A DNA stretch of 64,000 nucleotides. Source: Methylocystis sp. KS32. Lineage in GTDB: Bacteria > Pseudomonadota > Alphaproteobacteria > Rhizobiales > Beijerinckiaceae. Location of the stretch: the NCBI GenBank assembly GCA_002862095.1, contig PHSQ01000002.1, positions 1-64,000 of the forward strand. Direction: 5' to 3'. Every line of letters starts with the position of its first letter. The first letter of the stretch is position 1. The notes beneath the pieces are model-generated. The model saw only the letters and a program-made list of their open reading frames with translations. It was not told where the DNA came from and did no database searches. The position numbers and the translations under genes were made by a program. Positions 1-64,000 of this stretch are shown here, in pieces.

Positions 1-170
1 GGGGTGGCCCACGCCGTCATTGCGAGGAGCGCAGCGACGAAGCAATCCAGGGGGGTGTCCCGGCTCTGGATTGCTTCGCTGCGCTCGCAATGACGGGCGG
101 CGATCCAGCGGGGCTGTCCGGCTCTGGCTTGCCTCCCGCCCCCTTCGGCTTGCGCTCGCGATGACGGCGG
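1..170. repeat. REP-like palindromic repeats at window start
   Basis: Two or three copies of the motif CATTGCGAG...GAAGCAATCC occur in opposite orientations, so the stretch can fold into long hairpins. The same core recurs at 620-1100, 8394-8548, 15593-15775, 16978-18222, 26957-27111 and 62442-63406. The stretch holds no credible gene; ORFs across it are low-complexity translations of the repeat. Confidence 0.85.
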
Positions 171-241
171 GGGCGATTCTTGGTTTCGATGTTTATATAC
201 AACAAGCGTGGCTGTTACGCGATTTAAACACCACATTTCTC

Positions 242-269
242 TTGACGTGATGTAAAAACAACATACTCT
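242..269 (+). promoter_or_regulatory. Possible housekeeping promoter before the ORF at 309
   Basis: TTGACG (242-247) is followed about 16 bases later by a CATACT/TACTCT-like -10 in an unusually AT-rich patch (190-270). A GGGAG Shine-Dalgarno lies near 289 ahead of the ATG at 309. This rests on sequence match only. Confidence 0.35.
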
Positions 270-308
270 CCCTGATCGACTCGATCTGGGAGCATCGCGA
301 ACCGCATC

Positions 309-1403
309 ATGAAAGCCGCCGTCCAAACCTATCTCGCCCGGCTCGACCAGCGTCTCGCCGTCGTCGCCGATCCCCATGAGCGCATCCGCCTGCTCGACGA
401 CGAGCGCCACCGCGTCGATCGGGTCGAGCGCGCGCTGAGCGAATGGGCCGCCAGCCGGGCCGACACCCCCTCGCCGAGCCGCGCCAATGGCGCCAAGGGG
501 GCAACCCGCGCCTCGCCGGGGGGGGTAACCCCCCCTCCGCCGGCGAGGATAAGGCCCAGAAGCCAGAGGCCAGAACCCAGAAGCCAGAGGCCGGCGCGCC
601 GCCCCGGCGCGCCCGGCCCGCCGCCTCTCCGTCATTGCGAGCGGCGCGAAGCAATCCCGAGCCGGGCCAGCCCCCTCTCCGTCATTGCGAGCGGAGCGAA
701 GCAATCCAGAGCCCGGGCAACCCCCCTGGATTGCTTCGTCGCTGCGCTCCTCGCAATGACGGAGAGAGCCCGGGCCACCCCCCTGGATTGCTTCGTCGCT
801 GCGCTCCTCGCAATGACGGAGAGAGCCCGGGCCACCCCCCTGGATTGCTTCGTCGCTGCGCTCCTCGCAATGACGGAGAGAGCCCGGGCCACCCCCCTGG
901 ATTGCTTCGTCGCTGCGCTCCTCGCAATGACGGAGAGAGCCCGGGCCACCCCCCTGGATTGCTTCGTCGCTGCGCTCCTCGCAATGACGGAGAGAGCCCG
1001 GGCCAGCCCCCTGGATTGCTTCGTCGCTGCGCTCCTCGCAATGACGGAGAGAGCCGGGCCACCCCCCTGGATTGCTTCGCCATCGGCTCGCAATGACGGC
1101 CGCGCCAGCCCCGCCGGATCGCCGCGCCTTCCCTCGCTGGCCGTCGTCGCCCCCCGGGCTCGCGCCTTTCCGCCACGGCGGGGCGGGCTCGACCTTCAAC
1201 CGCCAACCCGGAGTCCTCCGCATGAAGCGCGCCGCGCGAAAAAACAGCCGTCCTTCCTCCCGCCCGGCGGGCGAGTCGCCGCGCAAGGGGCCGCGCGCCG
1301 GCGGCAAGATCGAGATCGTCCACAAGCTCGCCGACGACCCCGAGGAGCCCAGGCGGCGGCGGCGCGTCGCGGTCAACGCCCGGGTGGACGCGCTGGAATA
1401 TGA
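309..1403 (+). pseudogene. Hypothetical gene start running into a repeat array
   Basis: The first 50-60 residues (309 to about 480) look like normal coding sequence: a charged, helical N-terminus (MKAAVQTYLARLDQRL, then an Arg/Glu-rich helix), ATG start and an upstream GGGAG. From about residue 65 the frame runs through proline/arginine-rich low complexity and then six 57-bp REP repeats, translated as a 19-residue repeat, and it ends inside the next gene in another frame. I read this as a small gene whose 3' part has been replaced or extended by repeat expansion. I do not recognise the protein. The remaining real part could simply be a short protein of about 60 residues. Confidence 0.35.
618..1101. 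repeat. REP array with six 57-bp tandem copies
   Basis: Two single REP cores (618-715) precede six head-to-tail copies of a 57-bp unit from 721 to about 1062. Each unit contains the core ATTGCTTCGTCGCTGCG, the AATGACGG end and a GAGAGCCCGGG spacer. The copies are almost identical and the sixth differs by a few bases. A diverged single copy follows to about 1100. Near-identity points to recent expansion by slippage or unequal crossing-over. Confidence 0.9.
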
Positions 1404-1830
1404 GGCGCGGCGGGGGCGGCTCTCGGCGGCGGCCTATGAGGCCGGGCGCCATGTCGACGCCGTGCTGGAGCGGGCGGCGGGGCGGCGCACCGGGCGCGAA
1501 TTCGGCCAGCGCGACCCGGTGGGGCTGTCGGCTTTCTCGGCCGAGCACGCGCTGGCGGCGCGGCTCGACGCCGCGCGGGCGGCGGCGGCGCTGCGGGACG
1601 CCATGAGGCGGGACGCCGGCGAGGCGGGGGCGCGGGTGGTGGCGCTGGTGCTCGGCGCGGGGCTCTCCTTCCGCGAGGTGGCGCGGCGCGACGCCATGCT
1701 GACAGGCAAGAACCGCGAGCCCACGCCCCAAGGCCGCGACTGCGAGCGCGCCGCCGCCCGCGTCGCGGCGCTGTTCCGCGACACGCTGGAGACGCTGGCG
1801 GCGGCCTGGGAGCGCGGGCCAAGGCCATGA
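1222..1830 (+). CDS. Hypothetical protein, Arg/Ala-rich, 202 residues
   Basis: Start chosen at ATG 1222, preceded by GGAG; the frame is open further upstream only through repeat DNA. The protein has a basic, disordered N-terminus (about residues 1-45) followed by an Ala/Arg/Glu-rich, probably helical body. I recognise no family. A phage- or regulator-like helix-turn-helix segment is possible around the LGAGLSFREVARRD stretch (about residues 145-165), but this is a guess. Bases 1328-1564 of this gene exist a second time, inverted, at 2098-2334 inside the next ORF. No obvious operon partner remains. A SigF-type promoter begins 26 bases after its stop and serves the next gene. Confidence 0.5.
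   Translation: MKRAARKNSRPSSRPAGESPRKGPRAGGKIEIVHKLADDPEEPRRRRRVAVNARVDALEYEARRGRLSAAAYEAGRHVDAVLERAAGRRTGREFGQRDPVGLSAFSAEHALAARLDAARAAAALRDAMRRDAGEAGARVVALVLGAGLSFREVARRDAMLTGKNREPTPQGRDCERAAARVAALFRDTLETLAAAWERGPRP
1328..1564 (+). repeat. 237-bp inverted duplication, left arm
   Basis: Exact reverse complement of 2098-2334 as far as I can align by eye: equal length, no gap, and both boundaries abrupt. This arm is the native copy because it lies in an intact reading frame (the gene at 1222). Confidence 0.85.
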
Positions 1831-1855
1831 GGGGGCGGGGCCGCCCGCCGGCGAT

Positions 1856-1881
1856 GTAACTTTCTCCAATCCGCTTTCGAA
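1856..1881 (+). promoter_or_regulatory. Candidate SigF-type promoter, VKOR/rSAM/methyltransferase
   Basis: GTAACT (1856-1861), 16 bases, CGAA (1878-1881). The same layout occurs before bufA (3618-3643) and at 6820-6845. GTAACC-N16-CGAA is the promoter motif I recall for the Caulobacter heavy-metal sigma factor SigF, and a SigF/NrsF pair lies at 5395-6666. The predicted start leaves a leader of about 45 bases before the ATG at 1934. Confidence 0.6.
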
Positions 1882-1933
1882 TACATCACTGCGCCAAAGG
1901 GAGGGCTTTGAAATATTACATCGCGCCATCGCC

Positions 1934-2599
1934 ATGAGCCTCGCCGCGCTGAGCGCGGGAGCCATGCTTTACGTCGGCCTGTACCAGATTCGCGCGGTTC
2001 GCAGGCTTTGGTGTCCTCTCTCGGGCGGATGCGAGGCCGTCGCCGACGCGCCCTTCGCGCGGCCTTTCGGGATGCCGGACGGCTTCATCGCCTTCGCGCC
2101 GCGCCGCCAGCGCGTGCTCGGCCGAGAAAGCCGACAGCCCCACCGGGTCGCGCTGGCCGAATTCGCGCCCGGTGCGCCGCCCCGCCGCCCGCTCCAGCAC
2201 GGCGTCGACATGGCGCCCGGCCTCATAGGCCGCCGCCGAGAGCCGCCCCCGCCGCGCCTCATATTCCAGCGCGTCCACCCGGGCGTTGACCGCGACGCGC
2301 CGCCGCCGCCTGGGCTCCTCGGGGTCGTCGGCGATCTCGCCAAGAACATGTTCATGATCATGTTGCAGGACTTCATGGATCCCTGGACCTTCAACCAGAA
2401 GAATCTGATGAAGTGCTGCAAGGCGTTTCTGCTGCCGGGCGGCGGCCAGGTTCCGTTTTGCGCCTACAACACGGTCGGCTATCGCGAGCAGGCGCGGGCG
2501 CAACTCGACGCCATGGAGCCCGCCCGCCGCGCCGCGCGGCGCGAGGGAAAACGCTACGAGCCGCGACCGATCGTTTTCGACTTCCCGAAATGGACGTGA
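1934..2599 (+). pseudogene. Chimeric remnant: VKOR N-terminus + inverted insert + radical SAM C-terminus
   Basis: Residues 1-55 resemble the start of a vitamin K epoxide reductase domain: a membrane helix, then CPLSGGCEAV and FGMPDG, matching the usual Cys...Cys-E-x-V and FGxP pattern. Residues 55-134 are the antisense translation of the 237-bp inverted duplication. Residues 135-221 resemble the C-terminal end of a radical SAM enzyme of the MJ0619/Tes-like type (MDPWTFN, KCCKAF, PGGGQVPFCAYN). The CxxxCxxC radical SAM core is absent. The ORF is open only by chance across the junctions. An ancestral VKOR gene followed by a radical SAM gene, fused by rearrangement, is the simplest reading. Its stop overlaps the methyltransferase start by 10 bases, which suggests an original radical SAM-methyltransferase operon. 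Confidence 0.6.
2098..2334 (-). repeat. 237-bp inverted duplication, right arm
   Basis: Inverted copy of 1328-1564 sitting in the middle of the VKOR/radical-SAM ORF. On the minus strand it still reads as the central part of the hypothetical protein at 1222. Its insertion, or an associated deletion, removed the material between the VKOR start and the radical SAM end. Confidence 0.85.
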
Positions 2600-3408
2600 C
2601 GCCGCGCGAGGCGGGGCGCGACGACCTCATCAAGAGCTGTTGCGCGGCGGCCTGGGAATCCGAAGCGGCGGGCTGGCTGCTCGGCGAGAGCTTTCACCCC
2701 GGCGGCCTCGCCCTGACCGAAAGACTCGGCCGCGCGCTCGAACTCACGCCAAAAATGCGCGTGCTCGATCTCGCCTGCGGGCGCGGAGCCAGCGCGCTGC
2801 ATCTCGCCGAGCGTTTCGGTTGCGCCGTGCTGGGGATCGATCTCAGCGAAGGCAACGTCGAAGCCGCGAGAGGGCGGGCCGACGCGCGCGGGCTCGCCTC
2901 GAAGGTTTTGTTCCAACGCGGCGACGGCGATGCGACGCCTTTTCCCGACGCCTCCTTCGACGCGATCATTTGCGAATGCGCCTTCTGCCTCTTCCCCGAC
3001 AAGGCGAGGGCGGCGCGCGAGATCGCGCGCTTGATCAAACCCGGCGGCGTCCTCGGCCTCGCCGACATCGTTCGCCTGCAAGCGCCGCCGGCGGAATTCG
3101 ACAGTCTCGCGTCCTGGATCGCCTGCGTCGCCGACGCCCAGCCGATCGACGCGCTCACCGAGATTTTCGGCGCCGCCGGGCTCGCGGCGACCGGCGTCGA
3201 GACCCACGGCGAAGCCTTGATCGCGCTCGTCGACGAGGTGAGGGGCCGTTTGTTCGGCGCGGAAATTCTGGCCGGATTGCAAAAGATTTCCTGGCCAGGC
3301 TTTGATTTCGCGAACGCCAACCGGCTGGCGCGTCTCGCGCGGGACGCGGCGCGGCGCGGCGCGCTCGGCTATGCGACGCTCACGATGCGCAAGGCCGAGG
3401 CGGATTGA
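2590..3408 (+). CDS. Class I SAM-dependent methyltransferase
   Basis: 272 residues. Motif I VLDLACGRG (about residues 58-66) and a following acidic GIDLSEGN mark a Rossmann-fold SAM-binding domain (Methyltransf_11/25 type). FDAIICECAFCLF is the motif IV region and LIKPGGVLGLADI the post-motif strand. The ATG at 2590 overlaps the stop of the radical SAM remnant, so the two were probably co-transcribed from the SigF-type promoter at 1856. The substrate is unknown. An unusual number of Cys residues sits near the N-terminus (KSCCAA) and in motif IV. A GC-rich hairpin (3409-3443) begins at its stop codon. Confidence 0.8.
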   Translation: MDVTPREAGRDDLIKSCCAAAWESEAAGWLLGESFHPGGLALTERLGRALELTPKMRVLDLACGRGASALHLAERFGCAVLGIDLSEGNVEAARGRADARGLASKVLFQRGDGDATPFPDASFDAIICECAFCLFPDKARAAREIARLIKPGGVLGLADIVRLQAPPAEFDSLASWIACVADAQPIDALTEIFGAAGLAATGVETHGEALIALVDEVRGRLFGAEILAGLQKISWPGFDFANANRLARLARDAARRGALGYATLTMRKAEAD

Positions 3409-3443
3409 GCGGGCGCGGCGCGCCCCGTCCAGGCCGCGCCCGC
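3409..3443 (+). terminator. Perfect GC hairpin after the methyltransferase
   Basis: A 10-bp perfect stem (GCGGGCGCGG at 3409-3418 pairing with 3434-3443) starts directly after the TGA. No T-tract follows, so it could be a Rho-dependent or pausing structure rather than a classic terminator. The rest of 3444-3617 holds nothing I can identify. Confidence 0.5.
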
Positions 3444-3617
3444 GCTGGTCGGCGCGGCAAGCCTCGGATCGCGGTCCGACGCGATCGCGGCTTCAAGGGA
3501 AAGAAACGCGCCGAGCCCCGGCGAAATTCGCCATCGGCCCGGCGGCCGCGAATTTCATCGGGATCATGGCGCCGTCGGCGCGGATCGATCGCCGTCGGCG
3601 AAAAATGACGATCCTCG

Positions 3618-3643
3618 GTAACTTTTATGTTCGCCGGAGCGAA
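3618..3643 (+). promoter_or_regulatory. Candidate SigF-type promoter of the bufferin operon
   Basis: GTAACT (3618-3623), 16 bases, CGAA (3640-3643), identical in layout to the sites at 1856 and 6820. It lies 72 bases upstream of the bufA ATG. Bufferin operons are known SigF targets in Caulobacter, which supports the assignment. Confidence 0.7.
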
Positions 3644-3714
3644 CAGGGCTCCGTGATTTCGGCAACGGGGTCGCGAGGCGCTCGTCCCAAGAGCGTGTTT
3701 CCAAGGAGATCAAT

Positions 3715-3957
3715 ATGAAGACCAATATCGTGTCCGGCGCTTCCGTGGCCGCCGCGGCGATCGCTCTCGCGGTGGGCGGCATGGCCGCCGCCCCGGCCTT
3801 CGCCAAGAGCGCGCCCGTCCATTGCGCGGGCGTCAACGCCTGCAAGACCGCGAACAGCGCCTGCAAGGGTCAGAACGCCTGCAAGGGCCAGGGCTGGCTG
3901 CCGGAGAAGTCCGCCAAGGCCTGCGAGGCCAAGGGCGGCTCCGTCGCCGAAATGTAA
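3715..3957 (+). CDS. bufA: Bufferin precursor (DUF2282 family, BufA-like)
   Basis: 80 residues. An N-terminal Sec signal peptide (about residues 1-30, ending APAFA) is followed by a small cysteine-rich peptide with HCAGVNAC, SACKGQ, NACKGQGW and a final AC-x2-KGG, five Cys in all. This is the pattern of periplasmic bufferins: copper-buffering peptides whose cysteines are modified by the MNIO enzyme BufB with its partner BufC, then exported. The ATG has AAGGAG upstream. It is first in a bufA-bufB-bufC operon behind a SigF-type promoter. Because the adjacent bufB is internally deleted, maturation of this peptide probably depends on another MNIO enzyme in the genome, or fails. Confidence 0.85.
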   Translation: MKTNIVSGASVAAAAIALAVGGMAAAPAFAKSAPVHCAGVNACKTANSACKGQNACKGQGWLPEKSAKACEAKGGSVAEM

Positions 3958-3964
3958 CGGCTTT

Positions 3965-4005
3965 GGCGCGGGACGGAAATCGCGTCGCGCTTTCCGTCCC
4001 GCGCC
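3965..4005 (+). promoter_or_regulatory. Intercistronic hairpin between bufA and bufB
   Basis: A perfect 15-bp stem (3965-3979 with 3991-4005) and an 11-base loop lie in the 90-base gap. No T-run follows. Such a structure usually acts as a partial terminator or 3' RNA stabiliser, letting a small secreted peptide be made in excess over the enzymes downstream. This role is inferred. Confidence 0.7.
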
Positions 4006-4047
4006 ACCAATCCCTTATAAAGACATTCGTGGCTGGCTGGAGGGCGA

Positions 4048-4563
4048 ATGAGCATCTCGCGCGCGCTCGGCTTGGGCCGGGGGCTTCGCTCGACCTATTG
4101 CCCCGATATTCTGGAGGGAAAGGCGAATGTCGAATGGTTCGAGATCATTTCGGAGGATGACATGGTTCCGGGCGGGCGGCCCCTCGCCATGCTCGACCGC
4201 GTTCGCGCCGACGATCCCATCGTCATGCCTGGCGTCTCGAGGTCGCTGGCGTCGACCGATCCGCTCGACGTCGATTATCCGCGCGAGTTGAAAGCGCTGG
4301 CCGAACCCATCGAACCGGCCTGGGTGTCCGACCATGCGCGTCCCGCAATCGGCGCGCCCGGCGAGATGAAACCGCGCGACCAGCCGGCGCGCGAGGAGGC
4401 TTGGGCGCTCTACGAACTGGCTTGCCGCCGCTTCGGCGATGTCGCGGCGATGATCGAGCGCGACGATAATTTTCCGCCCTTTTCGGAACTGCTCGGGGGG
4501 CTCGAACAGATGCGCGAAATCGCCGCCAGGGCCGGAGCCGAAAATTCGCGGAGCGCGGCGTGA
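4048..4563 (+). pseudogene. bufB: Internally deleted BufB (DUF692/MNIO enzyme)
   Basis: 171 residues against about 280 for the family. The N-terminus is typical (GLGRGLRSTYCPDILEG, WFEIISEDDM, PAWVSDH near residue 95) and so is the C-terminus (WALYELACRRFG, MIERDDNFPPF), but roughly 110 residues between WVSDH and ARPAIG are missing in frame. The lost part holds most of the iron-binding His/Asp/Glu ligands and the TIM-barrel core. In addition, the family motif LHGVSLS reads MPGVSRS here, so an early ligand His is replaced by Pro. A working oxidase is very unlikely. Good ribosome site (GGAGGG). The stop overlaps the bufC GTG by 3 bases. Confidence 0.85.
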
Positions 4564-5351
4564 AGCTCGCGGAGATCCAGGCGAGGTTTCAAGCGGGCGT
4601 GCTTGGAGACGACGAGCGGGACCGCGCCGCGATCCTCGGCTCGATCAAAAATTCCCCCCGCGCGGACAAGGCGACCTTGTTCGCGGTCTATCACGACGCC
4701 TATCGCCTGCGCCTGGCGGAATTCCTCTCCAACGATTTCCCGGCTCTTCGCGCTTACCTCGGCGACGAGGCCTTCGGCCAATTGGTCGAGGACTATGTTC
4801 TGTCGGCGCCGTCGCGTCAGCGCAACGCGCGCTGGTATGGCGCGCGCCTGCCCGATTTCATGGGCGAGACCGCGCCGTGGCGGGAGCATCGCAACGCCGT
4901 CGATCTGGCGCGGTTCGAACGCGCGCTGTCCGACGCCTTCGACGCCGCCGACGCCCCCGCGCTCGCGATCGACGTCTTGCAAAACACGAGCCCCTCGGAC
5001 TGGCCGCGCGTCGCCTTCGATTTTCATCCGAGCTTCGCGCTGCTCGATCTCGCCAAGGGAACGGCGGCGATACACGCCGCTACGCTCGACGAGGACGAAG
5101 CGCCGCCCGCGCCCCAAGACCAGGAAGAAGCGGTGATCTTCTGGCGCGACGAGGATCAATGTTTCTTTCGCGCCGTCGCGGAGGACGAGCGTCTCGCCCT
5201 GTTGGAGGCGAGGCAGGGCAAGCCTTTCGAGGACATTTGCGCGCTGCTGGCGTTTCAGCTCAACGGCGGCGACGTAACGGCGCGGGTCGCCGGATTTCTC
5301 GCGCAATGGTTCCAGGACGGGCTTATCGCGGGAATATCCTTCGCAAAGTGA
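4560..5351 (+). CDS. bufC: BufC-like MNIO partner protein (DUF2063/HvfC)
   Basis: 263 residues, full length for the family. The N-terminal DUF2063 domain (about residues 5-95) contains the usual VYHDAYRLRLAEFLSNDFPAL stretch and a winged-helix-like C-terminal part. In bufferin and related systems this protein delivers the precursor peptide to the MNIO enzyme for cysteine modification. The GTG start overlaps the bufB TGA (GTGA), which indicates translational coupling. The reading frame is intact although its enzyme partner is broken, so either decay of bufB is recent or BufC serves another BufB. Confidence 0.8.
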   Translation: MKLAEIQARFQAGVLGDDERDRAAILGSIKNSPRADKATLFAVYHDAYRLRLAEFLSNDFPALRAYLGDEAFGQLVEDYVLSAPSRQRNARWYGARLPDFMGETAPWREHRNAVDLARFERALSDAFDAADAPALAIDVLQNTSPSDWPRVAFDFHPSFALLDLAKGTAAIHAATLDEDEAPPAPQDQEEAVIFWRDEDQCFFRAVAEDERLALLEARQGKPFEDICALLAFQLNGGDVTARVAGFLAQWFQDGLIAGISFAK

Positions 5352-5394
5352 GCGCCGCGCGGGGCGCGACGGTCTCGCGTGCGGGAAGGGGGCG

Positions 5395-6078
5395 TTAAGG
5401 CGGGATGCGCCGATCGGCCGCGAGCGCTTCTTGCAGCGTCGGCCAGCGCAAAAGGACGCGTCCCAACAGCGCCTCCAGGCCGGCCAGCAGGACGACCGAC
5501 CCGAACTGCCAGATCAACACCATGATGCTGGCGTCCTCGACGTGGAAAAGCAGCAGCGCCGCCGCCGCCAGCGCGGCCGCCGCGAGAGCGGCGAGGCCCG
5601 TGGCGGTGGCGGGAGCAATGGGCGCGCCGCGCCGGATCATGACGAAAATCAGGGCGCCGGGTAAAATGCTGATCGCCACTATGGCCGGAAAGCAGATCAA
5701 ATCCAGGTGGACGGCGAGTCCGGCGACGCCGAGGGCGGCCCAGTCGCTCCAGCAACCTTTTCCAATCGCCCCCAGCCAGAGCGCCAGAAACGGGAAGGGC
5801 GCGAGGCGCTCCCACGGGGGCCGGCCCGGACATCCCGCGCAAAACGCCCCCGCCGCGGCCATCATGCTGGTCAGAAGCGCCGCGCCCAGCTCGGTCGCGA
5901 ATCTCAAATCGACGAGTTTCGCGGATATGTCGGGGCGCAAGCCGATCGCCGCGACGACGATCGCGACATAGGCGAGCGAAATGGCGAACCAGGCGACGGC
6001 CCGCAGCGCCGGATGCGGGAGCGGGCGAACCGGCGTGCAGTTCGAGGCGAGGGCGCCGATGAGTTCCTCGGTTTGCAT
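5395..6078 (-). CDS. nrsF: Anti-sigma factor, NrsF family (DUF1109)
   Basis: 227 residues with about six membrane helices. The family normally anchors and silences its cognate SigF at the inner membrane and releases it under heavy-metal (copper, chromium, cadmium) stress through two conserved periplasmic-side cysteines. Here one Cys is present (LDLICF, residue 129), but the second position reads FHVEDAS. The paralogue at 44641 has FHCTDDS there, so the second Cys has become Val. Extra Cys occur at FCAGCPG (80, 83), which might substitute. It begins 6 bases after the sigF stop, forming a sigF-nrsF operon, and it converges on bufC. Confidence 0.8.
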   Translation of the reverse strand: MQTEELIGALASNCTPVRPLPHPALRAVAWFAISLAYVAIVVAAIGLRPDISAKLVDLRFATELGAALLTSMMAAAGAFCAGCPGRPPWERLAPFPFLALWLGAIGKGCWSDWAALGVAGLAVHLDLICFPAIVAISILPGALIFVMIRRGAPIAPATATGLAALAAAALAAAALLLFHVEDASIMVLIWQFGSVVLLAGLEALLGRVLLRWPTLQEALAADRRIPP

Positions 6079-6084
6079 GGCTCT

Positions 6085-6666
6085 CTAGTTCTTTCGTTCC
6101 AAGGCTTGGCGCATCGCCTTGACGGCTCTGTGCGCGCTGACCTTGAGCGACGTGACGCTTTTGCCGGTAACCTCGGAGGCCTCTTGCAACGAGAGTCCCT
6201 GTATCTTGAGCAATTCGATCGCTTGACGCTGGCCGTTCGGCAATGTCGACATCGCCTTGCGGAGATCCTCCTGTTCGTCGCGCGCTTCGTGATCTAACTT
6301 CGCGTCGCCCGCCGAAAAGGTTTCAGGCATGACGTCGACCGTCGTTTCATTGGCGCTTCTTGCGTAATTCCGGCGCGCCGCGTCGGCCATGCGGCGGGCC
6401 GCGATCGTCATCAGCCAGGGCGTGAAGGGACGGCTCGCGTCATAGGTGCGCCGAACCGCGTGGACCGACACCAGAATCTCCTGAACGACATCCTCGGCGT
6501 CGAGCGTCCTTGGCCATTTATGGGTCACGACGCGGCGCAGCAAGGGCAGAAGCTCGGACAGAAGCTGGGCATAGGCCTTTCCGTCGCCGTTCTGCGCGGA
6601 TCGCATCAGCGCCCGCCAGCGCTCCTCGTTGGCGTGCTTGGCCGCCGTGTCGGTTCGATTGCTCAT
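6085..6666 (-). CDS. sigF: ECF sigma factor, SigF type
   Basis: 193 residues from the ATG at 6666; the frame is open further upstream but unlike any sigma factor. Region 2 (about residues 15-95) contains AEDVVQEILVSVH and PFTPWLMTIAARRMAD. Region 4 (about 130-190) contains LPNGQRQAIELLKIQGLSLQEAS and a helix-turn-helix ending SAHRAVKAMR. It is paired with NrsF directly downstream. Probable targets are the three GTAACY-N16-CGAA sites at 1856, 3618 and 6820. No such site was found on its own strand upstream, so autoregulation is not evident. Confidence 0.85.
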   Translation of the reverse strand: MSNRTDTAAKHANEERWRALMRSAQNGDGKAYAQLLSELLPLLRRVVTHKWPRTLDAEDVVQEILVSVHAVRRTYDASRPFTPWLMTIAARRMADAARRNYARSANETTVDVMPETFSAGDAKLDHEARDEQEDLRKAMSTLPNGQRQAIELLKIQGLSLQEASEVTGKSVTSLKVSAHRAVKAMRQALERKN

Positions 6667-7173
6667 CTGATGCGCCACGACAACAAGTGTTTGCGGGGTC
6701 CAGACGCCGGCGCCCGGAGCGGACGAGAAACTAGACCATCGCGAGACGGGGCGGAAGCCGTCTTTTTTCGTGCGGGATGTTCTCGTCGAAACATGTTCGT
6801 CGCGCGCAATATGTTGGCGGTAACCTTCGCGCCGACTCTCCCGAAAGCGGATGCGCGTTCGCCATCGCACTCGGCTCCAGCGCAGGCGCTCGACCTCGCG
6901 CCGGAGTCTTTTCGACGCTTCGCCGACGATCGGATCGAAGAGAACGCAACCAGCGCCGCGCATCTTCACGATCCCGCGCATGAAGCGTCGCTTGCGCGTC
7001 GCAAATCGGCGTGTCGAAAATTCACGACGATCATCATCGGACGAGGGAGGCCGTCCACGCGCGTCGCGGACATCGCGAGGGCCAAGGGCGGCGCTTCATA
7101 GGCAAGAAAAATCAGTTGGATGATTTTCCATGAACGATGAAACCTTTCGCGGTTGGGCGCGAATTAGGAAGGT
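6667..7173. other. Divergent intergenic region, sigF to channel gene
   Basis: 507 bases. It holds the SigF-type site at 6820-6845. The remaining sequence has short arginine-rich ORFs in several frames without ribosome sites or family features, which I regard as non-coding. A transcript from the site at 6820 would carry a leader of roughly 320 bases before 7174. Confidence 0.6.
6820..6845 (+). promoter_or_regulatory. Candidate SigF-type promoter toward the channel gene
   Basis: GTAACC (6820-6825), 16 bases, CGAA (6842-6845): a perfect match to the motif recalled for Caulobacter SigF. It points away from sigF, toward the outer-membrane channel gene at 7174. Confidence 0.6.
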
Positions 7174-8355
7174 ATGCGCGAAGCGTGGGAGTTCGACCTT
7201 GAGTCCGTGGAAAGCGAATGCGAGCCGTCGCGCCGATCAGGCTCGCGTTTCCGGCGCCGCGATCGCGTCGGGCGTCGGCGCATGATTTCGGCCGCCGCCG
7301 GATTGTTGATGGGCAATGTCCTCGACGCCCGCGCGGGCGGCGTCCCCGTCGGCGCGGTGAGCGAGGCGCCGCCGCCGGCGCCGCTGGGCGTATTCGGGGC
7401 GGACATGCCGGCCGAAGGCCGGCTCGCTTTAACCATCGCGCCCAATTTCTCCCATCAATCGGGCTTTAAAATCGGCGCGCGCACGGTGTCGAATCAATTC
7501 ATCATCGCGACGGTTCCGTTTTTTCTCAATCCCAATCTCGCGCGCCAGCAGTTGCGCAATTTTCCCGAAAATATCGCGACGGCCTCGCAGGCGGTCAGTC
7601 TCGCCTATGGCGTGACGAGGGACTTCGCGATGGTCCTGGCGACCGGCATGGTCGAGAAAAATCTCGAACTGTTAACCTATAAGGGAAGCACCGGCTTCAC
7701 GCCGCTCGGGTCGAGCTATCCGGGAACGGCGGGCCTTGTGGACTCCACATTGTCGGGCGTCTATCGAGTTTATCGGGACGAGGTCAACAGCGTCCAGGTC
7801 TCCCTCGGCCTTTCCTTCCCCACCGGGCCAGACACGGCCACGTTGCAGGATTTCCTTTTGCCCAGCGGGCTGCGCTCCTCGGTCCGGGCGTTCTATGGGA
7901 TGGAGCCGGGCGCGGGAACCTACGATATTTTGCCGGGCGTGGCCTACAGAGGCTATCTGGGGCCGTGGTCCTGGGGCGCGGCCTATCGCGGGCGGCTGCC
8001 GCTCGGCCCCAATCTCGAAGGCTATCAGTGGGGCGACCTGCACGAATTCACCGGCTGGGGCGGCTATTCCTGGACGAGCGATCTGACCACGACGGTCCGG
8101 GTGAGCGGTTCGACGCAGGGTCCGATCCGCGGCGCCGATCCCGAAATCAACGGCCCCGCCGTGCCCGCCAATCCCAATTTTTACGGCGGCCAGCGGGTCG
8201 AAATCTTCGGCGGCGCGGCGCTCAACGGGGAGGCGATCGGTTATGAAAACGCAACCCTCGCCATCGAGGCGGGCCTGCCGATCTATCAGAACCTCAATGG
8301 CCCGCAGATCATGAAGAACTGGCAAGCGGGCATGTCGCTGCGCTTTCGGATATAG
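7174..8355 (+). CDS. Outer-membrane beta-barrel channel, transporter (MetA-pathway phenol degradation-like)
   Basis: Up to 393 residues. Strand-rich body with alternating aromatic residues, GPWSWGAAYRGRL and EFTGWGGYSW motifs, and a terminal strand ending SLRFRI, as expected for a barrel sorted to the outer membrane. The C-terminal 140 residues are clearly paralogous to the protein at 14254. The start is uncertain: ATG 7174 gives a 36-residue arginine-rich lead before the signal-peptide core (MISAAAGLLMG), while ATG 7282 starts at the core but leaves no basic n-region. Downstream of the SigF-type site at 6820, next to a copper-type gene cluster. Role in solute or metal passage is inferred. 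The stop is followed immediately by an R repeat. Confidence 0.7.
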   Translation: MREAWEFDLESVESECEPSRRSGSRFRRRDRVGRRRMISAAAGLLMGNVLDARAGGVPVGAVSEAPPPAPLGVFGADMPAEGRLALTIAPNFSHQSGFKIGARTVSNQFIIATVPFFLNPNLARQQLRNFPENIATASQAVSLAYGVTRDFAMVLATGMVEKNLELLTYKGSTGFTPLGSSYPGTAGLVDSTLSGVYRVYRDEVNSVQVSLGLSFPTGPDTATLQDFLLPSGLRSSVRAFYGMEPGAGTYDILPGVAYRGYLGPWSWGAAYRGRLPLGPNLEGYQWGDLHEFTGWGGYSWTSDLTTTVRVSGSTQGPIRGADPEINGPAVPANPNFYGGQRVEIFGGAALNGEAIGYENATLAIEAGLPIYQNLNGPQIMKNWQAGMSLRFRI

Positions 8356-8629
8356 AGAGCTTTGCGACCGGACGGAATCGTCTGGTCGATTAATTCTACT
8401 GCGTCACGAAGCGGCCTGGGGCCGGGCCAGCGCCCGTCATTGCGAGCCGCAGGCGAAGCAATGACGGGCGCTGGCCAGCCCGCTGGATCGCCACGCCTTC
8501 GGCTCGCAATGACGAAACCGCCGACAAATTCGTTCCGACGCAGTAGAATTAAGAAATCGCTCAAGATTCAAAAAGCTGGAGCAAAATCTAATCGAAAAAG
8601 TCGATCACGTTTTTCGGGGTTTGCTCTAG
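8355..8629 (+). repeat. Family R repeat split by an M element
   Basis: The left part (8355-8389) carries GAGAGCTTTGCGACC and GTCTGGTCGAT; the right part (8553-8629) carries GAAATCGCTC, AAAAAGCTGGAGC and TTTGCTCTAG. Rejoined across one TTAA they restore the continuous R sequence seen at 62243-62360. Confidence 0.85.
8394..8548 (+). mobile_element. Family M MITE-like element, 155 bp, TTAA duplication
   Basis: Ends TTCTACTGCG and CGCAGTAGAA are inverted repeats, extending imperfectly inward to GTCACGAA / TTCG-TTCCGAC. Flanked by TTAA at 8390-8393 and 8549-8552. The uninterrupted R repeat elsewhere has a single TTAA at this point, so this is a direct before/after insertion record. The interior holds two REP cores. 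Confidence 0.85.
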
Positions 8630-8741
8630 CGCGTATTTCCAAAAAGCGCGCGGTGGTTTCGCGGTGGGGCGCGACCGGAGTCAATCGGAACGCGCCGCGC
8701 CGGAAATCGCCCCAATGCGGCGGCGGCTTGGCCGGCGCGGA
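8630..8741. other. Intergenic, nothing identified
   Basis: GC-rich sequence between the R repeat and the cytochrome gene stop, with no gene or clear hairpin. Confidence 0.5.
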
Positions 8742-10412
8742 TCAGGGCGTGATCCAGTCGCTCGCCGCCGCCACGCCGTCCGGCGCCGCGTCGTCGACGC
8801 GCACGACGAACATTCCCTTCGATCCGAAACGCTGTCCGGGTCCGAGCGCGAGGCTCGGGTAGACGCCCGGATTGAGATCGCCCTCGGCTTCGCTCTCGAC
8901 CGCCTCGATGAGGTAGTCGCTATAAAAGTCGCGCAGCAGGCGGGAGAGCGCCGCGTCGAGCAGGGTGGCGGCGTAATAGCTCTGGAATTGCAATCGGGGC
9001 TCGTCGATCGCCAATCCGCGTGAGCGCATCCAGGCGCGCACCCGGAAGGCGAGAGGATGCACGGCGTTGGCGAGTTCGTAGGGATCGGCGAGGAGGATGC
9101 GCGCCGCCTGGTCCTTGGCGAGACGCTGGGTCGCGAAAGCCGTGCGGTCCGAGGGCAACATGACCTTGACTATCGCCGGCAGCTCCTTGATCAGCCCGGC
9201 CAGCGCGTCGTCGCTCGTCTCTCCAGGCCAGATCACGATCGCATCCGGCGTCCCGGACGCGGCGGCGGCGGCGCCTTGCGCCAGGCCGGCTTCGAGAAGC
9301 TGGACAGTCGGGGCCTTCGCGCCCAAGGCGCGCTTGAAGTCGGCCGCGGCCCCCGCCGCTTCGGCGCCGTCGCCCTGGATTTGCAGAACGGCGCGCAGGG
9401 GCGGGGATTTCGCCGCCAGAAAGGCCGCGAATCCTTCCGCTTCCAGACGCCGGCCTTTCGAGAAATAAAATGTGTAGCCGGCGCCGGCGTCGTCGAGCGC
9501 GGGCTGATCGGTGATCGGAAACAGCGCGGGCAGGCGATGGGAGTCGCAAAATTGCGCGATCGGGCGCCAGGGTCCTTCGGCCAGTCCCGAAACCAGCGCG
9601 AAGACGGGCTGCCGGCCGTAATAGGCTTCGAGCTGCGCCGGCCAGCTCTCGGGCGGACCCTGAAGCTCCCACACATGCAGGCTCCACCGGCGCCGCCCGC
9701 CGACAAGATCGTTGCGGTGATAGGGCGAGAAGCCCTGGCGGCTCTCCTCGCCGACGACGTTCTTGTTGGTCCAATCGACATAGGCTTGCAGCGTCGCCAG
9801 CATGGCGGCGCGGCGCGAATCCGGCGCGTGGGGACCGACCACGGTCGCGAGGTGAATTTCCTCGGTCGTGACGCCCGGCGCGGGCGTCGCCGAGAGCGAA
9901 CGCAGGTAGGCGGCGAGATTGGCGACGTCGGCGTCGGACAGATCGTAGCGCGGCATGGCCGCGTCGAGCTTCTGGCCGCCGGCGTCGACGCCTTCGCGGA
10001 GCGCGCGCGCCAGCGTTTCGGGCGCATAGGCCGGCCGCATTCGCGGCTGGGAGACGCGGGCGCGAAACAGTTTGGATTGGGCCTGTCCGAACCGGTTCAT
10101 CATGAAGCGGGCGCGATCGAGCTGGCGCTCGTTGAACAGGATGGGGCCGGTGATCGGCGGCGTGAACACGCCGCCCTCGCTCGAACCGAAGCCGCTCGGC
10201 CGATGGCAGGCGGCGCAGGCGATCCGCGGCCCGGCGAGCGGAACGTCGCCCTCGGCCTTGGCGGAGGCCATGGTCCCGTCCGCGCGCCTCCCCGTCAAAT
10301 AGAGCTGCTTGCCAAGCTCCGCCTCGGACGCGGTCCCGGCGAGAGAAGGGACGGCGGCGAGGCAGATGCAAGCGGCGAAACCGCGCAGCGCCACGACCGC
10401 GCTAATCGACAT
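8742..10412 (-). CDS. Cytochrome c fused to a periplasmic substrate-binding-protein-like domain
   Basis: 556 residues from ATG 10412 (GTG 10424 is an alternative). Signal peptide (residues 1-27). An N-terminal c-type haem domain has one CAACH site and a candidate Met ligand downstream (PRYDLSDADVANLAAYLRSL is the typical final helix, about residues 150-170). A long C-terminal part (about 185-545) resembles type I periplasmic binding proteins of the LivK/Peripla_BP_6 kind. It overlaps the end of the SCO1 gene, so the two are co-translated. Likely periplasmic electron acceptor or sensor working with the SCO and multicopper oxidase genes upstream. The ligand is unknown. The fusion is unusual but the frame is clean. 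Confidence 0.7.
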   Translation of the reverse strand: MSISAVVALRGFAACICLAAVPSLAGTASEAELGKQLYLTGRRADGTMASAKAEGDVPLAGPRIACAACHRPSGFGSSEGGVFTPPITGPILFNERQLDRARFMMNRFGQAQSKLFRARVSQPRMRPAYAPETLARALREGVDAGGQKLDAAMPRYDLSDADVANLAAYLRSLSATPAPGVTTEEIHLATVVGPHAPDSRRAAMLATLQAYVDWTNKNVVGEESRQGFSPYHRNDLVGGRRRWSLHVWELQGPPESWPAQLEAYYGRQPVFALVSGLAEGPWRPIAQFCDSHRLPALFPITDQPALDDAGAGYTFYFSKGRRLEAEGFAAFLAAKSPPLRAVLQIQGDGAEAAGAAADFKRALGAKAPTVQLLEAGLAQGAAAAASGTPDAIVIWPGETSDDALAGLIKELPAIVKVMLPSDRTAFATQRLAKDQAARILLADPYELANAVHPLAFRVRAWMRSRGLAIDEPRLQFQSYYAATLLDAALSRLLRDFYSDYLIEAVESEAEGDLNPGVYPSLALGPGQRFGSKGMFVVRVDDAAPDGVAAASDWITP

Positions 10413-11001
10413 GCGAAACGTCACTCAAAAGTCCCTTGTATTGCGCCACAAGCTCCTTGCAGCCGATCAGGCCTTCGATCCGCAGCCAGGGCCGTCCCGG
10501 CGCGGCGCGCAGAAAGGTGGCGGCCTGATGGGTCATTTTGGTGCCGTCCGAAAATTGCGCGTCGAAAGCCTTCAGCACGCGGGCGATGTCGTCGCGCGAG
10601 CCCGTCAGCAGCCGCCAATGCGGATCGGGGGGAAAATAGCCCGCGTATTCGCGCAGCCGTTCGGGCGTGTCATATTCGGGGTCGATCGAAATCGACAGCG
10701 CCACGTAGTCGTCGCGCAGCGCGGCCAAGTCCGGTCTCGCCGCCAGGACGGTCGAGGTCGCGACGCCGCAGACCGTGGTGCAACTCGTGAAGATGAATTG
10801 GAGAATGACCGGATGGTCCTCGGCCAGCAGCGCATCCAGCCGCGTGCGCTTGTCGGCGCTGTCGGTCAGAACCACCGCCGGCGCCTGGTAGCTCGCCAGC
10901 CGGCTCACGACATTCGATTGCTGCGCGGCGCCCGGCGCCGCGACGGCGACCGCCAGAAGAAAGCCGAGCGGCGCCAGGCGGCCGAGCGATAACCGAGCCA
11001 A
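10402..11001 (-). CDS. SCO1/SenC family copper chaperone
   Basis: 199 residues. Signal peptide (1-27), then a thioredoxin fold with the copper-binding CxxxC motif in FTSCTTVCG (C74, C78) and the distal His in MTHQAATF (H158). These are the three ligands of copper-delivering SCO proteins that mature cytochrome oxidase CuA or other periplasmic copper enzymes. Starts at TTG 11001 with AGGGAG upstream; no ATG fits. Downstream of the 609-residue gene and overlapping the cytochrome fusion gene, so part of a minus-strand operon. Confidence 0.85.
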   Translation of the reverse strand: MARLSLGRLAPLGFLLAVAVAAPGAAQQSNVVSRLASYQAPAVVLTDSADKRTRLDALLAEDHPVILQFIFTSCTTVCGVATSTVLAARPDLAALRDDYVALSISIDPEYDTPERLREYAGYFPPDPHWRLLTGSRDDIARVLKAFDAQFSDGTKMTHQAATFLRAAPGRPWLRIEGLIGCKELVAQYKGLLSDVSHVD

Positions 11002-11064
11002 GACGAACTCCCTAAACGCGAGCGTCCGCCGCCGGACCCTTCCGGCGGCGGCGTTTTTTCAGCC

Positions 11065-12894
11065 TCAGTGCAACGACCAGATCGCCTGCTCGTGGTGGAA
11101 GGGATCGAACTGATACATACGCAGGTGCAGCGCCGGGTCGTAGTTCAGATTGAGCACGACCGTATGCTCGCCGAGCGTCTCCGTCGGGGTCGGCAGGGTC
11201 GCCTTCGGATATTGCTTCGGACGCGCCTTGCCCTCCGGATCGTCCTCCACCAGCCAGAGATCCTTGTGGTTGTAAATATCGGGATCGATCGGCGGCGGCG
11301 TCATGGCGGGCGACGTCGAAGCCGTGGTCGACGCGGGCGTCGCCGCCGTCACGGTGATCGGCGTCGGCGTGTTCATCTCCCACCAGGCGCGGCCGAAGGT
11401 GAACCAGGAGCCGTCGCCGCCGACGGGCAACGTGTTCTGGAACGTGTTCTCCCAGCCGCGGAAGCCGCCGAAGTCGACGCTGATGTAGCCGTGCGGGAAG
11501 TAATCGCCGTTGAGCAGCTTGACCGTGTAGGTCGCGCCCCGCTTATGCCATTTTTCCAACGTCGGCTGCGCGTTCGGATTCACGGCATAGCCGTTCATCT
11601 GGCCATAGATCGTGTTGTCGGCATAGAACAGCGTGACGTCGGCGGTCGGATCGGCGGTCACGCCGTCCGGCAGCGCGTTACGCTGGCCCCACTGCTCGAA
11701 CGCCCGTTCCGCCTGAGCGATGACCGTCGGGTTGAAGCCGTTCTGCAGCAGATTGTAAAACGCGGCCCACATGCGCTTGGACGGCGCGAGATCGCTGATC
11801 TTGCCGATCGCGTATTGCTTGGCCGCCAGGCTCGATCGCGGGCTGGGGCTGGTGCAGGGCGGCGCGGCGCAGGTTTGTGGAATGAAAGTCTCAACCTCCC
11901 AATCATAGGTCGACGCGCCCGCGACCGGCTTCTTCGCGTTCTCCATCACTTGAACGCGCGGCGGATGGCGGCGCCAGCCCCAAGTGTAGGTCAGGTTGAA
12001 GTTCTTGCCCGGCGCCATCGCGACCTGATAAATCGTGCGCGTGCCTTCCTGCATCGGGAAGAACGTCATGTCGAGCACGATGAACGGGATCGTCTGCGGC
12101 AATCCCGTCGACGAACTGATGAAGGTCGGATCGAGATACATCTGCATCGGCGAGAAGTCGTCCTTGCCCTTGTTCAAGGTGTCGACCACAAAGGTGATCG
12201 TGAAGGGCGCGGAGGGGACCGTCGTCGGGTCGATGAAGGCCGTATCCGACTCGATGTGGGTGTCGAACCAGACCTGATGCACGGTGACATTGCCGCCGGT
12301 GACATTGCCGTTCGCGTCGTAGGTCGGCGTGACGGCCTGCAACTTGTCCGGGCCGTCGTAGTGGATCATCGGGATGCCGCTATAGACGCGGTTCGGCGTC
12401 GGATTGCCTTCGAGAATGTCGATCGCGCGCTGCACCTGCGCCTTGTTGAAGTTGCGCGGGGAATAAGACCCGTCATCGTCATCGCCGCGCCAGGAGGCGA
12501 AGATCGCCGCGAGATCGTCGGTGGGCGACGTGGGGTCGATGGCCGTGATCACCGGGTCGGGATGCAGATTATAAGGATTCTGCGGCGTCGAAGACAGCGT
12601 GTTCGCCAGCGGCTGGCCGTTGGCCAAAACCGCGTTTTTATAAACGGTCGGCAGCAGATTGGTCGGATTGCCTCCCGCGAAGGGATCGGCCGGCGGGAAC
12701 GGGCCTTGCGGCGTCGTGATCGTGGTGGTCATGCCGTCCGGCGAGACGCTGTAGATGTAGCCCGCCGTGCCCGGCCACGGTTGCGGCGAGCCGCTCGTCG
12801 GCGGCGAAGCTTGCGCGAACGCCGCGCCCGCGCTTGAGATGAGGACGATCGCCGTCGAGGCCATCGTCAGTATGCGTAAAGACTTGCGCTTCAT
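11065..12894 (-). CDS. Secreted protein of unknown function, 609 residues, copper-cluster linked
   Basis: Signal peptide (residues 1-27, ending AAFAQA). The mature protein is rich in Pro, Thr, Asp and Trp with few cysteines, and has no membrane segment. I recognise no catalytic motif. A Thr/Ala/Pro-rich linker (about residues 510-540, TPASTTASTSPA) separates a C-terminal part ending DPFHHEQAIWSLH, which with HLRMYQF could bind metal. Good start: ATG 12894 with GGAG. Nineteen bases separate it from the SCO-like gene upstream. Its place between two SCO-family genes and a multicopper oxidase suggests a partner in copper-dependent oxidation outside the cytoplasm. This is context only. Confidence 0.65.
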   Translation of the reverse strand: MKRKSLRILTMASTAIVLISSAGAAFAQASPPTSGSPQPWPGTAGYIYSVSPDGMTTTITTPQGPFPPADPFAGGNPTNLLPTVYKNAVLANGQPLANTLSSTPQNPYNLHPDPVITAIDPTSPTDDLAAIFASWRGDDDDGSYSPRNFNKAQVQRAIDILEGNPTPNRVYSGIPMIHYDGPDKLQAVTPTYDANGNVTGGNVTVHQVWFDTHIESDTAFIDPTTVPSAPFTITFVVDTLNKGKDDFSPMQMYLDPTFISSSTGLPQTIPFIVLDMTFFPMQEGTRTIYQVAMAPGKNFNLTYTWGWRRHPPRVQVMENAKKPVAGASTYDWEVETFIPQTCAAPPCTSPSPRSSLAAKQYAIGKISDLAPSKRMWAAFYNLLQNGFNPTVIAQAERAFEQWGQRNALPDGVTADPTADVTLFYADNTIYGQMNGYAVNPNAQPTLEKWHKRGATYTVKLLNGDYFPHGYISVDFGGFRGWENTFQNTLPVGGDGSWFTFGRAWWEMNTPTPITVTAATPASTTASTSPAMTPPPIDPDIYNHKDLWLVEDDPEGKARPKQYPKATLPTPTETLGEHTVVLNLNYDPALHLRMYQFDPFHHEQAIWSLH

Positions 12895-12912
12895 GACGTT
12901 GCTCCGATGGGT

Positions 12913-13608
12913 TCAGATGGCGCGATTGTTGAACGAGGGTCCTGCGGCGCCGATGATGCGCGGCCCGGCCTGAACGAGTTCGCCCGTGGGCGCCTTCCCG
13001 TTCATCACGCTCTTGACGCGAGAGGCCGCGTCTTCCGCGGCGACGCTCGAGGGGAACGCGCCCCACAGGCCCACCGCGTCATTGCCATACTGAACGATGT
13101 CGATGGTCGCGGGGCGGCTGGTGTCGCGACCGTGGCGGTAGAAGCGCGAGGTGATCGCGGCGGCGCCGTGCTGCGACGCGCGCATGAAATACCAGCCCTT
13201 CGGCGCGCCGATTTTCTCCGCGAACTCGCGCAGGCGCTCCGGCGTGTCGTTCTCGGGGTCGCCGGAGATCGACAGAATGCGAACCTCGCTTTCCATCCGG
13301 TCGCCAAGAATCTTGGCCACCTCGGCGAGCTTGGCCGAGATCGGCAGGCGCTCTTCGTTCGCGATGCTCATGAAATTGAGCACGATGACCTTGCCCCGCA
13401 CGAGATCGCCGTAGAGGCGAACCTTTTCGCCCTCGTGCGTCTCGACCTCGGCTTCGGGAAACTGGCTCCGGCCCATGAGCTTCGCGTCGGCGGGCATGCC
13501 GTGGCCGTCGTGGTGAGTGGAAGTTTCGCCTTTCGCCGCCTGCGCGCTCACGGCCATGGCCGGCAACGCGACAGACAAACCGGCGAGAAACTTGCGTCTC
13601 TCGTTCAT
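12913..13608 (-). CDS. SCO1/SenC-like protein lacking the copper cysteines
   Basis: 231 residues with a twin-arginine-like leader (NERRKFLAGL, residues 2-11), then a His-rich patch (THHDGHGM). The thioredoxin-fold landmarks of SCO proteins are present (VIVLNFMSIANEE, LSISGDPENDTPERLREFA), but where SCO1 has TSCTTVC this protein has MSIANEERL, so both copper/thiol cysteines are gone. The DTPERLREFA segment is shared with the canonical SCO1 encoded at 10402. It may act as a structural or redox-inactive partner, or bind copper through the His patch instead. ATG 13608 with GGGGGA. Confidence 0.75.
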   Translation of the reverse strand: MNERRKFLAGLSVALPAMAVSAQAAKGETSTHHDGHGMPADAKLMGRSQFPEAEVETHEGEKVRLYGDLVRGKVIVLNFMSIANEERLPISAKLAEVAKILGDRMESEVRILSISGDPENDTPERLREFAEKIGAPKGWYFMRASQHGAAAITSRFYRHGRDTSRPATIDIVQYGNDAVGLWGAFPSSVAAEDAASRVKSVMNGKAPTGELVQAGPRIIGAAGPSFNNRAI

Positions 13609-13755
13609 CGTCTATCCCCCAATTTGAAAATGACCCTTTACGGATATGTCCGCCGTCCCTTTCGACAGGCGGCGCTCCGCCGTTTTTGCTCCTCGCGGGA
13701 GGAAAAGACCCCGCGAGGCGTAGCTCTTCCGTGCGTTCCTCGCGCTCGCGGCGGC

Positions 13756-14160
13756 TTAGAAGCCTTGCCCCCGCGGAACGATGTCCCAACGGATCATCAT
13801 GGCGTGATCCTCATGCACGACGTTGTGGCAGTGCATGACGTATTTGCCGAGGAAGTCGCGCCAGCGGCCGAAAAGCTTCACCTCGTCGCCCGGTCCAAGC
13901 TGAGCCACGTCCTTGCGGGACTTGAGCAGCGTGCCCGGCGCCACCGGCTTTCCGTTGACCTCGATGATCTGGAACTCTTCGAAGTGCGAGTGAATCGGAT
14001 GCGCCCAGTTGTCGCCGTCGTTGCGGAAGGTCCAAACAAAGTCCGAGCTTCCGATATATATTGTGGAAAATTTGATACACTGGCGCGCAAACAGTTGCAT
14101 TGCGTAAAAAATCGGCGAACCGCCCATTGACGATTTCCAGAGCTTGCACGTATCAATCAT
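13756..14160 (-). pseudogene. C-terminal fragment of a multicopper oxidase
   Basis: Only the last cupredoxin domain remains, from about 14049 down to 13756: HPIHSH (the HxxHxH site) and YVMHCHNVVHEDHAMM (HCHxxxHxxxxM with type 1, 2 and 3 copper ligands). The first two domains are missing. The 37 N-terminal residues of the open frame (14050-14160) have no resemblance to an oxidase and come from AT-rich DNA that continues to about 14180. A deletion or insertion therefore cut the gene at about 14050. It would have headed the minus-strand copper operon, so the promoter of that operon may also be lost. Confidence 0.8.
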
Positions 14161-14253
14161 AATATAACTAATCTACATAACGAGGCGCCGTCGCCAGGCT
14201 CTCCCGCCCTTTTTCCAGGTCGGCGAGCAGGGTTGCGTCGAAGGAGATGGCCA

Positions 14254-15474
14254 ATGATCGCGCTCGTCACGAAATCTCATCGTAACCGAGCCTGCGCTTT
14301 GACGCTCAGCCTCGTTGTAATGTCCGCTCCCGGCGCCGCCTTGGCGATCGATCAGAACGTTTTCGGCGCCCCGATGGACCATTCCAGCGCTTTTGCTCCA
14401 ATGCCGATCGGAGCGTCCACGGACTACGGCTCCATCGGCATGGCGGGCGAACGCATTCCGGCCGGGGTGACAGGCGCCTATATGGTCCCCGCCGGGACAG
14501 GCATGTTCAATTACACGCCGAGCTTCATGCACATGAGCGGCAATTATATCGGCTCATCGCAAGTTTCCCCGCAGACTATCGCCTCGAGCATTTTCTCCGG
14601 TCAGTTTATGACCATGAAAATGGGCCGCATGGGCGGAATGGGAGGCATGATGACCATGCTGATGCCCGTCATGCTGCGTATCGTCCCCTCGAGCATGGAC
14701 TCGCAGATGCACATGTTCAACGGCATGTATGGTCTGACGGATTCCATCAATGTGATGGTGATGGGAAGCTACGCTCAGAAATCCATGACGATGACGACCT
14801 TCTCGGGCATGTCGGGCGTCAGCGTGCTCGGACAAAGCTCGGGGAGCACCGAAGGCTTCAACGATGCGATGGTGGGCGCGAATGTGAGGCTTTATCAGGA
14901 CGAGATAAATCACTTGCAAGCCGGACTGGCGCTCGCCTTGCCGGTGGGAACGCAGACATCGACGATTCAGATGCTCAGCCCCATGGGCTCATACATGACC
15001 ATGCGCGCTCCCTATGCGATGCAGATTGGAACGGGAACGGTGGATCTTGTTCCCACCGTCGCCTACACCGGCAAGACCGGGCCGTGGTCATGGGGCTGGA
15101 TGTATCGTGGCCGCTACGCTCTCGATAAGAACAGCGAGGGCTATCAGTTCGGCGCATCGAGTGAGTTTACGGGGTGGGGCGGTTATAGTTTCCTGCCCGG
15201 CGTGACGACGACTTTCAGGGTCGCCGCCGCTACGCAGGACCATATTCACGGACAGGACTCGCTGATCAACGGCCTCTCCACTCCCGCCAATCCGCTTTAC
15301 TATGGCGGAAAACACATCGATCTGCTGGGAGGACTGGCCATTTCGGGGAAACCTTACGGCCTGGGCATGAGCATTCTCGCCGTCGAAGCGGGCGGCCCGG
15401 TCTTTCAGGACCTGAACGGTCCGCAATTGGGTCGCGCCTGGCAGGTTTCCGTCGCGGGCCGAGTGATGTTTTAG
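14254..15474 (+). CDS. Methionine-rich outer-membrane channel protein
   Basis: 406 residues from ATG 14254 (AGGAG upstream). Signal peptide (about 1-28, ending AALA). Paralogue of the protein at 7174: shared GPWSWG, MYRGR, EFTGWGGYS, PANP-x-YYGG and DLNGPQ segments toward the C-terminus, ending in an aromatic strand (GRVMF). The N-terminal half is extraordinarily methionine-rich, for example MKMGRMGGMGGMMTMLMP (around residue 125) and MTMTTFSGM. Met-rich clusters typically bind Cu(I), so a copper-handling outer-membrane protein is plausible. Transcribed away from the truncated oxidase. Confidence 0.75.
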   Translation: MIALVTKSHRNRACALTLSLVVMSAPGAALAIDQNVFGAPMDHSSAFAPMPIGASTDYGSIGMAGERIPAGVTGAYMVPAGTGMFNYTPSFMHMSGNYIGSSQVSPQTIASSIFSGQFMTMKMGRMGGMGGMMTMLMPVMLRIVPSSMDSQMHMFNGMYGLTDSINVMVMGSYAQKSMTMTTFSGMSGVSVLGQSSGSTEGFNDAMVGANVRLYQDEINHLQAGLALALPVGTQTSTIQMLSPMGSYMTMRAPYAMQIGTGTVDLVPTVAYTGKTGPWSWGWMYRGRYALDKNSEGYQFGASSEFTGWGGYSFLPGVTTTFRVAAATQDHIHGQDSLINGLSTPANPLYYGGKHIDLLGGLAISGKPYGLGMSILAVEAGGPVFQDLNGPQLGRAWQVSVAGRVMF

Positions 15475-15477
15475 CGC

Positions 15478-16045
15478 GCGAATCGGCCGCCACGGCTTGA
15501 CCAATTATCGGCGCGGGACCGTCTCAAGTATCTCCTGTAAGGGTTGAGTCACTTAAAAATTAAAAGGACAAGCCCTTATTTATACAGCGTCTTTCTACTG
15601 CGTCATAAATGAGTCTGGCGGGCGGGCGGGGGGGGGGGGGGCGTCATTGCGAGCCGAAGACGAAGCAATCCAGAGGCGGTAGGGCGGAGGCTGGATGGTT
15701 TCGAGCATGACGAGGCGAAGCGGCTGGCGGCGGCGCTGGATTGCTTCGTCTTCGGCTCGCAATGACGTTGCCCTTTACCGCTCCAGTTTCCGCTTCGCGA
15801 ATCAAAAAATTATGAAGAAAGATTGATTTGTCAACGAAAAATTGCGGGTCGCGCGGTTTCATCGCCATGCCAAAACCCTGTCGGCGAGGACTTTTTTGAA
15901 TTATCGCGCTTGCTGCGTCAAAACGACCTATCCCCCTCGATGCCAATCAGGTCCATATAAGGCGAATAAGCTGCCGCTTTTTGGACGCCCCTGTGCGCGG
16001 CTTATGGAAACATTCTAGCAGGCGTGTCCACGTAAAAGAGACAAA
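15478..16045. other. Intergenic region with a degenerate M element
   Basis: 568 bases without a gene. It contains the degenerate repeat at 15593-15775, including a run of 14 G (about 15628-15641). The flanks (15478-15592 and 15776-16045) show only short, unsupported ORFs. AT-rich stretches at 15545-15590 and 15800-15850 may hold promoters. Confidence 0.6.
15593..15775 (+). repeat. Degenerate M-family repeat with 14-G tract
   Basis: Starts with the M end TTCTACTGCGTCAT and contains two REP cores in opposite orientation (CGTCATTGCGAGCC and GGCTCGCAATGACG), but no recognisable right terminal repeat. The homopolymeric G run is at 15628-15641. Confidence 0.65.
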
Positions 16046-16162
16046 ATGAGCATCAACGCCAACGCCCTTACCCGCATGAAAGGTCTCGTGTGGGTCATCG
16101 GGGCGATCGCTGCGGTTTTCACGCTGATTTCCCTGGCTCCAGTCATCTCGCACATGGGCTGA
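16046..16162 (+). CDS. Small single-span membrane protein, 38 residues
   Basis: ATG 16046 preceded by AAAGAGAC; stop TGA at 16160. Sequence layout: polar N-terminus (MSINANALTRMKG), one strongly hydrophobic helix (about residues 14-34, VWVIGAIAAVFTLISL) and a short tail (HMG). The codons have the GC-rich third positions of the neighbours. It lies 80 bases ahead of a Cys-rich secreted protein and may be co-transcribed with it. I do not recognise the family. Confidence 0.55.
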   Translation: MSINANALTRMKGLVWVIGAIAAVFTLISLAPVISHMG

Positions 16163-16241
16163 CGCCGCGAACAGTGGCGTGACCGAAGGTTACATAAGGC
16201 GCCAAAAAGGTATTTTTGGCCCGTTGGGAGGATACAAAAAC

Positions 16242-16523
16242 ATGAAATTCAGCGCTTTTTTGACGGCGGGTTTGATCATCGCGGCAGCAACCGCGCCGAG
16301 CTTCGCCTTTGAAGCCACGTCGTGGTCTGGCGAAGAAGGACTCCGTGCGAACGGTCTTCTGCAATCGGTCAGTTGCAACGTCAATGACGACGACAAGCAA
16401 GCCCTTTGCATGAGGGCCTGCGAGGACGAATACATCAAGGCGAGCCAGGCCTATGGAGCCGCGGGCCGGCTCGAGGGACCGAAGGCGACCAAAAAGGCGT
16501 GCGACGCCAAGTGCGGATGCTGA
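16242..16523 (+). CDS. Small secreted cysteine-rich protein
   Basis: 93 residues. ATG 16242 chosen over longer frames because GGGAGGA lies 8 bases upstream and a signal peptide begins there (about 1-22, ending PSFAF). The mature part is about 70 residues with Cys in VSCNV, LCMRAC and AKKACDAKCGC, six in all, a pattern fit for disulfides or metal. No known family recognised. It follows the 38-residue membrane peptide. The likely terminator (16678) is separated from it by an R repeat that probably inserted later. Confidence 0.65.
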   Translation: MKFSAFLTAGLIIAAATAPSFAFEATSWSGEEGLRANGLLQSVSCNVNDDDKQALCMRACEDEYIKASQAYGAAGRLEGPKATKKACDAKCGC

Positions 16524-16531
16524 TGTCGGCA

Positions 16532-16648
16532 TAGAGCAAAATCGAAAAAGTCGAGAGACTTTTTCGATTTGATTTTGTTCCAGCCTTTTGAATCTGGAGC
16601 GATTTCTTAATCGGCCAGAGGATTCCGTCCGGTCGGAAAGCGCTCTAG
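16532..16648 (-). repeat. Family R repeat
   Basis: Minus-orientation copy running from TAGAGCAAAATC to AAGCGCTCTAG. Two internal hairpins (AAAAAGTC/GACTTTTT type and CCGGTCGG type). Sits between the Cys-rich protein gene and its probable terminator. Confidence 0.85.
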
Positions 16649-16677
16649 TCCGCGCGACATTCCGTCCCTTGATCTGG

Positions 16678-16704
16678 GCCGCCGGCAAGTCCGGCGGCTT
16701 TTTT
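16678..16704 (+). terminator. Rho-independent terminator
   Basis: Stem GCCGCCGG / CCGGCGGC with loop CAAGT followed by seven T. The nearest plus-strand gene is the Cys-rich protein ending at 16523. The following 16705-16973 holds nothing I can identify. Confidence 0.8.
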
Positions 16705-16977
16705 TGCGGCCAGCCAGTCCCGGCTTCGGCGTGGGGAAGACGCGACGTCGCGACGGGCGATCGAACACGGGAAAAAGCGGAAAATTTGCATTTTCGCACG
16801 GTGTTCCGGGGGAGTCCGCATGTGTCGGAATTCTCGGCGTCGACATAAACGCCCCGCCCGGCGGCAAAGCTCCGCCCGGCCAAGCCCGATGTCTGGAAAT
16901 GCGGCGTCGCTGTCGCCATCATGCCGCTCAGTTCCTGAAACTCGACCTCACGCGTGGGATTTTAACCACCAGATTAG

Positions 16978-18222
16978 TTCTACCGAGTCACGAAGCGGCC
17001 TGGGGCCGGGCCACCCCCCGTCATTGCGAGCGCAGCGACGCAATCCTTAAGCCGCGCCAGCCCCCCTGGATTGCCACGCCCACGGCACGCAATGACGGCG
17101 TTGGCGCACCCCCGGATTGCGGCCCGTCATTGCGAGCGCAGCGAAGCAATCCAGAGTCGCGCCAGCCCCCCTGGATTGCTTCGTCGCTGCGCTCCTCGCA
17201 ATGACGGCGTTGGTCAGGCCCCTGGATTGCAGCCCCCGTCATTGCGAGCGCAGCGAAGCAATCCTTAAGCCGCGCCAGCCCCCCTGGATCGCCACGCCTT
17301 CGGCTCGCAATGACGGCGCGGGCCGGCCCGCTGGATCGCGCGCCCGTCATTGCGAGCGCAGCGAGGCAATCCAGAGTCCCGCCAGCCCGCTGGATTGCTT
17401 CGCCTTCGGCTCGCAATGACGGTGTGGTTCAACCCCCCTGGATTGCAGCCCGTCATTGCGAGCGCAGCGAAGCAATCCAGAGCCACGCCAGTCCCTCTGG
17501 ATTGCTTCGTCGCTGCGCTCCTCGCAATGACGGCGTTGGCCACTCCCCTGGGTTGCAGCCCGTCATTGCGAGCGCAGCGAAGCAATCCAGAGTCGCGCCA
17601 GCCCCCCTGGATTGCTTCGTCGCTGCGCTCCTCGCAATGACGGCGTTGGTCAGGCCCCTGGATTGCAGCCCCCGTCATTGCGAGCGCAGCGAAGCAATCC
17701 TTAAGCCGCGCCAGCCCCCCTGGATCGCCACGCCTTCGGCTCGCAATGACGGCGCGGGCCGGCCCGCTGGATCGCGCGCCCGTCATTGCGAGCGCAGCGA
17801 GGCAATCCAGAGTCCCGCCAGCCCGCTGGATTGCTTCGCCTTCGGCTCGCAATGACGGTGTGGTTCAACCCCCCTGGATTGCAGCCCGTCATTGCGAGCG
17901 CAGCGAAGCAATCCAGAGCCACGCCAGTCCCTCTGGATTGCTTCGTCGCTGCGCTCCTCGCAATGACGGCGTTGGCCACTCCCCTGGGTTGCAGCCCGTC
18001 ATTGCGAGCGCAGCGAAGCAATCCAGAGTCGCGCCAGCCCCCCTGGATTGCTTCGTCGCTGCGCTCCTCGCAATGACGGCGTTGGTCAGGCCCCTGGATT
18101 GCAGCCCCCGTCATTGCGAGCGCAGCGAAGCAATCCTTAAGCCGCGCCAGCCCCCCTGGATCGCCACGCCTTCGGCTCGCAATGACGAAACCGCCGACAA
18201 ATTCGTTCATGACGCAGTAGGA
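16978..18222 (+). mobile_element. Expanded family M element, 1245 bp, TTAG duplication
   Basis: Left end TTCTACCGAGTCACGAAGCGGCC and right end CAAATTCGTTCATGACGCAG-TAGGA are those of the 153-155 bp M elements. Flanked by TTAG at 16974-16977 and 18223-18226. The interior is expanded to about 20 REP cores, including a 436-bp tandem duplication. Long ORFs inside are repeat translations, not genes. The right target duplication supplies the TAA stop codon of nnr on the other strand. Confidence 0.85.
17121..18186. repeat. 436-bp tandem repeat, about 2.4 copies
   Basis: Equivalent landmarks (CCCGTCATTGCGAG followed by CAGAGTCGCGCC) fall at 17123, 17559 and 17995, spaced exactly 436 bases apart. The copies are near identical. 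The third is cut short at about 18186, where the sequence switches to the M right end. Confidence 0.9.
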
Positions 18223-19767
18223 TTAGGCGGGTACCGCCGACAATTCCCGCCAAACCGCCGGAAGCGTGGCGGCGATGTCGTCGGCGATCAGGCCCGGCCC
18301 GAAGATCGCCGCCGCCCGCGCGTGCATCCACGCTCCACTGGAGGCCGCCGCCAGAGGCTCCATGCCCTGCGCGAGGAGCCCGGCGATAATCCCGGTGAGC
18401 GTGTCGCCGGAGCCGGCGGTGGCGAGCCAGGGGGAGGCTTCCGCAAGAATCGTCGCCCGTCCGTCGGGTGCGGCCACCACGGTGTCCGGTCCCTTGTAAA
18501 GCAGGATCGCGCCGCTCTCGCGCGCGGCGGCCCGCGCCCTTTCCAATTTCGACAGAGGTGCCCCCGCTGGCGGTTGGTCCCGCCCGCCGAACAATCTGGC
18601 GAATTCTCCCGCATGAGGCGTGAGGACGACCGGACCGGGCGCGGTCGCGATCAAGCGCCAAAGACTTTCCGGCTCCGGTTGGAAACTCGTCAGCGCGTCC
18701 GCGTCGAGCACGAAGCTTCGCCGGTTCGGCGCCGGCGAGAGCGCGGCCTTCACCTGCGCCCGTGTCGCCGCGCCGACGCCGAGGCCAGGGCCAAGGGCCA
18801 CCGAATTCAAGCGCGCGTCGCTCAGCAAGGCCGCAAGGCCAGCCGCTTCGTCCGCTTCCCGAACCATGACGCTCGTCAGCGCGCTGGCGTTGATCGCCAT
18901 CGCCGCCGGCGGGCTCGCGAGCGTGACGAGTCCGGCCCCGGCGCGCAGCGCTCCCGCGGCGGCAAGGCGCGCGGCGCCGGTATGGGAGGGATCTCCCGAA
19001 ACCACGACGGCGTGTCCGCGTGTATATTTGTGCCCGGCGATCCGGGGGAAGGGGATTTGGTCCCGCCAATAACCGGGCGCGTTAAGGAAGGTGTTGGGCG
19101 AGATGTCCTCCAGCACCCGCGAACGAATGCCGATATGCGCGCAACTCAGTTGGCCGCAGTGAACGCGGCCGGGCAGCAGGAGATGGCCGCTCTTGAGCCG
19201 GAAAAATGTCACCGTCGCGTCCGCCTCCACGGCGACGCCCCGCACCGCGCCCGTCGAGCCGTCGATGCCTGAGGGCATGTCGATCGCCACGACATTCTGT
19301 CCCGACTCGCGGCGCCACTTGTTGAGACGGTTGATCAATTCCGCGGCGGCTCCCTCGATGTCTCGGGAAAGGCCAGCTCCAAAAAGCGCGTCTATCACCA
19401 GGTCGACGCCCTGAAAACAGACCGTTTCCGCAGGCTCCACGGGACCATCCCAGGCCTTCGCGGCCGCAAGGGCGTCGCCGCGCAGTTGTTCGCGCCGGGT
19501 CAAGGCGGCGACCCGGACCTTGATCCTGGGGCTGCGCAAGAGGCGCGCCGCCACATAGCCGTCGCCGCCGTTATTGCCTGGTCCGCACAACACCAACACC
19601 CTGCGCCCGCTGCTGTTTTGCAAGATTAGGTTCGCCGCGCGGGTGACGGCGTCGGCGGCTTTTTCCATCAAGGACATGCCTGCGACGCCATCGGCGATGG
19701 TCAGGCTGTCCGCCTTGGCCATCTGGGCCGTGGTGAGAATTTCGACAGGGTAGGGCGTCTGGAACAT
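18223..19767 (-). CDS. nnr: Bifunctional NAD(P)HX epimerase / ADP-dependent dehydratase
   Basis: 514 residues, normal for the fused Nnr/YjeF enzyme, which repairs hydrated NADH and NADPH. N-terminal epimerase (about 1-215) with VLVLCGPGNNGGDGYVAARLL as the substrate-binding loop, and VDLVIDALFGAGL. C-terminal ribokinase-like dehydratase (about 225-510) with GHAVVVSGDPSHTGAA, PHAGEFARL and the ATP-site signature ATAGSGDTLTGIIAG. The stop codon TAA lies inside the 4-bp target duplication of an M element, so that element abuts the coding sequence exactly. Confidence 0.95.
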   Translation of the reverse strand: MFQTPYPVEILTTAQMAKADSLTIADGVAGMSLMEKAADAVTRAANLILQNSSGRRVLVLCGPGNNGGDGYVAARLLRSPRIKVRVAALTRREQLRGDALAAAKAWDGPVEPAETVCFQGVDLVIDALFGAGLSRDIEGAAAELINRLNKWRRESGQNVVAIDMPSGIDGSTGAVRGVAVEADATVTFFRLKSGHLLLPGRVHCGQLSCAHIGIRSRVLEDISPNTFLNAPGYWRDQIPFPRIAGHKYTRGHAVVVSGDPSHTGAARLAAAGALRAGAGLVTLASPPAAMAINASALTSVMVREADEAAGLAALLSDARLNSVALGPGLGVGAATRAQVKAALSPAPNRRSFVLDADALTSFQPEPESLWRLIATAPGPVVLTPHAGEFARLFGGRDQPPAGAPLSKLERARAAARESGAILLYKGPDTVVAAPDGRATILAEASPWLATAGSGDTLTGIIAGLLAQGMEPLAAASSGAWMHARAAAIFGPGLIADDIAATLPAVWRELSAVPA

Positions 19768-19951
19768 GGGGCGATGGTCGCAAATGGTTGGGTCCGCGGC
19801 AATGGGGTGGCGGCCCTTTGTCGCGCTTATGGCGCCGCGAATTTAGGTGAGCGCGGGATTTTCGATTCCCGCGCGACTTTGCTAAGCCTTTGCGAAAAGC
19901 GGCGCAGCGCGTCAAGCGCCGCGCCCGGTCATTCATCGCGGAAAAATCGAC

Positions 19952-20467
19952 ATGCTCTCGGTTATCCTTCTGGCCTACGACGTCGACGGCGGTTCCTTGA
20001 GGCAAGAGAGCGTCGTGCGCAGCCTGACATCCCTGGTGGAAGGGACAGTTCAGGGCCTGATCGCCGACGCCGTGCTAGCAGGCCCTTCCCGAATGGGGCT
20101 TGAAGCCATCGCGGATGACGCCGGCTGCATCTTGGTGGAACATGATCTGCCCGCCAAAGGCCTGGCCGCGGCGTTGGCGAGGGCTCGTCAGACCGACGTT
20201 TTTGTTTTCATGGCCGGTCACGCCATTGACGCCGGCTTCGTGGAGGAAGCGCGCGACGCGCTGGCGTTCGAGGGACTGGCGCGCGCGCGGGTCGTGCGGA
20301 GGACGCCGGACAGCGTCTTGACGCGTCTCGCGCCCGCTCTCTCGCAACCCGTCGGTTTGCTCGCCCGCAAGGATGCGCTGGTCAAGGCTGAAGGGGTCGA
20401 ACTTGCGGCGCTGGCGCGAAAACTTCGCGCCAGCGACCTCAATGCGCGCGCGCGCAAATGCTGTTGA
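19952..20467 (+). CDS. Small glycosyltransferase family 2-like protein
   Basis: 171 residues. Resembles the short GT2-like proteins of Rhizobiales: an N-terminal strand LSVILLAYDVDGG, SLTSLVEGTVQGLIADAVLAG, and a later hydrophobic strand DVFVFMAGHAIDAGF where a true GT-A would carry DxD. The catalytic acidic pair is not obvious, so it may be inactive or have another role. ATG 19952 with GGAAAA upstream. It is divergent from nnr across about 180 bases that hold no other gene. Assignment by overall resemblance only. Confidence 0.5.
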   Translation: MLSVILLAYDVDGGSLRQESVVRSLTSLVEGTVQGLIADAVLAGPSRMGLEAIADDAGCILVEHDLPAKGLAAALARARQTDVFVFMAGHAIDAGFVEEARDALAFEGLARARVVRRTPDSVLTRLAPALSQPVGLLARKDALVKAEGVELAALARKLRASDLNARARKCC

Positions 20468-20916
20468 CCCGGCGTTGGGAATCGACGCCTTTCGCCCATG
20501 CGCCTAAAGCGGTTGATCGACCTTTTCCATCAGGAGATTCTTCGGCTCCTTGAACCGGAGCGATTCCTCGCCGATCACAAGAATTTATTTGATTGCGAAG
20601 CGCATGTCGGGGTTTGTCGATAAGCGACGACGGCCGCCTGGATCATTGAACGGCTGGCGCGACGGCTCCCTTCCAGAAAAGAGCGCCAATCGCGCTTGTC
20701 GTCGTCGCCTCTTGCTCGGCGGCGACTTCGCCAGCCGGCGAGCAAGCCGATTCTTTCGCCGCCTCAACATGGAAGAGGCTTTTGGCGCCCACGACCTCGC
20801 GCCTTGCGGATGGCGACAATTCTTGAAACACTGATGTCCGCGCGGGTTTTTCCCTCGCGATTATCCCCACAATGCTATTCGTTGGCGCGATTGGAGGCTG
20901 ACTTGAGGGAGTGGAC
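20468..20916. other. Intergenic, degenerate R-like sequence
   Basis: 449 bases. 20505-20580 vaguely resembles the R repeat (GGTTGATCGACC, GGAGCGATTCCTC). The rest shows short unsupported ORFs only. The Shine-Dalgarno of the next gene lies at about 20903-20911. Confidence 0.4.
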
Positions 20917-21579
20917 ATGGCGGATATAGTTATTTTCGGCGCGAGCATGACCGCCGAGGTCGCTAAAACCTACCTGGAGACGTTCACCGAGCACCGCGTG
21001 GTGGGGTTTACGGTCGATCCTCCTTACGCGACGACGGATAGGTTTTGTGGCTTGCCGCTGGTTCCCTGGGATCGGCTGGAGGCGACCTTTCCACCCGAGC
21101 GCGTGGAGCTTTTGGGACCCATCAGCTACCGTCTGATGAATGAGTTGCGACGCGATCGCTTTCTGGAAGGCAAAGCGCGCAGCTATCGCTTCATTTCATT
21201 CATTCATCCCGACTGCAGGCTTTACGGCAATGAAATCGGAGAGCATTGCTTTATTGGTCCGAACCTCATCGATCCCCATGTGCGCATAGGCGCCAATGTC
21301 GTGGTTTGGGGCGGGAGCTATATCGCGCATCATTGCGTCATCGGCGATCACACCTTCATCGGGGGCGATGTCGGCATCTCTGGCGGCACGCGGATCGGCG
21401 AGCGCTGCTTCGTGGCTGGTCATGTGGCGATCCGTGAGGGACTGACGATTGGCGACGGCTGTTTTTTGCCGCTGGGTTCGATCGTGAACAAAAGTCTACC
21501 TCCGAACACCGTGGTGCATCACAGATACGACGACAAGATCGCACGGGTTCCGATTTCGCGCATCCACCGCCTCCTTTGA
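20917..21579 (+). CDS. NeuD-type acyltransferase (left-handed beta helix)
   Basis: 220 residues from ATG 20917 (GAGGGAG upstream; the in-frame GTG 20911 is less likely). An N-terminal Rossmann-like part (DIVIFGASMTAEVAK) resembles the PglD/NeuD sugar-acyltransferase N-domain. The C-terminal part from about residue 90 consists of hexapeptide repeats (IGEHCFIGPNLI, VRIGANVVVWGG, IGDHTFIGGDVGI, IGERCFVAGHVAI) that form the acyl-CoA-binding trimer. Likely O- or N-acylates a nucleotide sugar or sialic-acid-like sugar for a surface glycan. Standing alone, so the substrate is open. Confidence 0.75.
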   Translation: MADIVIFGASMTAEVAKTYLETFTEHRVVGFTVDPPYATTDRFCGLPLVPWDRLEATFPPERVELLGPISYRLMNELRRDRFLEGKARSYRFISFIHPDCRLYGNEIGEHCFIGPNLIDPHVRIGANVVVWGGSYIAHHCVIGDHTFIGGDVGISGGTRIGERCFVAGHVAIREGLTIGDGCFLPLGSIVNKSLPPNTVVHHRYDDKIARVPISRIHRLL

Positions 21580-21702
21580 ATGCCTGGTTCTCAACTCCAT
21601 GAGCGCTCCAATTCAGAAGAGTTGGGGCTTGTCCTGCTTGAAAAAGTCATGCAACCTTTTCAATGACATGGTCTAAGCTCCGGCTTTGCGGCGGCGGCCA
21701 GT

Positions 21703-22617
21703 TCAATTGTGAGCGAAAGTGTTGCAGCTGTCGATCTGACCGGACTGAAGCCCGCGCTGCAACCACTGCACCCGCTGGGCGGAAGAGCCGTGAGTGAAGG
21801 AATCGGGCACGACGACGCCGCGAGACGCCCTTTGCAGACGATCGTCGCCGATCGCCTGAGCGGTCGCGACCGCCTTCTCGATGTCGCCCGCTTCCAAAAA
21901 CTGCCGCTTGGCGTTGCCGTTCGCGGCCCAGACGCCGGCAAGACAATCCGCCATCAATTCGATCCGGACGGAAAGGGCGTTGGCCTGCGCCCGGCTCGCG
22001 GCGCGCTGCTGGGCCTCGTGCACCTTGGGCAGGATGCCGAGTTGGTTTTCGATATGATGCCCCATTTCATGCGAAATGACATAGGCGTAAGCGAAATCGC
22101 CGCCTCCGCCGAAGCGGGTCTTCATGTCGCGAAAGAAGGAGGTGTCGAGATAAATCTTGCGGTCGAGGGGGCAGTAGAACGGCCCCATGGCGGATTCGGC
22201 GGCGCCGCAGGCGGAATCGGTTTGTCCGCTGAACATGACGAGCTTTGGCGGGCGGAACTGGATGTTCTTTTGCGCCGGCAGAACCTGCGACCATACTTCC
22301 TCGTTTTCGCCGAGAATCTTGGCGACGAATTGTCCGAGTTGATCTGAGGGAGCGCCGGTAGTCGCTTGCCGCGGGGCGCTTTGGCGCTGGCTGACGACCT
22401 GACCGCCGCTCCGCATGTTGTTCAACATCTCCGCGCCGCCAATGAGAACGGCCGGATTTATGCCGGTCATATAGCCGACCAGGCCAAGGATGATGACCAT
22501 GCCAAGGCCGAGATGGCCTGCTCCGCCCATGCGCGGTCCGGCGCCGGCGTCGGCGTATTGGTTATCGCCGCGGCGATCCTCGATATTGTCAGAGGCCTGA
22601 AAATCTTCCCATTTCAT
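21703..22617 (-). CDS. Neutral zinc metallopeptidase, YpfJ/KPN_02809 family
   Basis: 304 residues from ATG 22617 (GGAG upstream; a GTG 15 bases earlier is an alternative). N-terminal Gly-rich cytoplasmic part, one membrane helix (about 33-55), then the peptidase domain with zinc motif HEMGHH (H183, H187) and the family CGAAESAMGPFYCPLDRKIYLD stretch (broken here as CGAAESAM...FYCP). Often called putative neutral zinc metallopeptidase. Substrate unknown. Stands between convergent and co-directional envelope genes. Confidence 0.85.
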   Translation of the reverse strand: MKWEDFQASDNIEDRRGDNQYADAGAGPRMGGAGHLGLGMVIILGLVGYMTGINPAVLIGGAEMLNNMRSGGQVVSQRQSAPRQATTGAPSDQLGQFVAKILGENEEVWSQVLPAQKNIQFRPPKLVMFSGQTDSACGAAESAMGPFYCPLDRKIYLDTSFFRDMKTRFGGGGDFAYAYVISHEMGHHIENQLGILPKVHEAQQRAASRAQANALSVRIELMADCLAGVWAANGNAKRQFLEAGDIEKAVATAQAIGDDRLQRASRGVVVPDSFTHGSSAQRVQWLQRGLQSGQIDSCNTFAHN

Positions 22618-22718
22618 CGCCAAACGCTCCACAGGCGGCTTGCCAACGCAAGATAGCAGCCGGAGCGCCGAAAGAGTAGGGGGCGAAGCCCGCGCGGCTT
22701 CGCCCCCAAATTATTCGC

Positions 22719-25136
22719 TCAATAAAGACCGCCGCCGACTTTCTGGTCGATGTTTTGCGGGGCGTCGCTACGGGCATGGGAGCCGCCGCCGCCGCCGCCA
22801 TATGAATCAGGTGGAGCGGTGCCCGGCTTGAAGGCTTCGAGAATGGAGCTCTGGCCCGACGAACGCATGCCCGAATGAGGATCGACCGATATCAGCTTGA
22901 TGCCCGGCGGAACGCGGAAAGGAACGTCCGGCTTATCCTTCAGCGCGACCATCATGAAATCGCGGAAGATCGGCGCTGCGTAAAGCGCGGCCTGGGCGTG
23001 GTCGCCCATCGAGCGAGGCCGGTCGTAGCCAATGAAGACGCCGACGCAGAGATCCGGCGAATAACCGATGAACCACAGGTCTTTCGCCTCGTTCGTGGTG
23101 CCGGTCTTGCCGGCGAGATGCTTGCCGACCGCCTTGACCGCGACGCCGGTGCCGCGTTGTATGACGCCTTCCATGATCGAGGTGATCTGGTAAGCGGTCA
23201 GCGGATCGATCACCTGTTCCCGCTTGTCGATCAGTTTGGGTTCGTTCTGGTTTTCCCACTTAGGCGCGTCGCAGCCGAGGCACTGCCGGTCGTCGTGACG
23301 GTAGATCGTGTGTCCCCAGCGATCCTGCACGCGGTCGATCAGGGTCTCCTGAATGCGTTTTCCGCCGTTCGCCAGCATGGAATAGGCGGTGACCATGCGC
23401 ATCAGGGTCGTTTCGCCGGCGCCGAGCGACATGGCGAGATAGGGAGGCATGTCGTCGTAAATGCGGAAACGCTTCGCGAATTCGGCGATGATGGGCATCC
23501 CGACGTCCTTCGCCAGGCGCACCGTCATCATGTTTTTGGAATGCTCGACCCCGTAACGCAGCGGATGCCCGCCCGTGCCGTGGCCGCCCTCGAAGTTTTC
23601 CGGGCTCCAGGTCGAGCCGTCCGCCTGCACGATGGAGATTGGCTCGTCGAGAATTTGCGAAGAGGGCGTATAGCCGCCGTCCAGCGCGGCCGCGTAAACG
23701 AAGGGTTTGAAGGAAGACCCCGGCTGACGAAGGGCTTGAGTGGCGCGGTTGAATTCCGATTGATCGAAGGAGAAGCCGCCGACCATCGAGAAAATGCGGC
23801 CGGTATAGGGGTCCATCGCCACCATCGCGCCCGAGATTTCGGGAATTTGACGCAGGCGGTATTGACCCGGCCGTCCGCCCATCGGTTCGACGTAAATGAC
23901 GTCGCCCGGCGTGAGAATGCCGCGCACGGAACGGCCCGCCCAGCGCACGCCCTCCGCGGTCAGCACGCCGGTTTCGCGTTCTCTCGCGACCTCGCCCGAT
24001 TTTTCGTGCGCCGGCTGCAAGCCGATTCGGGCCTGAGCGTCGTTCGCGTCCAGAACCACCGCGAGACGCCAAGGCTTGACGTCGCCGAGAGAGGGGATCG
24101 CGGCGAGCGGCGTTCCCCAGTCGGAGGAGATGTCGATGTGGTTCATGGCGCCGCGGAAGCCATGCGCCTCGTCGAAGCGAACCAGACCGTCGGCGAGGGC
24201 CTTGCGGGTCAGCGCCTGCAGCTTCGGATCGAGCGTGGTTCGCACGGAGAGCCCGCCCTCGTAGAGCTTCTTTTCGCCGTAACGTTCGAGCAGTTCGCGT
24301 CGCACTTCCTCGGCGAAATAGCCCGCGACGTATGTATTCGGCGACAGCACGCGAGGATTGACGCCAAGCGGCTCGGCCTTGGCTTTCGCTCCGTCCGCCG
24401 CAGAAACGAAGCCGTCGGCCACCAGACGGTCGATCACGTAATTGCGGCGCTCGATCGCACGGTCGCGATGCAGAAACGGGTGGTAGTTGTTGGGACCCTT
24501 GGGGAGAGCGGCGAGATAAGCCGCTTCCGCGATGGTTAATTCGTTGACGGACTTGTTGAAATAATTCAGCGCGGCGGCGCCGACGCCGTAATTGCCGAGG
24601 CCCAGGAAAATCTCGTTGAGGTAGAGTTCGAGAATCCGGTCCTTGGAATAGGCGGCTTCGATTCGGAACGAGACCAGCGCCTCGCGGATCTTGCGCTCGA
24701 TGTTGCGCTCATTGCCGACCAGGAAGTTCTTGGCCACCTGCTGCGTGATCGTCGAGGCGCCCTGGACATGCCGGCCGCCCTGCAGCAATACCGTCAGCGC
24801 GCGTCCCACGCCCTCGGGGTCGATGCCGTTGTGGGTGTAAAAGTTCTTGTCTTCCGCGGAAATAAAGGCCTGCTTGACCAAGGGCGGAATAGCCGAGCTC
24901 GGCAGGAACAGGCGCCGTTCGTGAGAATATTCGGCGAGGATCGATCCGTCGCCCGCGTGCATTCTGGTGGTGACCGGCGGCTCGTAGTTTCGCAATTGCG
25001 CCGTGTCAGGCAGGTCTTTGGAGTAAACATAGACCAGCCCCGCGACGACGATAGCGCCGATGAGGAAGACGATAGTCCCCGTCGCGAAGACAAATCCGAG
25101 AAATCTCGCGAGCAATCGCATCAATGATATCCCCAT
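22719..25136 (-). CDS. mrcA: Penicillin-binding protein 1A, bifunctional
   Basis: About 805 residues; ATG 25121 (MRLLARF) is an equally good start. N-terminal membrane anchor, then a GT51 glycosyltransferase domain (about 55-240) with EDKNFYTHNGID and QGASTITQQVAKN, and an OB-like insert. The transpeptidase domain follows (about 420-720) with the active-site motif SSFK (PGSSFKPF), SKN-type (HSKNMM) and KTG (GKTGTTNEAKD). Polymerises and crosslinks peptidoglycan. Gly/Ser-rich C-terminal tail. Codirectional with the amidase gene amiC, forming a cell-wall pair. Confidence 0.95.
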   Translation of the reverse strand: MGISLMRLLARFLGFVFATGTIVFLIGAIVVAGLVYVYSKDLPDTAQLRNYEPPVTTRMHAGDGSILAEYSHERRLFLPSSAIPPLVKQAFISAEDKNFYTHNGIDPEGVGRALTVLLQGGRHVQGASTITQQVAKNFLVGNERNIERKIREALVSFRIEAAYSKDRILELYLNEIFLGLGNYGVGAAALNYFNKSVNELTIAEAAYLAALPKGPNNYHPFLHRDRAIERRNYVIDRLVADGFVSAADGAKAKAEPLGVNPRVLSPNTYVAGYFAEEVRRELLERYGEKKLYEGGLSVRTTLDPKLQALTRKALADGLVRFDEAHGFRGAMNHIDISSDWGTPLAAIPSLGDVKPWRLAVVLDANDAQARIGLQPAHEKSGEVARERETGVLTAEGVRWAGRSVRGILTPGDVIYVEPMGGRPGQYRLRQIPEISGAMVAMDPYTGRIFSMVGGFSFDQSEFNRATQALRQPGSSFKPFVYAAALDGGYTPSSQILDEPISIVQADGSTWSPENFEGGHGTGGHPLRYGVEHSKNMMTVRLAKDVGMPIIAEFAKRFRIYDDMPPYLAMSLGAGETTLMRMVTAYSMLANGGKRIQETLIDRVQDRWGHTIYRHDDRQCLGCDAPKWENQNEPKLIDKREQVIDPLTAYQITSIMEGVIQRGTGVAVKAVGKHLAGKTGTTNEAKDLWFIGYSPDLCVGVFIGYDRPRSMGDHAQAALYAAPIFRDFMMVALKDKPDVPFRVPPGIKLISVDPHSGMRSSGQSSILEAFKPGTAPPDSYGGGGGGSHARSDAPQNIDQKVGGGLY

Positions 25137-25529
25137 AGCGGCGGAAACTGGATCCAATCCACAGTCTTTCGCCTTCCTTTAAACCTATCCGTTGTCGCAA
25201 ACAGCGCGGATTTGGCGTTCGATCCTTTATTTGCGCTTGATCGAGCCCCATTACAACGGGGGTTGACAAGAGCAAGGCATTGATTGGACGCCAACTGAGT
25301 CTTGGAGATTCATTTAGCATCCGCGGCGCCGTCGGCGCCAGTCAATTAGAGCGTTTCCCATCATGTGGATTCGCATGTTCGATCAGGAATCGCTCCAATT
25401 CGAATTGGAGCGATCACCCGTCGTTCGGACCTGTCCATCCCAGCGGAAAACGCGCTCTTCGCGTCCGCCCGCGCGGAGGTAGGGCTCCTGGCGGGGCCGC
25501 GGACCGATTGAAGCGCGAATTTTATGTTT
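25137..25529. other. Intergenic with a perfect 26-bp palindrome
   Basis: 393 bases. 25345-25424 is a small repeat beginning TTAGAGCGTTTCCC and containing a perfect palindrome at 25389-25414 (ATCGCTCCAATTC and its complement). It could terminate either neighbour's transcript. Nothing else identified. Confidence 0.6.
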
Positions 25530-26861
25530 TTATTGTGAGCGCGGCGCCGGGTCGGCCGGGTGGGTCTCCACATGAGCGTCGCGACTCCGCGCCTCGAAAT
25601 ACGCCTCTACGGCTTCCGCGGTGGATTGAGCCGCGTGGTCGCGCCACAGCGGGGAGGTGAGATTGGCGAGATCCTTTGCGGAGGAAAGATAGCCAAGTTC
25701 GAGGAGAACGGACGGCACGTCATGGGCTTTGAGCACGACGAAGCCGGCGGAGCGGCTGGGGTTCTTGTTTAGGCTGCCCGCGTCGCGCCATTTGGCGATG
25801 AGCTTAGAGGCGAAATCCCGGCCGAGCGCTCTTGTCTCCCGACGCGTCAAATCGAACAAAATGTCGCCGATTTCCTCGATGGCGGCTTTCTGTTCGAGCC
25901 CGGCCGCCTGATCGGCGAAATTCTCCTTCTCCGCGATCCGGGCCGATTCCGCGTCGGAGGCTTTTGTCGCCACGGTATAGATCGTCGCTCCCTGAACGCT
26001 GGCTTCGCCAAGCGTATCGGCGTGAATTGATATGAATAACGCCGCGCCGCGCTGGCGGGCGAAGCGCACCCTGTCGTCGAGAGCGATGAAGACGTCGTCG
26101 GCGCGCGTGAGGAGGACCCGAAAGCGCCCTTGGGCTTCGATCTTGGCCTTCAACGCGAGTGCGAATTCCAGAACGATTTTTTTCTCCAGTTCTCCATGTT
26201 TGCTCGCCGCGCCGTCATCGACCCCGCCGTGGCCGGGATCGATGACGATGAGTGGCGAGGAAGAGGATGACGATCGGTCCGGTTCGGGCGCGGCGACCGC
26301 TGTCCTTTCGGTCTGGTCGGGCGCGGCGGATCGGGCGTGTTCGGCGGCCATCTCCGCGAATTTGGCGGCGTCCACGGGCGCGAGGTCGATCTCGAGCCGG
26401 ACGCCCTCCGGGCGATTTACGCTCTCCGCGCGCACCACTTTCGCCGGCCGGGCCAGGTCGATGACAACGCGCGACCGACCCGGAGCGAATTGACCGAAGC
26501 GATATGATTTAACGATAATTTCGCCGTTCGCCGCTCCCCTCGCCAAGGCGTTCGGGCGACCGACGGCGGGATCGATGCGAAAGGCCACTTCCGGCAGTTC
26601 GATAATGATACGGTCCGGCGCCGACACGGCGAAGTTTTCCGCCCTCACAGGACCGGATATTTCGAAAAGCAGTCTCGCGGAATCGTTCCGTTGCTCCAGG
26701 CGCGCCGCGATTGCCTCGATTTTTGGCGGATTGGCGGATGAAGAATGGCCGTCTTCCGCGGCCAGGCTAGCGGAGATGGAAAGCGCGCACGCCAAGAAGA
26801 CGCCCGTCAGCGCTGTAAAATCGCCCAGGACCCTGGGGAAAGGGCGCGATGGGTTGGTCAT
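25530..26861 (-). CDS. amiC: N-acetylmuramoyl-L-alanine amidase (AMIN + Amidase_3)
   Basis: 443 residues from ATG 26861 (an ATG five codons upstream also fits). Signal peptide (about 1-32), AMIN domain (about 45-165) that targets septal or envelope sites, Ser-rich linker (RSSSSSSP), then the zinc amidase domain (about 200-430) with IVIDPGHGGVDDGA, a zinc Glu in the following helix, and SIHADTLG. Cleaves peptide stems from peptidoglycan during daughter-cell separation. Gene order amiC-mrcA is common in Rhizobiales. Confidence 0.93.
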   Translation of the reverse strand: MTNPSRPFPRVLGDFTALTGVFLACALSISASLAAEDGHSSSANPPKIEAIAARLEQRNDSARLLFEISGPVRAENFAVSAPDRIIIELPEVAFRIDPAVGRPNALARGAANGEIIVKSYRFGQFAPGRSRVVIDLARPAKVVRAESVNRPEGVRLEIDLAPVDAAKFAEMAAEHARSAAPDQTERTAVAAPEPDRSSSSSSPLIVIDPGHGGVDDGAASKHGELEKKIVLEFALALKAKIEAQGRFRVLLTRADDVFIALDDRVRFARQRGAALFISIHADTLGEASVQGATIYTVATKASDAESARIAEKENFADQAAGLEQKAAIEEIGDILFDLTRRETRALGRDFASKLIAKWRDAGSLNKNPSRSAGFVVLKAHDVPSVLLELGYLSSAKDLANLTSPLWRDHAAQSTAEAVEAYFEARSRDAHVETHPADPAPRSQ

Positions 26862-26956
26862 CGAAAAAAACCCCATGTATCGTGGCGTGGTATCGTGGCG
26901 TGCGCCTGCCGTGAGCGTTAAGCGATTGTGAACGTCGGCGGTTGCCGGATGGTTAA

Positions 26957-27111
26957 TTCTACTGCGTCACGAAGCGGCCTGGGGCCGGGCCAGCGCCGTC
27001 AATGCGAGCGCGAGCCGAAGCAATCCTTAAGCCGCGCCAGCCCCCTGGATCGCCACGCCTTCGACTCAAAATGACGAAACCGCCGACAAATTCGTTCATG
27101 ACGCTGTAGAA
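26957..27111 (+). mobile_element. Family M MITE-like element, 155 bp, TTAA duplication
   Basis: TTCTACTGCGTCACGAA at the left, TTCATGACGCTGTAGAA at the right, flanked by TTAA (26953-26956 and 27112-27115). Same length as the copy at 8394. Interior REP cores slightly diverged (AATGCGAGCGCGAGCC), so this is an older copy. Confidence 0.85.
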
Positions 27112-27115
27112 TTAA

Positions 27116-27741
27116 CTCCTTGCGACCGATTTCGCCACAATTCTAACGAAATTGTTACGCCTTCGCCCATATTCTGTCGACATTGTTCATTCGCTTGCGA
27201 GAATCTCAGGTAGACGCTATGTATAGGGCGGCTCCTGAAAAAGGTTGGCGCATTCGCAAGCTCTATTGCCGCGGCCCTGTCCATGGCTGAGCGTCCACCT
27301 GAGGAAAGCCGAGTGCTTCGGCCGCGCGTCACGCGATGGCCGTATAAAGTTGTGTGCCTTTTAATGGCGCCGAAAGGTTTTTTGTGACGAGCTCATGGTC
27401 AGGCTTCATGGCTAAGCCCATGGCGGATGAATTTCCGGCGATGCGTTTCGGGCGCCCTGAGGCCTCGGTCGCCTTGCGGAGCATCTGCGTCCCTGCTCGT
27501 CGTTCAGTCGGTTTGGTTGGCGTTGAATGCGGCGATCGCCGTTCGCGTTTGTCCAAGCCGCGGAATCTGTCGACCGGCCCTCGCGCCGGCCTGCGTTCAG
27601 GAAGTCACACAACTTCTCCTACTTCTCCAGACACACGCGTAGACGCGGCATGGCTTAGCCGAACAGCGGCCGCCGGACCTCAGGACGAGTCCGGACGGAT
27701 GCCGCCGGCTTTGCCGCGCGCCGCGCGCGAAAGAGTCACTC
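27116..27741 (+). other. Long leader region upstream of rne
   Basis: 626 bases with no credible gene. A long 5' leader is a known site of RNase E autoregulation in other bacteria. Here only the candidate promoter at 27195 and mixed secondary structure support that reading. Confidence 0.5.
27195..27223 (+). promoter_or_regulatory. Candidate promoter for rne
   Basis: TTGCGA (27195-27200), 17-base spacer, TATGTA (27218-27223). Transcription from here would give a leader of about 510 bases. Confidence 0.4.
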
Positions 27742-30700
27742 ATGGCCAACAAAATGTTGATAGACGCCTCCCACCCGGAAGAAACCCGGGTGGTGGTGTT
27801 ACGCGGTAGCAAAGTCCAGGAATTCGATTTCGAGGCGGCGGACAAAAAGCCATTGCGAGGGAATATCTACCTCGCCAAAGTCACCCGGGTCGAACCTTCG
27901 CTGCAGGCCGCTTTCGTGGACTATGGCGGCAACCGACACGGCTTTCTCGCCTTCGCCGAGATTCACCCAGATTATTACCAAATTCCTGTCGCCGACCGGC
28001 TCGCTTTGCTCGAGGAAGAGAGCCGGGCTCACCGGCAGGCCGAAGAAGAAGAGCATCGTCCTCAGCCGCAAGGGCGCGTTCGCCGGTCGCGTCGCCGCCA
28101 TGTGGAGGCGGCGGAGAAGCGTTCCGCTCGCGAGGACGGAGTAATCGTCGGGCCGGCGCCCGCCGAAGCGGAGGCCTTTGACAAGGAACGACACGCCGCG
28201 CTTGCTTCCGAGGCGGGGGGCTTCGATCTGCTGTCCCTGGAGACGCCAACCGAGGAGCCGAATGGCTTCGGAAACGAAGCTGTTTCTCATGTGGAGCCGA
28301 AAGGTCTCGAGGCTGAGCCGGCTTCGGCTTCGGAGGACAATCGGTCCGCCGAAAGCGCGGGCGGCGCGATCCAGCACGTTCCAGAGGAAGCGATCGAGCC
28401 AGCCGGCGAGGTTGAGGCGAAGGACGAAGCTTCCGCGCCCATCCTCGGCGCCGAGCCGCTGATTTCAATCGATCCTTCCGGCTTCGGTGTGGTGGAGGTC
28501 AGTTCAGCCGACGAAGTCGGGTTCGAGCCGCTTGAGCAGGATCACGAGATCAAAGCGCGCCGGCAGGACGAGCGTGACGAAGAGCAGGAGAGGATGCGTG
28601 AAGAGAGCCGCGAAAGGCCCTTTCGCGACGACGATCATCCCGACGACCATGACCACGACCACGACCACGACCATGACCATGAAGACGACGCCGACCATGT
28701 CGAGCACATCGGCGGCGACGCAATGGAGGAGCTGCCGTTCCGTGCGCCCCGCTCTCGAAAGCAGTATAAAATTCAGGAGGTGATCAAGCGCCGCCAGGTT
28801 CTTTTGGTGCAGGTCGTTAAAGAAGAACGCGGCAACAAGGGCGCGGCGCTCACGACCTATCTCTCGCTCGCCGGGCGCTTTTCGGTGTTGATGCCAAACA
28901 CCGCGCGCGGGGGCGGCATCTCGCGAAAGATCACCGACGGGGCCGATCGCAAGCGGCTGAAGGAAATCGTGCAGGAGCTCGAGGTGCCCGAAGGCATGGG
29001 CGTCATTCTTCGCACGGCGGGCGCCACGCGCACCAAGGCGGAGGTCAAGCGCGATTTCGAATATCTGCTCCGCATGTGGGAAAATGTTCGTGAATTGACC
29101 CTGCGGTCGACCGCGCCGACCCTCGTCTATGAGGAGGGTTCTCTGATAAAGCGCGCCATCCGCGATCTTTATGGTCGCGATGTCGACGAAGTTGTGGTCT
29201 CGGGCGACGACGCCTATCGCGAGGCGCGCGACTTCATGCGCATGCTGATGCCGAGCCACGCCAAAAACGTGAAGCTGCACCGCGAATCGGCTCCGATCTT
29301 CGCGGATTCCGGCGTCGAGGCGCAGCTCGACGCCATGTTCTCAAATCAGGTGACGCTGAAGTCGGGCGGTTATCTGGTGATCAATCAAACCGAGGCTCTG
29401 GTCGCGATCGACGTGAACTCGGGTCGTTCGACGCGCGAACACAATATCGAGGACACCGCGCTTCGCACCAATCTGGAAGCGGCCGACGAAGTCGCCCGCC
29501 AATTGCGCTTGCGTGATCTCGCCGGGCTGATCGTGGTCGATTTCATCGACATGGAGGAAGGCCGCAATAATCGGGCGGTGGAGCGTCGCATCAAGGACGC
29601 CTTGAAGAACGACCGAGCGCGGATTCAAGTGGGACGGATTTCCCACTTCGGCCTGCTCGAAATGTCTCGTCAACGTATCCGGGCGGGCGTCGTGGAGGGC
29701 TCCACCGTTCCGTGCCCGCATTGCACGGGCTCGGGAGCGGTGCGCTCGACCGCTTCCATCGCCTTGCACGTGCTGCGCGTGCTGGAGGAAGCGCTGGTGC
29801 GTAGTTCGGAGCACAACATCACCTTGCGCACCCGCGCCGCCGTCGCGCTTTATATTCTCAACCAGAAACGCAATCATTTGCAAGATCTGGAGAGGCGCTT
29901 TGGCGTGCACATCACGGTCGGCGCGGACGATACGCTGACCGGCTCCAATTATCATGCTCTGGAGCGAGGCGAACTCGCGTCGGGTGTCCGGGCGACCGCG
30001 CCGCAACATCTTCGGCTCGATTCCATCAGTCCCGATCTCCTCGAAGAGGAAGCTCCCGAGGAGGAACTCGCGGCCGAGGAAATGGTTAGCGCGCCCATTG
30101 AAGCTCCGCGTGAAAGCAGGCGGCCTTCGGCGCGTCTTGAGCGGCAGACCGCCCGCGCGGACGCCGTGGAGACGGAAGGAGCCGCGGCTCCTTCCGGCGA
30201 AGGGGAAGACGACGCGGACGGTTATCAGAGATCGCGCCGGCGGCGCCGGCGGCGGGGCAGGGGCGGCGGAAACGCGCTCATCACTGAGTTGGCCCAACCC
30301 GGCGCCGAGCAGCCGTCGGATGATGCGCTGGCCTTCATGGCCAACATCGAGGGCACTCCCGCCCGGGAAGAAGCGCGTCGTCCCGAAGGCCGCGGCAGGC
30401 GCGGTCCAGGCCGTTGGACACGCTCGACTCCGCTCGCGGCCGAATTCCGCGAACCCGAAATGTTCCCTGTGGACGAAGGCGCCCGATACAGCTCGGATTT
30501 CGTTTCTCCGAGTGAAGCGCATATCCCTCAATTCGCCCCGGAGCCCGAGGGCCGGGGCGCGGAGCCTGTGGCGCCGCCATCGGCCGAGGGCTTCGTGGAG
30601 GCGCGGCCTCCCGTTGAGGAAGGCGTGACGCCGGCGCCCGCCGCGGCGGCTACGGAAGGAGTCGTGGAGCCGTCCGCCGAGGCTACTCCAGAACCCGCGC

Positions 30701-30804
30701 CGCGTCCGGCCACCGAAGTGGTGATAACGAGGGCGGATCCCGCACAACCCAAAAAGGGCGGATGGTGGCAACGCGCCAAAGCCACGCTGAGCGGCGAGGA
30801 CTAG
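27742..30804 (+). CDS. rne: Ribonuclease E
   Basis: 1020 residues. S1 domain split by a long acidic insertion: VTRVEPSLQAAFVDYGG (about 45-65) on one side and YLSLAGRFSVLMPNT (about 370-390) on the other, with about 240 residues between them that include a His-Asp repeat run (about 298-315). DNase I-like catalytic domain with IDVNSGRST, then the Zn-link CPHC (C658, C661) for tetramerisation. The C-terminal third is disordered, Arg- and Pro-rich, the degradosome scaffold, with an RRRRRRG-type RNA-binding patch near residue 835. Single endonuclease that governs mRNA decay and rRNA/tRNA processing. Confidence 0.95.
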   Translation: MANKMLIDASHPEETRVVVLRGSKVQEFDFEAADKKPLRGNIYLAKVTRVEPSLQAAFVDYGGNRHGFLAFAEIHPDYYQIPVADRLALLEEESRAHRQAEEEEHRPQPQGRVRRSRRRHVEAAEKRSAREDGVIVGPAPAEAEAFDKERHAALASEAGGFDLLSLETPTEEPNGFGNEAVSHVEPKGLEAEPASASEDNRSAESAGGAIQHVPEEAIEPAGEVEAKDEASAPILGAEPLISIDPSGFGVVEVSSADEVGFEPLEQDHEIKARRQDERDEEQERMREESRERPFRDDDHPDDHDHDHDHDHDHEDDADHVEHIGGDAMEELPFRAPRSRKQYKIQEVIKRRQVLLVQVVKEERGNKGAALTTYLSLAGRFSVLMPNTARGGGISRKITDGADRKRLKEIVQELEVPEGMGVILRTAGATRTKAEVKRDFEYLLRMWENVRELTLRSTAPTLVYEEGSLIKRAIRDLYGRDVDEVVVSGDDAYREARDFMRMLMPSHAKNVKLHRESAPIFADSGVEAQLDAMFSNQVTLKSGGYLVINQTEALVAIDVNSGRSTREHNIEDTALRTNLEAADEVARQLRLRDLAGLIVVDFIDMEEGRNNRAVERRIKDALKNDRARIQVGRISHFGLLEMSRQRIRAGVVEGSTVPCPHCTGSGAVRSTASIALHVLRVLEEALVRSSEHNITLRTRAAVALYILNQKRNHLQDLERRFGVHITVGADDTLTGSNYHALERGELASGVRATAPQHLRLDSISPDLLEEEAPEEELAAEEMVSAPIEAPRESRRPSARLERQTARADAVETEGAAAPSGEGEDDADGYQRSRRRRRRRGRGGGNALITELAQPGAEQPSDDALAFMANIEGTPAREEARRPEGRGRRGPGRWTRSTPLAAEFREPEMFPVDEGARYSSDFVSPSEAHIPQFAPEPEGRGAEPVAPPSAEGFVEARPPVEEGVTPAPAAAATEGVVEPSAEATPEPAPRPATEVVITRADPAQPKKGGWWQRAKATLSGED

Positions 30805-30925
30805 CGCGCTTTCCGCTCGGATGGAATCATCCGAGCGATTAAGGATGCGCGCCAGATCAAAAAGCTGGCGAGAAACCCCATGGAAAAAGTCCGTCGACTT
30901 TTTCCATGGTTCGCTTGGCGCCTTG
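30803..30925 (+). repeat. Diverged R repeat after rne, probably acting as terminator
   Basis: Two perfect hairpins: GCTCGGATG-GAAT-CATCCGAGC (30815-30836) and ATGGAAAAAGT...ACTTTTTCCAT (about 30879-30906). Placed directly behind the rne stop, it converges with the aminotransferase gene and could end both transcripts. Confidence 0.65.
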
Positions 30926-30930
30926 CTGGG

Positions 30931-32097
30931 CTATCTTGAGCGACTCAGCCAATCGCCGAGCCGCTCGATCCCCGCCGCCACATCTTCTGGCGACCCCGCA
31001 TAGGAAATGCGCAGCGTCCGAGAACCTCGGGCGCGGTCGAAATCAACGCCGGGGGTCAGCGCGACCCCGGCTTCTTCCAAAACGTCTTCGCAAAACTTCA
31101 CGGAGTCATCCGTCAGATGAGCGATGTCGGCATAGATGTAAAAGGCTGCGTCGGGCGGGGCGAAACGCGGCAAACCGATCCGGGGCAGGCGCGTCAGCAG
31201 GAGTTCGCGGCTTTTCGCATATCCTGCCTTGATGACTTCGAGTTCGTCGGTCGCGTCGAAGGCCGCGATCGCGGCTTTCTGGGAAAGTGCCGGAGCGCAA
31301 ATGGCGAGCGATTGTTGCAGGCGTTCCAGCGGCCTCGTCAAAGCGGGCGGCGCGACGATCCAGCCAAGGCGCCAACCCGTCATCGCATAATATTTCGAGA
31401 ATGAATTTATGACGATCGCGTTTCGCGAGTAGCGCGCAGCGGTCTCGGCTCGGCCTATGTGCTCCAGTCGATGATAGATTTCGTCGCTTATCAGTAAAAT
31501 CCCCGCGTCGTCGCAAAAGCTGCACACTTGCTCCAGTTCCCCGGGCGCGATCATGACGCCAGTGGGATTTGCGGGGCTCATCAGGAGCAGGCCGCTGAAT
31601 CTTTCGCGGCGGTAGGCGGCCTCGACAAGCTCCACCGTGGGCGCGAATCCCGTTTCCTCGCCAAGATCGATCGTCACGCTGGAAAGGCCAAGCGCCTCCA
31701 ATATGTTGGCGTAGGCGGGATAGCCGGGTTGAAAGACACCGATCTTCGCGCCCGCGTCAAAGCCGCAGATGAAGCTCATGACAAAGGCGCCAGACGACCC
31801 CGTCGTAACGATGATCCGATCTGGAGAGACATCGACGCCTTCGTGCTCGGCATAGTGGCGGGCGATGCGCTCGCGCAAGGCCACATCGCCGAGCGCCTCG
31901 CCATAGCCAACGCCACCGTCCCCGAGGGCTCGCTCCGCCGCCTGCCTGACAAGCGTCGGCGTGCGAGTTCCCGGTTCTCCCAACTCCATGTGGATGATGC
32001 GGCGCCCGCTGTGTTCGAGCTTCTTGGCTTTACGCAAAACGTCCATCGCCATGAAGGGGGCGACAGCGGCGCGACGAGAGGGTTTGAGGTCTTTCAT
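30931..32097 (-). CDS. Pyridoxal-phosphate aminotransferase, class I/II
   Basis: 388 residues, typical fold-type I aminotransferase. ANPTG (about 176-180), ISDEIYHRL with the PLP-pyridine Asp, catalytic lysine K235 in NSFSKYYAMTGWRLGW, and a terminal Arg for the carboxylate (LRISYAG). Closest in layout to aspartate/aromatic or alanine aminotransferases; the exact substrate cannot be read from sequence. ATG 32097. The 150 bases upstream contain a possible lost tail of the sulfotransferase gene. Confidence 0.85.
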   Translation of the reverse strand: MKDLKPSRRAAVAPFMAMDVLRKAKKLEHSGRRIIHMELGEPGTRTPTLVRQAAERALGDGGVGYGEALGDVALRERIARHYAEHEGVDVSPDRIIVTTGSSGAFVMSFICGFDAGAKIGVFQPGYPAYANILEALGLSSVTIDLGEETGFAPTVELVEAAYRRERFSGLLLMSPANPTGVMIAPGELEQVCSFCDDAGILLISDEIYHRLEHIGRAETAARYSRNAIVINSFSKYYAMTGWRLGWIVAPPALTRPLERLQQSLAICAPALSQKAAIAAFDATDELEVIKAGYAKSRELLLTRLPRIGLPRFAPPDAAFYIYADIAHLTDDSVKFCEDVLEEAGVALTPGVDFDRARGSRTLRISYAGSPEDVAAGIERLGDWLSRSR

Positions 32098-32105
32098 GGG
32101 CCGTC

Positions 32106-32250
32106 TTATAGCTCATCAGGGCGGCGGCCCAACTTTTTGGTCAGTCGGCTCAGGCGCCGGACGAGCCCTTTCGCGCGTGCTTGGTTGGAAATCTCGACGA
32201 GTTGTCGTAGTCGGCTGTTCGACCCACCCTCGAAAACCACGGCTCTTGGC
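32106..32250 (-). other. Possible out-of-frame 3' end of the sulfotransferase gene
   Basis: Directly after the sulfotransferase stop the -1 frame continues open for about 48 codons with an amphipathic basic composition (SNSRLRQLVEISNQ, ARAKGLVRRLSRLTKK), which looks more protein-like than random. A frameshift in the repeated GCx-CAG tract just upstream would join the two. No homologue is at hand to confirm this. Confidence 0.3.
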
Positions 32251-33489
32251 TCAACTTTGCGCTGGATCGGCAATCTCCTCTGGTTCCGCTTGCGCCTGCG
32301 CTTGTTCGACCGCCTGCGCTTGCGTTTGCTCGTCCGCCTGCGCTTGCGCCTCGGCCTGCGCATGAGCGATCGCTTCGTGTTGTCTTCGCAACTCGTCTCG
32401 CTCGGCTGCAAGGCGCTCCACTTCGTGGCGAAGCGCCAATGCCTCCGCTCCTAACTGATCGCGTTGGTGGATCAGCGCCGCGAGTTCGCTAGCGCGCCTC
32501 GCGGTTTCCTCGATCTGATGGTCTCGCTCCTGCCGGGCTTGATCCCTCTCGCCACGGGCCGAATCCGCTTCTTGGCGTTCGCGAAGCGCGCTTTCTTCAA
32601 AGTCCAACAGGATTCCGCCAAAAAATTTGCAGGCCTCGTCGAATTCGGATTTCACCTCGTCGAGTTGGTGGCGCGCCGCTTCCGATGACGGATCCGCCGC
32701 GAGCGTCAGCAACGCCTCATAGACTTTCAAAACCCAGTCGTGGACGTAGCGATGGGCCTTGAGATCGTCGATTGAGACGCTGTTGTGTCGTAAGGTTGGC
32801 GATATGAAGCGGTCGATTTCGGCGGCCGACTGATCGGAAAGCCGAGGCCAGTCCAACCCTAATCTCTCGCCGATTCGCGCCAATGAAAAACGCCAGTCGG
32901 CGAGAAATTCTGACCATTCGACAAATGCGGTTGGATGGGCGCGGCTCGACGCCTCGGCGTCGAGAACATGGCGCAACCACATCAACAAGCCTTTCGAAAG
33001 CGGTATGCCGTTTCTCAGCCAAAGCGACCTCGCCACTTCCAGCGGAGAGCGGATGGGGATTACGATGCGTGGCGAATAACCTGCTTCGTTGATCGCGTTG
33101 GACCAAAACGGCATCAACCGGCATAAGCGCGGATCCTTGATCGCGGCGAGCGGAGCCGAGCCGAACTCGCCTTTCAGAGCCGCGATCGCTCTTTCTTCGA
33201 AGCTCTTCGCGACCGGGCTCGAAAACCAAGCTGGATTGAAAGCTCTCCAATCGTCCCAGGTGGTTCCCGCCGAGCGGAGTATTTCATCGTTGAGTTGCAT
33301 GATTTGCAAAGACTCGAAAAATCCGCGCTCGTTGTCCGACGCCGCCGGCAGAGGCGTGTTTGGGGCTTTCGCGCCCAAAGTCACCAGCGCGCCCGCGATG
33401 GAGGACGTTCCGCTGCGGTGCATGCCAAGCACTATGATCGCGAAATTTGTTTCGACCCGATCGGGTGCAATGTCTGCGCATGAATTCAT
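32251..33489 (-). CDS. Sulfotransferase-like protein with coiled-coil and Gln/Ala repeat tail
   Basis: 412 residues from ATG 33489 (a longer open frame upstream is unlike the family). N-terminal P-loop IIVLGMHRSGTSSIAG (5'-phosphosulfate loop, about 18-33) and RSPLEVARSLWLR (3'-phosphate binding), so probably a PAPS-dependent sulfotransferase. From about residue 285 a long charged coiled coil (ERQEADSARGERDQARQERD) and then an Ala-Gln repeat segment (AQAEAQAQADEQTQAQA). The tail repeat is slippage-prone, and the frame ends shortly after it; see the possible frameshift downstream. Probably modifies surface polysaccharide, with the sulfotransferase next door. Confidence 0.65.
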   Translation of the reverse strand: MNSCADIAPDRVETNFAIIVLGMHRSGTSSIAGALVTLGAKAPNTPLPAASDNERGFFESLQIMQLNDEILRSAGTTWDDWRAFNPAWFSSPVAKSFEERAIAALKGEFGSAPLAAIKDPRLCRLMPFWSNAINEAGYSPRIVIPIRSPLEVARSLWLRNGIPLSKGLLMWLRHVLDAEASSRAHPTAFVEWSEFLADWRFSLARIGERLGLDWPRLSDQSAAEIDRFISPTLRHNSVSIDDLKAHRYVHDWVLKVYEALLTLAADPSSEAARHQLDEVKSEFDEACKFFGGILLDFEESALRERQEADSARGERDQARQERDHQIEETARRASELAALIHQRDQLGAEALALRHEVERLAAERDELRRQHEAIAHAQAEAQAQADEQTQAQAVEQAQAQAEPEEIADPAQS

Positions 33490-33633
33490 CGTGGATGATC
33501 GCCCTACTCGAACCAAAAGGAGCATTGCGCCGAAATCGCGCCCCTAACCAGAGTGTAAAACCCTAGCTAATCTGCAATGTTGTGGTCAATCGAGCAAAGG
33601 GGGAGCAATTGGAAAAAAAAAAGGAGATGAGAT

Positions 33634-34329
33634 TTAGCCGCGCGACCAGGGGAGCGAGGATAATCCGACAAGCGCGCAAAGCGTTTTGTCGAAGGGCTCG
33701 TAATATGCGGCGACTTCGGCGGCGTCGCTCTGGTCGATTTCTCCCATTTCAGGGCTGGGCGCGACAAGCGCGCTCAAATCCGGCGGGCGCCAATGGGAAT
33801 CGATTTCAAGAAAAGTGGTTATATCTTTGAATAGGTCCGCTGGCCGCCGTGCAATGTCGTCGTACCAAAAAACGCCAAGGCGGAACCCGAGAGGATAGAA
33901 TTGAGCATATTCTTCAAGGATGACGCAATACTCGCCTCGCCTTCTCATGAATTGCATATCTTCGCGAAAGGCCTGAATGAACGGAACTTCACGCGGAATA
34001 TTACCGAGATAACGGGCCATTTTCCACTGAGAGAAAGCTCGCGCGACAGGGTCTCGCAGAATGTGAAGCATGAACGCGTTTGGACATATGGCGTGAATTC
34101 TTTCGGCGAGCCCGGTGAACGCGGCATAATTAGGAGAGATATCGCCGCACAATTGATCTTCTCGCGCGTTGGCGAATCGCTCGCCATACCAGGAGAGCGG
34201 GAGATCCCGATAAAAAAAGTTCAGTTCCTTGTCCCGCATGAAAACCTGCGGGTGCCGGCTGATTTGTGAGAAAAGCCAGGTGGTCCCGGATTTCTGGGCG
34301 CCCGCGCATATGAAGTTGGCCACACGCAT
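33634..34329 (-). CDS. Sulfotransferase family protein
   Basis: 231 residues from ATG 34329. 5'-PSB loop FICAGAQKSGTTWLF (about 6-20) and 3'-PB region HILRDPVARAFSQWKM (about 89-104) of the heparan-sulfate/NDST-like sulfotransferase family. Transfers sulfate from PAPS to a sugar hydroxyl or amine. The acceptor is unknown, but the neighbours (second sulfotransferase, DegT aminotransferase, GT2) point to an exported glycan. It is followed by AT-rich DNA (33540-33630) without genes. Confidence 0.8.
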   Translation of the reverse strand: MRVANFICAGAQKSGTTWLFSQISRHPQVFMRDKELNFFYRDLPLSWYGERFANAREDQLCGDISPNYAAFTGLAERIHAICPNAFMLHILRDPVARAFSQWKMARYLGNIPREVPFIQAFREDMQFMRRRGEYCVILEEYAQFYPLGFRLGVFWYDDIARRPADLFKDITTFLEIDSHWRPPDLSALVAPSPEMGEIDQSDAAEVAAYYEPFDKTLCALVGLSSLPWSRG

Positions 34330-34773
34330 GATGGAAAGGCTCCGCAATCAGCCCCAAACGCCTACTAGAGCAAAATCCGAAGAAGCTGATAGACTTTTTC
34401 GATTGGATTTTGCTCCAGCTTTTTCAATCTGGCGCGATTTCTTATCGACCAGACGATTCCGTCCGGTCGATAAGCGCTCTAACATCCCCGCAATGGGCCG
34501 ACCACCTCGGCCGTGGACGATGTGACGCGCTTTGGTTTCGCGTATGCGCTAAACGATTCAGTGTGATGCCCGATGCGATTGACCGCGCGCCTAGCATTAA
34601 ACTTAGCCAAAGTCGTTTTATGCGTTGACAAACAGGAAAGATTTCTTATCACTCCCCTCCGGGGCGTTGTCGTGCAGTGGCCCCCCCAAGTTAGTGTTGA
34701 TAATGCAGTTTCGCTCGCGGAGCCTTTTCGCGAGAAAGCAAAGTCCCCAAACATTTCGGTTTCAGGAGAGGGC
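34330..34773. other. Intergenic with an R repeat
   Basis: 444 bases between divergent genes. 34365-34481 is an R copy; 34482-34773 holds the leader of the peptidase gene and no credible ORF. Ribosome site GGAGAGGG at about 34764. Confidence 0.6.
34365..34481 (-). repeat. Family R repeat
   Basis: Runs from TAGAGCAAAATCCG to AAGCGCTCTA; flanked by CTAG on the left and CTAA on the right. Confidence 0.85.
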
Positions 34774-36183
34774 ATGTCAAAGCAAAGCCAACCTCACTTC
34801 GCAGCTCAGCCGTTATTGGCTGCGCTTCTTTTGTCTGTCAGCTCCGGAGCCGTTTTGGCTGCGCAGGATTTGGTCAATCAGCCGGGCGCTCAGCTTACTC
34901 AGCCGCGCCCCGGACTTCCGGCGATCCTTACCCCCGCCTCGGGGCAAATCAAGCCGGGCCATTTTCACACCAACTTGAAGATCGTCGATCCTGGTCACGC
35001 CATACCGGCGGGTGTGGCTGCTCAAGTGGGGCCGCCAAAGCCCGGAACGCTTCGCGAAACCCCCGCCTCTTTGGCGTGCATTTATGGCCTGGCGGCGCAG
35101 ACGAACGGATGCAACCCTAACTCGGTAACCGCTTTGCCCAGCGGAGGCAGCCGAGCGATCGCCGTGGTGGACGCGTTCAATTATCCGACTGCTGAGGCGG
35201 ATCTTAACGTCTTCATCGGGCAATTCGGACTTGCGGCGGCCAACTTCCAGGTTGTTTACGCCAATCCCGCCGCCGCTCCCTACAAGACATGCCCCGCTGC
35301 GCGGTCTGGAACGGCGCCGACCAATTCGACCAACGGTTGGGACGTGGAATCTGCGCTCGACGTGCAGATGGCGCATTCAATCGCGCCGAGCGCCAAAATT
35401 TATCTCGTCGAGGCGATGTCGTCGTCATTCACCGACATGTTCAACGCCGAGGCGGTCGCCACGGCCTGTGTTCAGGCGGCGGGCGGAGGTCAGGTGTCGA
35501 ACAGTTGGGGCGCCCCTGAAATCGCCAGCGAATCCTCATATGATTCAAACTTCACGGGAGCGGGCGTCCTCTATCTGGCGTCCGCGGGCGACAACGCCGG
35601 CGTTGAATATCCCGCCGCTTCTCCAAATGTGTTGAGCGTGGGCGGCACCACGATCAGCCGCGATCAGGCCACGGGAGCCTATCAAAGCCAGGTCGCATGG
35701 AATGATTGGGCTTATGGTTGGGGCACGGGCGGTGGTCCGAGCGTCTATGAGGCGCTTCCAAGCTATCAACAGCCGCTTTCAACGCTCATTGGCGCGTACC
35801 GAGGCACTCCGGACCTCGCGGCGGTGGCGGATCCGCTGAACGGCGTGTGGATCTATAATTCGTGGTCGCAGACGGGCTGGCTGTCCGTCGGCGGAACCAG
35901 CGCCGCCGCGCCATTCGTCGCCGGAGTCGTCAATAGGGCCGGTTTCTTCTATGCGGCCAGCTTCAATGGCGTGAACAACATCTATACGCTGGGCCTCAAT
36001 GGAAAGTTGGAAGGAACCTATGCGACGGACATCAATAATGGAGTCTGTGGTCCGGCGGGAGCCGCCGGCGGCCTAGGGAACGGCTACAACCCCCAATATA
36101 TAGAATATACCTATAAGACACCTTGGGATTGGTGTACCGGATGGGGTGTTCCACGCGGCGGCCACAACACCGGCGCATTCTAA
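34774..36183 (+). CDS. Secreted S53 (sedolisin-like) serine peptidase
   Basis: 469 residues from ATG 34774 (GGAGAGGG upstream). Signal peptide (1-29). Catalytic pair Glu192/Asp196 in DVESALD, oxyanion-region Asp273 in SAGDNAG, nucleophile Ser376 in VGGTSAAAP. This arrangement is that of the S53 family of acid-acting carboxyl-serine peptidases. The usual long activation pro-domain is absent or very short (about 90 residues between the signal and the catalytic part), as in some bacterial members. Four or more Cys may form disulfides. A strong hairpin terminator follows. It is a single-gene unit, probably exported to the periplasm or medium. Confidence 0.85.
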   Translation: MSKQSQPHFAAQPLLAALLLSVSSGAVLAAQDLVNQPGAQLTQPRPGLPAILTPASGQIKPGHFHTNLKIVDPGHAIPAGVAAQVGPPKPGTLRETPASLACIYGLAAQTNGCNPNSVTALPSGGSRAIAVVDAFNYPTAEADLNVFIGQFGLAAANFQVVYANPAAAPYKTCPAARSGTAPTNSTNGWDVESALDVQMAHSIAPSAKIYLVEAMSSSFTDMFNAEAVATACVQAAGGGQVSNSWGAPEIASESSYDSNFTGAGVLYLASAGDNAGVEYPAASPNVLSVGGTTISRDQATGAYQSQVAWNDWAYGWGTGGGPSVYEALPSYQQPLSTLIGAYRGTPDLAAVADPLNGVWIYNSWSQTGWLSVGGTSAAAPFVAGVVNRAGFFYAASFNGVNNIYTLGLNGKLEGTYATDINNGVCGPAGAAGGLGNGYNPQYIEYTYKTPWDWCTGWGVPRGGHNTGAF

Positions 36184-36195
36184 AAAAGCTTTAAA

Positions 36196-36227
36196 AAGCG
36201 CCGGCCGGCCTTCCCCGGTCGGCGCTT
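36196..36227 (+). terminator. Terminator hairpin of the S53 peptidase gene
   Basis: 13-bp stem with one mismatch (36196-36208 with 36215-36227), 6-base loop, then CTCGTTTCT. Confidence 0.7.
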
Positions 36228-36791
36228 CTCGTTTCTAGACATGATTTCTCAGCTTGAGCGGTGTCCGAGCAATTTAAAGAGTTAGAGCGCGCTCCGCGCG
36301 AAACGCCGGCTTGCGCTTTTTCGTCAGCAGCACTCTAACCTCGCGGACATGCTTTTCCGATCACACTGTTTTCGCCGCTGCCCGGCTGTGATCTAAATCG
36401 GTTCGATCGCCCTTCGGTTGACGATTATTTGGATCGTCCTTTCCAGCAATGGCGATGATCTATTCGAGAGCTGATCCTAATCTCCTTTAATCCCTCGTCA
36501 TCGCGAATGCGAGGGGTGGCGTGGTTCCGGTCGGAGGTGGACCGTTCGGCGGTCCAGGGTCTCATGTTCCGAATTCGCGGGGGGCGTTTCTCCCGTTCGT
36601 GAAGCGTAAACACTTCCGTTATCTTCAGAGTTTTAAACTGAGAAAGACCGGCGCGTTTACATTGGTGCGATTTGGTTTACAATCGTTTACGCGACACGTT
36701 CAACGCCGGGCGGTTTGGAGCGCGTTCTAATTATGGAATTTGCCAGGCGAATGAAGACAAAAGCTCGCTGCGCGAACGGAAGCGGCTAAAG
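36228..36791. other. Intergenic with a small palindromic repeat
   Basis: 564 bases. 36281-36339 is bounded by GTTAGAGCGC and GCACTCTAAC, a short inverted-repeat element distinct from R and M. The remaining sequence has no supported gene. Confidence 0.55.
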
Positions 36792-38003
36792 ATGATGAAC
36801 TGGAGCAGCGAAACGGTTACGTCATCAGGTGAGGACTATCCCGGATATAAAGGGCTAGAGGAGGCCGGCGCCCGATTTATCGGCGGCGCCTGTGCGGTGA
36901 CTCCCGTGCTTCGACCGCGCCTCCCCGACGCCGACAGACTTCTCCCCTATCTTCGACAAATTGACGACAACCGCATCTACGCGAATTTCGGTCCCTTGGC
37001 CTTGGCGCTCGCGGAGAGGTTGGGAAGGCGTTTTTCTCTGCGCGGCGAGAATGTCATAACCACGGCCTCAGGCACGGCTGCCTTGATCGGAGCGATACTT
37101 GGGTCTGTCGGCCGAGCGGGCAAGGAAAGGCCGCTGGCGTTAGTTCCCGGCTACACCTTCGTGGCGACCGCGATCGCCGTCGAGGCTTGTGGTTACCAGC
37201 CGCTTTTCGCCGATCTCGGCGAAGGCCATCTCCTGCTTGAGCCTGCGGATGTTCTGCACCACCCCTTGCTCGAAAAAATTGGACTGGTTGTTCCGGTCGG
37301 CGCTTTTGGATGCGGAGTCGCGCAAGCCAGATGGCGGCGCTTCAGGGACGAAACCGGAATAAATGTCGTGATCGATGGCGCCGCGTGCTTCGAGGCCGTG
37401 AGCCGGGCGCCGGGAGATTTTCTCGGCGACATCCCGGTGGCTATCAGCTTTCACGCCACGAAAAGTTTCGCGGCCGGAGAGGGTGGTTGTGTCGTAACAA
37501 GCGAGCTGGACGCGGCGCAAGGCATAGCGATGGCCTTGAATTTTGGGTTTTTCGGCGCGCGCTTGTGTCGTTCCGCCAGCATAAATGGCAAAATGAGCGA
37601 ATATCATGCGGCGGTCGGTTTGGCCGAACTGGACGGATGGAACGAGAAAAGCTGGGCTTTGAACGCCGTATCCGCTCATTATCGCGAATGTTTCGCGGAA
37701 GCCGGTCTCGGCGAGCGTTTCCTCGGCGCGCCCGAAATAGCGTCGTGTTATGCGCTTTTTCGTTGCGGAACAGGCGCTAAAACGAGGGCGCTGTCGGAGT
37801 ATCTCGAGGCAAGGGGCATAGGGACCAGATTTTGGTACGGCGAAGGCGTTCATAAAGAGCCTCATTTCATGTCGCGCGCGTCATTGCCCAATGTTGAAAA
37901 GACCGCCGCCACATTTCTGGGGCTTCCGGTCGCGCCCGATCTGCATGCGGAAAGAATCGAACAAATAGTGAAATGGATCGCCATGTTTTTGAAAGCGCGT
38001 TAA
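36792..38003 (+). CDS. DegT/DnrJ/EryC1/StrS aminotransferase family protein
   Basis: 403 residues from ATG 36792. PLP fold-type I of the sugar-aminotransferase group: TASGTAALIGA (about 91-101), VIDGAACF with Asp195, Schiff-base lysine K224 in SFHATKSFAAGEGG. Members aminate keto-sugar nucleotides for O-antigen or glycan synthesis; some are dehydratases. The lysine is present, so transamination is favoured. Next to a GT2 and near two sulfotransferases, in line with decoration of a surface polysaccharide. Confidence 0.8.
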   Translation: MMNWSSETVTSSGEDYPGYKGLEEAGARFIGGACAVTPVLRPRLPDADRLLPYLRQIDDNRIYANFGPLALALAERLGRRFSLRGENVITTASGTAALIGAILGSVGRAGKERPLALVPGYTFVATAIAVEACGYQPLFADLGEGHLLLEPADVLHHPLLEKIGLVVPVGAFGCGVAQARWRRFRDETGINVVIDGAACFEAVSRAPGDFLGDIPVAISFHATKSFAAGEGGCVVTSELDAAQGIAMALNFGFFGARLCRSASINGKMSEYHAAVGLAELDGWNEKSWALNAVSAHYRECFAEAGLGERFLGAPEIASCYALFRCGTGAKTRALSEYLEARGIGTRFWYGEGVHKEPHFMSRASLPNVEKTAATFLGLPVAPDLHAERIEQIVKWIAMFLKAR

Positions 38004-38013
38004 GGCGCGGCTT

Positions 38014-38775
38014 TCAAATCTCGCGCTCTAATTTGTCGTATTCCGACATAAGAGCGTTCCGCGCCAGCATATCGTATTGAGGATAGTCGAATAGCTGCAC
38101 GAGCGACAAATGCCTGTGGCGTATTTGGGTGGCGATCGCCGTTTCGTAATTCGCGGCGCGTAACAGCCTATCAAGCACGGAGTCCTGCGCGACACCCACC
38201 TGCTTGATCGCTTCGCTGCGGAGCAGAAGGAGGCGTCCAGGCGGATTGTGCGGGTAGAAAAGCGGTTTTCCACCGGCGGTCGAAGGATCTTGGTCGCGCT
38301 CCGGACTATCGGCCTTAATCAGCGCGCGCCATTGGGCTTCATCGGCGCCATTCCTGAGGCCCTCGACAGCCGACGGATCCACGAAATCTCTTTTATCAAT
38401 GACCGATCCCAGCATGGCGAGGCGAGGATTGGCGTCCATCAGCGCCGCCATTCGCTCCAGCCAGCATGGAGTCGTATCCTCGACTAGGACGTCGCTTTCC
38501 ACGTAACCAAAATACTGTCCCCAGGAGTCGAGTTCCCGAAATACGAGTTCCGCCAGGATTTGGGGATCGTTTTTCTCCGCGCGCAAAACCCTTGCGAACA
38601 TGCCGCGCCGTTCGAAGCCGGAGATGACCTTGTCCACCAACGGATCGTCGGACGCCATATCGACGAGGATGAATCGGCGTGGAAATCGCGTCCTCGTGTA
38701 GAGAGCATCCAGGCAAGCCCAAAGGTAGAGAGGGCGATTCCTCGATACAATGAGAACGGTGATGGGCGTCGTCAT
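38014..38775 (-). CDS. Glycosyltransferase family 2-like protein
   Basis: 253 residues from ATG 38775. N-terminal GT-A strand ITVLIVSRNRPLYLWACLDAL (one continuous 20-residue-class motif, residues 5-25), FILVDMASDDP as the nucleotide-binding turn, and YVESDVLVED where the metal-binding DxD-like acidic pair lies. Probably transfers a sugar to a glycan. Convergent with the DegT gene, the two stops being 10 bases apart. Acceptor and donor cannot be told. Confidence 0.7.
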   Translation of the reverse strand: MTTPITVLIVSRNRPLYLWACLDALYTRTRFPRRFILVDMASDDPLVDKVISGFERRGMFARVLRAEKNDPQILAELVFRELDSWGQYFGYVESDVLVEDTTPCWLERMAALMDANPRLAMLGSVIDKRDFVDPSAVEGLRNGADEAQWRALIKADSPERDQDPSTAGGKPLFYPHNPPGRLLLLRSEAIKQVGVAQDSVLDRLLRAANYETAIATQIRHRHLSLVQLFDYPQYDMLARNALMSEYDKLEREI

Positions 38776-39025
38776 GAATTGCAATCTGTCGCGCTGGTTT
38801 GGGTTACGGCTAAATGATTGTCGCTAGAGCAAACTCCGAAAAAGTTGAAAGACTTTTTCGATTAGATTTTGCTCCAGCTTTTTGAATCTGGGCCGATTTT
38901 TTGGCCAGACGATTCGGTCTGGTTGGAAATCGCGCCAGGCATAGACCTCTACAAAATCTTTTTTGAGAGAGCAGGTCAGCCTGCTGCTGGGAAAAATCCG
39001 GTGTAACCCTTGAGGTTGCTTCGAT
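38776..39025. other. Intergenic with an R repeat (38824-38937)
   Basis: A minus-orientation R copy, CTAGAGCAAACTCC to GGAAATCGCGCC, somewhat diverged. The rest is the tRNA 3' flank, without a clear gene. Confidence 0.7.
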
Positions 39026-39102
<77 letters not shown>

Positions 39103-39161
39103 CCAAATCACTTCTGTTATGTAGGCGGCGCCGCGGCCGAACGCAAGCGACAGCTGCGGAC

Positions 39162-40331
39162 TTAAGCCGCGAGGTCGGCCACCACCGCGTCAAGCACCGG
39201 AAACCCCTCGGAACTGACGCGCAAACGGTTGTCGCGCGTATATTCGACGAGGCCGTCGCCAATGAGCTCCGAGATGCGAGATTGGGCGAGTTGCTTCCCC
39301 GTGAGCAAGAAATAGCGTTGTGGATCAATGCCTTCTCTGAGGCGAAGGCCCATCAGCAAAAACTCGTCGCCCTGCTGCTCGGAGTTCAGCAGCTCGTCTT
39401 CGACGAGGCCGTGGCCTTCCGTTTCCACGCAGGTCAGCCACATCTCGGGGTGGCGCTCGGCCGCTTGCGCCCGTCGTCCCCGAGGCGTGTTCAAACGGCC
39501 ATGCGCGCCTGGTCCAATTCCCGCATATTCGCCATAGCGCCAATAAACCAGATTATGCCGGCACTCGGCGCCAGGACGGGCGTGGTTCGAGACTTCATAG
39601 GCAGGGAGCCCGGCCCGCGCCGTGGCTTCCTGGGTGACGTCCCATAGCGCCCGTTGGGCGTCCATGTCCGGCACGACGAGTTTGCCGGCATTGAACATGC
39701 GTTCGAACATCGTGTCCGGCTCGATGGTGAGCTGGTAGAGCGAAAGATGTTCCGGCGCATAGGCCAAAGCCAGCTCAAGCTCCTTGCGCCAGCTCGCCGT
39801 CGTTTGTTGGGGACGCGCGTAGATCAGATCGAAAGAGGTGCGCGAGAAAACGGAATTGGCGATGCCCAGCGCCGCCAGCGCCTCGGCGACCGAATGTTGC
39901 CGCCCGAGATTCTTAAGGTCGAAATCGCTCAAGGCTTGAATGCCGAGCGAAACGCGATTGACCCCGGCGGCCTTGAAGCTGCGGAATCGAGAGGCCTCGA
40001 CGCTGGTGGGGTTGGCCTCCAACGTGACCTCGACATCCTTGGCGACCGTCCAGCGCTTGGCGATTTCGTTTAATATCGCCTCGACCGTGCTCGGCGACAT
40101 CAGCGAAGGCGTGCCGCCTCCAAAAAACACCGAGCGGACTTCGCGGCCAGGGACCAAGGCGGCGCGATGGGCGATTTCCGCGCGAAAGGCGTCGACGAAG
40201 CGGTCTTCGTCGACATCGCCACGCCTGACGTGGCTATTGAAATCGCAGTAGGGGCATTTCGACAGGCAAAACGGCCAATGAACATAGACGCCGAAGCCTG
40301 GATCAAATGCGTTTCGAATCGTCGCGACCAT
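39162..40331 (-). CDS. hemW: HemW, radical SAM haem chaperone (HemN-like)
   Basis: 389 residues. Radical SAM cluster motif CLSKCPYC (C22, C26, C29) directly after VYVHWPF, FFGGGTPSL for SAM binding, C-terminal HemN_C domain. Formerly annotated as coproporphyrinogen III oxidase-like; the HemW group has the CxxxCxxC of this length but is now viewed as a haem insertion factor. Part of the rph-rdgB-(mscL)-hemW block on the minus strand. Confidence 0.9.
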   Translation of the reverse strand: MVATIRNAFDPGFGVYVHWPFCLSKCPYCDFNSHVRRGDVDEDRFVDAFRAEIAHRAALVPGREVRSVFFGGGTPSLMSPSTVEAILNEIAKRWTVAKDVEVTLEANPTSVEASRFRSFKAAGVNRVSLGIQALSDFDLKNLGRQHSVAEALAALGIANSVFSRTSFDLIYARPQQTTASWRKELELALAYAPEHLSLYQLTIEPDTMFERMFNAGKLVVPDMDAQRALWDVTQEATARAGLPAYEVSNHARPGAECRHNLVYWRYGEYAGIGPGAHGRLNTPRGRRAQAAERHPEMWLTCVETEGHGLVEDELLNSEQQGDEFLLMGLRLREGIDPQRYFLLTGKQLAQSRISELIGDGLVEYTRDNRLRVSSEGFPVLDAVVADLAA

Positions 40332-40387
40332 GATCCTTTATGGCATGGCCTGCGCAAAAGGTCACCACGAAGCCGCAACTCGCGCCT

Positions 40388-40801
40388 TTATCTGGTTTTC
40401 ATTATGTCCCGGATTTCTCCAAGCAGTTCCTCGCTCTTGGTGGGCGGCGGCGGCGGCGCGTCCGGCGCGGGTTTTTTCATGCGTTCGAATTGCCGAACCA
40501 CGATAAATAGAGTGAAGGCGATGATGATGAAATTGAGAAGGACGGTCAGGAACTGGCCATAGCCAATGACCGCGCCGACCTTTTTGGCCTCGTCATAGGT
40601 CATCTCGGAATGAATGGCGCTGGACAGCGCGATATAGTGACTTGAAAAGTCGAGTCCCCCGGTGATGGCGCCAATCAGAGGCATGATGATGTCGTTGACC
40701 AGAGAGTCGACGATCTTTCCAAAGGCGACGCCGATAATCACGCCGACGGCGAGATCGACCACATTGCCCTTAAGGGCGAACTTCTTGAAATCCTCGAACA
40801 T
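40388..40801 (-). CDS. mscL: Large-conductance mechanosensitive channel
   Basis: 137 residues from ATG 40801 (the long open frame upstream is a chance extension). [20 protein letters not shown] is the conserved amphipathic N-helix and TM1 start; [21 protein letters not shown] lines the gate (TM1); TM2 spans [16 protein letters not shown]; the C-terminal helix follows a Pro-rich stretch. Releases solutes on hypo-osmotic shock. It sits between rdgB and hemW, which are usually adjacent in Rhizobiales. Confidence 0.95.
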
Positions 40802-40932
40802 AATTTCTCTCCGGCCTCCGCCGCGAAGCGCTCCGGCGTCTTGAGCGAAGCCTCGAAAGATTATCGCTCTGGCGGGCGGGGTCAATCTTCGGATCGAAAA
40901 TTCATTAATTTCAATAAATTTTGAGAAAAAGC

Positions 40933-41574
40933 TCAGGTCTGACGGAGGTTTAGGCAAGCGCTGGCCAAGGCTTGAAACGCGCGCGCCCGATGCGACAACG
41001 CGATCGAACCGTCTCCTGGCAGGGCGTGTTTTTCCGCCGACATCATTTCGCCGAAAGTTTTGTCGAGACCGTCCGGCAAAAATATCGGATCGTAGCCGAA
41101 CCCTTTCGTCCCGCGGGGCGGAAAAATCAGCGCGCCGTCGACGCGGCCTTCGAATTCTTCCACGTGGCCGTCCGGCCAGACGATGGCGAGGGCGCAGATG
41201 AAATATGCGCGATAGGGCGGCTCGGCGCCGCGCTCCTTCAATTCTCGTTCGACCCGGGCGATCGCCGCGCAAAAATCGCGATGCTCGCCTCCCCAACGCG
41301 CGGAATAGACCCCCGGAGCGCCATCGAGCGCTTCCACGCACAAGCCCGAATCGTCGGCGAAAGCGGGCAGGTTCGAGGCTGTGGAGGCCGCTTTCGCCTT
41401 GAGCAGAGCGTTGCCGCGAAAGGTTGTTTCCGTTTCCTCGGGTTCGGGCAGGCCGAGTTCGCCCGCGCTCACGGCGTCCACGCCATGAGGGCCGAGGAGT
41501 TGCCTCAGCTCCCAGAGCTTTCCGGGATTATGCGAGGCGATGACGAGGCGGTCTTCGATTTTACGCGCGCTCAC
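40933..41574 (-). CDS. rdgB: XTP/dITP pyrophosphatase (RdgB/HAM1)
   Basis: 213 residues. [14 protein letters not shown] binding loop, [21 protein letters not shown] signature (read as ADDSGL...GVYSARW), GFGYDPIF and SHRARAF near the end. Removes deaminated purine nucleotides (ITP, XTP). Starts at GTG 41574, which overlaps the rph TGA (GTGA), a sign of translational coupling. Confidence 0.95.
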
Positions 41575-42284
41575 GCCAGCGCCGCCTTCTGCAAGGAGAC
41601 GAGATCGGTCACGCCCTTTTGCGCGAGCCCGAGCAAGGACTGAAGCTCATCGGGGGAGAATACAGAGACTTCCGCGGTCGCCTGAATCTCGACGAGGCCC
41701 CCCGAGCCTGTCATGACGAAATTAGCGTCGGTCTGGGCGGTGGAGTCCTCGGCGTAGTCGAGATCGATGACCGGCTTGCCGTTGAAAATGCCGCAGGAGA
41801 CGGCGGCGACGTGATCCCGCAGCGGGTTGTCCTTGATGATGGAGCGGGAGCGCATCCATTCGAAGCAATCCCGCAAGGCAAGCCACGAGCCGGTGATGGC
41901 GGCGGTGCGCGTTCCGCCGTCGGCCTGAATGACATCGCAGTCGATCATGATCTGGCGCTCCCCGAGGAGCGGCAGGTTCGTCACGGCGCGCAGAGACCGG
42001 CCAATCAGTCTCTGGATTTCCTGCGTGCGCCCCGATGGCTTGCCGGATGTCGATTCGCGCTTGGTTCGGGTGTGGGTGGCGCGGGGGAGCATCGCATATT
42101 CGGCCGTGACCCATCCGCGGCCCTGTCCCCGCAGCCACGGCGGCGGCTTGTCTTCCAGCGTCGCCGCGCACAGAACATGGGTCGAGCCGAATTTAACCAG
42201 ACAGGAGCCTTCCGCGTAGCGGGCGACGCCGCGCTCGAAACTGACCGGCCGCATCTCGTCGTAAGCGCGTTTGCTGGGACGCAT
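41571..42284 (-). CDS. rph: Ribonuclease PH
   Basis: 237 residues from ATG 42284 ([14 protein letters not shown]; the longer frame upstream does not belong). Conserved [43 protein letters not shown] and [16 protein letters not shown], the phosphorolytic active site. Trims tRNA 3' ends using phosphate. First gene of the rph-rdgB operon, divergent from the EF-G paralogue. Confidence 0.95.
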
Positions 42285-42529
42285 AAAACCTTGGCTCCTA
42301 GAGTGACTTCGCGGCTTTCTAACGCGCTTTTCCGAGCGATGGAAGCAATTGACGGCGTAATCCTTGGCTTTGCTGCGTTGCGGCGCAATGAATTTCGGAT
42401 TCGCCTTGCGCTTCAATCGCTCTGGTGGGACGATCCGTTGTAACGGAGCCGACCGAGGCGCCTCATCAGAGGCGCCGCCTCATGCCTCGGGCTGCGTCGG
42501 AACTCTGGCTCCGGGAAGAGGAGCACGCC

Positions 42530-44590
42530 ATGGGAGGGAATGTGGATGACCAGGGCAGAAGAATGGGGGGGCCGCGACTCGTCGCTCTGATCGGCCCCTT
42601 TCAAAGCGGAAAGACCAAGCTATTCGAGGCTCTTCTCTTTCGGGCGGGCGCGGTGCGCGAAGGCGTTCCGGTCGCGGATTTGAGTCCGGAAGCCAAGGCG
42701 CATCAAATGAGCGTCGAGGCCAATATCGGTCATGCCGATTATCTCGGCGACCAGTACACATTCGTCGATCTTCCGGGGTCGTTGGAGTTCTCGCACGAGG
42801 CGCGCGACGTGTTGCCGCTCGTCGATGTGGCCATTGTCGTTTGCGAGGCCGATCCGCGCAAGGTTTTCGCGCTTCAACTCATCTTGCGCGAACTCGAGGA
42901 ACTCAAGGTTCCTCACTTCCTTTTCCTCAACAAAGTGGACGCCACGAGCTTCGGGGTGCGCGAAGCCCTCGCCATGTTGCAGCCGGCCTCGCGCACGCCG
43001 CTGTTGTTACGGCAGTTGCCGATCTGGAAAAACGGCGTCGCCATCGGCTTCATCGATCTCGCGCTCGAGCGCGCCTTCATCTATCGCGAACACGCACCGT
43101 CGGAAGTCGTCGAAATTCCTTCGACGGACGCGCCCGTGGAAAAAGAAGAGCGCTATTCGATGCTGGAGCGCCTCGCGGATTACGACGACCATCTGATGGA
43201 GGAGCTGATCTCCGAAATCGAACCGCCCCGCGACGAAGTGTTCGACGATCTCGCCAAGGAGCTTCAAGCCGGCCAGGTCGTTCCCGTGTTCATCGGATCG
43301 GCGATGCGCGGCGCGGGTGTGACACGTTTGTTGAAAGCCCTGCGGCACGAGGCGCCATGCGTCGCGCAAACGCGGGCAAGGCTCGGGGTGGCCGACAAGG
43401 GACCGCCTCTGGCGCGCATTTTCCGCACCATCCACACCACGCATGGAGGCAAGCTTTCGCTGGCCCGCGTGCTGCGGGGGAGTTTCGTCGACGGCCAGGC
43501 GGTGCTTTCGCCCGGCGGCGAAGAGAGAATTTCGGGCCTTTCCCGCCTCCTCGGAGGGACCATTTCGAAACGCACCGACGCCGCCGAAGGGGACACGCTT
43601 GCTTTCGGCCACCTCGAACACGCGGCGACCGGCGACGCTTTGAGCGGCGATTCGCGCGGGGGCGCGAAGGAGGTGGCGGGCTCTTCGTCCCAGCCGCCGG
43701 CGCCGGTGCATACGCTTGCTCTAAAGGTCAGGGATCGCAAGGACGAGATGAAACTGGCGAGCGCCGTCGCCAAACTGGTGGACGAGGATCCGGCGCTGAT
43801 TTACGTCCACGATCAGACCATGTCCGAGATCAAGTTGATGGGGCAGGGGGAGATGCACCTGCGCGTGGCGCTGGAGCGTCTCGCGGCGCGCTTCGGCGTC
43901 GCCGTCGAGGCCCATAAGCCGATGGTGGCCTATAAGGAGACGATCCGCGAAACCGTTTCGGTGCGCGGCCGCCACAAGAAGCAGTCGGGCGGGCATGGCC
44001 AGTTCGGCGACGTGGCGTTGGAGATAGGGCCGCGACCGCGCGGGGCGGGTTTCGCCTTCTCGGAGCGCGTGCATGGCGGGGCGGTTCCGAGACAATATTT
44101 TTCATCGGTCGAGGCTGGCTGCGTCGATGCGCTGGCCCACGGGCCTTTGGGCTTCCCCGTGGTCGATGTCGAGGCCGTCCTGACCGACGGCTCCTATCAC
44201 ACCGTCGACTCCTCCGACATGGCTTTCCGGACAGCCGCGCGCATCGGCATGAGCGAGGCGCTCTCGCTGGCGGATTCCGTGCTCCTGGAGCCCATGCTGG
44301 CGGTTGCGATCTACACGCCCAGCGAGGGGATGTCGCGCGCCACCGGCATCGTCTCCGGCCGCAGAGGACAAATCCTCGGATTTGGCGCTCGCGAAGGCTG
44401 GGAGGGCTGGGATCGGCTCGACACGATCATTCCCGAGGCGGAAATGGATAATCTCATCGTCGAGCTTCGATCGGCCACCTCCGGCGTTGGTTTCTATGAA
44501 GCCCGTTTCGACCATCTGGCCGAGGTCTCTGGACGCCTCGCTCGCGATGTCGTCGCGGCTCATGGCGGCAGGAACAGTTCCGCAGCGTGA
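42530..44590 (+). CDS. Elongation factor G paralogue (EF-G-like GTPase)
   Basis: 686 residues from ATG 42530 (GAGGAG upstream). G1 P-loop GPFQSGKT, G3 DLPG (FVDLPGSLEF) and G4 NKVD are intact. Domains II-V follow, with the domain IV RHKKQSGGHGQFGDV and a C-terminal EF-G fold (MSRATGIVSGRRGQILGF, split as MSRATGIV...GRRGQI). It is shorter and more diverged than the housekeeping FusA, matching the second EF-G-like protein many alphaproteobacteria keep. Its exact role (ribosome recycling, stress or an assembly step) is unknown. It does not lie in the str operon. Confidence 0.8.
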   Translation: MGGNVDDQGRRMGGPRLVALIGPFQSGKTKLFEALLFRAGAVREGVPVADLSPEAKAHQMSVEANIGHADYLGDQYTFVDLPGSLEFSHEARDVLPLVDVAIVVCEADPRKVFALQLILRELEELKVPHFLFLNKVDATSFGVREALAMLQPASRTPLLLRQLPIWKNGVAIGFIDLALERAFIYREHAPSEVVEIPSTDAPVEKEERYSMLERLADYDDHLMEELISEIEPPRDEVFDDLAKELQAGQVVPVFIGSAMRGAGVTRLLKALRHEAPCVAQTRARLGVADKGPPLARIFRTIHTTHGGKLSLARVLRGSFVDGQAVLSPGGEERISGLSRLLGGTISKRTDAAEGDTLAFGHLEHAATGDALSGDSRGGAKEVAGSSSQPPAPVHTLALKVRDRKDEMKLASAVAKLVDEDPALIYVHDQTMSEIKLMGQGEMHLRVALERLAARFGVAVEAHKPMVAYKETIRETVSVRGRHKKQSGGHGQFGDVALEIGPRPRGAGFAFSERVHGGAVPRQYFSSVEAGCVDALAHGPLGFPVVDVEAVLTDGSYHTVDSSDMAFRTAARIGMSEALSLADSVLLEPMLAVAIYTPSEGMSRATGIVSGRRGQILGFGAREGWEGWDRLDTIIPEAEMDNLIVELRSATSGVGFYEARFDHLAEVSGRLARDVVAAHGGRNSSAA

Positions 44591-44598
44591 ACGAAGGA

Positions 44599-44628
44599 GC
44601 GCCCGTCAGGCGAGGGTCGAGCGGGCGC
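44599..44628. terminator. Hairpin between the convergent EF-G-like and nrsF-2 genes
   Basis: GCGCCCG (44599-44605) pairs with CGGGCGC (44622-44628). No T-run; weak as a classic terminator. Confidence 0.4.
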
Positions 44629-44640
44629 CCCGGTTCGGCG

Positions 44641-45279
44641 TCACCAACGCAGCAGGCGGGGGCCGAGAGCGTAGCCAGCCGCGACGATTAACGCGATGGC
44701 GATGGAATACCAGACCGCGACGAACAGCAGGCTGTCGTCGGTGCAGTGAAAGGCGTACAAAGTCGCACCCATGCTGCTTGCCAGAAGTCCGGCCGCGGCT
44801 CCGGCGGCTCCCGCGTTCGTCGGAGCGCCCTCGCGCAATGCGAAGAAAAGACATGCGAGCGGACCCGCCGATAGCATCGGGATCAGCATCAGGCAGTATT
44901 TGGCGTGGGTTCCCACGAGCTTTGGCCACCAGCTCGATGCCGGCGACATGGCGAGTTCCGCGCCGACCCCTGCCGCCAGAACAACGGGGCCGATCAGAAG
45001 CGCCAGTCCCCAAACTCCCATCGACTGGCCGGGTTCGCCTAATCGGGGAAGTAGTTTCGCGCTTGTCGCGGCAAGGGCGAGATTGACCCCGATTTTCAAC
45101 CACACCCACGGGCTGGTCGCCGCCGCGGCCAAGTCCGGCCTCACGCCGATGGAGGCGAAAAAAATCAGGGCGGCGACGCCAATTGCGACAATCAGCGACG
45201 CGGCGTAGATCAAGGGAAACCGCGCCTGCGGCGTCGCATTGTCCGCGACGAGAACATCGATCAACTGCTCTGTTTTCAT
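44641..45279 (-). CDS. Second anti-sigma factor, NrsF family (DUF1109)
   Basis: 212 residues, about six membrane helices. Paralogous to the protein at 5395 (RPDL near residue 48, GAPTNAG in place of GAPIAPA). This copy keeps the presumed sensor cysteine pair: KYCLML (C129) and FHCTDDS (C179). Its ATG overlaps the sigma-factor stop by 4 bases (ATGA). Expected to hold its SigF at the membrane until metal or thiol stress. No target gene lies next to it. Confidence 0.8.
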   Translation of the reverse strand: MKTEQLIDVLVADNATPQARFPLIYAASLIVAIGVAALIFFASIGVRPDLAAAATSPWVWLKIGVNLALAATSAKLLPRLGEPGQSMGVWGLALLIGPVVLAAGVGAELAMSPASSWWPKLVGTHAKYCLMLIPMLSAGPLACLFFALREGAPTNAGAAGAAAGLLASSMGATLYAFHCTDDSLLFVAVWYSIAIALIVAAGYALGPRLLRW

Positions 45280-45833
45280 TGGCCATCTCCCCGATAAAGG
45301 GACGCAAGAGCCTTGATCGCTCTATGCAACGCCACCCGAACGGCCCCTTCGCTCATTTCCAACCGTTCCGCGGTTTCCTTCACGGATCGCCCTTCAATGG
45401 ACAGCGCCCGCACCAGTTCGCGCTGCCGATCGTCGAGCTTTTCAAGCAGGCGATCGAGGTCCATCCGATCCAGGGATCGATCGTCGCGGTCGGCGGTCAG
45501 AGTGTCGAGCATTTCTTCAATCGGCAGATTCGCGTCATTGCCTTTGCGACGGCGCACGTCGATCAGCTTGTTCCGGGCGATCGCCATGATCCAGGGCGCG
45601 ATTGGCCGGTCTGGATCCCATGTATGCCGCTTCAAGTGGACCGCAAGCAGAGTCTCTTGAACGACATCCTCCGCCTCGCCGCCATCCAACCCAATGCGGG
45701 CGCAATTGCGCCGGGCGACCGAACGCAAGACCGGGGCGACCGATAGGAGAAATCGCCGATAGGCGTGAGCGTCGCCGCGCTTGGCTTGCCGCATCAGGCG
45801 CGCCCACTCCTCGGATTCCCCATCTGATGGCAC
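45276..45833 (-). CDS. Second ECF sigma factor, SigF type
   Basis: 185 residues from GTG 45833. Region 2: AEDVVQETLLAVHLK and PIAPWIMAIARNKLIDVRRR. Region 4: DRQRELVRALSIEGRSVKETAERL and MSEGAVRVALHRAIKAL. Paired with the NrsF protein downstream. Ahead of the start lies GTAACA-N16-CGGA (45872-45847), one or two bases from the SigF consensus, which suggests autoregulation or cross-regulation by the first SigF. Divergent from an exopolysaccharide glycosyltransferase. Confidence 0.85.
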   Translation of the reverse strand: MPSDGESEEWARLMRQAKRGDAHAYRRFLLSVAPVLRSVARRNCARIGLDGGEAEDVVQETLLAVHLKRHTWDPDRPIAPWIMAIARNKLIDVRRRKGNDANLPIEEMLDTLTADRDDRSLDRMDLDRLLEKLDDRQRELVRALSIEGRSVKETAERLEMSEGAVRVALHRAIKALASLYRGDGQ

Positions 45834-45846
45834 GACCGCTCCATTT

Positions 45847-45872
45847 TCCGCCGGAAGCCGCGCCTTTGTTAC
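45847..45872 (-). promoter_or_regulatory. Variant SigF-type promoter before the second sigma gene
   Basis: GTAACA (45872-45867), 16 bases, CGGA (45850-45847) on the minus strand. It is only about 14 bases above the GTG start, so the mRNA would be nearly leaderless. Confidence 0.4.
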
Positions 45873-46052
45873 ATCAGCAATTCGCCGTGGGTCCAGTTTT
45901 GGATAAGGGTTTCAGGCCAGCGACCGAAACGCCGCCGATCTAAGTGGAGATTTTGCGCGAGTAATCATATTTTTACGGCTTTAGGCAATCGTTTGGCCAG
46001 ATCGGCGTGGAGCGCGCCGGTCGGAAAAGCATTTCATTCGAGTAGCAGATCC

Positions 46053-47546
46053 ATGACCAGCGTGCGCCCTGCGCCTTTGTTGGAGACGGAATTTTCCGAG
46101 ACTAAGGAGATGCAGCGCGCGCCGGTTTTGCCGCCGGATCGTCTCGTTTCGCAGCCGGCGATCATTTCGGCGGTGCTTCTGTTCGATTTTGTTGCGATCG
46201 CGGGCGCGGGCGTCGTGACTAACGCAGTCTGCTCCACGAGCGGCGCGCCAATGCAATTCGCCTATTTGGACTCGTTCGGGGTCGCCGCCGGGGCGCTGGC
46301 CATTCTCGGGGCGCGTTGGGCCTACACGATACGCGCTCTCGCCTCCGTCGTTCGTCAGGCGGCGAACCTCGGCCTTGCTCTTATGTTGTCGTTTGCGGGA
46401 TTGATCGCCTTCAGCGCCCTCGTCGACGCCTATTCGCCGTGGGAGAAGACGTGGCTGGCCGCCTGGCTCGCGGTCGCTTGGGCGGTTTGCGTAACAGGTC
46501 GTTTCTTCGGCGCCAATGCGCTGGCGCGCTGGACGAGGGAAGGGCGCCTCTCGCGCCGCGCGGTGATCGTGGGCGGAGGAGAGCCAACCAACGAGTTGAT
46601 CTCGCGCCTGGATAAGACCGCGAGCGCTTCGATTCAGATTCTTGGGGTGTTCGACGACCGCGACGGCGTCCGTTCCCCCGAGCCCATCGGACCCTATTGC
46701 AAACTCGGACGCTTCGACGATCTCGTCAGCTTCTGCCGCGACCAGCGCGTCGATCTTTTGATTATCGCGCTGCCGAGCGCGGCGGAGGATCGCATTCTCC
46801 AAATCCTCAAAAAATTGTGGGTGCTGCCGATCGACGTGCGTATCGCCGCGATGGGTTCGAAACTGAAGTTGCGTTCCCGCGCCTACAACTACATCGGCGA
46901 TGTTCCGTTTCTTCCCATCTTCGACAAACCGATGTCGGATTGGAGTGTGGCGTTGAAATCCATCGAGGACCGTCTCCTGTCCGGGCTCGCCCTCCTGGCG
47001 CTTTCTCCGCTCCTGGCGCTCATCGCTCTCGCGGTGAAGCTCGATTCGCGCGGACCCGTTCTGTTCAGGCAAACCCGCCACGGGTTCAACAACGAAAAGT
47101 TCGAAATTTTCAAGTTCCGCTCAATGTATGTGGATTGCGCGGATGCAGGCGGCTCGAAGCAGGTGGTGAGAGACGACAAGCGCGTAACCCGTGTTGGCCG
47201 CTTCATCCGCAGAGCCTCGCTCGACGAATTGCCCCAGCTTTTGAATGTCGCGATCAAGGGCGATCTTTCGTTGGTCGGGCCTCGCCCGCATGCCCTGCAA
47301 TCGAAGGCCGGCGCCCGCCTTTACGACGAAGTCGTGGACGGATATTTCGCGCGTCACCGGGTCAAACCGGGAATAACCGGCTGGGCGCAGGTCAACGGCT
47401 GGCGCGGCGAGACCGACACCGAGGAAAAACTCGAGCGGCGCATCGCGCACGACCTATACTATATCGAGAACTGGTCGATGTTGCTCGACCTGCGCATCCT
47501 GCTGATGACGCCCATGGCCTTGGTCCTGGGCAAGAACGCTTATTGA
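46053..47546 (+). CDS. Undecaprenyl-phosphate sugar phosphotransferase (WcaJ/ExoY-like)
   Basis: 497 residues from ATG 46053 (the open frame begins earlier without support). N-terminal membrane helices and a CoA_binding_3-type Rossmann domain (AVIVGGGEPTNELISRL, about 170-190), then the bacterial sugar transferase domain from about 290: DSRGPVLFRQTRHG, FKFRSMYVD, SLDELPQLLNVAIKGDLSLVG (split motif, near 395-416) and GPRPHAL. Starts exopolysaccharide or capsule repeat-unit synthesis by placing a hexose-1-phosphate on undecaprenyl phosphate. Good length for the family. Nearby glycan genes elsewhere in the window are not adjacent. Confidence 0.88.
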   Translation: MTSVRPAPLLETEFSETKEMQRAPVLPPDRLVSQPAIISAVLLFDFVAIAGAGVVTNAVCSTSGAPMQFAYLDSFGVAAGALAILGARWAYTIRALASVVRQAANLGLALMLSFAGLIAFSALVDAYSPWEKTWLAAWLAVAWAVCVTGRFFGANALARWTREGRLSRRAVIVGGGEPTNELISRLDKTASASIQILGVFDDRDGVRSPEPIGPYCKLGRFDDLVSFCRDQRVDLLIIALPSAAEDRILQILKKLWVLPIDVRIAAMGSKLKLRSRAYNYIGDVPFLPIFDKPMSDWSVALKSIEDRLLSGLALLALSPLLALIALAVKLDSRGPVLFRQTRHGFNNEKFEIFKFRSMYVDCADAGGSKQVVRDDKRVTRVGRFIRRASLDELPQLLNVAIKGDLSLVGPRPHALQSKAGARLYDEVVDGYFARHRVKPGITGWAQVNGWRGETDTEEKLERRIAHDLYYIENWSMLLDLRILLMTPMALVLGKNAY

Positions 47547-47577
47547 GACCTTGGTCTCGTCCTGTCTCGACCTCTTG

Positions 47578-48936
47578 TCAGGTCTCGCCGCCGTTCGCGC
47601 CTAGACGCTGCAAAGCCTTGGCGCGACCGATAAGAGGCAGCAGGGCGGCGAGTTCCGGGCCGGTTTCCTTTCCCGTGAGCGCTAGCCGCAGGGGGTGGAA
47701 CAGGGCGCGGCCTTTGTATCCCGTCGCCGATTTGATCGCGCTGGTCCACTGGCTCCAGGTCGAACCATCCCAGGGCTCGGGGGGTAAAAGCTCCAGCGCC
47801 TTGGCCAATAGCTCCTCGTCTTCGCAAGTCGGCGAGACCTCGCCCTCCACGACGCGCCACCATTCCAGAATGTCGTCGAAACGCGACAGATTGGAGCGCG
47901 CCGCCAGCCAGAACGGCTCGGCCTTGAAGCCCACGATGTCGTGAGCCGCGAGCCGCTCGCGCACGTCATCGTAATGAAATAGCGACAGCGTTCGGTGGGT
48001 GAGTGCGGCGAGATCGGCCGGGTCGAATCGGGCCGGGTTGCGGGAGACGTGGGCGAGATCGAAATGGCTGGCCAATTCGTCCAGGGAACGCACGGCGCGA
48101 ACGGCTTCGGAAGAGCCGGTCAATGTCGCGAGAGCCGCAACCGCGAGCGGTTCGTAACCCTCCTCGCGAAGCGAGGCGATGGAGAGCGAGCCCGTGCGCT
48201 TCGACAGCCCTTCGCCCGCGCCGGAAATCAGGAGATTGTGATGCGCGAAGACCGGCGTTGGCCGCTCTGGCGCCAGCGCGTCGAAAAGCTGAATCTGCAC
48301 CGCCGTGTTGGTGACGTGGTCCTCTCCCCGGATGATGTGGCTGATCTCGAGCTCGATATCGTCTACGATCGAGGGAAGCGTATAGAGAAAAGCGCCGTCC
48401 TCTCGGATCAGCACCGGGTCGGAAAGCGAGGCGCAATCGATATGGGAGGGGCCGCGGATGAGATCGTTCCATTCCACGGTTTTTCTTTCGAGCAGAAAAC
48501 GCCAATGAGGTCGCCGTCCCTCGGCCTCCCACCGCGCCCGATCCTCCGTCGAGGCGCGCAACGCCGCGCGGTCGTAGACTGGAGGCAGTCCGCGCGCCTG
48601 CTGAAGCTTGCGCCGCTTCTCCAGTTCTTCCTGCGTTTCGTAACAGGGGTAAAGCCTGTTCGTCTCGCGCAGGCGCGCCGCCGCCGCCTCGTAGATCGCG
48701 GAGCGATCCGACTGGCGCAGCGTCAGTTGTGGCGCGATCCCGAGCCAGGCGAGATCGACCTCTATGCCCTCGGCGAAAGCCGCCGTGGATCGGCGGAAAT
48801 CGGTGTCATCGAAACGCAGCACGAATCTACCATTGTGCGTCGCGGCAAAGAGATAGTTGAAAAACGCGACGCGGGCGTTGCCGATGTGGATGCGGCCTGT
48901 CGGCGAGGGGGCGAATCTTACGATTGGAGTTGTCAT
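47578..48936 (-). CDS. gltX: Glutamyl-tRNA synthetase
   Basis: 452 residues. HIGH-like HIGN (H17-N20) after RFAPSPTG, second motif LSKRTG (KMSKS equivalent) near residue 250, FDDTD at residues 41-45. Charges tRNA with glutamate. Alphaproteobacteria often carry two GluRS forms; this length and the LSKRTG motif fit the shorter one, but which copy serves which tRNA is not decidable here. Confidence 0.92.
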
Positions 48937-49227
48937 GAGCGAGCTTCAACACGGGTTTTCGGAGCTGCAGCGGCGGACGCCGCCTTTTGTTCCTACACCC
49001 TTTTGCCAAGACGGCGGGCAAATGTCAGGCGGAATATTAGTGCTTCCGCGTCCTGGACTTCGGCGCCGGCGCCGCTCCGAACCCGGCGACAGCCGTGGCC
49101 GCCGCTGCGCGCCGGATCGGCAATTGATCGCGTACCCTCCGGGATTGCGGCGCCTTCAACTTGCAATGGCCGAATGTGAACCGCCCGTGTCGCCGTTCGA
49201 AGCGCAACCGCGGCAAGACTCGAGACA

Positions 49228-49345
49228 CTAGAGCGCTTTCCGACCAGACGGAATCGTCTGGTAGATTAAGAAATCGCTCCAGCTTCAAAAATCTGGAGCA
49301 AAATCAAATCGAAAAAGTCTATCAACTTGTTCGGATTTTGCTCCA
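49228..49345 (+). repeat. Family R repeat
   Basis: CTAGAGCGCTTTCCGACC to TTTTGCTCCA. Lies ahead of the ceramide glucosyltransferase-like gene. The preceding 48937-49227 is without a credible gene. Confidence 0.85.
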
Positions 49346-49364
49346 AGCCTGACGGGACGTCCAG

Positions 49365-50507
49365 ATGACGATTGTTGCTTATATCTGCGCCATTTGGTGC
49401 TTGGCGCTTCTGGTGCTTAATTTTTCCGCCATCTTCGTCACGGCTCGCAAATGCCGCGCGCGAACCCGTGATTTGCTTCCGCCGGAGAGCGCGCCGCCCG
49501 TTTCCATCGTTCGTCCCTTGCGCGGTATCGAGGCGTTCAGCGAGGAAACCCTTCGCGCCTCGTTCGAGCTCGATTACCCATGTTACGAGTTGCTGTTCTG
49601 CGTTCAGAACTCGCATGATTCGATCATATCGCTGGTCGAACGGCTCATCGCCGAATATCCCGCGATTCCGAGCCGCCTGTTGATCGGCGACGACTTTGTG
49701 AGCGCCAATCCAAAGCTGAACAACTGCGTGAAAGGGTGGGACGCCGCGAACTATAATTACGTGGTGTTGGCTGATTCAAACGCCCTGCCGCCGCGCGACT
49801 ATATTCAGACCATGCTGGCGGCGTTCCGCGAAGACACCGCGATGGTCGTCTCGATGCCGATCGGCTCTCGTCCCGATGGCTTCTGGGCCCATGTCGAATG
49901 CGCAATTCTCAACACGTTCCAGGCGCGGTGGCAATATGGGGCCGAGGCGATTGGAATTGGTTTCGCGCAAGGCAAAAACATGATGTGGCGGCGGGAAGTG
50001 CTCGATGGCGCCGGCGGCATTCGCGCGCTCGCTTCCGACATCGCCGAGGACGCCGCCTCCACGAAGATCATTCGGGCGCGGCGCATGAAAGTTCGCCTCG
50101 TCGACATGCCCTTCGAGCAGCCTCTCGGCGCCCGCACCGGGCATGAGGTCTATTCGCGTCATGTGCGTTGGGCGCGTTTGCGGCGGGTGACTTTCCCCGG
50201 CTATTTCCTGCCCGAGTTTCAGAACGGCAGCTTCGCTCCGGTCTTTCTCGGCGCCTATTCCGCCTTGCTTTTCGATGGAGACGCGACCTTGACGGCGGGG
50301 GCGATTCTCATATCGCTCTATGCGGCGGAGATGCTGCTCGCGCGCATCTGCGGATGGGCGCTCGACTGGCGGACGCCTTTCGCGCTGCTGGTTCGCGACG
50401 CCCTGTTGCCCGCGATGTTCGTGGACGCCTGCCTCTTCGACGATTTCGTTTGGCACGGCAACGCCATGACCGTAAGGGAAGAGCAGGAGACGACTTCCGC
50501 CGGCTGA
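49365..50507 (+). CDS. Ceramide glucosyltransferase-like GT (HpnI/GT21 type)
   Basis: 380 residues. One N-terminal membrane helix (about 1-25), GT-A domain with PPVSIVRPLRGIEAF, LLFCVQNSHD, VVLADSNALPP (DxN variant of the metal site) and DIAEDAASTKIIRA, then C-terminal hydrophobic helices. This is the layout of glucosylceramide synthases and of HpnI-type hopanoid or lipid glycosyltransferases. Which lipid is used cannot be told; no hopanoid genes lie nearby. ATG 49365 directly after an R repeat. Confidence 0.75.
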   Translation: MTIVAYICAIWCLALLVLNFSAIFVTARKCRARTRDLLPPESAPPVSIVRPLRGIEAFSEETLRASFELDYPCYELLFCVQNSHDSIISLVERLIAEYPAIPSRLLIGDDFVSANPKLNNCVKGWDAANYNYVVLADSNALPPRDYIQTMLAAFREDTAMVVSMPIGSRPDGFWAHVECAILNTFQARWQYGAEAIGIGFAQGKNMMWRREVLDGAGGIRALASDIAEDAASTKIIRARRMKVRLVDMPFEQPLGARTGHEVYSRHVRWARLRRVTFPGYFLPEFQNGSFAPVFLGAYSALLFDGDATLTAGAILISLYAAEMLLARICGWALDWRTPFALLVRDALLPAMFVDACLFDDFVWHGNAMTVREEQETTSAG

Positions 50508-50567
50508 TGGCGCACAAAGATCGGCGCGAGGCCATCTCGCCTCGCGCTCTAGGCTAGAGAGGTCGCC

Positions 50568-51962
50568 CTATTCCGCCGCCGCCTGTTGCTTGGCGCCGCG
50601 GGCCAGCCTTTCGGTCTTGAGCAGTTCGGCGACCAAAAAAGCCACCTCGATCGCCTGCTCGGCATTGAGTCGGGGATCGCAATAAGTGTGGTAACGGTCC
50701 CTGAGATTCTGTTCCGAAATGGCGCGCGCGCCGCCGGTGCATTCGGTGACGTCCCTGCCGGTCATTTCCATGTGGATGCCGCCTGCATAGGTGCCTTCGC
50801 CCTGATGCACGGAGAAGAAATTTCTGATTTCAGTCATGATCCGGTCGAAGGGCCGGGTTTTGTATCCGCCGGCGCTGATCGTATTGCCGTGCATGGGATC
50901 GCATGACCACACCACGCTCTTTCCTTCTCGAACCACCGCGCGTATCAGGCCCGGCAGTTTGTCCTCGACCTTGTCGGCGCCGAAGCGGCAGATCAGCGTG
51001 AGCCGACCCGGAGCGTTCTCCGGGTTAAGGAGATCGATCAATTGCAAAAGGCCGTCAGGCGTGAGGCTCGGTCCGCATTTAATGCCGAGAGGATTTTTGA
51101 CCCCGCGCAGATATTCGATATGCGCCCCCTCGGGCTGGCGGGTGCGGTCGCCGGCCCAGAGCATATGGCCGGAGGTGGCGTAATGGTCTCCAGTCGTCGA
51201 ATCGATCCGGGTCAGGGCCTGTTCATATCCAAGGAGTAGAGCTTCGTGAGAGGTGTAGAAATCCGTCTGGCGCAACTCGGGATGGTGCTCCGGGTCGAGC
51301 CCGATGGCCCGCATGAAGCCGAGCGTCTCTGTGATATGGTCGGCGAGCTTCTGATAACGCTCGGATTGAGGACTGTTCTTGACGAAGCCGAGCATCCAGC
51401 GATGAGCGTTCTCCAGATTGGCGAAGCCGCCCGCCGCGAAGGCTCGAATGAGGTTCAAGGTCGCCGCCGACTGCCGATAGGCCAGCAATTGCCGTTCGGG
51501 ATTGGGCACGCGGGCGGCTTCGCTGAACTCGATGTCGTTGATGATGTCGCCACGGTAACTCGGCAGCTCCTTGTCGCCCTGTTTTTCGGTGGGAGAGGAG
51601 CGAGGCTTCGCGAATTGCCCGGCGATGCGGCCAACCTTCACCACCGGGGAGGCGGCGGCGAAGCTGAGCACGACCGCCATCTGCAGGAATACGCGGAAGA
51701 AATCGCGGATATTGTCGGCGCTGTGTTCCGAGAAGGACTCCGCGCAATCGCCGCCCTGGAGCAGAAAAGCCTTGCCGGCCGCGACGTCGGCCAGAGCGCG
51801 AGTAAGATTTCTTGCCTCTCCGGCGAAAACGAGCGGCGGGAAACCGGCAAGTTGACGCTCGACGTCGGCAAGCGCCTCCTGGTCGCGATAGACTGGAGAT
51901 TGCTCGATCGGCTTCTTTCTCCAGCTGCTGGGGCTCCAACGTTCCACTGTCTTAAACTCCAC
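50568..51962 (-). CDS. aroG: 3-deoxy-7-phosphoheptulonate synthase, class II
   Basis: 464 residues from GTG 51962, which gives the usual length; an open frame reaching 52064 has no family match in its extension. [38 protein letters not shown] and [17 protein letters not shown] are landmarks of plant-type (class II) DAHP synthases. First step of the shikimate pathway from PEP and erythrose 4-phosphate. Confidence 0.93.
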
Positions 51963-52163
51963 TTGATCGAGCCGCGTAAGAGCGCTTCGAGGGGCCTGCC
52001 TCCAGGCGCTTATATAGGATCGGTCGCAATCTGGCGAGATTTTTGCGCCATGCGGCCATTGCAAGCTTGACCACTATTCGGTCTTTTCCCGCGCTTGCTC
52101 GCTTGGCTTGGCGGCGCCGAAGCGTCTATAGACCGCTTCCAGACCACCTTGGCGGAGGACCGA

Positions 52164-53321
52164 ATGCCCTTCATTTTATCGCAAATGCTGGAGGCCTATC
52201 GCTGGATAGGCGCGTTCGTGGTTCTTTGCGTTCACGCCACGAATATTTTCGTCAGCCTTGCCGACATCATGACCGCTCCCCATGCGCCGCCCGTCTATGT
52301 CTGGTGGTTTTTTATGAGCTTCGAGTTCGGTCATCAGCTCGTGCTCGGTTTTTTCGTCATGTCAGGCTATCTCGTCGGCGGGGCGGTGCTAGCCAATATC
52401 CGAAAAGGCAAGGATTTTTTGCGAGATTATTTTATACATCGTTTTGCACGGATATATATCGTCACCGTGCCGGCGCTTATTCTGACATTCATCGCCGACG
52501 GTATCGGCCGCAATTTGCCCAATCGGGAGTTCTATGATCTTCCCCTGTTTCAGGGTCATTTCGACGCTGGGGTCTTTGCCGCCAATATTTTAAATCTTCA
52601 GGAGATTTTCAGCGTTTACTATGGAACCAACAGCCCGCTGTGGTCGCTTGCTTGCGAATTTTGGTACTATATATGCTTTCCGCTCCTCGCGCTGCCCTTG
52701 GCCCGCAATTATCCAGTTTGGCTGCGTTATGGCGGTTTCGCTCTCGGTCTTGCCACGTTTCTTTTCTTTGGGGCCGTCTCGCCCTGGTTCAGGTTCGGAT
52801 TCCTGCTCTGGGTCTGCGGCGCGCTGGCGGCCGTTCCGCGACGTCCGTTGATTACGTCGCGTTGGTTGGCGGTTGCGCTTTATTTCGGCGCGCTGGTTCC
52901 AATCAGACTTCTGGTCAGGGGGCCGCTTCTCGCCGCCCATCCTTGGTTGCAGGACGTCGCCGATCTAACGGCGTCGATTATGCTCGCGAATATGATGCTG
53001 ACCGTGCGGCATTCCTCCGAGCTTGGCTGGGATCTTCTGAGACCGCAATTTCACCGCACCCTCGCCGATTTTTCATTTTCGCTCTACAGCGTGCATATGC
53101 CTTTGCTTATTCTGTTTCGAGCCGCGCTGGACTCGTCTATGGGGCCGGCCTGGGTGAAGCAGATCGCCACTGCCGCCCATTGGGGCGTATTGGCGGTGGT
53201 GCTCGCTTCAATCGTCGCCATTGCGTATGGCTTTTCCAGATTGACCGAGGTCCACACCGGAGCGGCGCGGCGTCAGCTTGCGCAGATATTGCCGCGTTTT
53301 GCGCTTGCGAGAGCGGCGTGA
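52164..53321 (+). CDS. Acyltransferase 3 family protein (OafA/OatA-like)
   Basis: 385 residues from ATG 52164 (GGAGG upstream). About ten membrane helices, EAYRWIGAFVVLCVHA with the catalytic-type His in the first helix, SGYLVGG, and RFARIYIVTVPAL. Such integral membrane enzymes O-acetylate or otherwise acylate surface polysaccharides, lipid A or peptidoglycan. The target is unknown. Confidence 0.85.
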   Translation: MPFILSQMLEAYRWIGAFVVLCVHATNIFVSLADIMTAPHAPPVYVWWFFMSFEFGHQLVLGFFVMSGYLVGGAVLANIRKGKDFLRDYFIHRFARIYIVTVPALILTFIADGIGRNLPNREFYDLPLFQGHFDAGVFAANILNLQEIFSVYYGTNSPLWSLACEFWYYICFPLLALPLARNYPVWLRYGGFALGLATFLFFGAVSPWFRFGFLLWVCGALAAVPRRPLITSRWLAVALYFGALVPIRLLVRGPLLAAHPWLQDVADLTASIMLANMMLTVRHSSELGWDLLRPQFHRTLADFSFSLYSVHMPLLILFRAALDSSMGPAWVKQIATAAHWGVLAVVLASIVAIAYGFSRLTEVHTGAARRQLAQILPRFALARAA

Positions 53322-53330
53322 GACCCATTC

Positions 53331-54002
53331 TCACGCTTTCAAGGCCGCCAGAGCGGTTGCTCCACCGACGCGCTCCGATTGTGGCCAGACTCCGAAATCC
53401 GCCGCCGGCGGCGTCAGCGCGTGTTCCAGCATGACGCGATATTCCCCGCGGGAAATTTCCTTCGCGCCGAGAGACGCAAGATGCGGCGTCATGAATTGAG
53501 TATCCAGCAGGCGGTAACCCCCGGCGCGCAGCCGGGCCACGAGATGCGTCAGAGCGACCTTTGAGGCGTCGGTCTCGCGGTGAAACATGCTCTCGCCGAA
53601 AAACGCCGCGCCAAGCGCCACGCCGTAAAGTCCGCCGACCAATCGCCCCTCGCGCCAGCATTCGACGGTATGGACGACCCCGAGGTCGAACAGGGCGCTA
53701 TAGAGCCGCCGGATTTGGCCGTTGATCCAGGTGCTTTCCCGGTCGGGCGCGGGCGCCGCGCAAGCCTCGATGACAGCATCGAAGTCATGATCCACCCGGA
53801 CTTCGAATCGGTCGGACCGGACGGTCTTCGATAGCGAGCGGGAGACCCTGAATTCTTCGAGCGGAAAAATGGCTCGCTCCTCGGGCTCCACCCAAAACAG
53901 CTCGTCGTCATCGGCGCTTTCCGCCATCGGAAACAGGCCGAGCGAATAGGCGCGCAGCAAAATTTGCGGCGTGATCTCGAAGCTGGGTTTGGGGCGGGAC
54001 AT
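53331..54002 (-). CDS. aat: Leucyl/phenylalanyl-tRNA-protein transferase
   Basis: 223 residues. YSLGLFPMA near the N-terminus, [20 protein letters not shown] (partly quoted motif), [15 protein letters not shown]-equivalent [19 protein letters not shown] and GESMF. Adds Leu or Phe to N-terminal Arg/Lys of proteins for ClpS/ClpAP degradation. In many Rhizobiales aat follows accC, as here after one inserted lipoprotein gene. Confidence 0.93.
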
Positions 54003-54239
54003 AGCTAATTTTACTGAATTTGGAGCTTTTGGCGAGAGGGCCGGCGAAAGTTCGCGTCATTTCCTAAAAACGGCTCAATTCAAAGTTCTATCGGGTCACG
54101 CGTCCAAAAATCGGCGGGGCGATTCATCGTCGCGTAACCATCCTTGGGGATAGTCGACGCGCACATGACCTAAAGGGCGGCTCGCGGGCGCGCCAGACAG
54201 GATTGGTCTTGGGGAATGACCACAACAAGGGTTTCCTAT

Positions 54240-54782
54240 ATGATGGCGAGATCGGCGACGATAATGGTTTCGATAGGCGCGCTCTGCCTGTCGCTCGGCG
54301 CTTGTGCGAGCGCGGGGCCGGCCGTGCCGCAGGTTGCGGCGATGCCCGGAAAAGGCAAGTCCTACGCCGCTTTCCAAAGAGACGACCAATATTGCCAGGG
54401 TTCCGCCCAGGCCGCGATCGGCGGGCAATCCCCCGGACAGGCCGCCAATGACGCGGGCGTCGGCTCGGCAGTGGTTGGCGCCGCACTCGGAGCGGCGGCG
54501 GGCGCCGCCATCGGCGCGGCGGCTCATAGCGCCGGAACCGGCGCGGCGATCGGGGCCGGCTCTGGCCTGCTTGCGGGGAGCGCTTTCGGCGCGGGCAACG
54601 CGCGGGCGGCCGGCGGTTCCATCCAGTCGCGCTTCGACACGGTCTATGCGCAATGCATGACCGCGAAGGGCAACAATGTCGGCGGTCCCGCCGGACCGGC
54701 GCCTGTCGCGGTCATCGCTCCGGCGCCAGTGGTCTACGCCTATCCGCGTCCGTATTATTATGGCCCCGGCCCCTGGTACTAA
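54240..54782 (+). CDS. Glycine-zipper lipoprotein
   Basis: About 180 residues from ATG 54240 (AAGGG upstream; ATG 54216 or 54243 also possible). Lipoprotein signal LCLSLGAC, with Cys as the modified first residue. A central glycine zipper with alternating AA/Gly (SAVVGAALGAAAGAAIGAAAH, about 80-100) could insert in membrane or oligomerise. The C-terminus is rich in Pro and Tyr (YPRPYYYGPGPWY). Envelope protein of unknown job. Separated from accC by a strong hairpin. Confidence 0.75.
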   Translation: MMARSATIMVSIGALCLSLGACASAGPAVPQVAAMPGKGKSYAAFQRDDQYCQGSAQAAIGGQSPGQAANDAGVGSAVVGAALGAAAGAAIGAAAHSAGTGAAIGAGSGLLAGSAFGAGNARAAGGSIQSRFDTVYAQCMTAKGNNVGGPAGPAPVAVIAPAPVVYAYPRPYYYGPGPWY

Positions 54783-54799
54783 CCGACGCCGGTCACTCG

Positions 54800-54831
54800 C
54801 CTTTGCGGGAAGCATTCTTCTCCCGCAAAGG
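54800..54831. terminator. Bidirectional terminator hairpin
   Basis: Perfect 11-bp stem CCTTTGCGGGA (54800-54810) with TCCCGCAAAGG (54821-54831), loop of 10. Between the convergent lipoprotein and accC genes. Confidence 0.8.
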
Positions 54832-54839
54832 CCAGAAAC

Positions 54840-56198
54840 TCAGAAAACTGGCTCGATCCCGCCTGTCGCCAGAAAATGCTCCAGCCAATGGATGTCGTAC
54901 ATTCCATTCTGGACGTCGGCGTTGCGCACCAGCGTGCGGAACAAGGGCAGGGTGGTGTCCACGCCATCGACGATGAATTCGTCGAGCGAGCGCCGCAAGC
55001 GCATCAGGGCTTCGGTGCGGTTGCGCCCATGAACGATCAATTTACCGATCAGCGAATCGTAATTCGGCGGGATTGTGTAACCTTGATAGGCTGCGGAATC
55101 CACGCGAACCCCAACTCCGCCGGGCGGGTGATAATAGGCGATACGACCCGGAGACGGCCGGAAGGTGGCGTGGTGCTCGGCATTTACGCGGCACTCGATA
55201 GCGTGCCCATAGAAGCGGATCTCTTCCTGCTTCAGCGAGAGCGGCGAACCGGCGGCGACCCGAATCTGTTCGGCGACGAGGTCAACGCCCGTGATGGCTT
55301 CGGTGACGGGGTGCTCGACCTGGATTCGCGTGTTCATCTCGATGAAGTAGAACGAACCGTTCTCGTACAAGAATTCGATCGTGCCGGCGCCGGAGTATTG
55401 CATTTCGCGCATCGCCTTGGCGCATATTTCGCCGATCTCTTGGCGTTGCGCCTCGTTTAGCGCGGGGGAGGGGCTTTCCTCCCAGACCTTTTGATGGCGC
55501 CGTTGCAACGAGCAATCGCGTTCGCCAAGGTGGATCGCGGCGCCCTTGCCGTCCCCGAAGATCTGGATTTCGATGTGACGCGGCTTCTGGAGGTATTTTT
55601 CCAGATAGACCGTGTCGTCGCCGAAAGCTGCTTTGGCTTCCACCTGAGCGGAGGTTATGGCGTGGACAAGCTCCTGTTTGTCCAGGGCGACCTTCATGCC
55701 GCGTCCGCCGCCGCCCGAGGCCGCCTTCACGAGAACCGGGTAGCCGATTTTCTCCGCGGCGGCGAGCGCCTCCCGCTCTGTCGAAACCGCCCCCTGGGAG
55801 CCTGGAACGCAAGGAATCCCCAAGCGTTTAGCCGTGGCCTTAGCCTCGATCTTGTCGCCCATCAGGCGGATATGTTCGGCCTTGGGGCCGATAAAAGTTA
55901 TGCCGTGTTCCTCGAGGATTTCGGCGAAACGCGCATTTTCGGACAGAAAGCCGTAACCGGGGTGCACCGCGTCGGCCCCGGTTATTTCGCAAGCCGACAG
56001 AAGCGCCGGAATATTCAGGTATGATTCACGTGCGGGCGGCGGCCCGATGCAAACCGACTCGTCGGCCAGCTTTACGTGCATCGCATTGGCGTCGGCGGTC
56101 GAATGAACCGCCACCGTGGCGATGCCGAGTTCCTTCGCGGCGCGAAGGATTCGAAGCGCGATTTCGCCGCGGTTCGCGATGAGGATTTTGTCGATCAT
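54840..56198 (-). CDS. accC: Acetyl-CoA carboxylase, biotin carboxylase subunit
   Basis: 452 residues. [21 protein letters not shown] start, [11 protein letters not shown]-binding loop ([14 protein letters not shown]), [38 protein letters not shown]. Carboxylates the biotin on AccB in the first step of fatty acid synthesis. Thirteen bases after accB; operon aroQ-accB-accC. Confidence 0.96.
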
Positions 56199-56210
56199 TT
56201 GCGGCGTCGC

Positions 56211-56795
56211 TTATTCTATCACGAGCAAGGGCTCGCCATATTCCACGGGCTGGCCGTCCTCGACCAAGATTGCGGTGACGACGCCTGCCTTTGGCGCGAC
56301 GATGTCATTGAAGGTTTTCATCGCCTCGATGAGCAGCAATTTGTCGCCCGCCGAAACGCGGGAACCGATTTCCACAAAGGCCTTAGCGTCGGGATTGGGG
56401 CGCAGATACGCGGTGCCCACCATCGGCGACTTGATCGCATCGGCATAATCTGAGCGCCCGGCCGATTCGGGCGCCGCTGGGGTTTGCTGTTGAAGCTTGG
56501 GGGCCGGCGAGAGCGCCGAAAGGGGCGCTGGCGCGGCCTGAATATGCTGAGGCGCCGCGATATACGCCGGGACCGATACGATCCGTGCGGCGCGAATGCG
56601 TAATCCCCCTTTTTCGATTTCGATTTCCGTCAGATCGCTCTCAGCTAGCAAGCTCGCCACGAGTCGCAGCAACTCCCGATCTTGGGGCTCTGGAGGCGTC
56701 GCGGATGACGCCGACGTCCTCTTGGGCGCCGCGGCCCTGAGAGCTGGTTTCGCGGTTCTTGCGGCTGAACGGCTGGACTGGGTTTTGCGCGCCAT
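56211..56795 (-). CDS. accB: Biotin carboxyl carrier protein
   Basis: 194 residues. Basic, Ala/Pro-rich N-terminal half, then the biotinyl domain (about 115-194). The target lysine lies in IEAMKTFN (canonical EAMKLMN) and [11 protein letters not shown] closes the hammerhead. Carries CO2 between AccC and the carboxyltransferase. Lies between aroQ and accC. Confidence 0.95.
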
Positions 56796-56801
56796 GGATG
56801 C

Positions 56802-57245
56802 TCAGGTCTTTCTTATTGTGTTGGCGAAAAGAGCCTCGAGGGCCAGCAGATAGGATAAAGGGCCGAAGCCCGCTATAACGCCCCGCGCGACGGGGGAGAT
56901 GTAAGAGTGATGGCGGAAACTCTCCCGCGCATGAACATTGGAGAGATGAACCTCGATAACCTCCGCCTGTGACCCTTTGATTGCATCGTAAAGGGCGATG
57001 GAGCTGTGGGTGAGCGCGCCCGCGTTCAAAATCACGGGAACGCCGCCAGCTCCCGCCTCCTGAATCCAGGTGACGAGATCCCCTTCGAAGTTCGTCTGCT
57101 TGAAGACAAGCTCGACGCCCAGATTAGCGCAGCGTTCAGCAAGCGCGGCGCGAATATCTTCGAGCGTGGCGCTTCCATAGATTGCGGGCTCTCTGCTCCC
57201 AAGCAGATTGAGGTTAGGACCGTTTAGGATGTGGACGGCTGTCAT
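56802..57245 (-). CDS. aroQ: 3-dehydroquinate dehydratase, type II
   Basis: 147 residues. HILNGPNLNLLGSREP at the start (the flexible active-site loop with Arg/Tyr following), FKQTNFEGDLV, LNAGALTHSSIALYDA and EVHLSNVHARESFRH. Third shikimate step. Six bases before accB, the standard Rhizobiales order. Confidence 0.96.
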   Translation of the reverse strand: MTAVHILNGPNLNLLGSREPAIYGSATLEDIRAALAERCANLGVELVFKQTNFEGDLVTWIQEAGAGGVPVILNAGALTHSSIALYDAIKGSQAEVIEVHLSNVHARESFRHHSYISPVARGVIAGFGPLSYLLALEALFANTIRKT

Positions 57246-57607
57246 TTCCGCACCAGGAATCTGGCGCCGGGCGCCGATGCGATTTTCATAGACCTATCGT
57301 CCGCGCAAAGGAAGCGTTGGAGGCGATGCTTCTTCCTGTTCGACCAGGCCGGCGCTGCAAAATAGAGATTTTTGCCATTGTCGAAAAGCCACGAACTTCT
57401 CTCATGCGAGACGAGAGCAAAATCAAAAAAAGTTGATAGACTTTTTCGACTAGATTTTGCTCCAGCTTTTTGAATCTGGAGCGATTTCTTAATCGACCAG
57501 ACGATTCCGCCCGTTGGAAAGCGCTAAGGCGACGCCGCCCGCGAACCGTCCCGCTTGGCGCGACTGTTAAATTGGGGCGGCGCGCTGATTTGGCGTGGGG
57601 CCGGCTG
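57246..57607. other. Intergenic with an R repeat (57411-57527)
   Basis: 362 bases. R copy in minus orientation, GAGAGCAAAATC to GGAAAGCGCTAAG. Upstream leader of the aroQ operon at 57246-57330. No gene seen. Confidence 0.7.
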
Positions 57608-58387
57608 TCAGCAGGCCGATTTTCCGCATTTGCGGATACTGTCCACTTTATTTTTGAGCTCCGCGAAGGAGACGCCGCCGACGATCGCTTCTTTTCCGAT
57701 CACCCATGAGGGCGTGCCGCTGAAATGGAGGCTCTCGGCGAGTTTGTCGACTTCCTCGAGGCTTTCATGAGTCGCGGGGCTCTTGATGTCTTTTTCGATC
57801 TGGTCGACATCGGCCCCCAAATCCTTGGCGACGGCGATCGCCTGGGCCTTGCCGATGTGCCCGCGAGTGCCGAGCAGCCTGCGATGAAACTCCCAGAATT
57901 TCTGTCCCTTGAGTTGGGCTCTCGCCGCAGTCGCAACCTCGGCGGCCTCAAGCGAGTCCGGCCCGAGAATTGCGAAGTCTTTTAGAACGATTTTGACCTT
58001 CGGGTCGGTTTCGATCAGCTTTCCGACATTGGCCAGGGACTGTTTGCAGTAACCGCAATTGTAATCGAAGAACTCGACTAGCGTCACGTCGCCGTCGGGA
58101 TTTCCGATTACGGACTGGTTTGAAGAGTTGAAGAGCTTGTCCGCGTCGTTGGTCAGGGTTTTCTCACGCGCGGCGGCTTCGGCCAATTTTTCTTTTTTGT
58201 TCAGCGCGTCGATCGATTCCTTCAAGACCTCCGGGTTCGCGACGAGATATTCGTGGATGATTTTCCCGATCTCGGTCTTTTGGCTTTCGGAGAATTGCTC
58301 GGCCCGCAACGATGATGGGGTGAGGATAGCCCATGAGCCAAACGCCGCAAGCGCGCAGAGGGGCAGAGACAGCTCTTTGAATTTCAT
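57608..58387 (-). CDS. DsbA-family thiol-disulfide protein (Com1/ScsC-like)
   Basis: 259 residues from ATG 58387 (AAGGAAA upstream; open frame beyond is spurious). Signal peptide (1-29), a helical N-terminal extension (about 35-85, rich in Lys/Glu) of the type found in multimeric Com1/ScsC proteins, then the thioredoxin fold with active-site CGYC (C111, C114), cis-Pro in GTPSWVIG and a C-terminal Cys pair (KCGKSAC). Probably oxidises or isomerises periplasmic cysteines. It follows lptD in the same direction, where surA-pdxA is often found. Confidence 0.85.
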   Translation of the reverse strand: MKFKELSLPLCALAAFGSWAILTPSSLRAEQFSESQKTEIGKIIHEYLVANPEVLKESIDALNKKEKLAEAAAREKTLTNDADKLFNSSNQSVIGNPDGDVTLVEFFDYNCGYCKQSLANVGKLIETDPKVKIVLKDFAILGPDSLEAAEVATAARAQLKGQKFWEFHRRLLGTRGHIGKAQAIAVAKDLGADVDQIEKDIKSPATHESLEEVDKLAESLHFSGTPSWVIGKEAIVGGVSFAELKNKVDSIRKCGKSAC

Positions 58388-58422
58388 GATATTTCCTTTG
58401 TAGGTTCCCACGACCGCCAGTT

Positions 58423-61056
58423 TTATGGTTGCGCGCGGATGCCGTCGTTGACGAGCATTGAGCCCAAGCCGACGCCGGTTTTTATTTCGCCGAGGGTGCG
58501 TAGTTTCAGGGATAGCAGGATTGTTTGATTTCGCGCCGGCAAACCAGTCGAGGCCTGCGGCGCGTAGATCGAGGTGTAATTGATCGTCAACTCGGTGCAT
58601 TCGTCATGGTAGCCGGCGCCAAATCCCATCGCCGCGACTGAAAACACAGGCGCCGTGCCGGTCAGATTTGCGCCGGTGAGAGTGGCTGTGTTGACGCCCG
58701 TCAACAAGCTCGTGACGAACTGATCCGTTGTCAAGGAATTATAGAGATACCGGCTCATGTCGAACGTGACGTTGCCGGACAGAAAATAGTCTTTTGTCAC
58801 GTCATAGCGGCCGTTGATGGCCATGCCCTGGCGCCGGACGTCGAAGCCGATCTGCGGTTGCGCGGTGTAGTTCGCATAGTGCAACTCGAGCGTCACGGGT
58901 TGCATTTTGTAGGACGTAAAGAGATCGATGCGTCTCGCCGCCAGGCTTTCGCTGTCGAATCGGCCTTTCGCCACGAAGGTCACATTGTCCGTTGGCGCTA
59001 TGGCCAGCCGGCCGACGATATCCGATGTGCGGGTGTTGAGGCCGGATTGGAGGCCGACATTCGCCGCGTCGGCGACGGCATAAGGATTGGCGCCGGCGAG
59101 CTGGCGCGATTGACCGACGAGCCCATTGACATAGACGCCATTGTTGAAGGTCATGGTCGCTTGACCGCCATAGTTCAGGCGCGTGCCTGTCTCAAATCGA
59201 TCGTAACCCGAGTATTTGCTCCATTCGAACAAATTGGTGTCGTCGAAAACGAGGCTCTGCGCGTCCATGTTCACGAGCGACGGAATTGACGATTGGTTCG
59301 GCCGGGCGACGATCTGCGCGATCGGTTCGATCACCATGTCGCCCAGGCTGCTGCGGGCCAGCAGCGGGTAGCGCCATTCCGCTCCTGCGCCCGGCGTCGC
59401 CTGACCGCGGATCGTATTATCCGCGCCATTGACGAATAACCCTTGCGACGCATTGAGGATCGGCATGTACGTGCTGTTGTACATCGGCGCCACGCCCTGG
59501 GTGTCGTAATTCAGATAAGACCCGAAAAGCCTTGCGAAAGCGAAGGGTTCCCACACCCCGCCGAGCGGATCGACCACCTTGCGTTTCCATGAGGTTTCCA
59601 CCGTGGCGGATTCGTAGTCGCCGCCGATTCCGCGCAGCAGACAGCCGCTTTGGGAGCGATCTATGGCGGGGGCGTAAATCTGGCAGACGTCATATATGCC
59701 ATAGATGCTGTCGAGCGTGCGCGGCTGAATTGACTCATAATTCGCGTTCTGCGCCGACGCGCTGGTAAAATTGGCGTTGACAGTCAATTGGCCGCCCACG
59801 CCATAAGTCTTGGCCGGGTCGATGTCGAAAGCGCGGTCATAGTCGATGATCGGATGGGCGACCGCCTGCTGCGATTGAACGTCGCTCGGGGACAGCACCT
59901 GGAAATAATAGCCGCGAAGATCGAACCAACTGCGGTCGCCCTGTCCGGTCAGATAGGCCGTCGAGGAGGCTTCGCGGAAAAAATAGTTTTGAAACAGCGT
60001 ATTATGTTGCTTGTAATCCTGCATGAAAAAGCGGTCGGACAAAGCGGTTGCATCCCAACCCACGCGCCATTCGTCGCTGAGGAAGAATTCACCCGTGCTT
60101 TGGGCGGAACCACGCCAAATCCGGTCCTGGGCCCCGTAGGGAGCGATAGCGAAGGCGCTGGGATTTGCGACATGCGTGCCTTCCGCCCGAATCCAGTAGG
60201 AGCCGTTTTCAAAGCGCTGTCTAAATTCGCCGGAAAGGAACGGCCCCTGCTCCGTGAAATAGGATGGCGTTATGGTGAGGTCGTAGTCTGGGGCCAGCGC
60301 CCAATAGATCGGCTGACCAAATTCATATCCCAGTTGCGAGCGGTAACCGAGCACCGGCGTCAACAAGCCCGACTGTCTCGACTTGGTTGGGTCGGGAGAG
60401 GACCAGAATGGAACGTAAGCGACCGGCACATCGAGAAATTCTAGGTTAGCGTCCTCGTAGTAAATCATCTTCTCGATGTTGTCGTGGATGATCCTCTTCG
60501 CTCTGAGCCGCCATGTGCGCGGGCGAGAGGGGTCGTCCTTGCAGGCCTCGCAGGCGGTGTAGGCGCCGCGGTCGTAGACGGTGGTTTCTCCCGCGGTGCG
60601 CTCCGCGCGCGGCGCGCTGAAATGCGTGTTATTGGTTGAGTCGACTTGCAGGCTTTCGATAAAACCGTCCTTGAAGTCGTCGGTCAAATCAAATCGCTCG
60701 GCCCTGACGACCGTCCCGTCGCTTTCCGTGAGGCGGGCGTGACCTTCGGCGTAGACCCGTTCGGTTTTGCGGTCGTAGATCACATGGTCGGCCTCGAGGA
60801 GGCGGCCCTTGTAATAGATCTGGACATTCCCCCGGGCGGAGACGGTGTCCTTGTCCTTGTCGTAAACGAGTTCGCTCGCCTCCACCACCATGCGAGCAGG
60901 GGGCTGGCCCGGCTTTTGCTCCGCCGCCTGGGAAGAAGGGAATGCGCCGTAGACGAGCAAAATCGCAAGCGCAATTGCGCTCACGCTCTGGAGTTTACGC
61001 CCCGAGGCCGCCGCCGCACGCAACGCGATACTGTGGAGGTCGCCATGGCGTTTCAT
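58423..61056 (-). CDS. lptD: LPS-assembly outer-membrane protein LptD
   Basis: 877 residues. Signal peptide (about 1-44, ending SQAAE). N-terminal OstA/LptA-like beta-taco (about 55-185: MVVEASELVYDKDKDTVSA and VYAEGHARLTE), then the LptD barrel (about 300-860) with RSQLGYEFGQPIYW and EWRYPLL. Few Cys, including two near residue 140 (TACEACKDDP) and one pair later, allowing the disulfide LptD needs. ATG overlaps the lptG stop (TGATG). Inserts lipopolysaccharide in the outer leaflet. Confidence 0.93.
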   Translation of the reverse strand: MKRHGDLHSIALRAAAASGRKLQSVSAIALAILLVYGAFPSSQAAEQKPGQPPARMVVEASELVYDKDKDTVSARGNVQIYYKGRLLEADHVIYDRKTERVYAEGHARLTESDGTVVRAERFDLTDDFKDGFIESLQVDSTNNTHFSAPRAERTAGETTVYDRGAYTACEACKDDPSRPRTWRLRAKRIIHDNIEKMIYYEDANLEFLDVPVAYVPFWSSPDPTKSRQSGLLTPVLGYRSQLGYEFGQPIYWALAPDYDLTITPSYFTEQGPFLSGEFRQRFENGSYWIRAEGTHVANPSAFAIAPYGAQDRIWRGSAQSTGEFFLSDEWRVGWDATALSDRFFMQDYKQHNTLFQNYFFREASSTAYLTGQGDRSWFDLRGYYFQVLSPSDVQSQQAVAHPIIDYDRAFDIDPAKTYGVGGQLTVNANFTSASAQNANYESIQPRTLDSIYGIYDVCQIYAPAIDRSQSGCLLRGIGGDYESATVETSWKRKVVDPLGGVWEPFAFARLFGSYLNYDTQGVAPMYNSTYMPILNASQGLFVNGADNTIRGQATPGAGAEWRYPLLARSSLGDMVIEPIAQIVARPNQSSIPSLVNMDAQSLVFDDTNLFEWSKYSGYDRFETGTRLNYGGQATMTFNNGVYVNGLVGQSRQLAGANPYAVADAANVGLQSGLNTRTSDIVGRLAIAPTDNVTFVAKGRFDSESLAARRIDLFTSYKMQPVTLELHYANYTAQPQIGFDVRRQGMAINGRYDVTKDYFLSGNVTFDMSRYLYNSLTTDQFVTSLLTGVNTATLTGANLTGTAPVFSVAAMGFGAGYHDECTELTINYTSIYAPQASTGLPARNQTILLSLKLRTLGEIKTGVGLGSMLVNDGIRAQP

Positions 61057-62141
61057 CAGCCATCCTCCGAATGCAAGAGCGACAAGGTACCCAACATGCT
61101 CCCGACGAGCGTAGGCGACCAGGCGGCGAGGACCGGACTAATCGTGCCCGCGCCGCCTAGGTCAGATAAAACTTCGGTCATGATATAAAGCATGAAGCCG
61201 GCTGCAACGCCACCGGAAAGGGTTCGGGCGATTCCGCCAAATCGAAAAAATCTTAATGAAAAGGATGCGGCGACGAGAACCATCGCGACCAGAAGGAGCG
61301 GGCGCGCGAGCAGCTTTTGGAATTGCAATTCATAGCCGAGCGCGTCCAGTCCCGCGTCGAGGGTCGTCGCCGCCATCCGGGGCAAGTCCCAAAACGGCAC
61401 GGCCTGGGGCGCCGCCGACGTCGCGGCAAGTTCTTCCGGCGTCACATCCGTGGCCAGCAGGTAATTGCCAACAAGCGTGGCAGGTTCGCCCGGAGCGCTC
61501 ACGCGAGCCTGTTCCAGCAGCCACGCTCCAGGCTGCAAAGTGGCGCGGGTCGCTTCGACTCGTTCGATAAAGCCGCCTTCGGGCGAATAAATATTGACGC
61601 TCACGTCGGTCATCTCCCTTCCTCCGTGCAGGGAGTTCATCGCGTGGATCACAGTAAGACCATCGACGCCGTGATAACGTCGCCACACGCCATGGTCTAT
61701 GCGCACGCTGCCTTGCACGCCGAAGAGGTTGATCTCCATTTGATCGGAGCGTTGTTTCAGCACCGCCGCCACGGGATTGTATACTGTCACGGACAGAAGG
61801 CCGATCATGAAGGCCGTTAGAAGAAACGGCGCGAGGAATTGCCAAACCGAGACGCCCGCGGCCCGCGCGACGATCAACTCGAGCTTTCGGGTCAAGTCGA
61901 CGAAGGTCGCCATCGCGCCGAACAGGACGGCGAACGGCAGGATCATTTCGGTTTGAAACGGCACTCGCATCAAGGCCAACAGCGCCACGGCGCCGGCGCC
62001 GACCTCGGGATTGTCGCTCGCCCGGCGAAGCAACTCCACGAACACGATGACGAACATCAGGCAAAAAATAGTCAGAAAAATCGCGAGGATAACGCGAAAA
62101 AATCGCAATGCGAGATAGCGGGAGAGCGTGGCGCCGATCAT
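61056..62141 (-). CDS. lptG: LPS export ABC permease LptG
   Basis: 361 residues. YjgP/YjgQ family: three N-terminal and three C-terminal membrane helices around a periplasmic beta-jellyroll (about 125-255). RYLALRFFRVILAIFLTIF and LELIVARAAGVSVWQFL are typical. It overlaps lptD by 1 base. Its partner LptF normally lies directly upstream, toward pepA, but the space 62142-63543 holds only repeats, so LptF must be elsewhere or this one protein may serve both positions. Assignment as LptG rests on the lptD linkage. Confidence 0.88.
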   Translation of the reverse strand: MIGATLSRYLALRFFRVILAIFLTIFCLMFVIVFVELLRRASDNPEVGAGAVALLALMRVPFQTEMILPFAVLFGAMATFVDLTRKLELIVARAAGVSVWQFLAPFLLTAFMIGLLSVTVYNPVAAVLKQRSDQMEINLFGVQGSVRIDHGVWRRYHGVDGLTVIHAMNSLHGGREMTDVSVNIYSPEGGFIERVEATRATLQPGAWLLEQARVSAPGEPATLVGNYLLATDVTPEELAATSAAPQAVPFWDLPRMAATTLDAGLDALGYELQFQKLLARPLLLVAMVLVAASFSLRFFRFGGIARTLSGGVAAGFMLYIMTEVLSDLGGAGTISPVLAAWSPTLVGSMLGTLSLLHSEDG

Positions 62142-62441
62142 TGGCGAACTCTCCCCCGGCGCCGAGAGGCCGAAATAACCGTATGTTTCTCCATCGTGTT
62201 TCTGTTTAGTCCACGTCCCAGAAGATTCTTCTCTGGAATGGCTAGAGCGCTTTCCGACCAGACGGCGTCGTCTGGTCGATTAAGAAATCGCTCCAAATTC
62301 AAAAAGCTGGAGCAAAATCTAATCGAAAAAGTCTATCAACTTTTTCGGATTTTGCTCTAGACGTTCCCATTGGTCCATGCAACCCCGGCGGGGCGAAGGC
62401 GTCTTTTTGGCGATCCTTTGCGCCGCCAACGCGGCTTTTAG

Positions 62442-62700
62442 TTCTACTGCGTCACGAAGCGGCCTGGGGCCGGGCCAGCGCCGTCATTGCGAGCGCAGCG
62501 AAGCAATCCTTAAGCCGCGCCAGCCCCCTGGATTGCCACGCCTTCGGCTCGCAATGACGCCGTGGGTCGGCCCCCTGGATTGCAGCCCGTCATTGCGAGC
62601 GCAGCGAAGCAATCCTTAAGCCGCGCCAGCCCCCTGGATTGCCACGCCTTCGGCTCGCAATGACGAAACCGCCGACAAATTCGTTCAGGACGCAGTAGAA
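62442..62700 (+). mobile_element. Family M element, 259 bp, TTAG duplication
   Basis: Flanked by TTAG at 62438-62441 and 62701-62704; right end GACGCAGTAGAA. Four REP cores instead of two. Confidence 0.85.
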
Positions 62701-62900
62701 TTAGAGCGCTTTCCGACCAGACGGAATCGTCTGGTCGATTAAGAAATCGCTCCAGATTCAAAAAGCTGGAGCAAAATCTAATCGAAAAAGTCTATCAACT
62801 TTTTCGGATTTTGCTCTAGACGTTCCCATTGGTCCATGCAACCCCGGCGGGGCGAAGGCGTCTTTTTGGCGATCCTTTGCGCCGCCAACGCGGCTTTTAG

Positions 62901-63053
62901 TTCTACTGCGTCACGAAGCGGCCTGGGGCCGGGCCAGCGCCGTCATTGCGAGCGCAGCGAAGCAATCCTTAAGCCGCGCCAGCCCCCTGGATTGCCACGC
63001 CTTCGGCTCGCAATGACGAAACCGCCGACAAATTCGTTCAGGACGCAGTAGAA
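62901..63053 (+). mobile_element. Family M element, 153 bp, TTAG duplication
   Basis: Flanked by TTAG at 62897-62900 and 63054-63057. Identical termini to the copies at 62442 and 63254; presumably a by-product of block triplication rather than an independent insertion. Confidence 0.85.
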
Positions 63054-63253
63054 TTAGAGCGCTTTCCGACCAGACGGAATCGTCTGGTCGATTAAGAAAT
63101 CGCTCCAGATTCAAAAAGCTGGAGCAAAATCTAATCGAAAAAGTCTATCAACTTTTTCGGATTTTGCTCTAGACGTTCCCATTGGTCCATGCAACCCCGG
63201 CGGGGCGAAGGCGTCTTTTTGGCGATCCTTTGCGCCGCCAACGCGGCTTTTAG

Positions 63254-63406
63254 TTCTACTGCGTCACGAAGCGGCCTGGGGCCGGGCCAGCGCCGTCATT
63301 GCGAGCGCAGCGAAGCAATCCTTAAGCCGCGCCAGCCCCCTGGATTGCCACGCCTTCGGCTCGCAATGACGAAACCGCCGACAAATTCGTTCATGACGCA
63401 GTAGAA
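63254..63406 (+). mobile_element. Family M element, 153 bp, TTAG duplication
   Basis: Flanked by TTAG at 63250-63253 and 63407-63410. Unlike the other two copies it is not followed by an R repeat, so it marks the end of the triplication and the junction to unique DNA. Confidence 0.85.
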
Positions 63407-63543
63407 TTAGTTGGCGGTCCGCATATGGATGTGAAAGCGCCTTGAATTGAATTGACCCCGGACCGCGCGAAGATGATAGTGCGCGACCTTTTCCCGCCCG
63501 ACGGCCCCAACAGGCGGCCGCCATCCCTTCCGAGAGGCCCCTG

Positions 63544-64000
63544 ATGTCGCTTGATATCAAGTTCGAGTCGATTTCGTTCGACGAAGCTAAAACCCGTTTG
63601 GCCGCCCCCGAAGAGAGCGCCAAGCCGCGCACGCTTGTCGTTTACTCGGGAGCGGAGCTGTCTTTCGGCGAAACCACGAAGGCGTTGCTCCATGAGGCCA
63701 GCGCGCAGATTTCTCGCGCCGCCGCATTTTCGAAATTCACGGGAAAATCGGGAACATCTCTGGAAATCCTGGCTCCCGCGGGACTTCCCAGCGTATCGCG
63801 CCTGCTCGTTTTGGGCATAGGCTCGGCTCAACCCGAGGGGACGGATAAGGACAAAGCCAAAGCTTTCGACGAGTTTTTGGCTCTCGGCGGCCAAACCGCC
63901 GGCAAGCTTGGCGCGGGCGCCAACGCCATCGTCGTTTACGATCTTCCCCTTACGGTCGCGGACGCCGCCGCGGCGGCGGGCCAGTTCGCTCTTGGCGCCT
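63544..64000 (+). CDS. pepA: Leucyl aminopeptidase, N-terminal part (cut by window end)
   Basis: First 152 residues from ATG 63544. Matches the N-terminal, non-catalytic domain of M17 aminopeptidases: SLDIKFESISF, RLLVLGIGSA, and the LGGQTAGKL region. The zinc-binding catalytic domain lies outside the window. PepA removes N-terminal Leu and other residues. Divergent from lptG, as is common in alphaproteobacteria. Confidence 0.85.
   Translation, partial: MSLDIKFESISFDEAKTRLAAPEESAKPRTLVVYSGAELSFGETTKALLHEASAQISRAAAFSKFTGKSGTSLEILAPAGLPSVSRLLVLGIGSAQPEGTDKDKAKAFDEFLALGGQTAGKLGAGANAIVVYDLPLTVADAAAAAGQFALGA

Follow-up and report, generated by a model that had tools for sequence, protein, structure and literature searches.

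Candidate SigF-type promoters around sigF-nrsF in Methylocystis sp. KS32 and a possible second arm of its metal-stress response

Three promoter-like sites of the form GTAACY-N16-CGAA lie around a sigF-nrsF pair in Methylocystis sp. KS32. They are probably promoters of SigF1, which would serve a bufferin operon (through site P2) and, as a likely second, conserved arm, a VKOR-radical SAM-methyltransferase unit (through site P1). Published SigF/NrsF (ECF16) regulons with which we compare them control bufferins and methionine sulfoxide reductases (PMC3511200 and the available part of PMC3420878). What the sequence itself shows is the sites with their clustering and spacing, the gene neighbours that recur, and the damage to several genes here. 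By the window we mean the whole 64-kb stretch of DNA that was analysed.

Clustered sites beside sigF1-nrsF1

The three sites, P1 (GTAACTTT...CGAA, 1856..1881), P2 (3618..3643) and P3 (6820..6845), are all on the plus strand and, as the initial annotation had claimed, are the only exact matches in the window; 100 dinucleotide shuffles of the window gave a mean of 0.10 and at most 2. Across spacings N10-22, the window holds these three at N16; N11, N17 and N22 give a single match apiece, in every case past 55 kb. The assembly as a whole (3.36 Mb) has seven exact sites against three for the pattern read backwards. All three clustered sites are intergenic and begin GTAACYTT, while the other four all fall inside open reading frames and none reads GTAACYTT; the outcome that had been named as counting against a regulon, a motif at least as common inside genes as ahead of them, was thus not seen in this assembly. 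Relaxing Y to any base gives 15 sites in the assembly (11 reversed), with P1-P3 still the only ones in the window. A chance origin of sites of this type is ruled out by the shuffle, spacing and reversed-pattern controls.

The pair reported from this interval is confirmed. The ECF sigma factor gene sigF1 (6085..6666, minus strand; sigma-70 regions 2 and 4, PF04542 and PF08281; start placed by alignment with relatives) adjoins nrsF1 (5395..6078, minus strand), which encodes an anti-sigma factor of the DUF1109/NrsF type (PF06532, E 9.7e-27). Two features of an ECF16 SigF-NrsF system are thus present, the gene pair and GTAAC-N17-CGAA promoter-like sites before local genes. In Caulobacter crescentus, the ECF16 system SigF-NrsF has mapped GTAACC-N16-CGAA promoters and shares with the window the sigma/NrsF pair, sites of this type and a bufferin operon (PMC3511200); its regulon is described, in the available part of another report, as copper-induced and the sigF mutant as copper-sensitive (PMC8224329). 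Bradyrhizobium japonicum EcfF-OsrA (ECF16) likewise combines a DUF1109 anti-sigma factor with a GTAAC-type promoter, although the consensus given in the available part of that report, GTAAC(g,a)-N14-15-(c,t)CG(t,a), differs from the GTAACY-N16-CGAA found here (PMC3420878).

NrsF1 departs from these systems in its cysteines. Caulobacter NrsF has conserved C131 and C181, and OsrA, in the same part of its report, C129 and C179 (PMC3420878); NrsF1 keeps only the first (Cys129) and has Val in the second place, so its input may differ. The window also contains a second pair that the initial annotation overlooked, nrsF2 (44641-45279) and sigF2 (45276-45833), together 44641..45833 on the minus strand, a separate ECF16-like system. 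The second of the conserved cysteines, Cys179 in NrsF2, is present in all three NrsF2-type rows of the alignment and in none of the 23 other NrsF rows. Both NrsF1 and NrsF2 pass the broader Pfam NrsF model; against the curated NCBI equivalog NF042994 (anti-sigma-F factor NrsF, cut-off 300) they score 27.6 and 86.1 bits. Self-control of sigF1 is not supported, because the best SigF site ahead of the gene on its own strand (N16-N17) has two mismatches.

With two pairs present, the sites could be read mainly by SigF2, or by SigF1 and SigF2 both. Each sigma factor has its own NrsF partner, and two SigF2-type loci of the genus have GTAACA or GTAACG-N16-CGAA before bufA2. The distribution in relatives nevertheless makes this reading distinctly unlikely. 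NrsF occurs in 27 of 39 same-genus genomes, 23 with the window's NrsF type and four with the other type only. Of the 151 exact sites in the 23, 62 fall no more than 15 kb from nrsF, with every genome contributing at least one; in the four the count is 0 of 16.

Spacings N15 and N16 dominate in the genus. Islands totalling 372 kb, which were chosen for holding nrsF or sites and so are biased toward site-rich stretches, contain the motif 49 times at N16, 16 times at N15 and at most three times at any of 19 other spacings; the reversed control gives 0-3 at every spacing. The genome-wide search that had been proposed bore out clustering and placement in the window's own assembly and gave no excess in relatives: counts over 41 genomes put the exact motif below its reversed control in 36, level with it in two and above it in three, one of them the genome of the window. 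We therefore dropped genome-wide enrichment as support and count clustering and placement alone as evidence. Among 32 sites away from nrsF in hand-picked stretches of relatives, 16 are inside open reading frames and four stand ahead of a gene for SelR or a SelR-like protein (L131 and L135 by Pfam, L143 and L153 by eye), resembling the methionine sulfoxide reductase targets described in the available part of the EcfF-OsrA report (PMC3420878); others look like chance. Altogether, the prediction of a local SigF1-NrsF1 regulon around sigF-nrsF has good support.

The bufferin operon and the third site

P2 lies 72 bp 5' of bufA2 (3715..3957, plus strand), which encodes an 80-residue bufferin-type metallophore precursor of the Buf2 class (NF050166, 68.5 bits over a curated cut-off of 60). 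It is followed by bufB, the MNIO maturase gene (4048..4563, plus strand), and bufC, encoding the DUF2063 partner protein (4560..5351, plus strand; PF09836, E 5.6e-21). The order is that of described bufferin clusters, with bufB truncated here (PMC12452194). The middle of BufB is missing, leaving 171 residues (281-308 in five aligned intact homologues) and 116.6 bits to NF050167 (cut-off 310). Maturation of BufA2 would thus be possible only in trans, by either of the intact BufB proteins encoded elsewhere in the assembly (C5 and C6); an N16 scan of these two intact operons gave no ECF16-type site with zero or one mismatch ahead of their buf genes.

Relatives have the site in the same place as P2. 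In 20 fetched genus loci, each of the 15 bufA2 homologues found is preceded at 53-90 bp by GTAACN-N16-CGAA, in 13 cases as GTAACY, and Caulobacter SigF targets include DUF2282-DUF692-DUF2063 (bufferin) operons (PMC3511200). Site clustering and these upstream sites support, as a prediction, the earlier proposal of a SigF-type regulon that includes the bufferin operon. In a survey of bufferins, sigma factor and NrsF genes were found in Buf1, not Buf2, clusters, unlike the window, where a Buf2 precursor with a SigF-type site stands beside sigF-nrsF (PMC12452194).

The sites had been described as each preceding a gene start, which holds for P1 (53 bp) and P2 and only loosely for P3. The gene caller placed P3 inside a 5' extension of sigF; with the start at 6666, P3 is intergenic and divergent from sigF1. 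Downstream is a gene for an outer-membrane-like protein (7174..8355, plus strand; no Pfam match), a doubtful SigF target whose possible starts, 7174, 7282 and 7309, are 329, 437 or 464 bp away. Where the best 120 of its 236 relatives carry a name, they are mostly Methylocystis proteins annotated as alpha-amylase. None was found in the fetched loci apart from the window's own copies, and L246 was likewise empty; this absence argues against the gene as a conserved SigF target, and together with the distance from P3 leaves the suggestion of a SigF-controlled outer-membrane channel unsupported. By position, P3 matches the buf1 promoter of relatives. It is likely a leftover or re-used buf1 promoter with a doubtful present target; remnants of bufA1 or doxX 3' of P3 were not detected in the window at E 0.01.

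The VKOR-radical SAM-methyltransferase unit

P1 precedes an open reading frame at 1934, with the same placement as before intact VKOR units elsewhere. What follows is largely broken, a state that the initial annotation overlooked. The VKOR remnant (1934..2088, plus strand) keeps roughly 54 residues from the N-terminal part and lacks the C-terminal CxxC half; it scores 18.7 bits to PF07884 (E 0.0021), under the cut-off of 27.5, as against 52.6 and 49.0 bits for intact relatives at L175 and L200. Where the rest of VKOR and the bulk of the radical SAM gene would be expected stands an inverted 249-bp copy (2089..2337, plus strand) of 1325..1573 (plus strand), a segment within an open reading frame without Pfam match (1222-1830); 245 of the 249 bases are identical. 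The radical SAM remnant (2327..2596, plus strand) is the last ~88 of ~506 residues and is 74% identical to residues 418-505 of the homologue at L125. It lacks the SAM-cluster core and scores 36.1 bits to Tes, so that it does not qualify as Tes/TrsS, which takes a curated cut-off and a radical SAM core. Only the methyltransferase (2590..3408, plus strand; class I, DVU_1556-like, 272 residues) is full length. At 138.2 bits to NF045667 (DVU_1556 family methyltransferase, cut-off 155), and 146.6 for the L125 homologue, both proteins are close relatives of the DVU_1556 family and not members by cut-off. With the VKOR and radical SAM genes truncated, the second arm cannot work in this assembly.

A nearby multicopper oxidase gene is also truncated, and 57-bp tandem repeats lie near the damaged genes. 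The damage to VKOR, radical SAM, bufB and multicopper oxidase is either decay or misassembly. If these are assembly errors near a contig end, the real regulon would be intact and two-armed. The window does begin at base 1 of its contig (C7), large parts are gone from four genes within 14 kb with the promoter-like sites left flawless, and the inverted copy and tandem repeats are close by. On the other hand, the genes are damaged in several different ways (an inverted insertion, an internal loss and a 5' loss), the long tree branch of the methyltransferase is what relaxed selection would give, and homology to VKOR already sets in 12 bases ahead of the first ATG in that frame. On balance, we consider misassembly somewhat unlikely.

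Evidence for the second arm comes from other genomes, where 80 loci were selected by the radical SAM protein of the unit only. VKOR lies directly 5' of the radical SAM gene in 12 and a methyltransferase follows in 73, an arrangement that differs from Tes/TrsS. Ten loci have the motif at N15/N16 in the 1 kb ahead of the radical SAM gene, with two matches at 19 other spacings and a mean of 0.105 (maximum 1) in 200 shuffled rounds. NrsF is encoded within 7 of 12 VKOR-first loci against 3 of 68 others; tblastn with the window's NrsF found sigF and nrsF in 7 of 12 and 1 of 68, Pfam added L206 and L216, and a profile from our own NrsF alignment recovered the first eight only. Of 50 genomes examined, 17 have NrsF, including all ten with the motif before the unit. 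At L167, L171, L172 and L174, GTAACC-N15-CGAA precedes both the bufferin and the VKOR operons of the same genome, and at L200 the motif heads a single same-strand run, bufA-bufB-bufC-doxX-trx-dsbD-VKOR-rSAM-MTase. The motif-bearing loci span Proteobacteria and Acidobacteria. Most are kin (Bradyrhizobium, Afipia, Roseiarcaceae and relatives), so by our reading the independent cases may number only three to five; three VKOR-first loci of Acidobacteria (L170, L179, L192) have neither motif nor NrsF in their genomes.

The SigF regulon might instead be the known bufferin one only, with P1 a chance or leftover site, the VKOR unit unrelated and its SigF control elsewhere a lineage accident. The unit is, after all, broken in the window, the other 70 of the 80 loci have no motif in the 1 kb before the gene, and the radical SAM protein is nearly absent from the genus: in 38 other same-genus genomes it was not found at E 1e-20, except for a 38%-identical homologue in G007. 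Order-wide, it reaches E 1e-100 in one of 397 genomes; the methyltransferase has matches at E 1e-15 in 87 of 297, with a near-full-length one outside its own genome only in G243 (49%, E 7.4e-76). As to the published systems, the Caulobacter SigF target table has no VKOR, radical SAM or methyltransferase (PMC3511200), and the words radical SAM and VKOR are absent from the available main text on EcfF-OsrA (PMC3420878). Yet ten motif-bearing loci far exceed the shuffled mean, all are in NrsF-bearing genomes of two phyla, and the L200 run joins bufferin genes and unit, all of which makes the bufferin-only account unlikely. Among the papers listed by our literature searches, none links VKOR and radical SAM with SigF or bufferin.

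The claim that the unit is a SigF target is therefore supported for other genomes, where it is intact and is predicted to belong to the regulon. For this organism, with the VKOR/radical SAM unit and bufB gutted, their working is not supported. Since the same motif precedes the operon elsewhere, it is likely a second arm of the known metal-stress response.

Proposed mechanism and meaning

SigF1 would be held back by the membrane anti-sigma factor NrsF1, which metal or thiol stress may relax, judging from Caulobacter NrsF and Bradyrhizobium OsrA. From the match to the mapped consensus, SigF1 with RNA polymerase would then read GTAACY-N15/16-CGAA. BufA2 would bind excess copper in the periplasm, and VKOR, where intact, would take care of periplasmic thiols together with DsbD/thioredoxin partners. 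From an intact radical SAM enzyme of the Tes/TrsS-like kind, with the methyltransferase, a modified lipid or small molecule may result. The intact L175 homologue matches Tes (7tol) over 311 residues (E 6.6e-79) and also in the C-terminal CC...C region, and has an HMPTM zinc ribbon; the L125 homologue stays under the curated Tes and TrsS cut-offs (328/450 and 333/490 bits). In its fullest form, SigF1-NrsF1 would be a cysteine-swapped ECF16 subtype that induces a lipid- or thiol-modifying VKOR-Tes/TrsS-like radical SAM-methyltransferase copper arm beside the bufferins, in several proteobacterial lineages and some Acidobacteria, lost here by internal deletion; we hold this version only tentatively.

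If true, the copper response would also rebuild a lipid or small molecule through a conserved radical SAM pathway, and an uncharacterised Tes/TrsS-like family would gain a condition under which to seek its product. A Buf2 bufferin would be tied to SigF-NrsF, where the 2025 survey found sigma factor/NrsF genes with Buf1 only (PMC12452194), and there would be an NrsF subtype without the second cysteine, which, in the available part of its report, OsrA is considered to require when responding to hydrogen peroxide.

Three SigF-type sites and a predicted local regulon

GTAACY-N16-CGAA occurs exactly three times in the window, at 1856 (P1), 3618 (P2) and 6820 (P3), always on the plus strand, against 0.10 in shuffled sequence. 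The whole assembly holds seven such sites, and the four outside this trio all lie within open reading frames. The initial annotation's observation of three sites is confirmed. GTAACYTT is common to the trio and absent from the other four. On the plus strand lie a VKOR-radical SAM (rSAM)-methyltransferase unit (1934-3408), the bufferin genes bufA2-bufB-bufC (3715-5351) and an outer-membrane-like gene (7174-8355); nrsF1 and sigF1 (5395-6666) are on the minus strand. A second pair, nrsF2-sigF2 (44641-45833, minus), encodes an NrsF2 with both of the cysteines discussed below and a closer fit to the Pfam consensus (E 6.3e-53) than that of NrsF1 (E 1.3e-26). Tandem repeats of 57 bp, with the element CGTCATTGCGAG..., occupy 651-1106 and recur near 1-100 and at 8430-8514.

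The predicted local SigF-type regulon around sigF1-nrsF1 is a new example of ECF16. Brucella BcrS, described with GTAAC-N17-CGAA, also belongs to ECF16, and for Caulobacter SigF (PMC3511200) a role in copper is described (PMC8224329). The window and its genus relatives are exceptions to a published survey, in which sigma factor/NrsF genes occur in Buf1 but not Buf2 clusters (PMC12452194).

P3 lies 153 bp from the start of sigF1, on its far side. The buf1 promoter stands in the same orientation to sigF at 143 bp in one fetched locus (L067) and 154 bp in another (L083), and searches of the window for bufA1 and doxX found neither. Given this likeness of spacing and orientation, and the missing genes, P3 is likely a relic or re-used buf1 promoter. 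Relatives of the outer-membrane gene occur elsewhere in the genus, and none of them lies in the fetched motif loci. Names attached to such relatives point to Methylocystis, which is probably the window's genus.

The motif and NrsF subtypes across the genus

NrsF (PF06532) is present in 27 of 39 same-genus genomes, which we split by E-value into 23 of NrsF1 type (including our own genome, which has both) and four with NrsF2 only. In the NrsF1-type genomes, 62 of 151 exact sites lie within 15 kb of the NrsF1 gene, with at least one in every genome (23/23); near NrsF2 in the NrsF2-only genomes, the count is 0 of 16. Twelve genomes have no NrsF match, at least one of which (G023, 89% complete) still carries five sites clustered on one short contig. 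Across 372 kb of island sequence, there are 49 matches at N16, 16 at N15 and 0-3 at each of 19 other spacings, while counts for a reversed control stay within 0-3 throughout all spacings. This contrast between spacings is the fairer measure, given that the presence of nrsF or of sites was the reason for fetching the islands and that some of the genomes are closely related. By the gene caller, 45 of 47 island site rows are intergenic (one site is counted twice, two stretches overlapping). Within 20 loci (L067-L086), all 15 bufA2 homologues carry GTAACN-N16-CGAA 53-90 bp upstream; 13 of these sites are GTAACY, and two in SigF2-type loci are GTAACA and GTAACG. In L085 and L086, a pair of NrsF2-SigF2 type adjoins bufA2 with GTAACA/GTAACG-N16-CGAA.

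Other genes also stand beside such sites. A SigF-type site lies 0-45 bp upstream of a SelR (MsrB) gene in L131 and L135 (identified by Pfam) and in L143 and L153 (by-eye likeness), which fits the recurrence of methionine sulfoxide reductases in ECF16 regulons. In two genomes, large SigF islands (L070-L075; G004, G014) have sites upstream of a DUF2064 gene and next to a gene of the phosphorylase family, and in L081 the gene after nrsF encodes an ArsM-like methyltransferase; these genes possibly form an arsenosugar-type branch of the regulon.

Cys129 (window numbering) is conserved in 26 of 26 aligned NrsF proteins. A second cysteine, residue 179 in NrsF2, occurs in all three NrsF2-type rows and in none of the 23 others. 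In 22 of these 23 the residue-109 column holds a cysteine instead, which it does in no NrsF2-type row. For Bradyrhizobium OsrA, PMC3420878 presents Cys129 as thought to be needed to bind EcfF, and Cys179 to respond to peroxide. NrsF1 may answer a different stimulus.

Damaged genes in the window

The segment 2089-2337 (249 bp) is an inverted copy of 1325-1573 in the adjoining gene (245/249 bases alike, 98%); apart from this copy, an assembly search with 1222-1860 brought up just short matches of 25 and 28 bases. It separates about 54 residues of the VKOR N-terminal part from the last 88 residues of the rSAM protein, 65 of which are identical to those of an intact 506-residue homologue (residues 418-505). 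The copy occupies the place of most of the rSAM gene, and loss with an inverted insertion is unusual. The protein encoded by the window's bufB has 171 residues: beyond WVSDH its middle part is missing, and with it the ENASTY, DVNN, HLAGH and IDTH stretches, putative sites of metal ligands, that the closest intact relatives have. A multicopper oxidase (13756-14127, minus) retains its last 93 residues, against 578 in the L079 homologue; the truncated gene adjoins SCO1-like, cytochrome c and 609-aa genes, and these neighbours flank SigF islands in L079, L081 and L082 as well.

The losses in VKOR, rSAM, bufB and the multicopper oxidase are compatible both with decay and with misassembly; the window starts at the first base of its contig. 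Intact bufB genes occur twice elsewhere in the assembly (contigs C5 and C6), the C6 buf cluster (L127, 6201-10019) lying beside a different ECF sigma factor of its own. No SigF-type N16 site with fewer than two mismatches was found upstream of the C5 and C6 buf genes.

A probable VKOR-radical SAM-methyltransferase arm in other genomes

Loci were chosen, blind to the motif, by searching genome contigs with the intact rSAM protein of L125, keeping the best 80 of 89. VKOR lies directly upstream of rSAM (VKOR-first) in 12 of these best 80 (L166, L167, L170, L171, L172, L174, L175, L179, L187, L192, L200 and L204), and the VKOR match instead lies beyond the methyltransferase in L205, L206, L228 and L230. 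In the 1 kb upstream of rSAM in the same best 80 of 89 loci, the motif occurs at N16 in six and at N15 in four, leaving 70 of the best 80 without it; 19 other spacings give two in total, and shuffled 1-kb sequence gives a mean of 0.105 motif loci (maximum 1 in 200 rounds). One of those two is in L206, which has the motif at N17 before rSAM and NrsF nearby. Eight of the ten motif-bearing loci are VKOR-first, the others (L210, L216) being Acidobacteria without VKOR upstream.

GTAACC-N15-CGAA precedes both the bufA1 and VKOR operons in L167, L171, L172 and L174, and in L187 two divergent sites lie between VKOR and a DsbD gene, upstream of both. In L200 VKOR lacks a site directly before it, being an inner gene of a same-strand run that begins with a site and bufA1 and continues through bufB, bufC, doxX, thioredoxin and dsbD to the VKOR unit. 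An NrsF and a sigma factor gene lie within 7 of 12 VKOR-first loci (L167, L171, L172, L174, L175, L187, L200) and 3 of 68 others (L188, L206, L216, the last two by Pfam only), both counts being lower bounds, as 24 of these 80 loci span less than 8 kb. Counter to a link with SigF stand the 70 loci without the motif and three VKOR-first loci (L170, L179 and L192) that lack both the motif and NrsF. At the genome level, PF06532 is found in 17 of 50 genomes examined among those of the 80 loci, including all ten motif-bearing ones, and in the genomes of 9 of 12 VKOR-first loci. Next to the VKOR unit, L167 has a DUF427 gene (identified by Pfam), and L171, L172 and L174 have one judged by likeness; in L204 (11675-12062), a SigF-type site lies 45 bp upstream of a DUF427 gene.

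Many loci are kin, and seven of the 80 gave no methyltransferase row for a tree in which nine proteobacterial linked rows group together (88/78), L210 and L216 fall inside an Acidobacteria group (99/97), and the pairing of the window with L188 is weak (95/62), the window's own branch being long (1.13 vs a median of 0.3). Among the other 38 genus genomes, G007 alone has an rSAM homologue at E 1e-20 (38% identity). The unit is thus nearly absent from the genus, and the window's copy was therefore probably acquired and then lost.

Over 311 residues (E 6.6e-79), and also in the C-terminal CC...C region, the intact rSAM protein of L175 matches 7tol, a tetraether synthase from archaea; it carries a zinc ribbon of HMPTM type. 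The L125 protein scores 333 bits for TrsS, a family listed in PMC13188914, and 328 bits for Tes, under both cut-offs; the methyltransferase is close to DVU_1556 and arsenite methyltransferases. A lipid, pterin-like or thiol product is conceivable.

Among the papers listed by the literature searches, none described a VKOR-radical SAM operon under SigF. The annotation's proposal of a metal-stress SigF regulon extended by this unit is partly supported: the local regulon as a prediction, and the second arm by comparative genomics, through intact loci of other genomes rather than the broken genes of the window. The product of that arm may be a modified lipid or small molecule.
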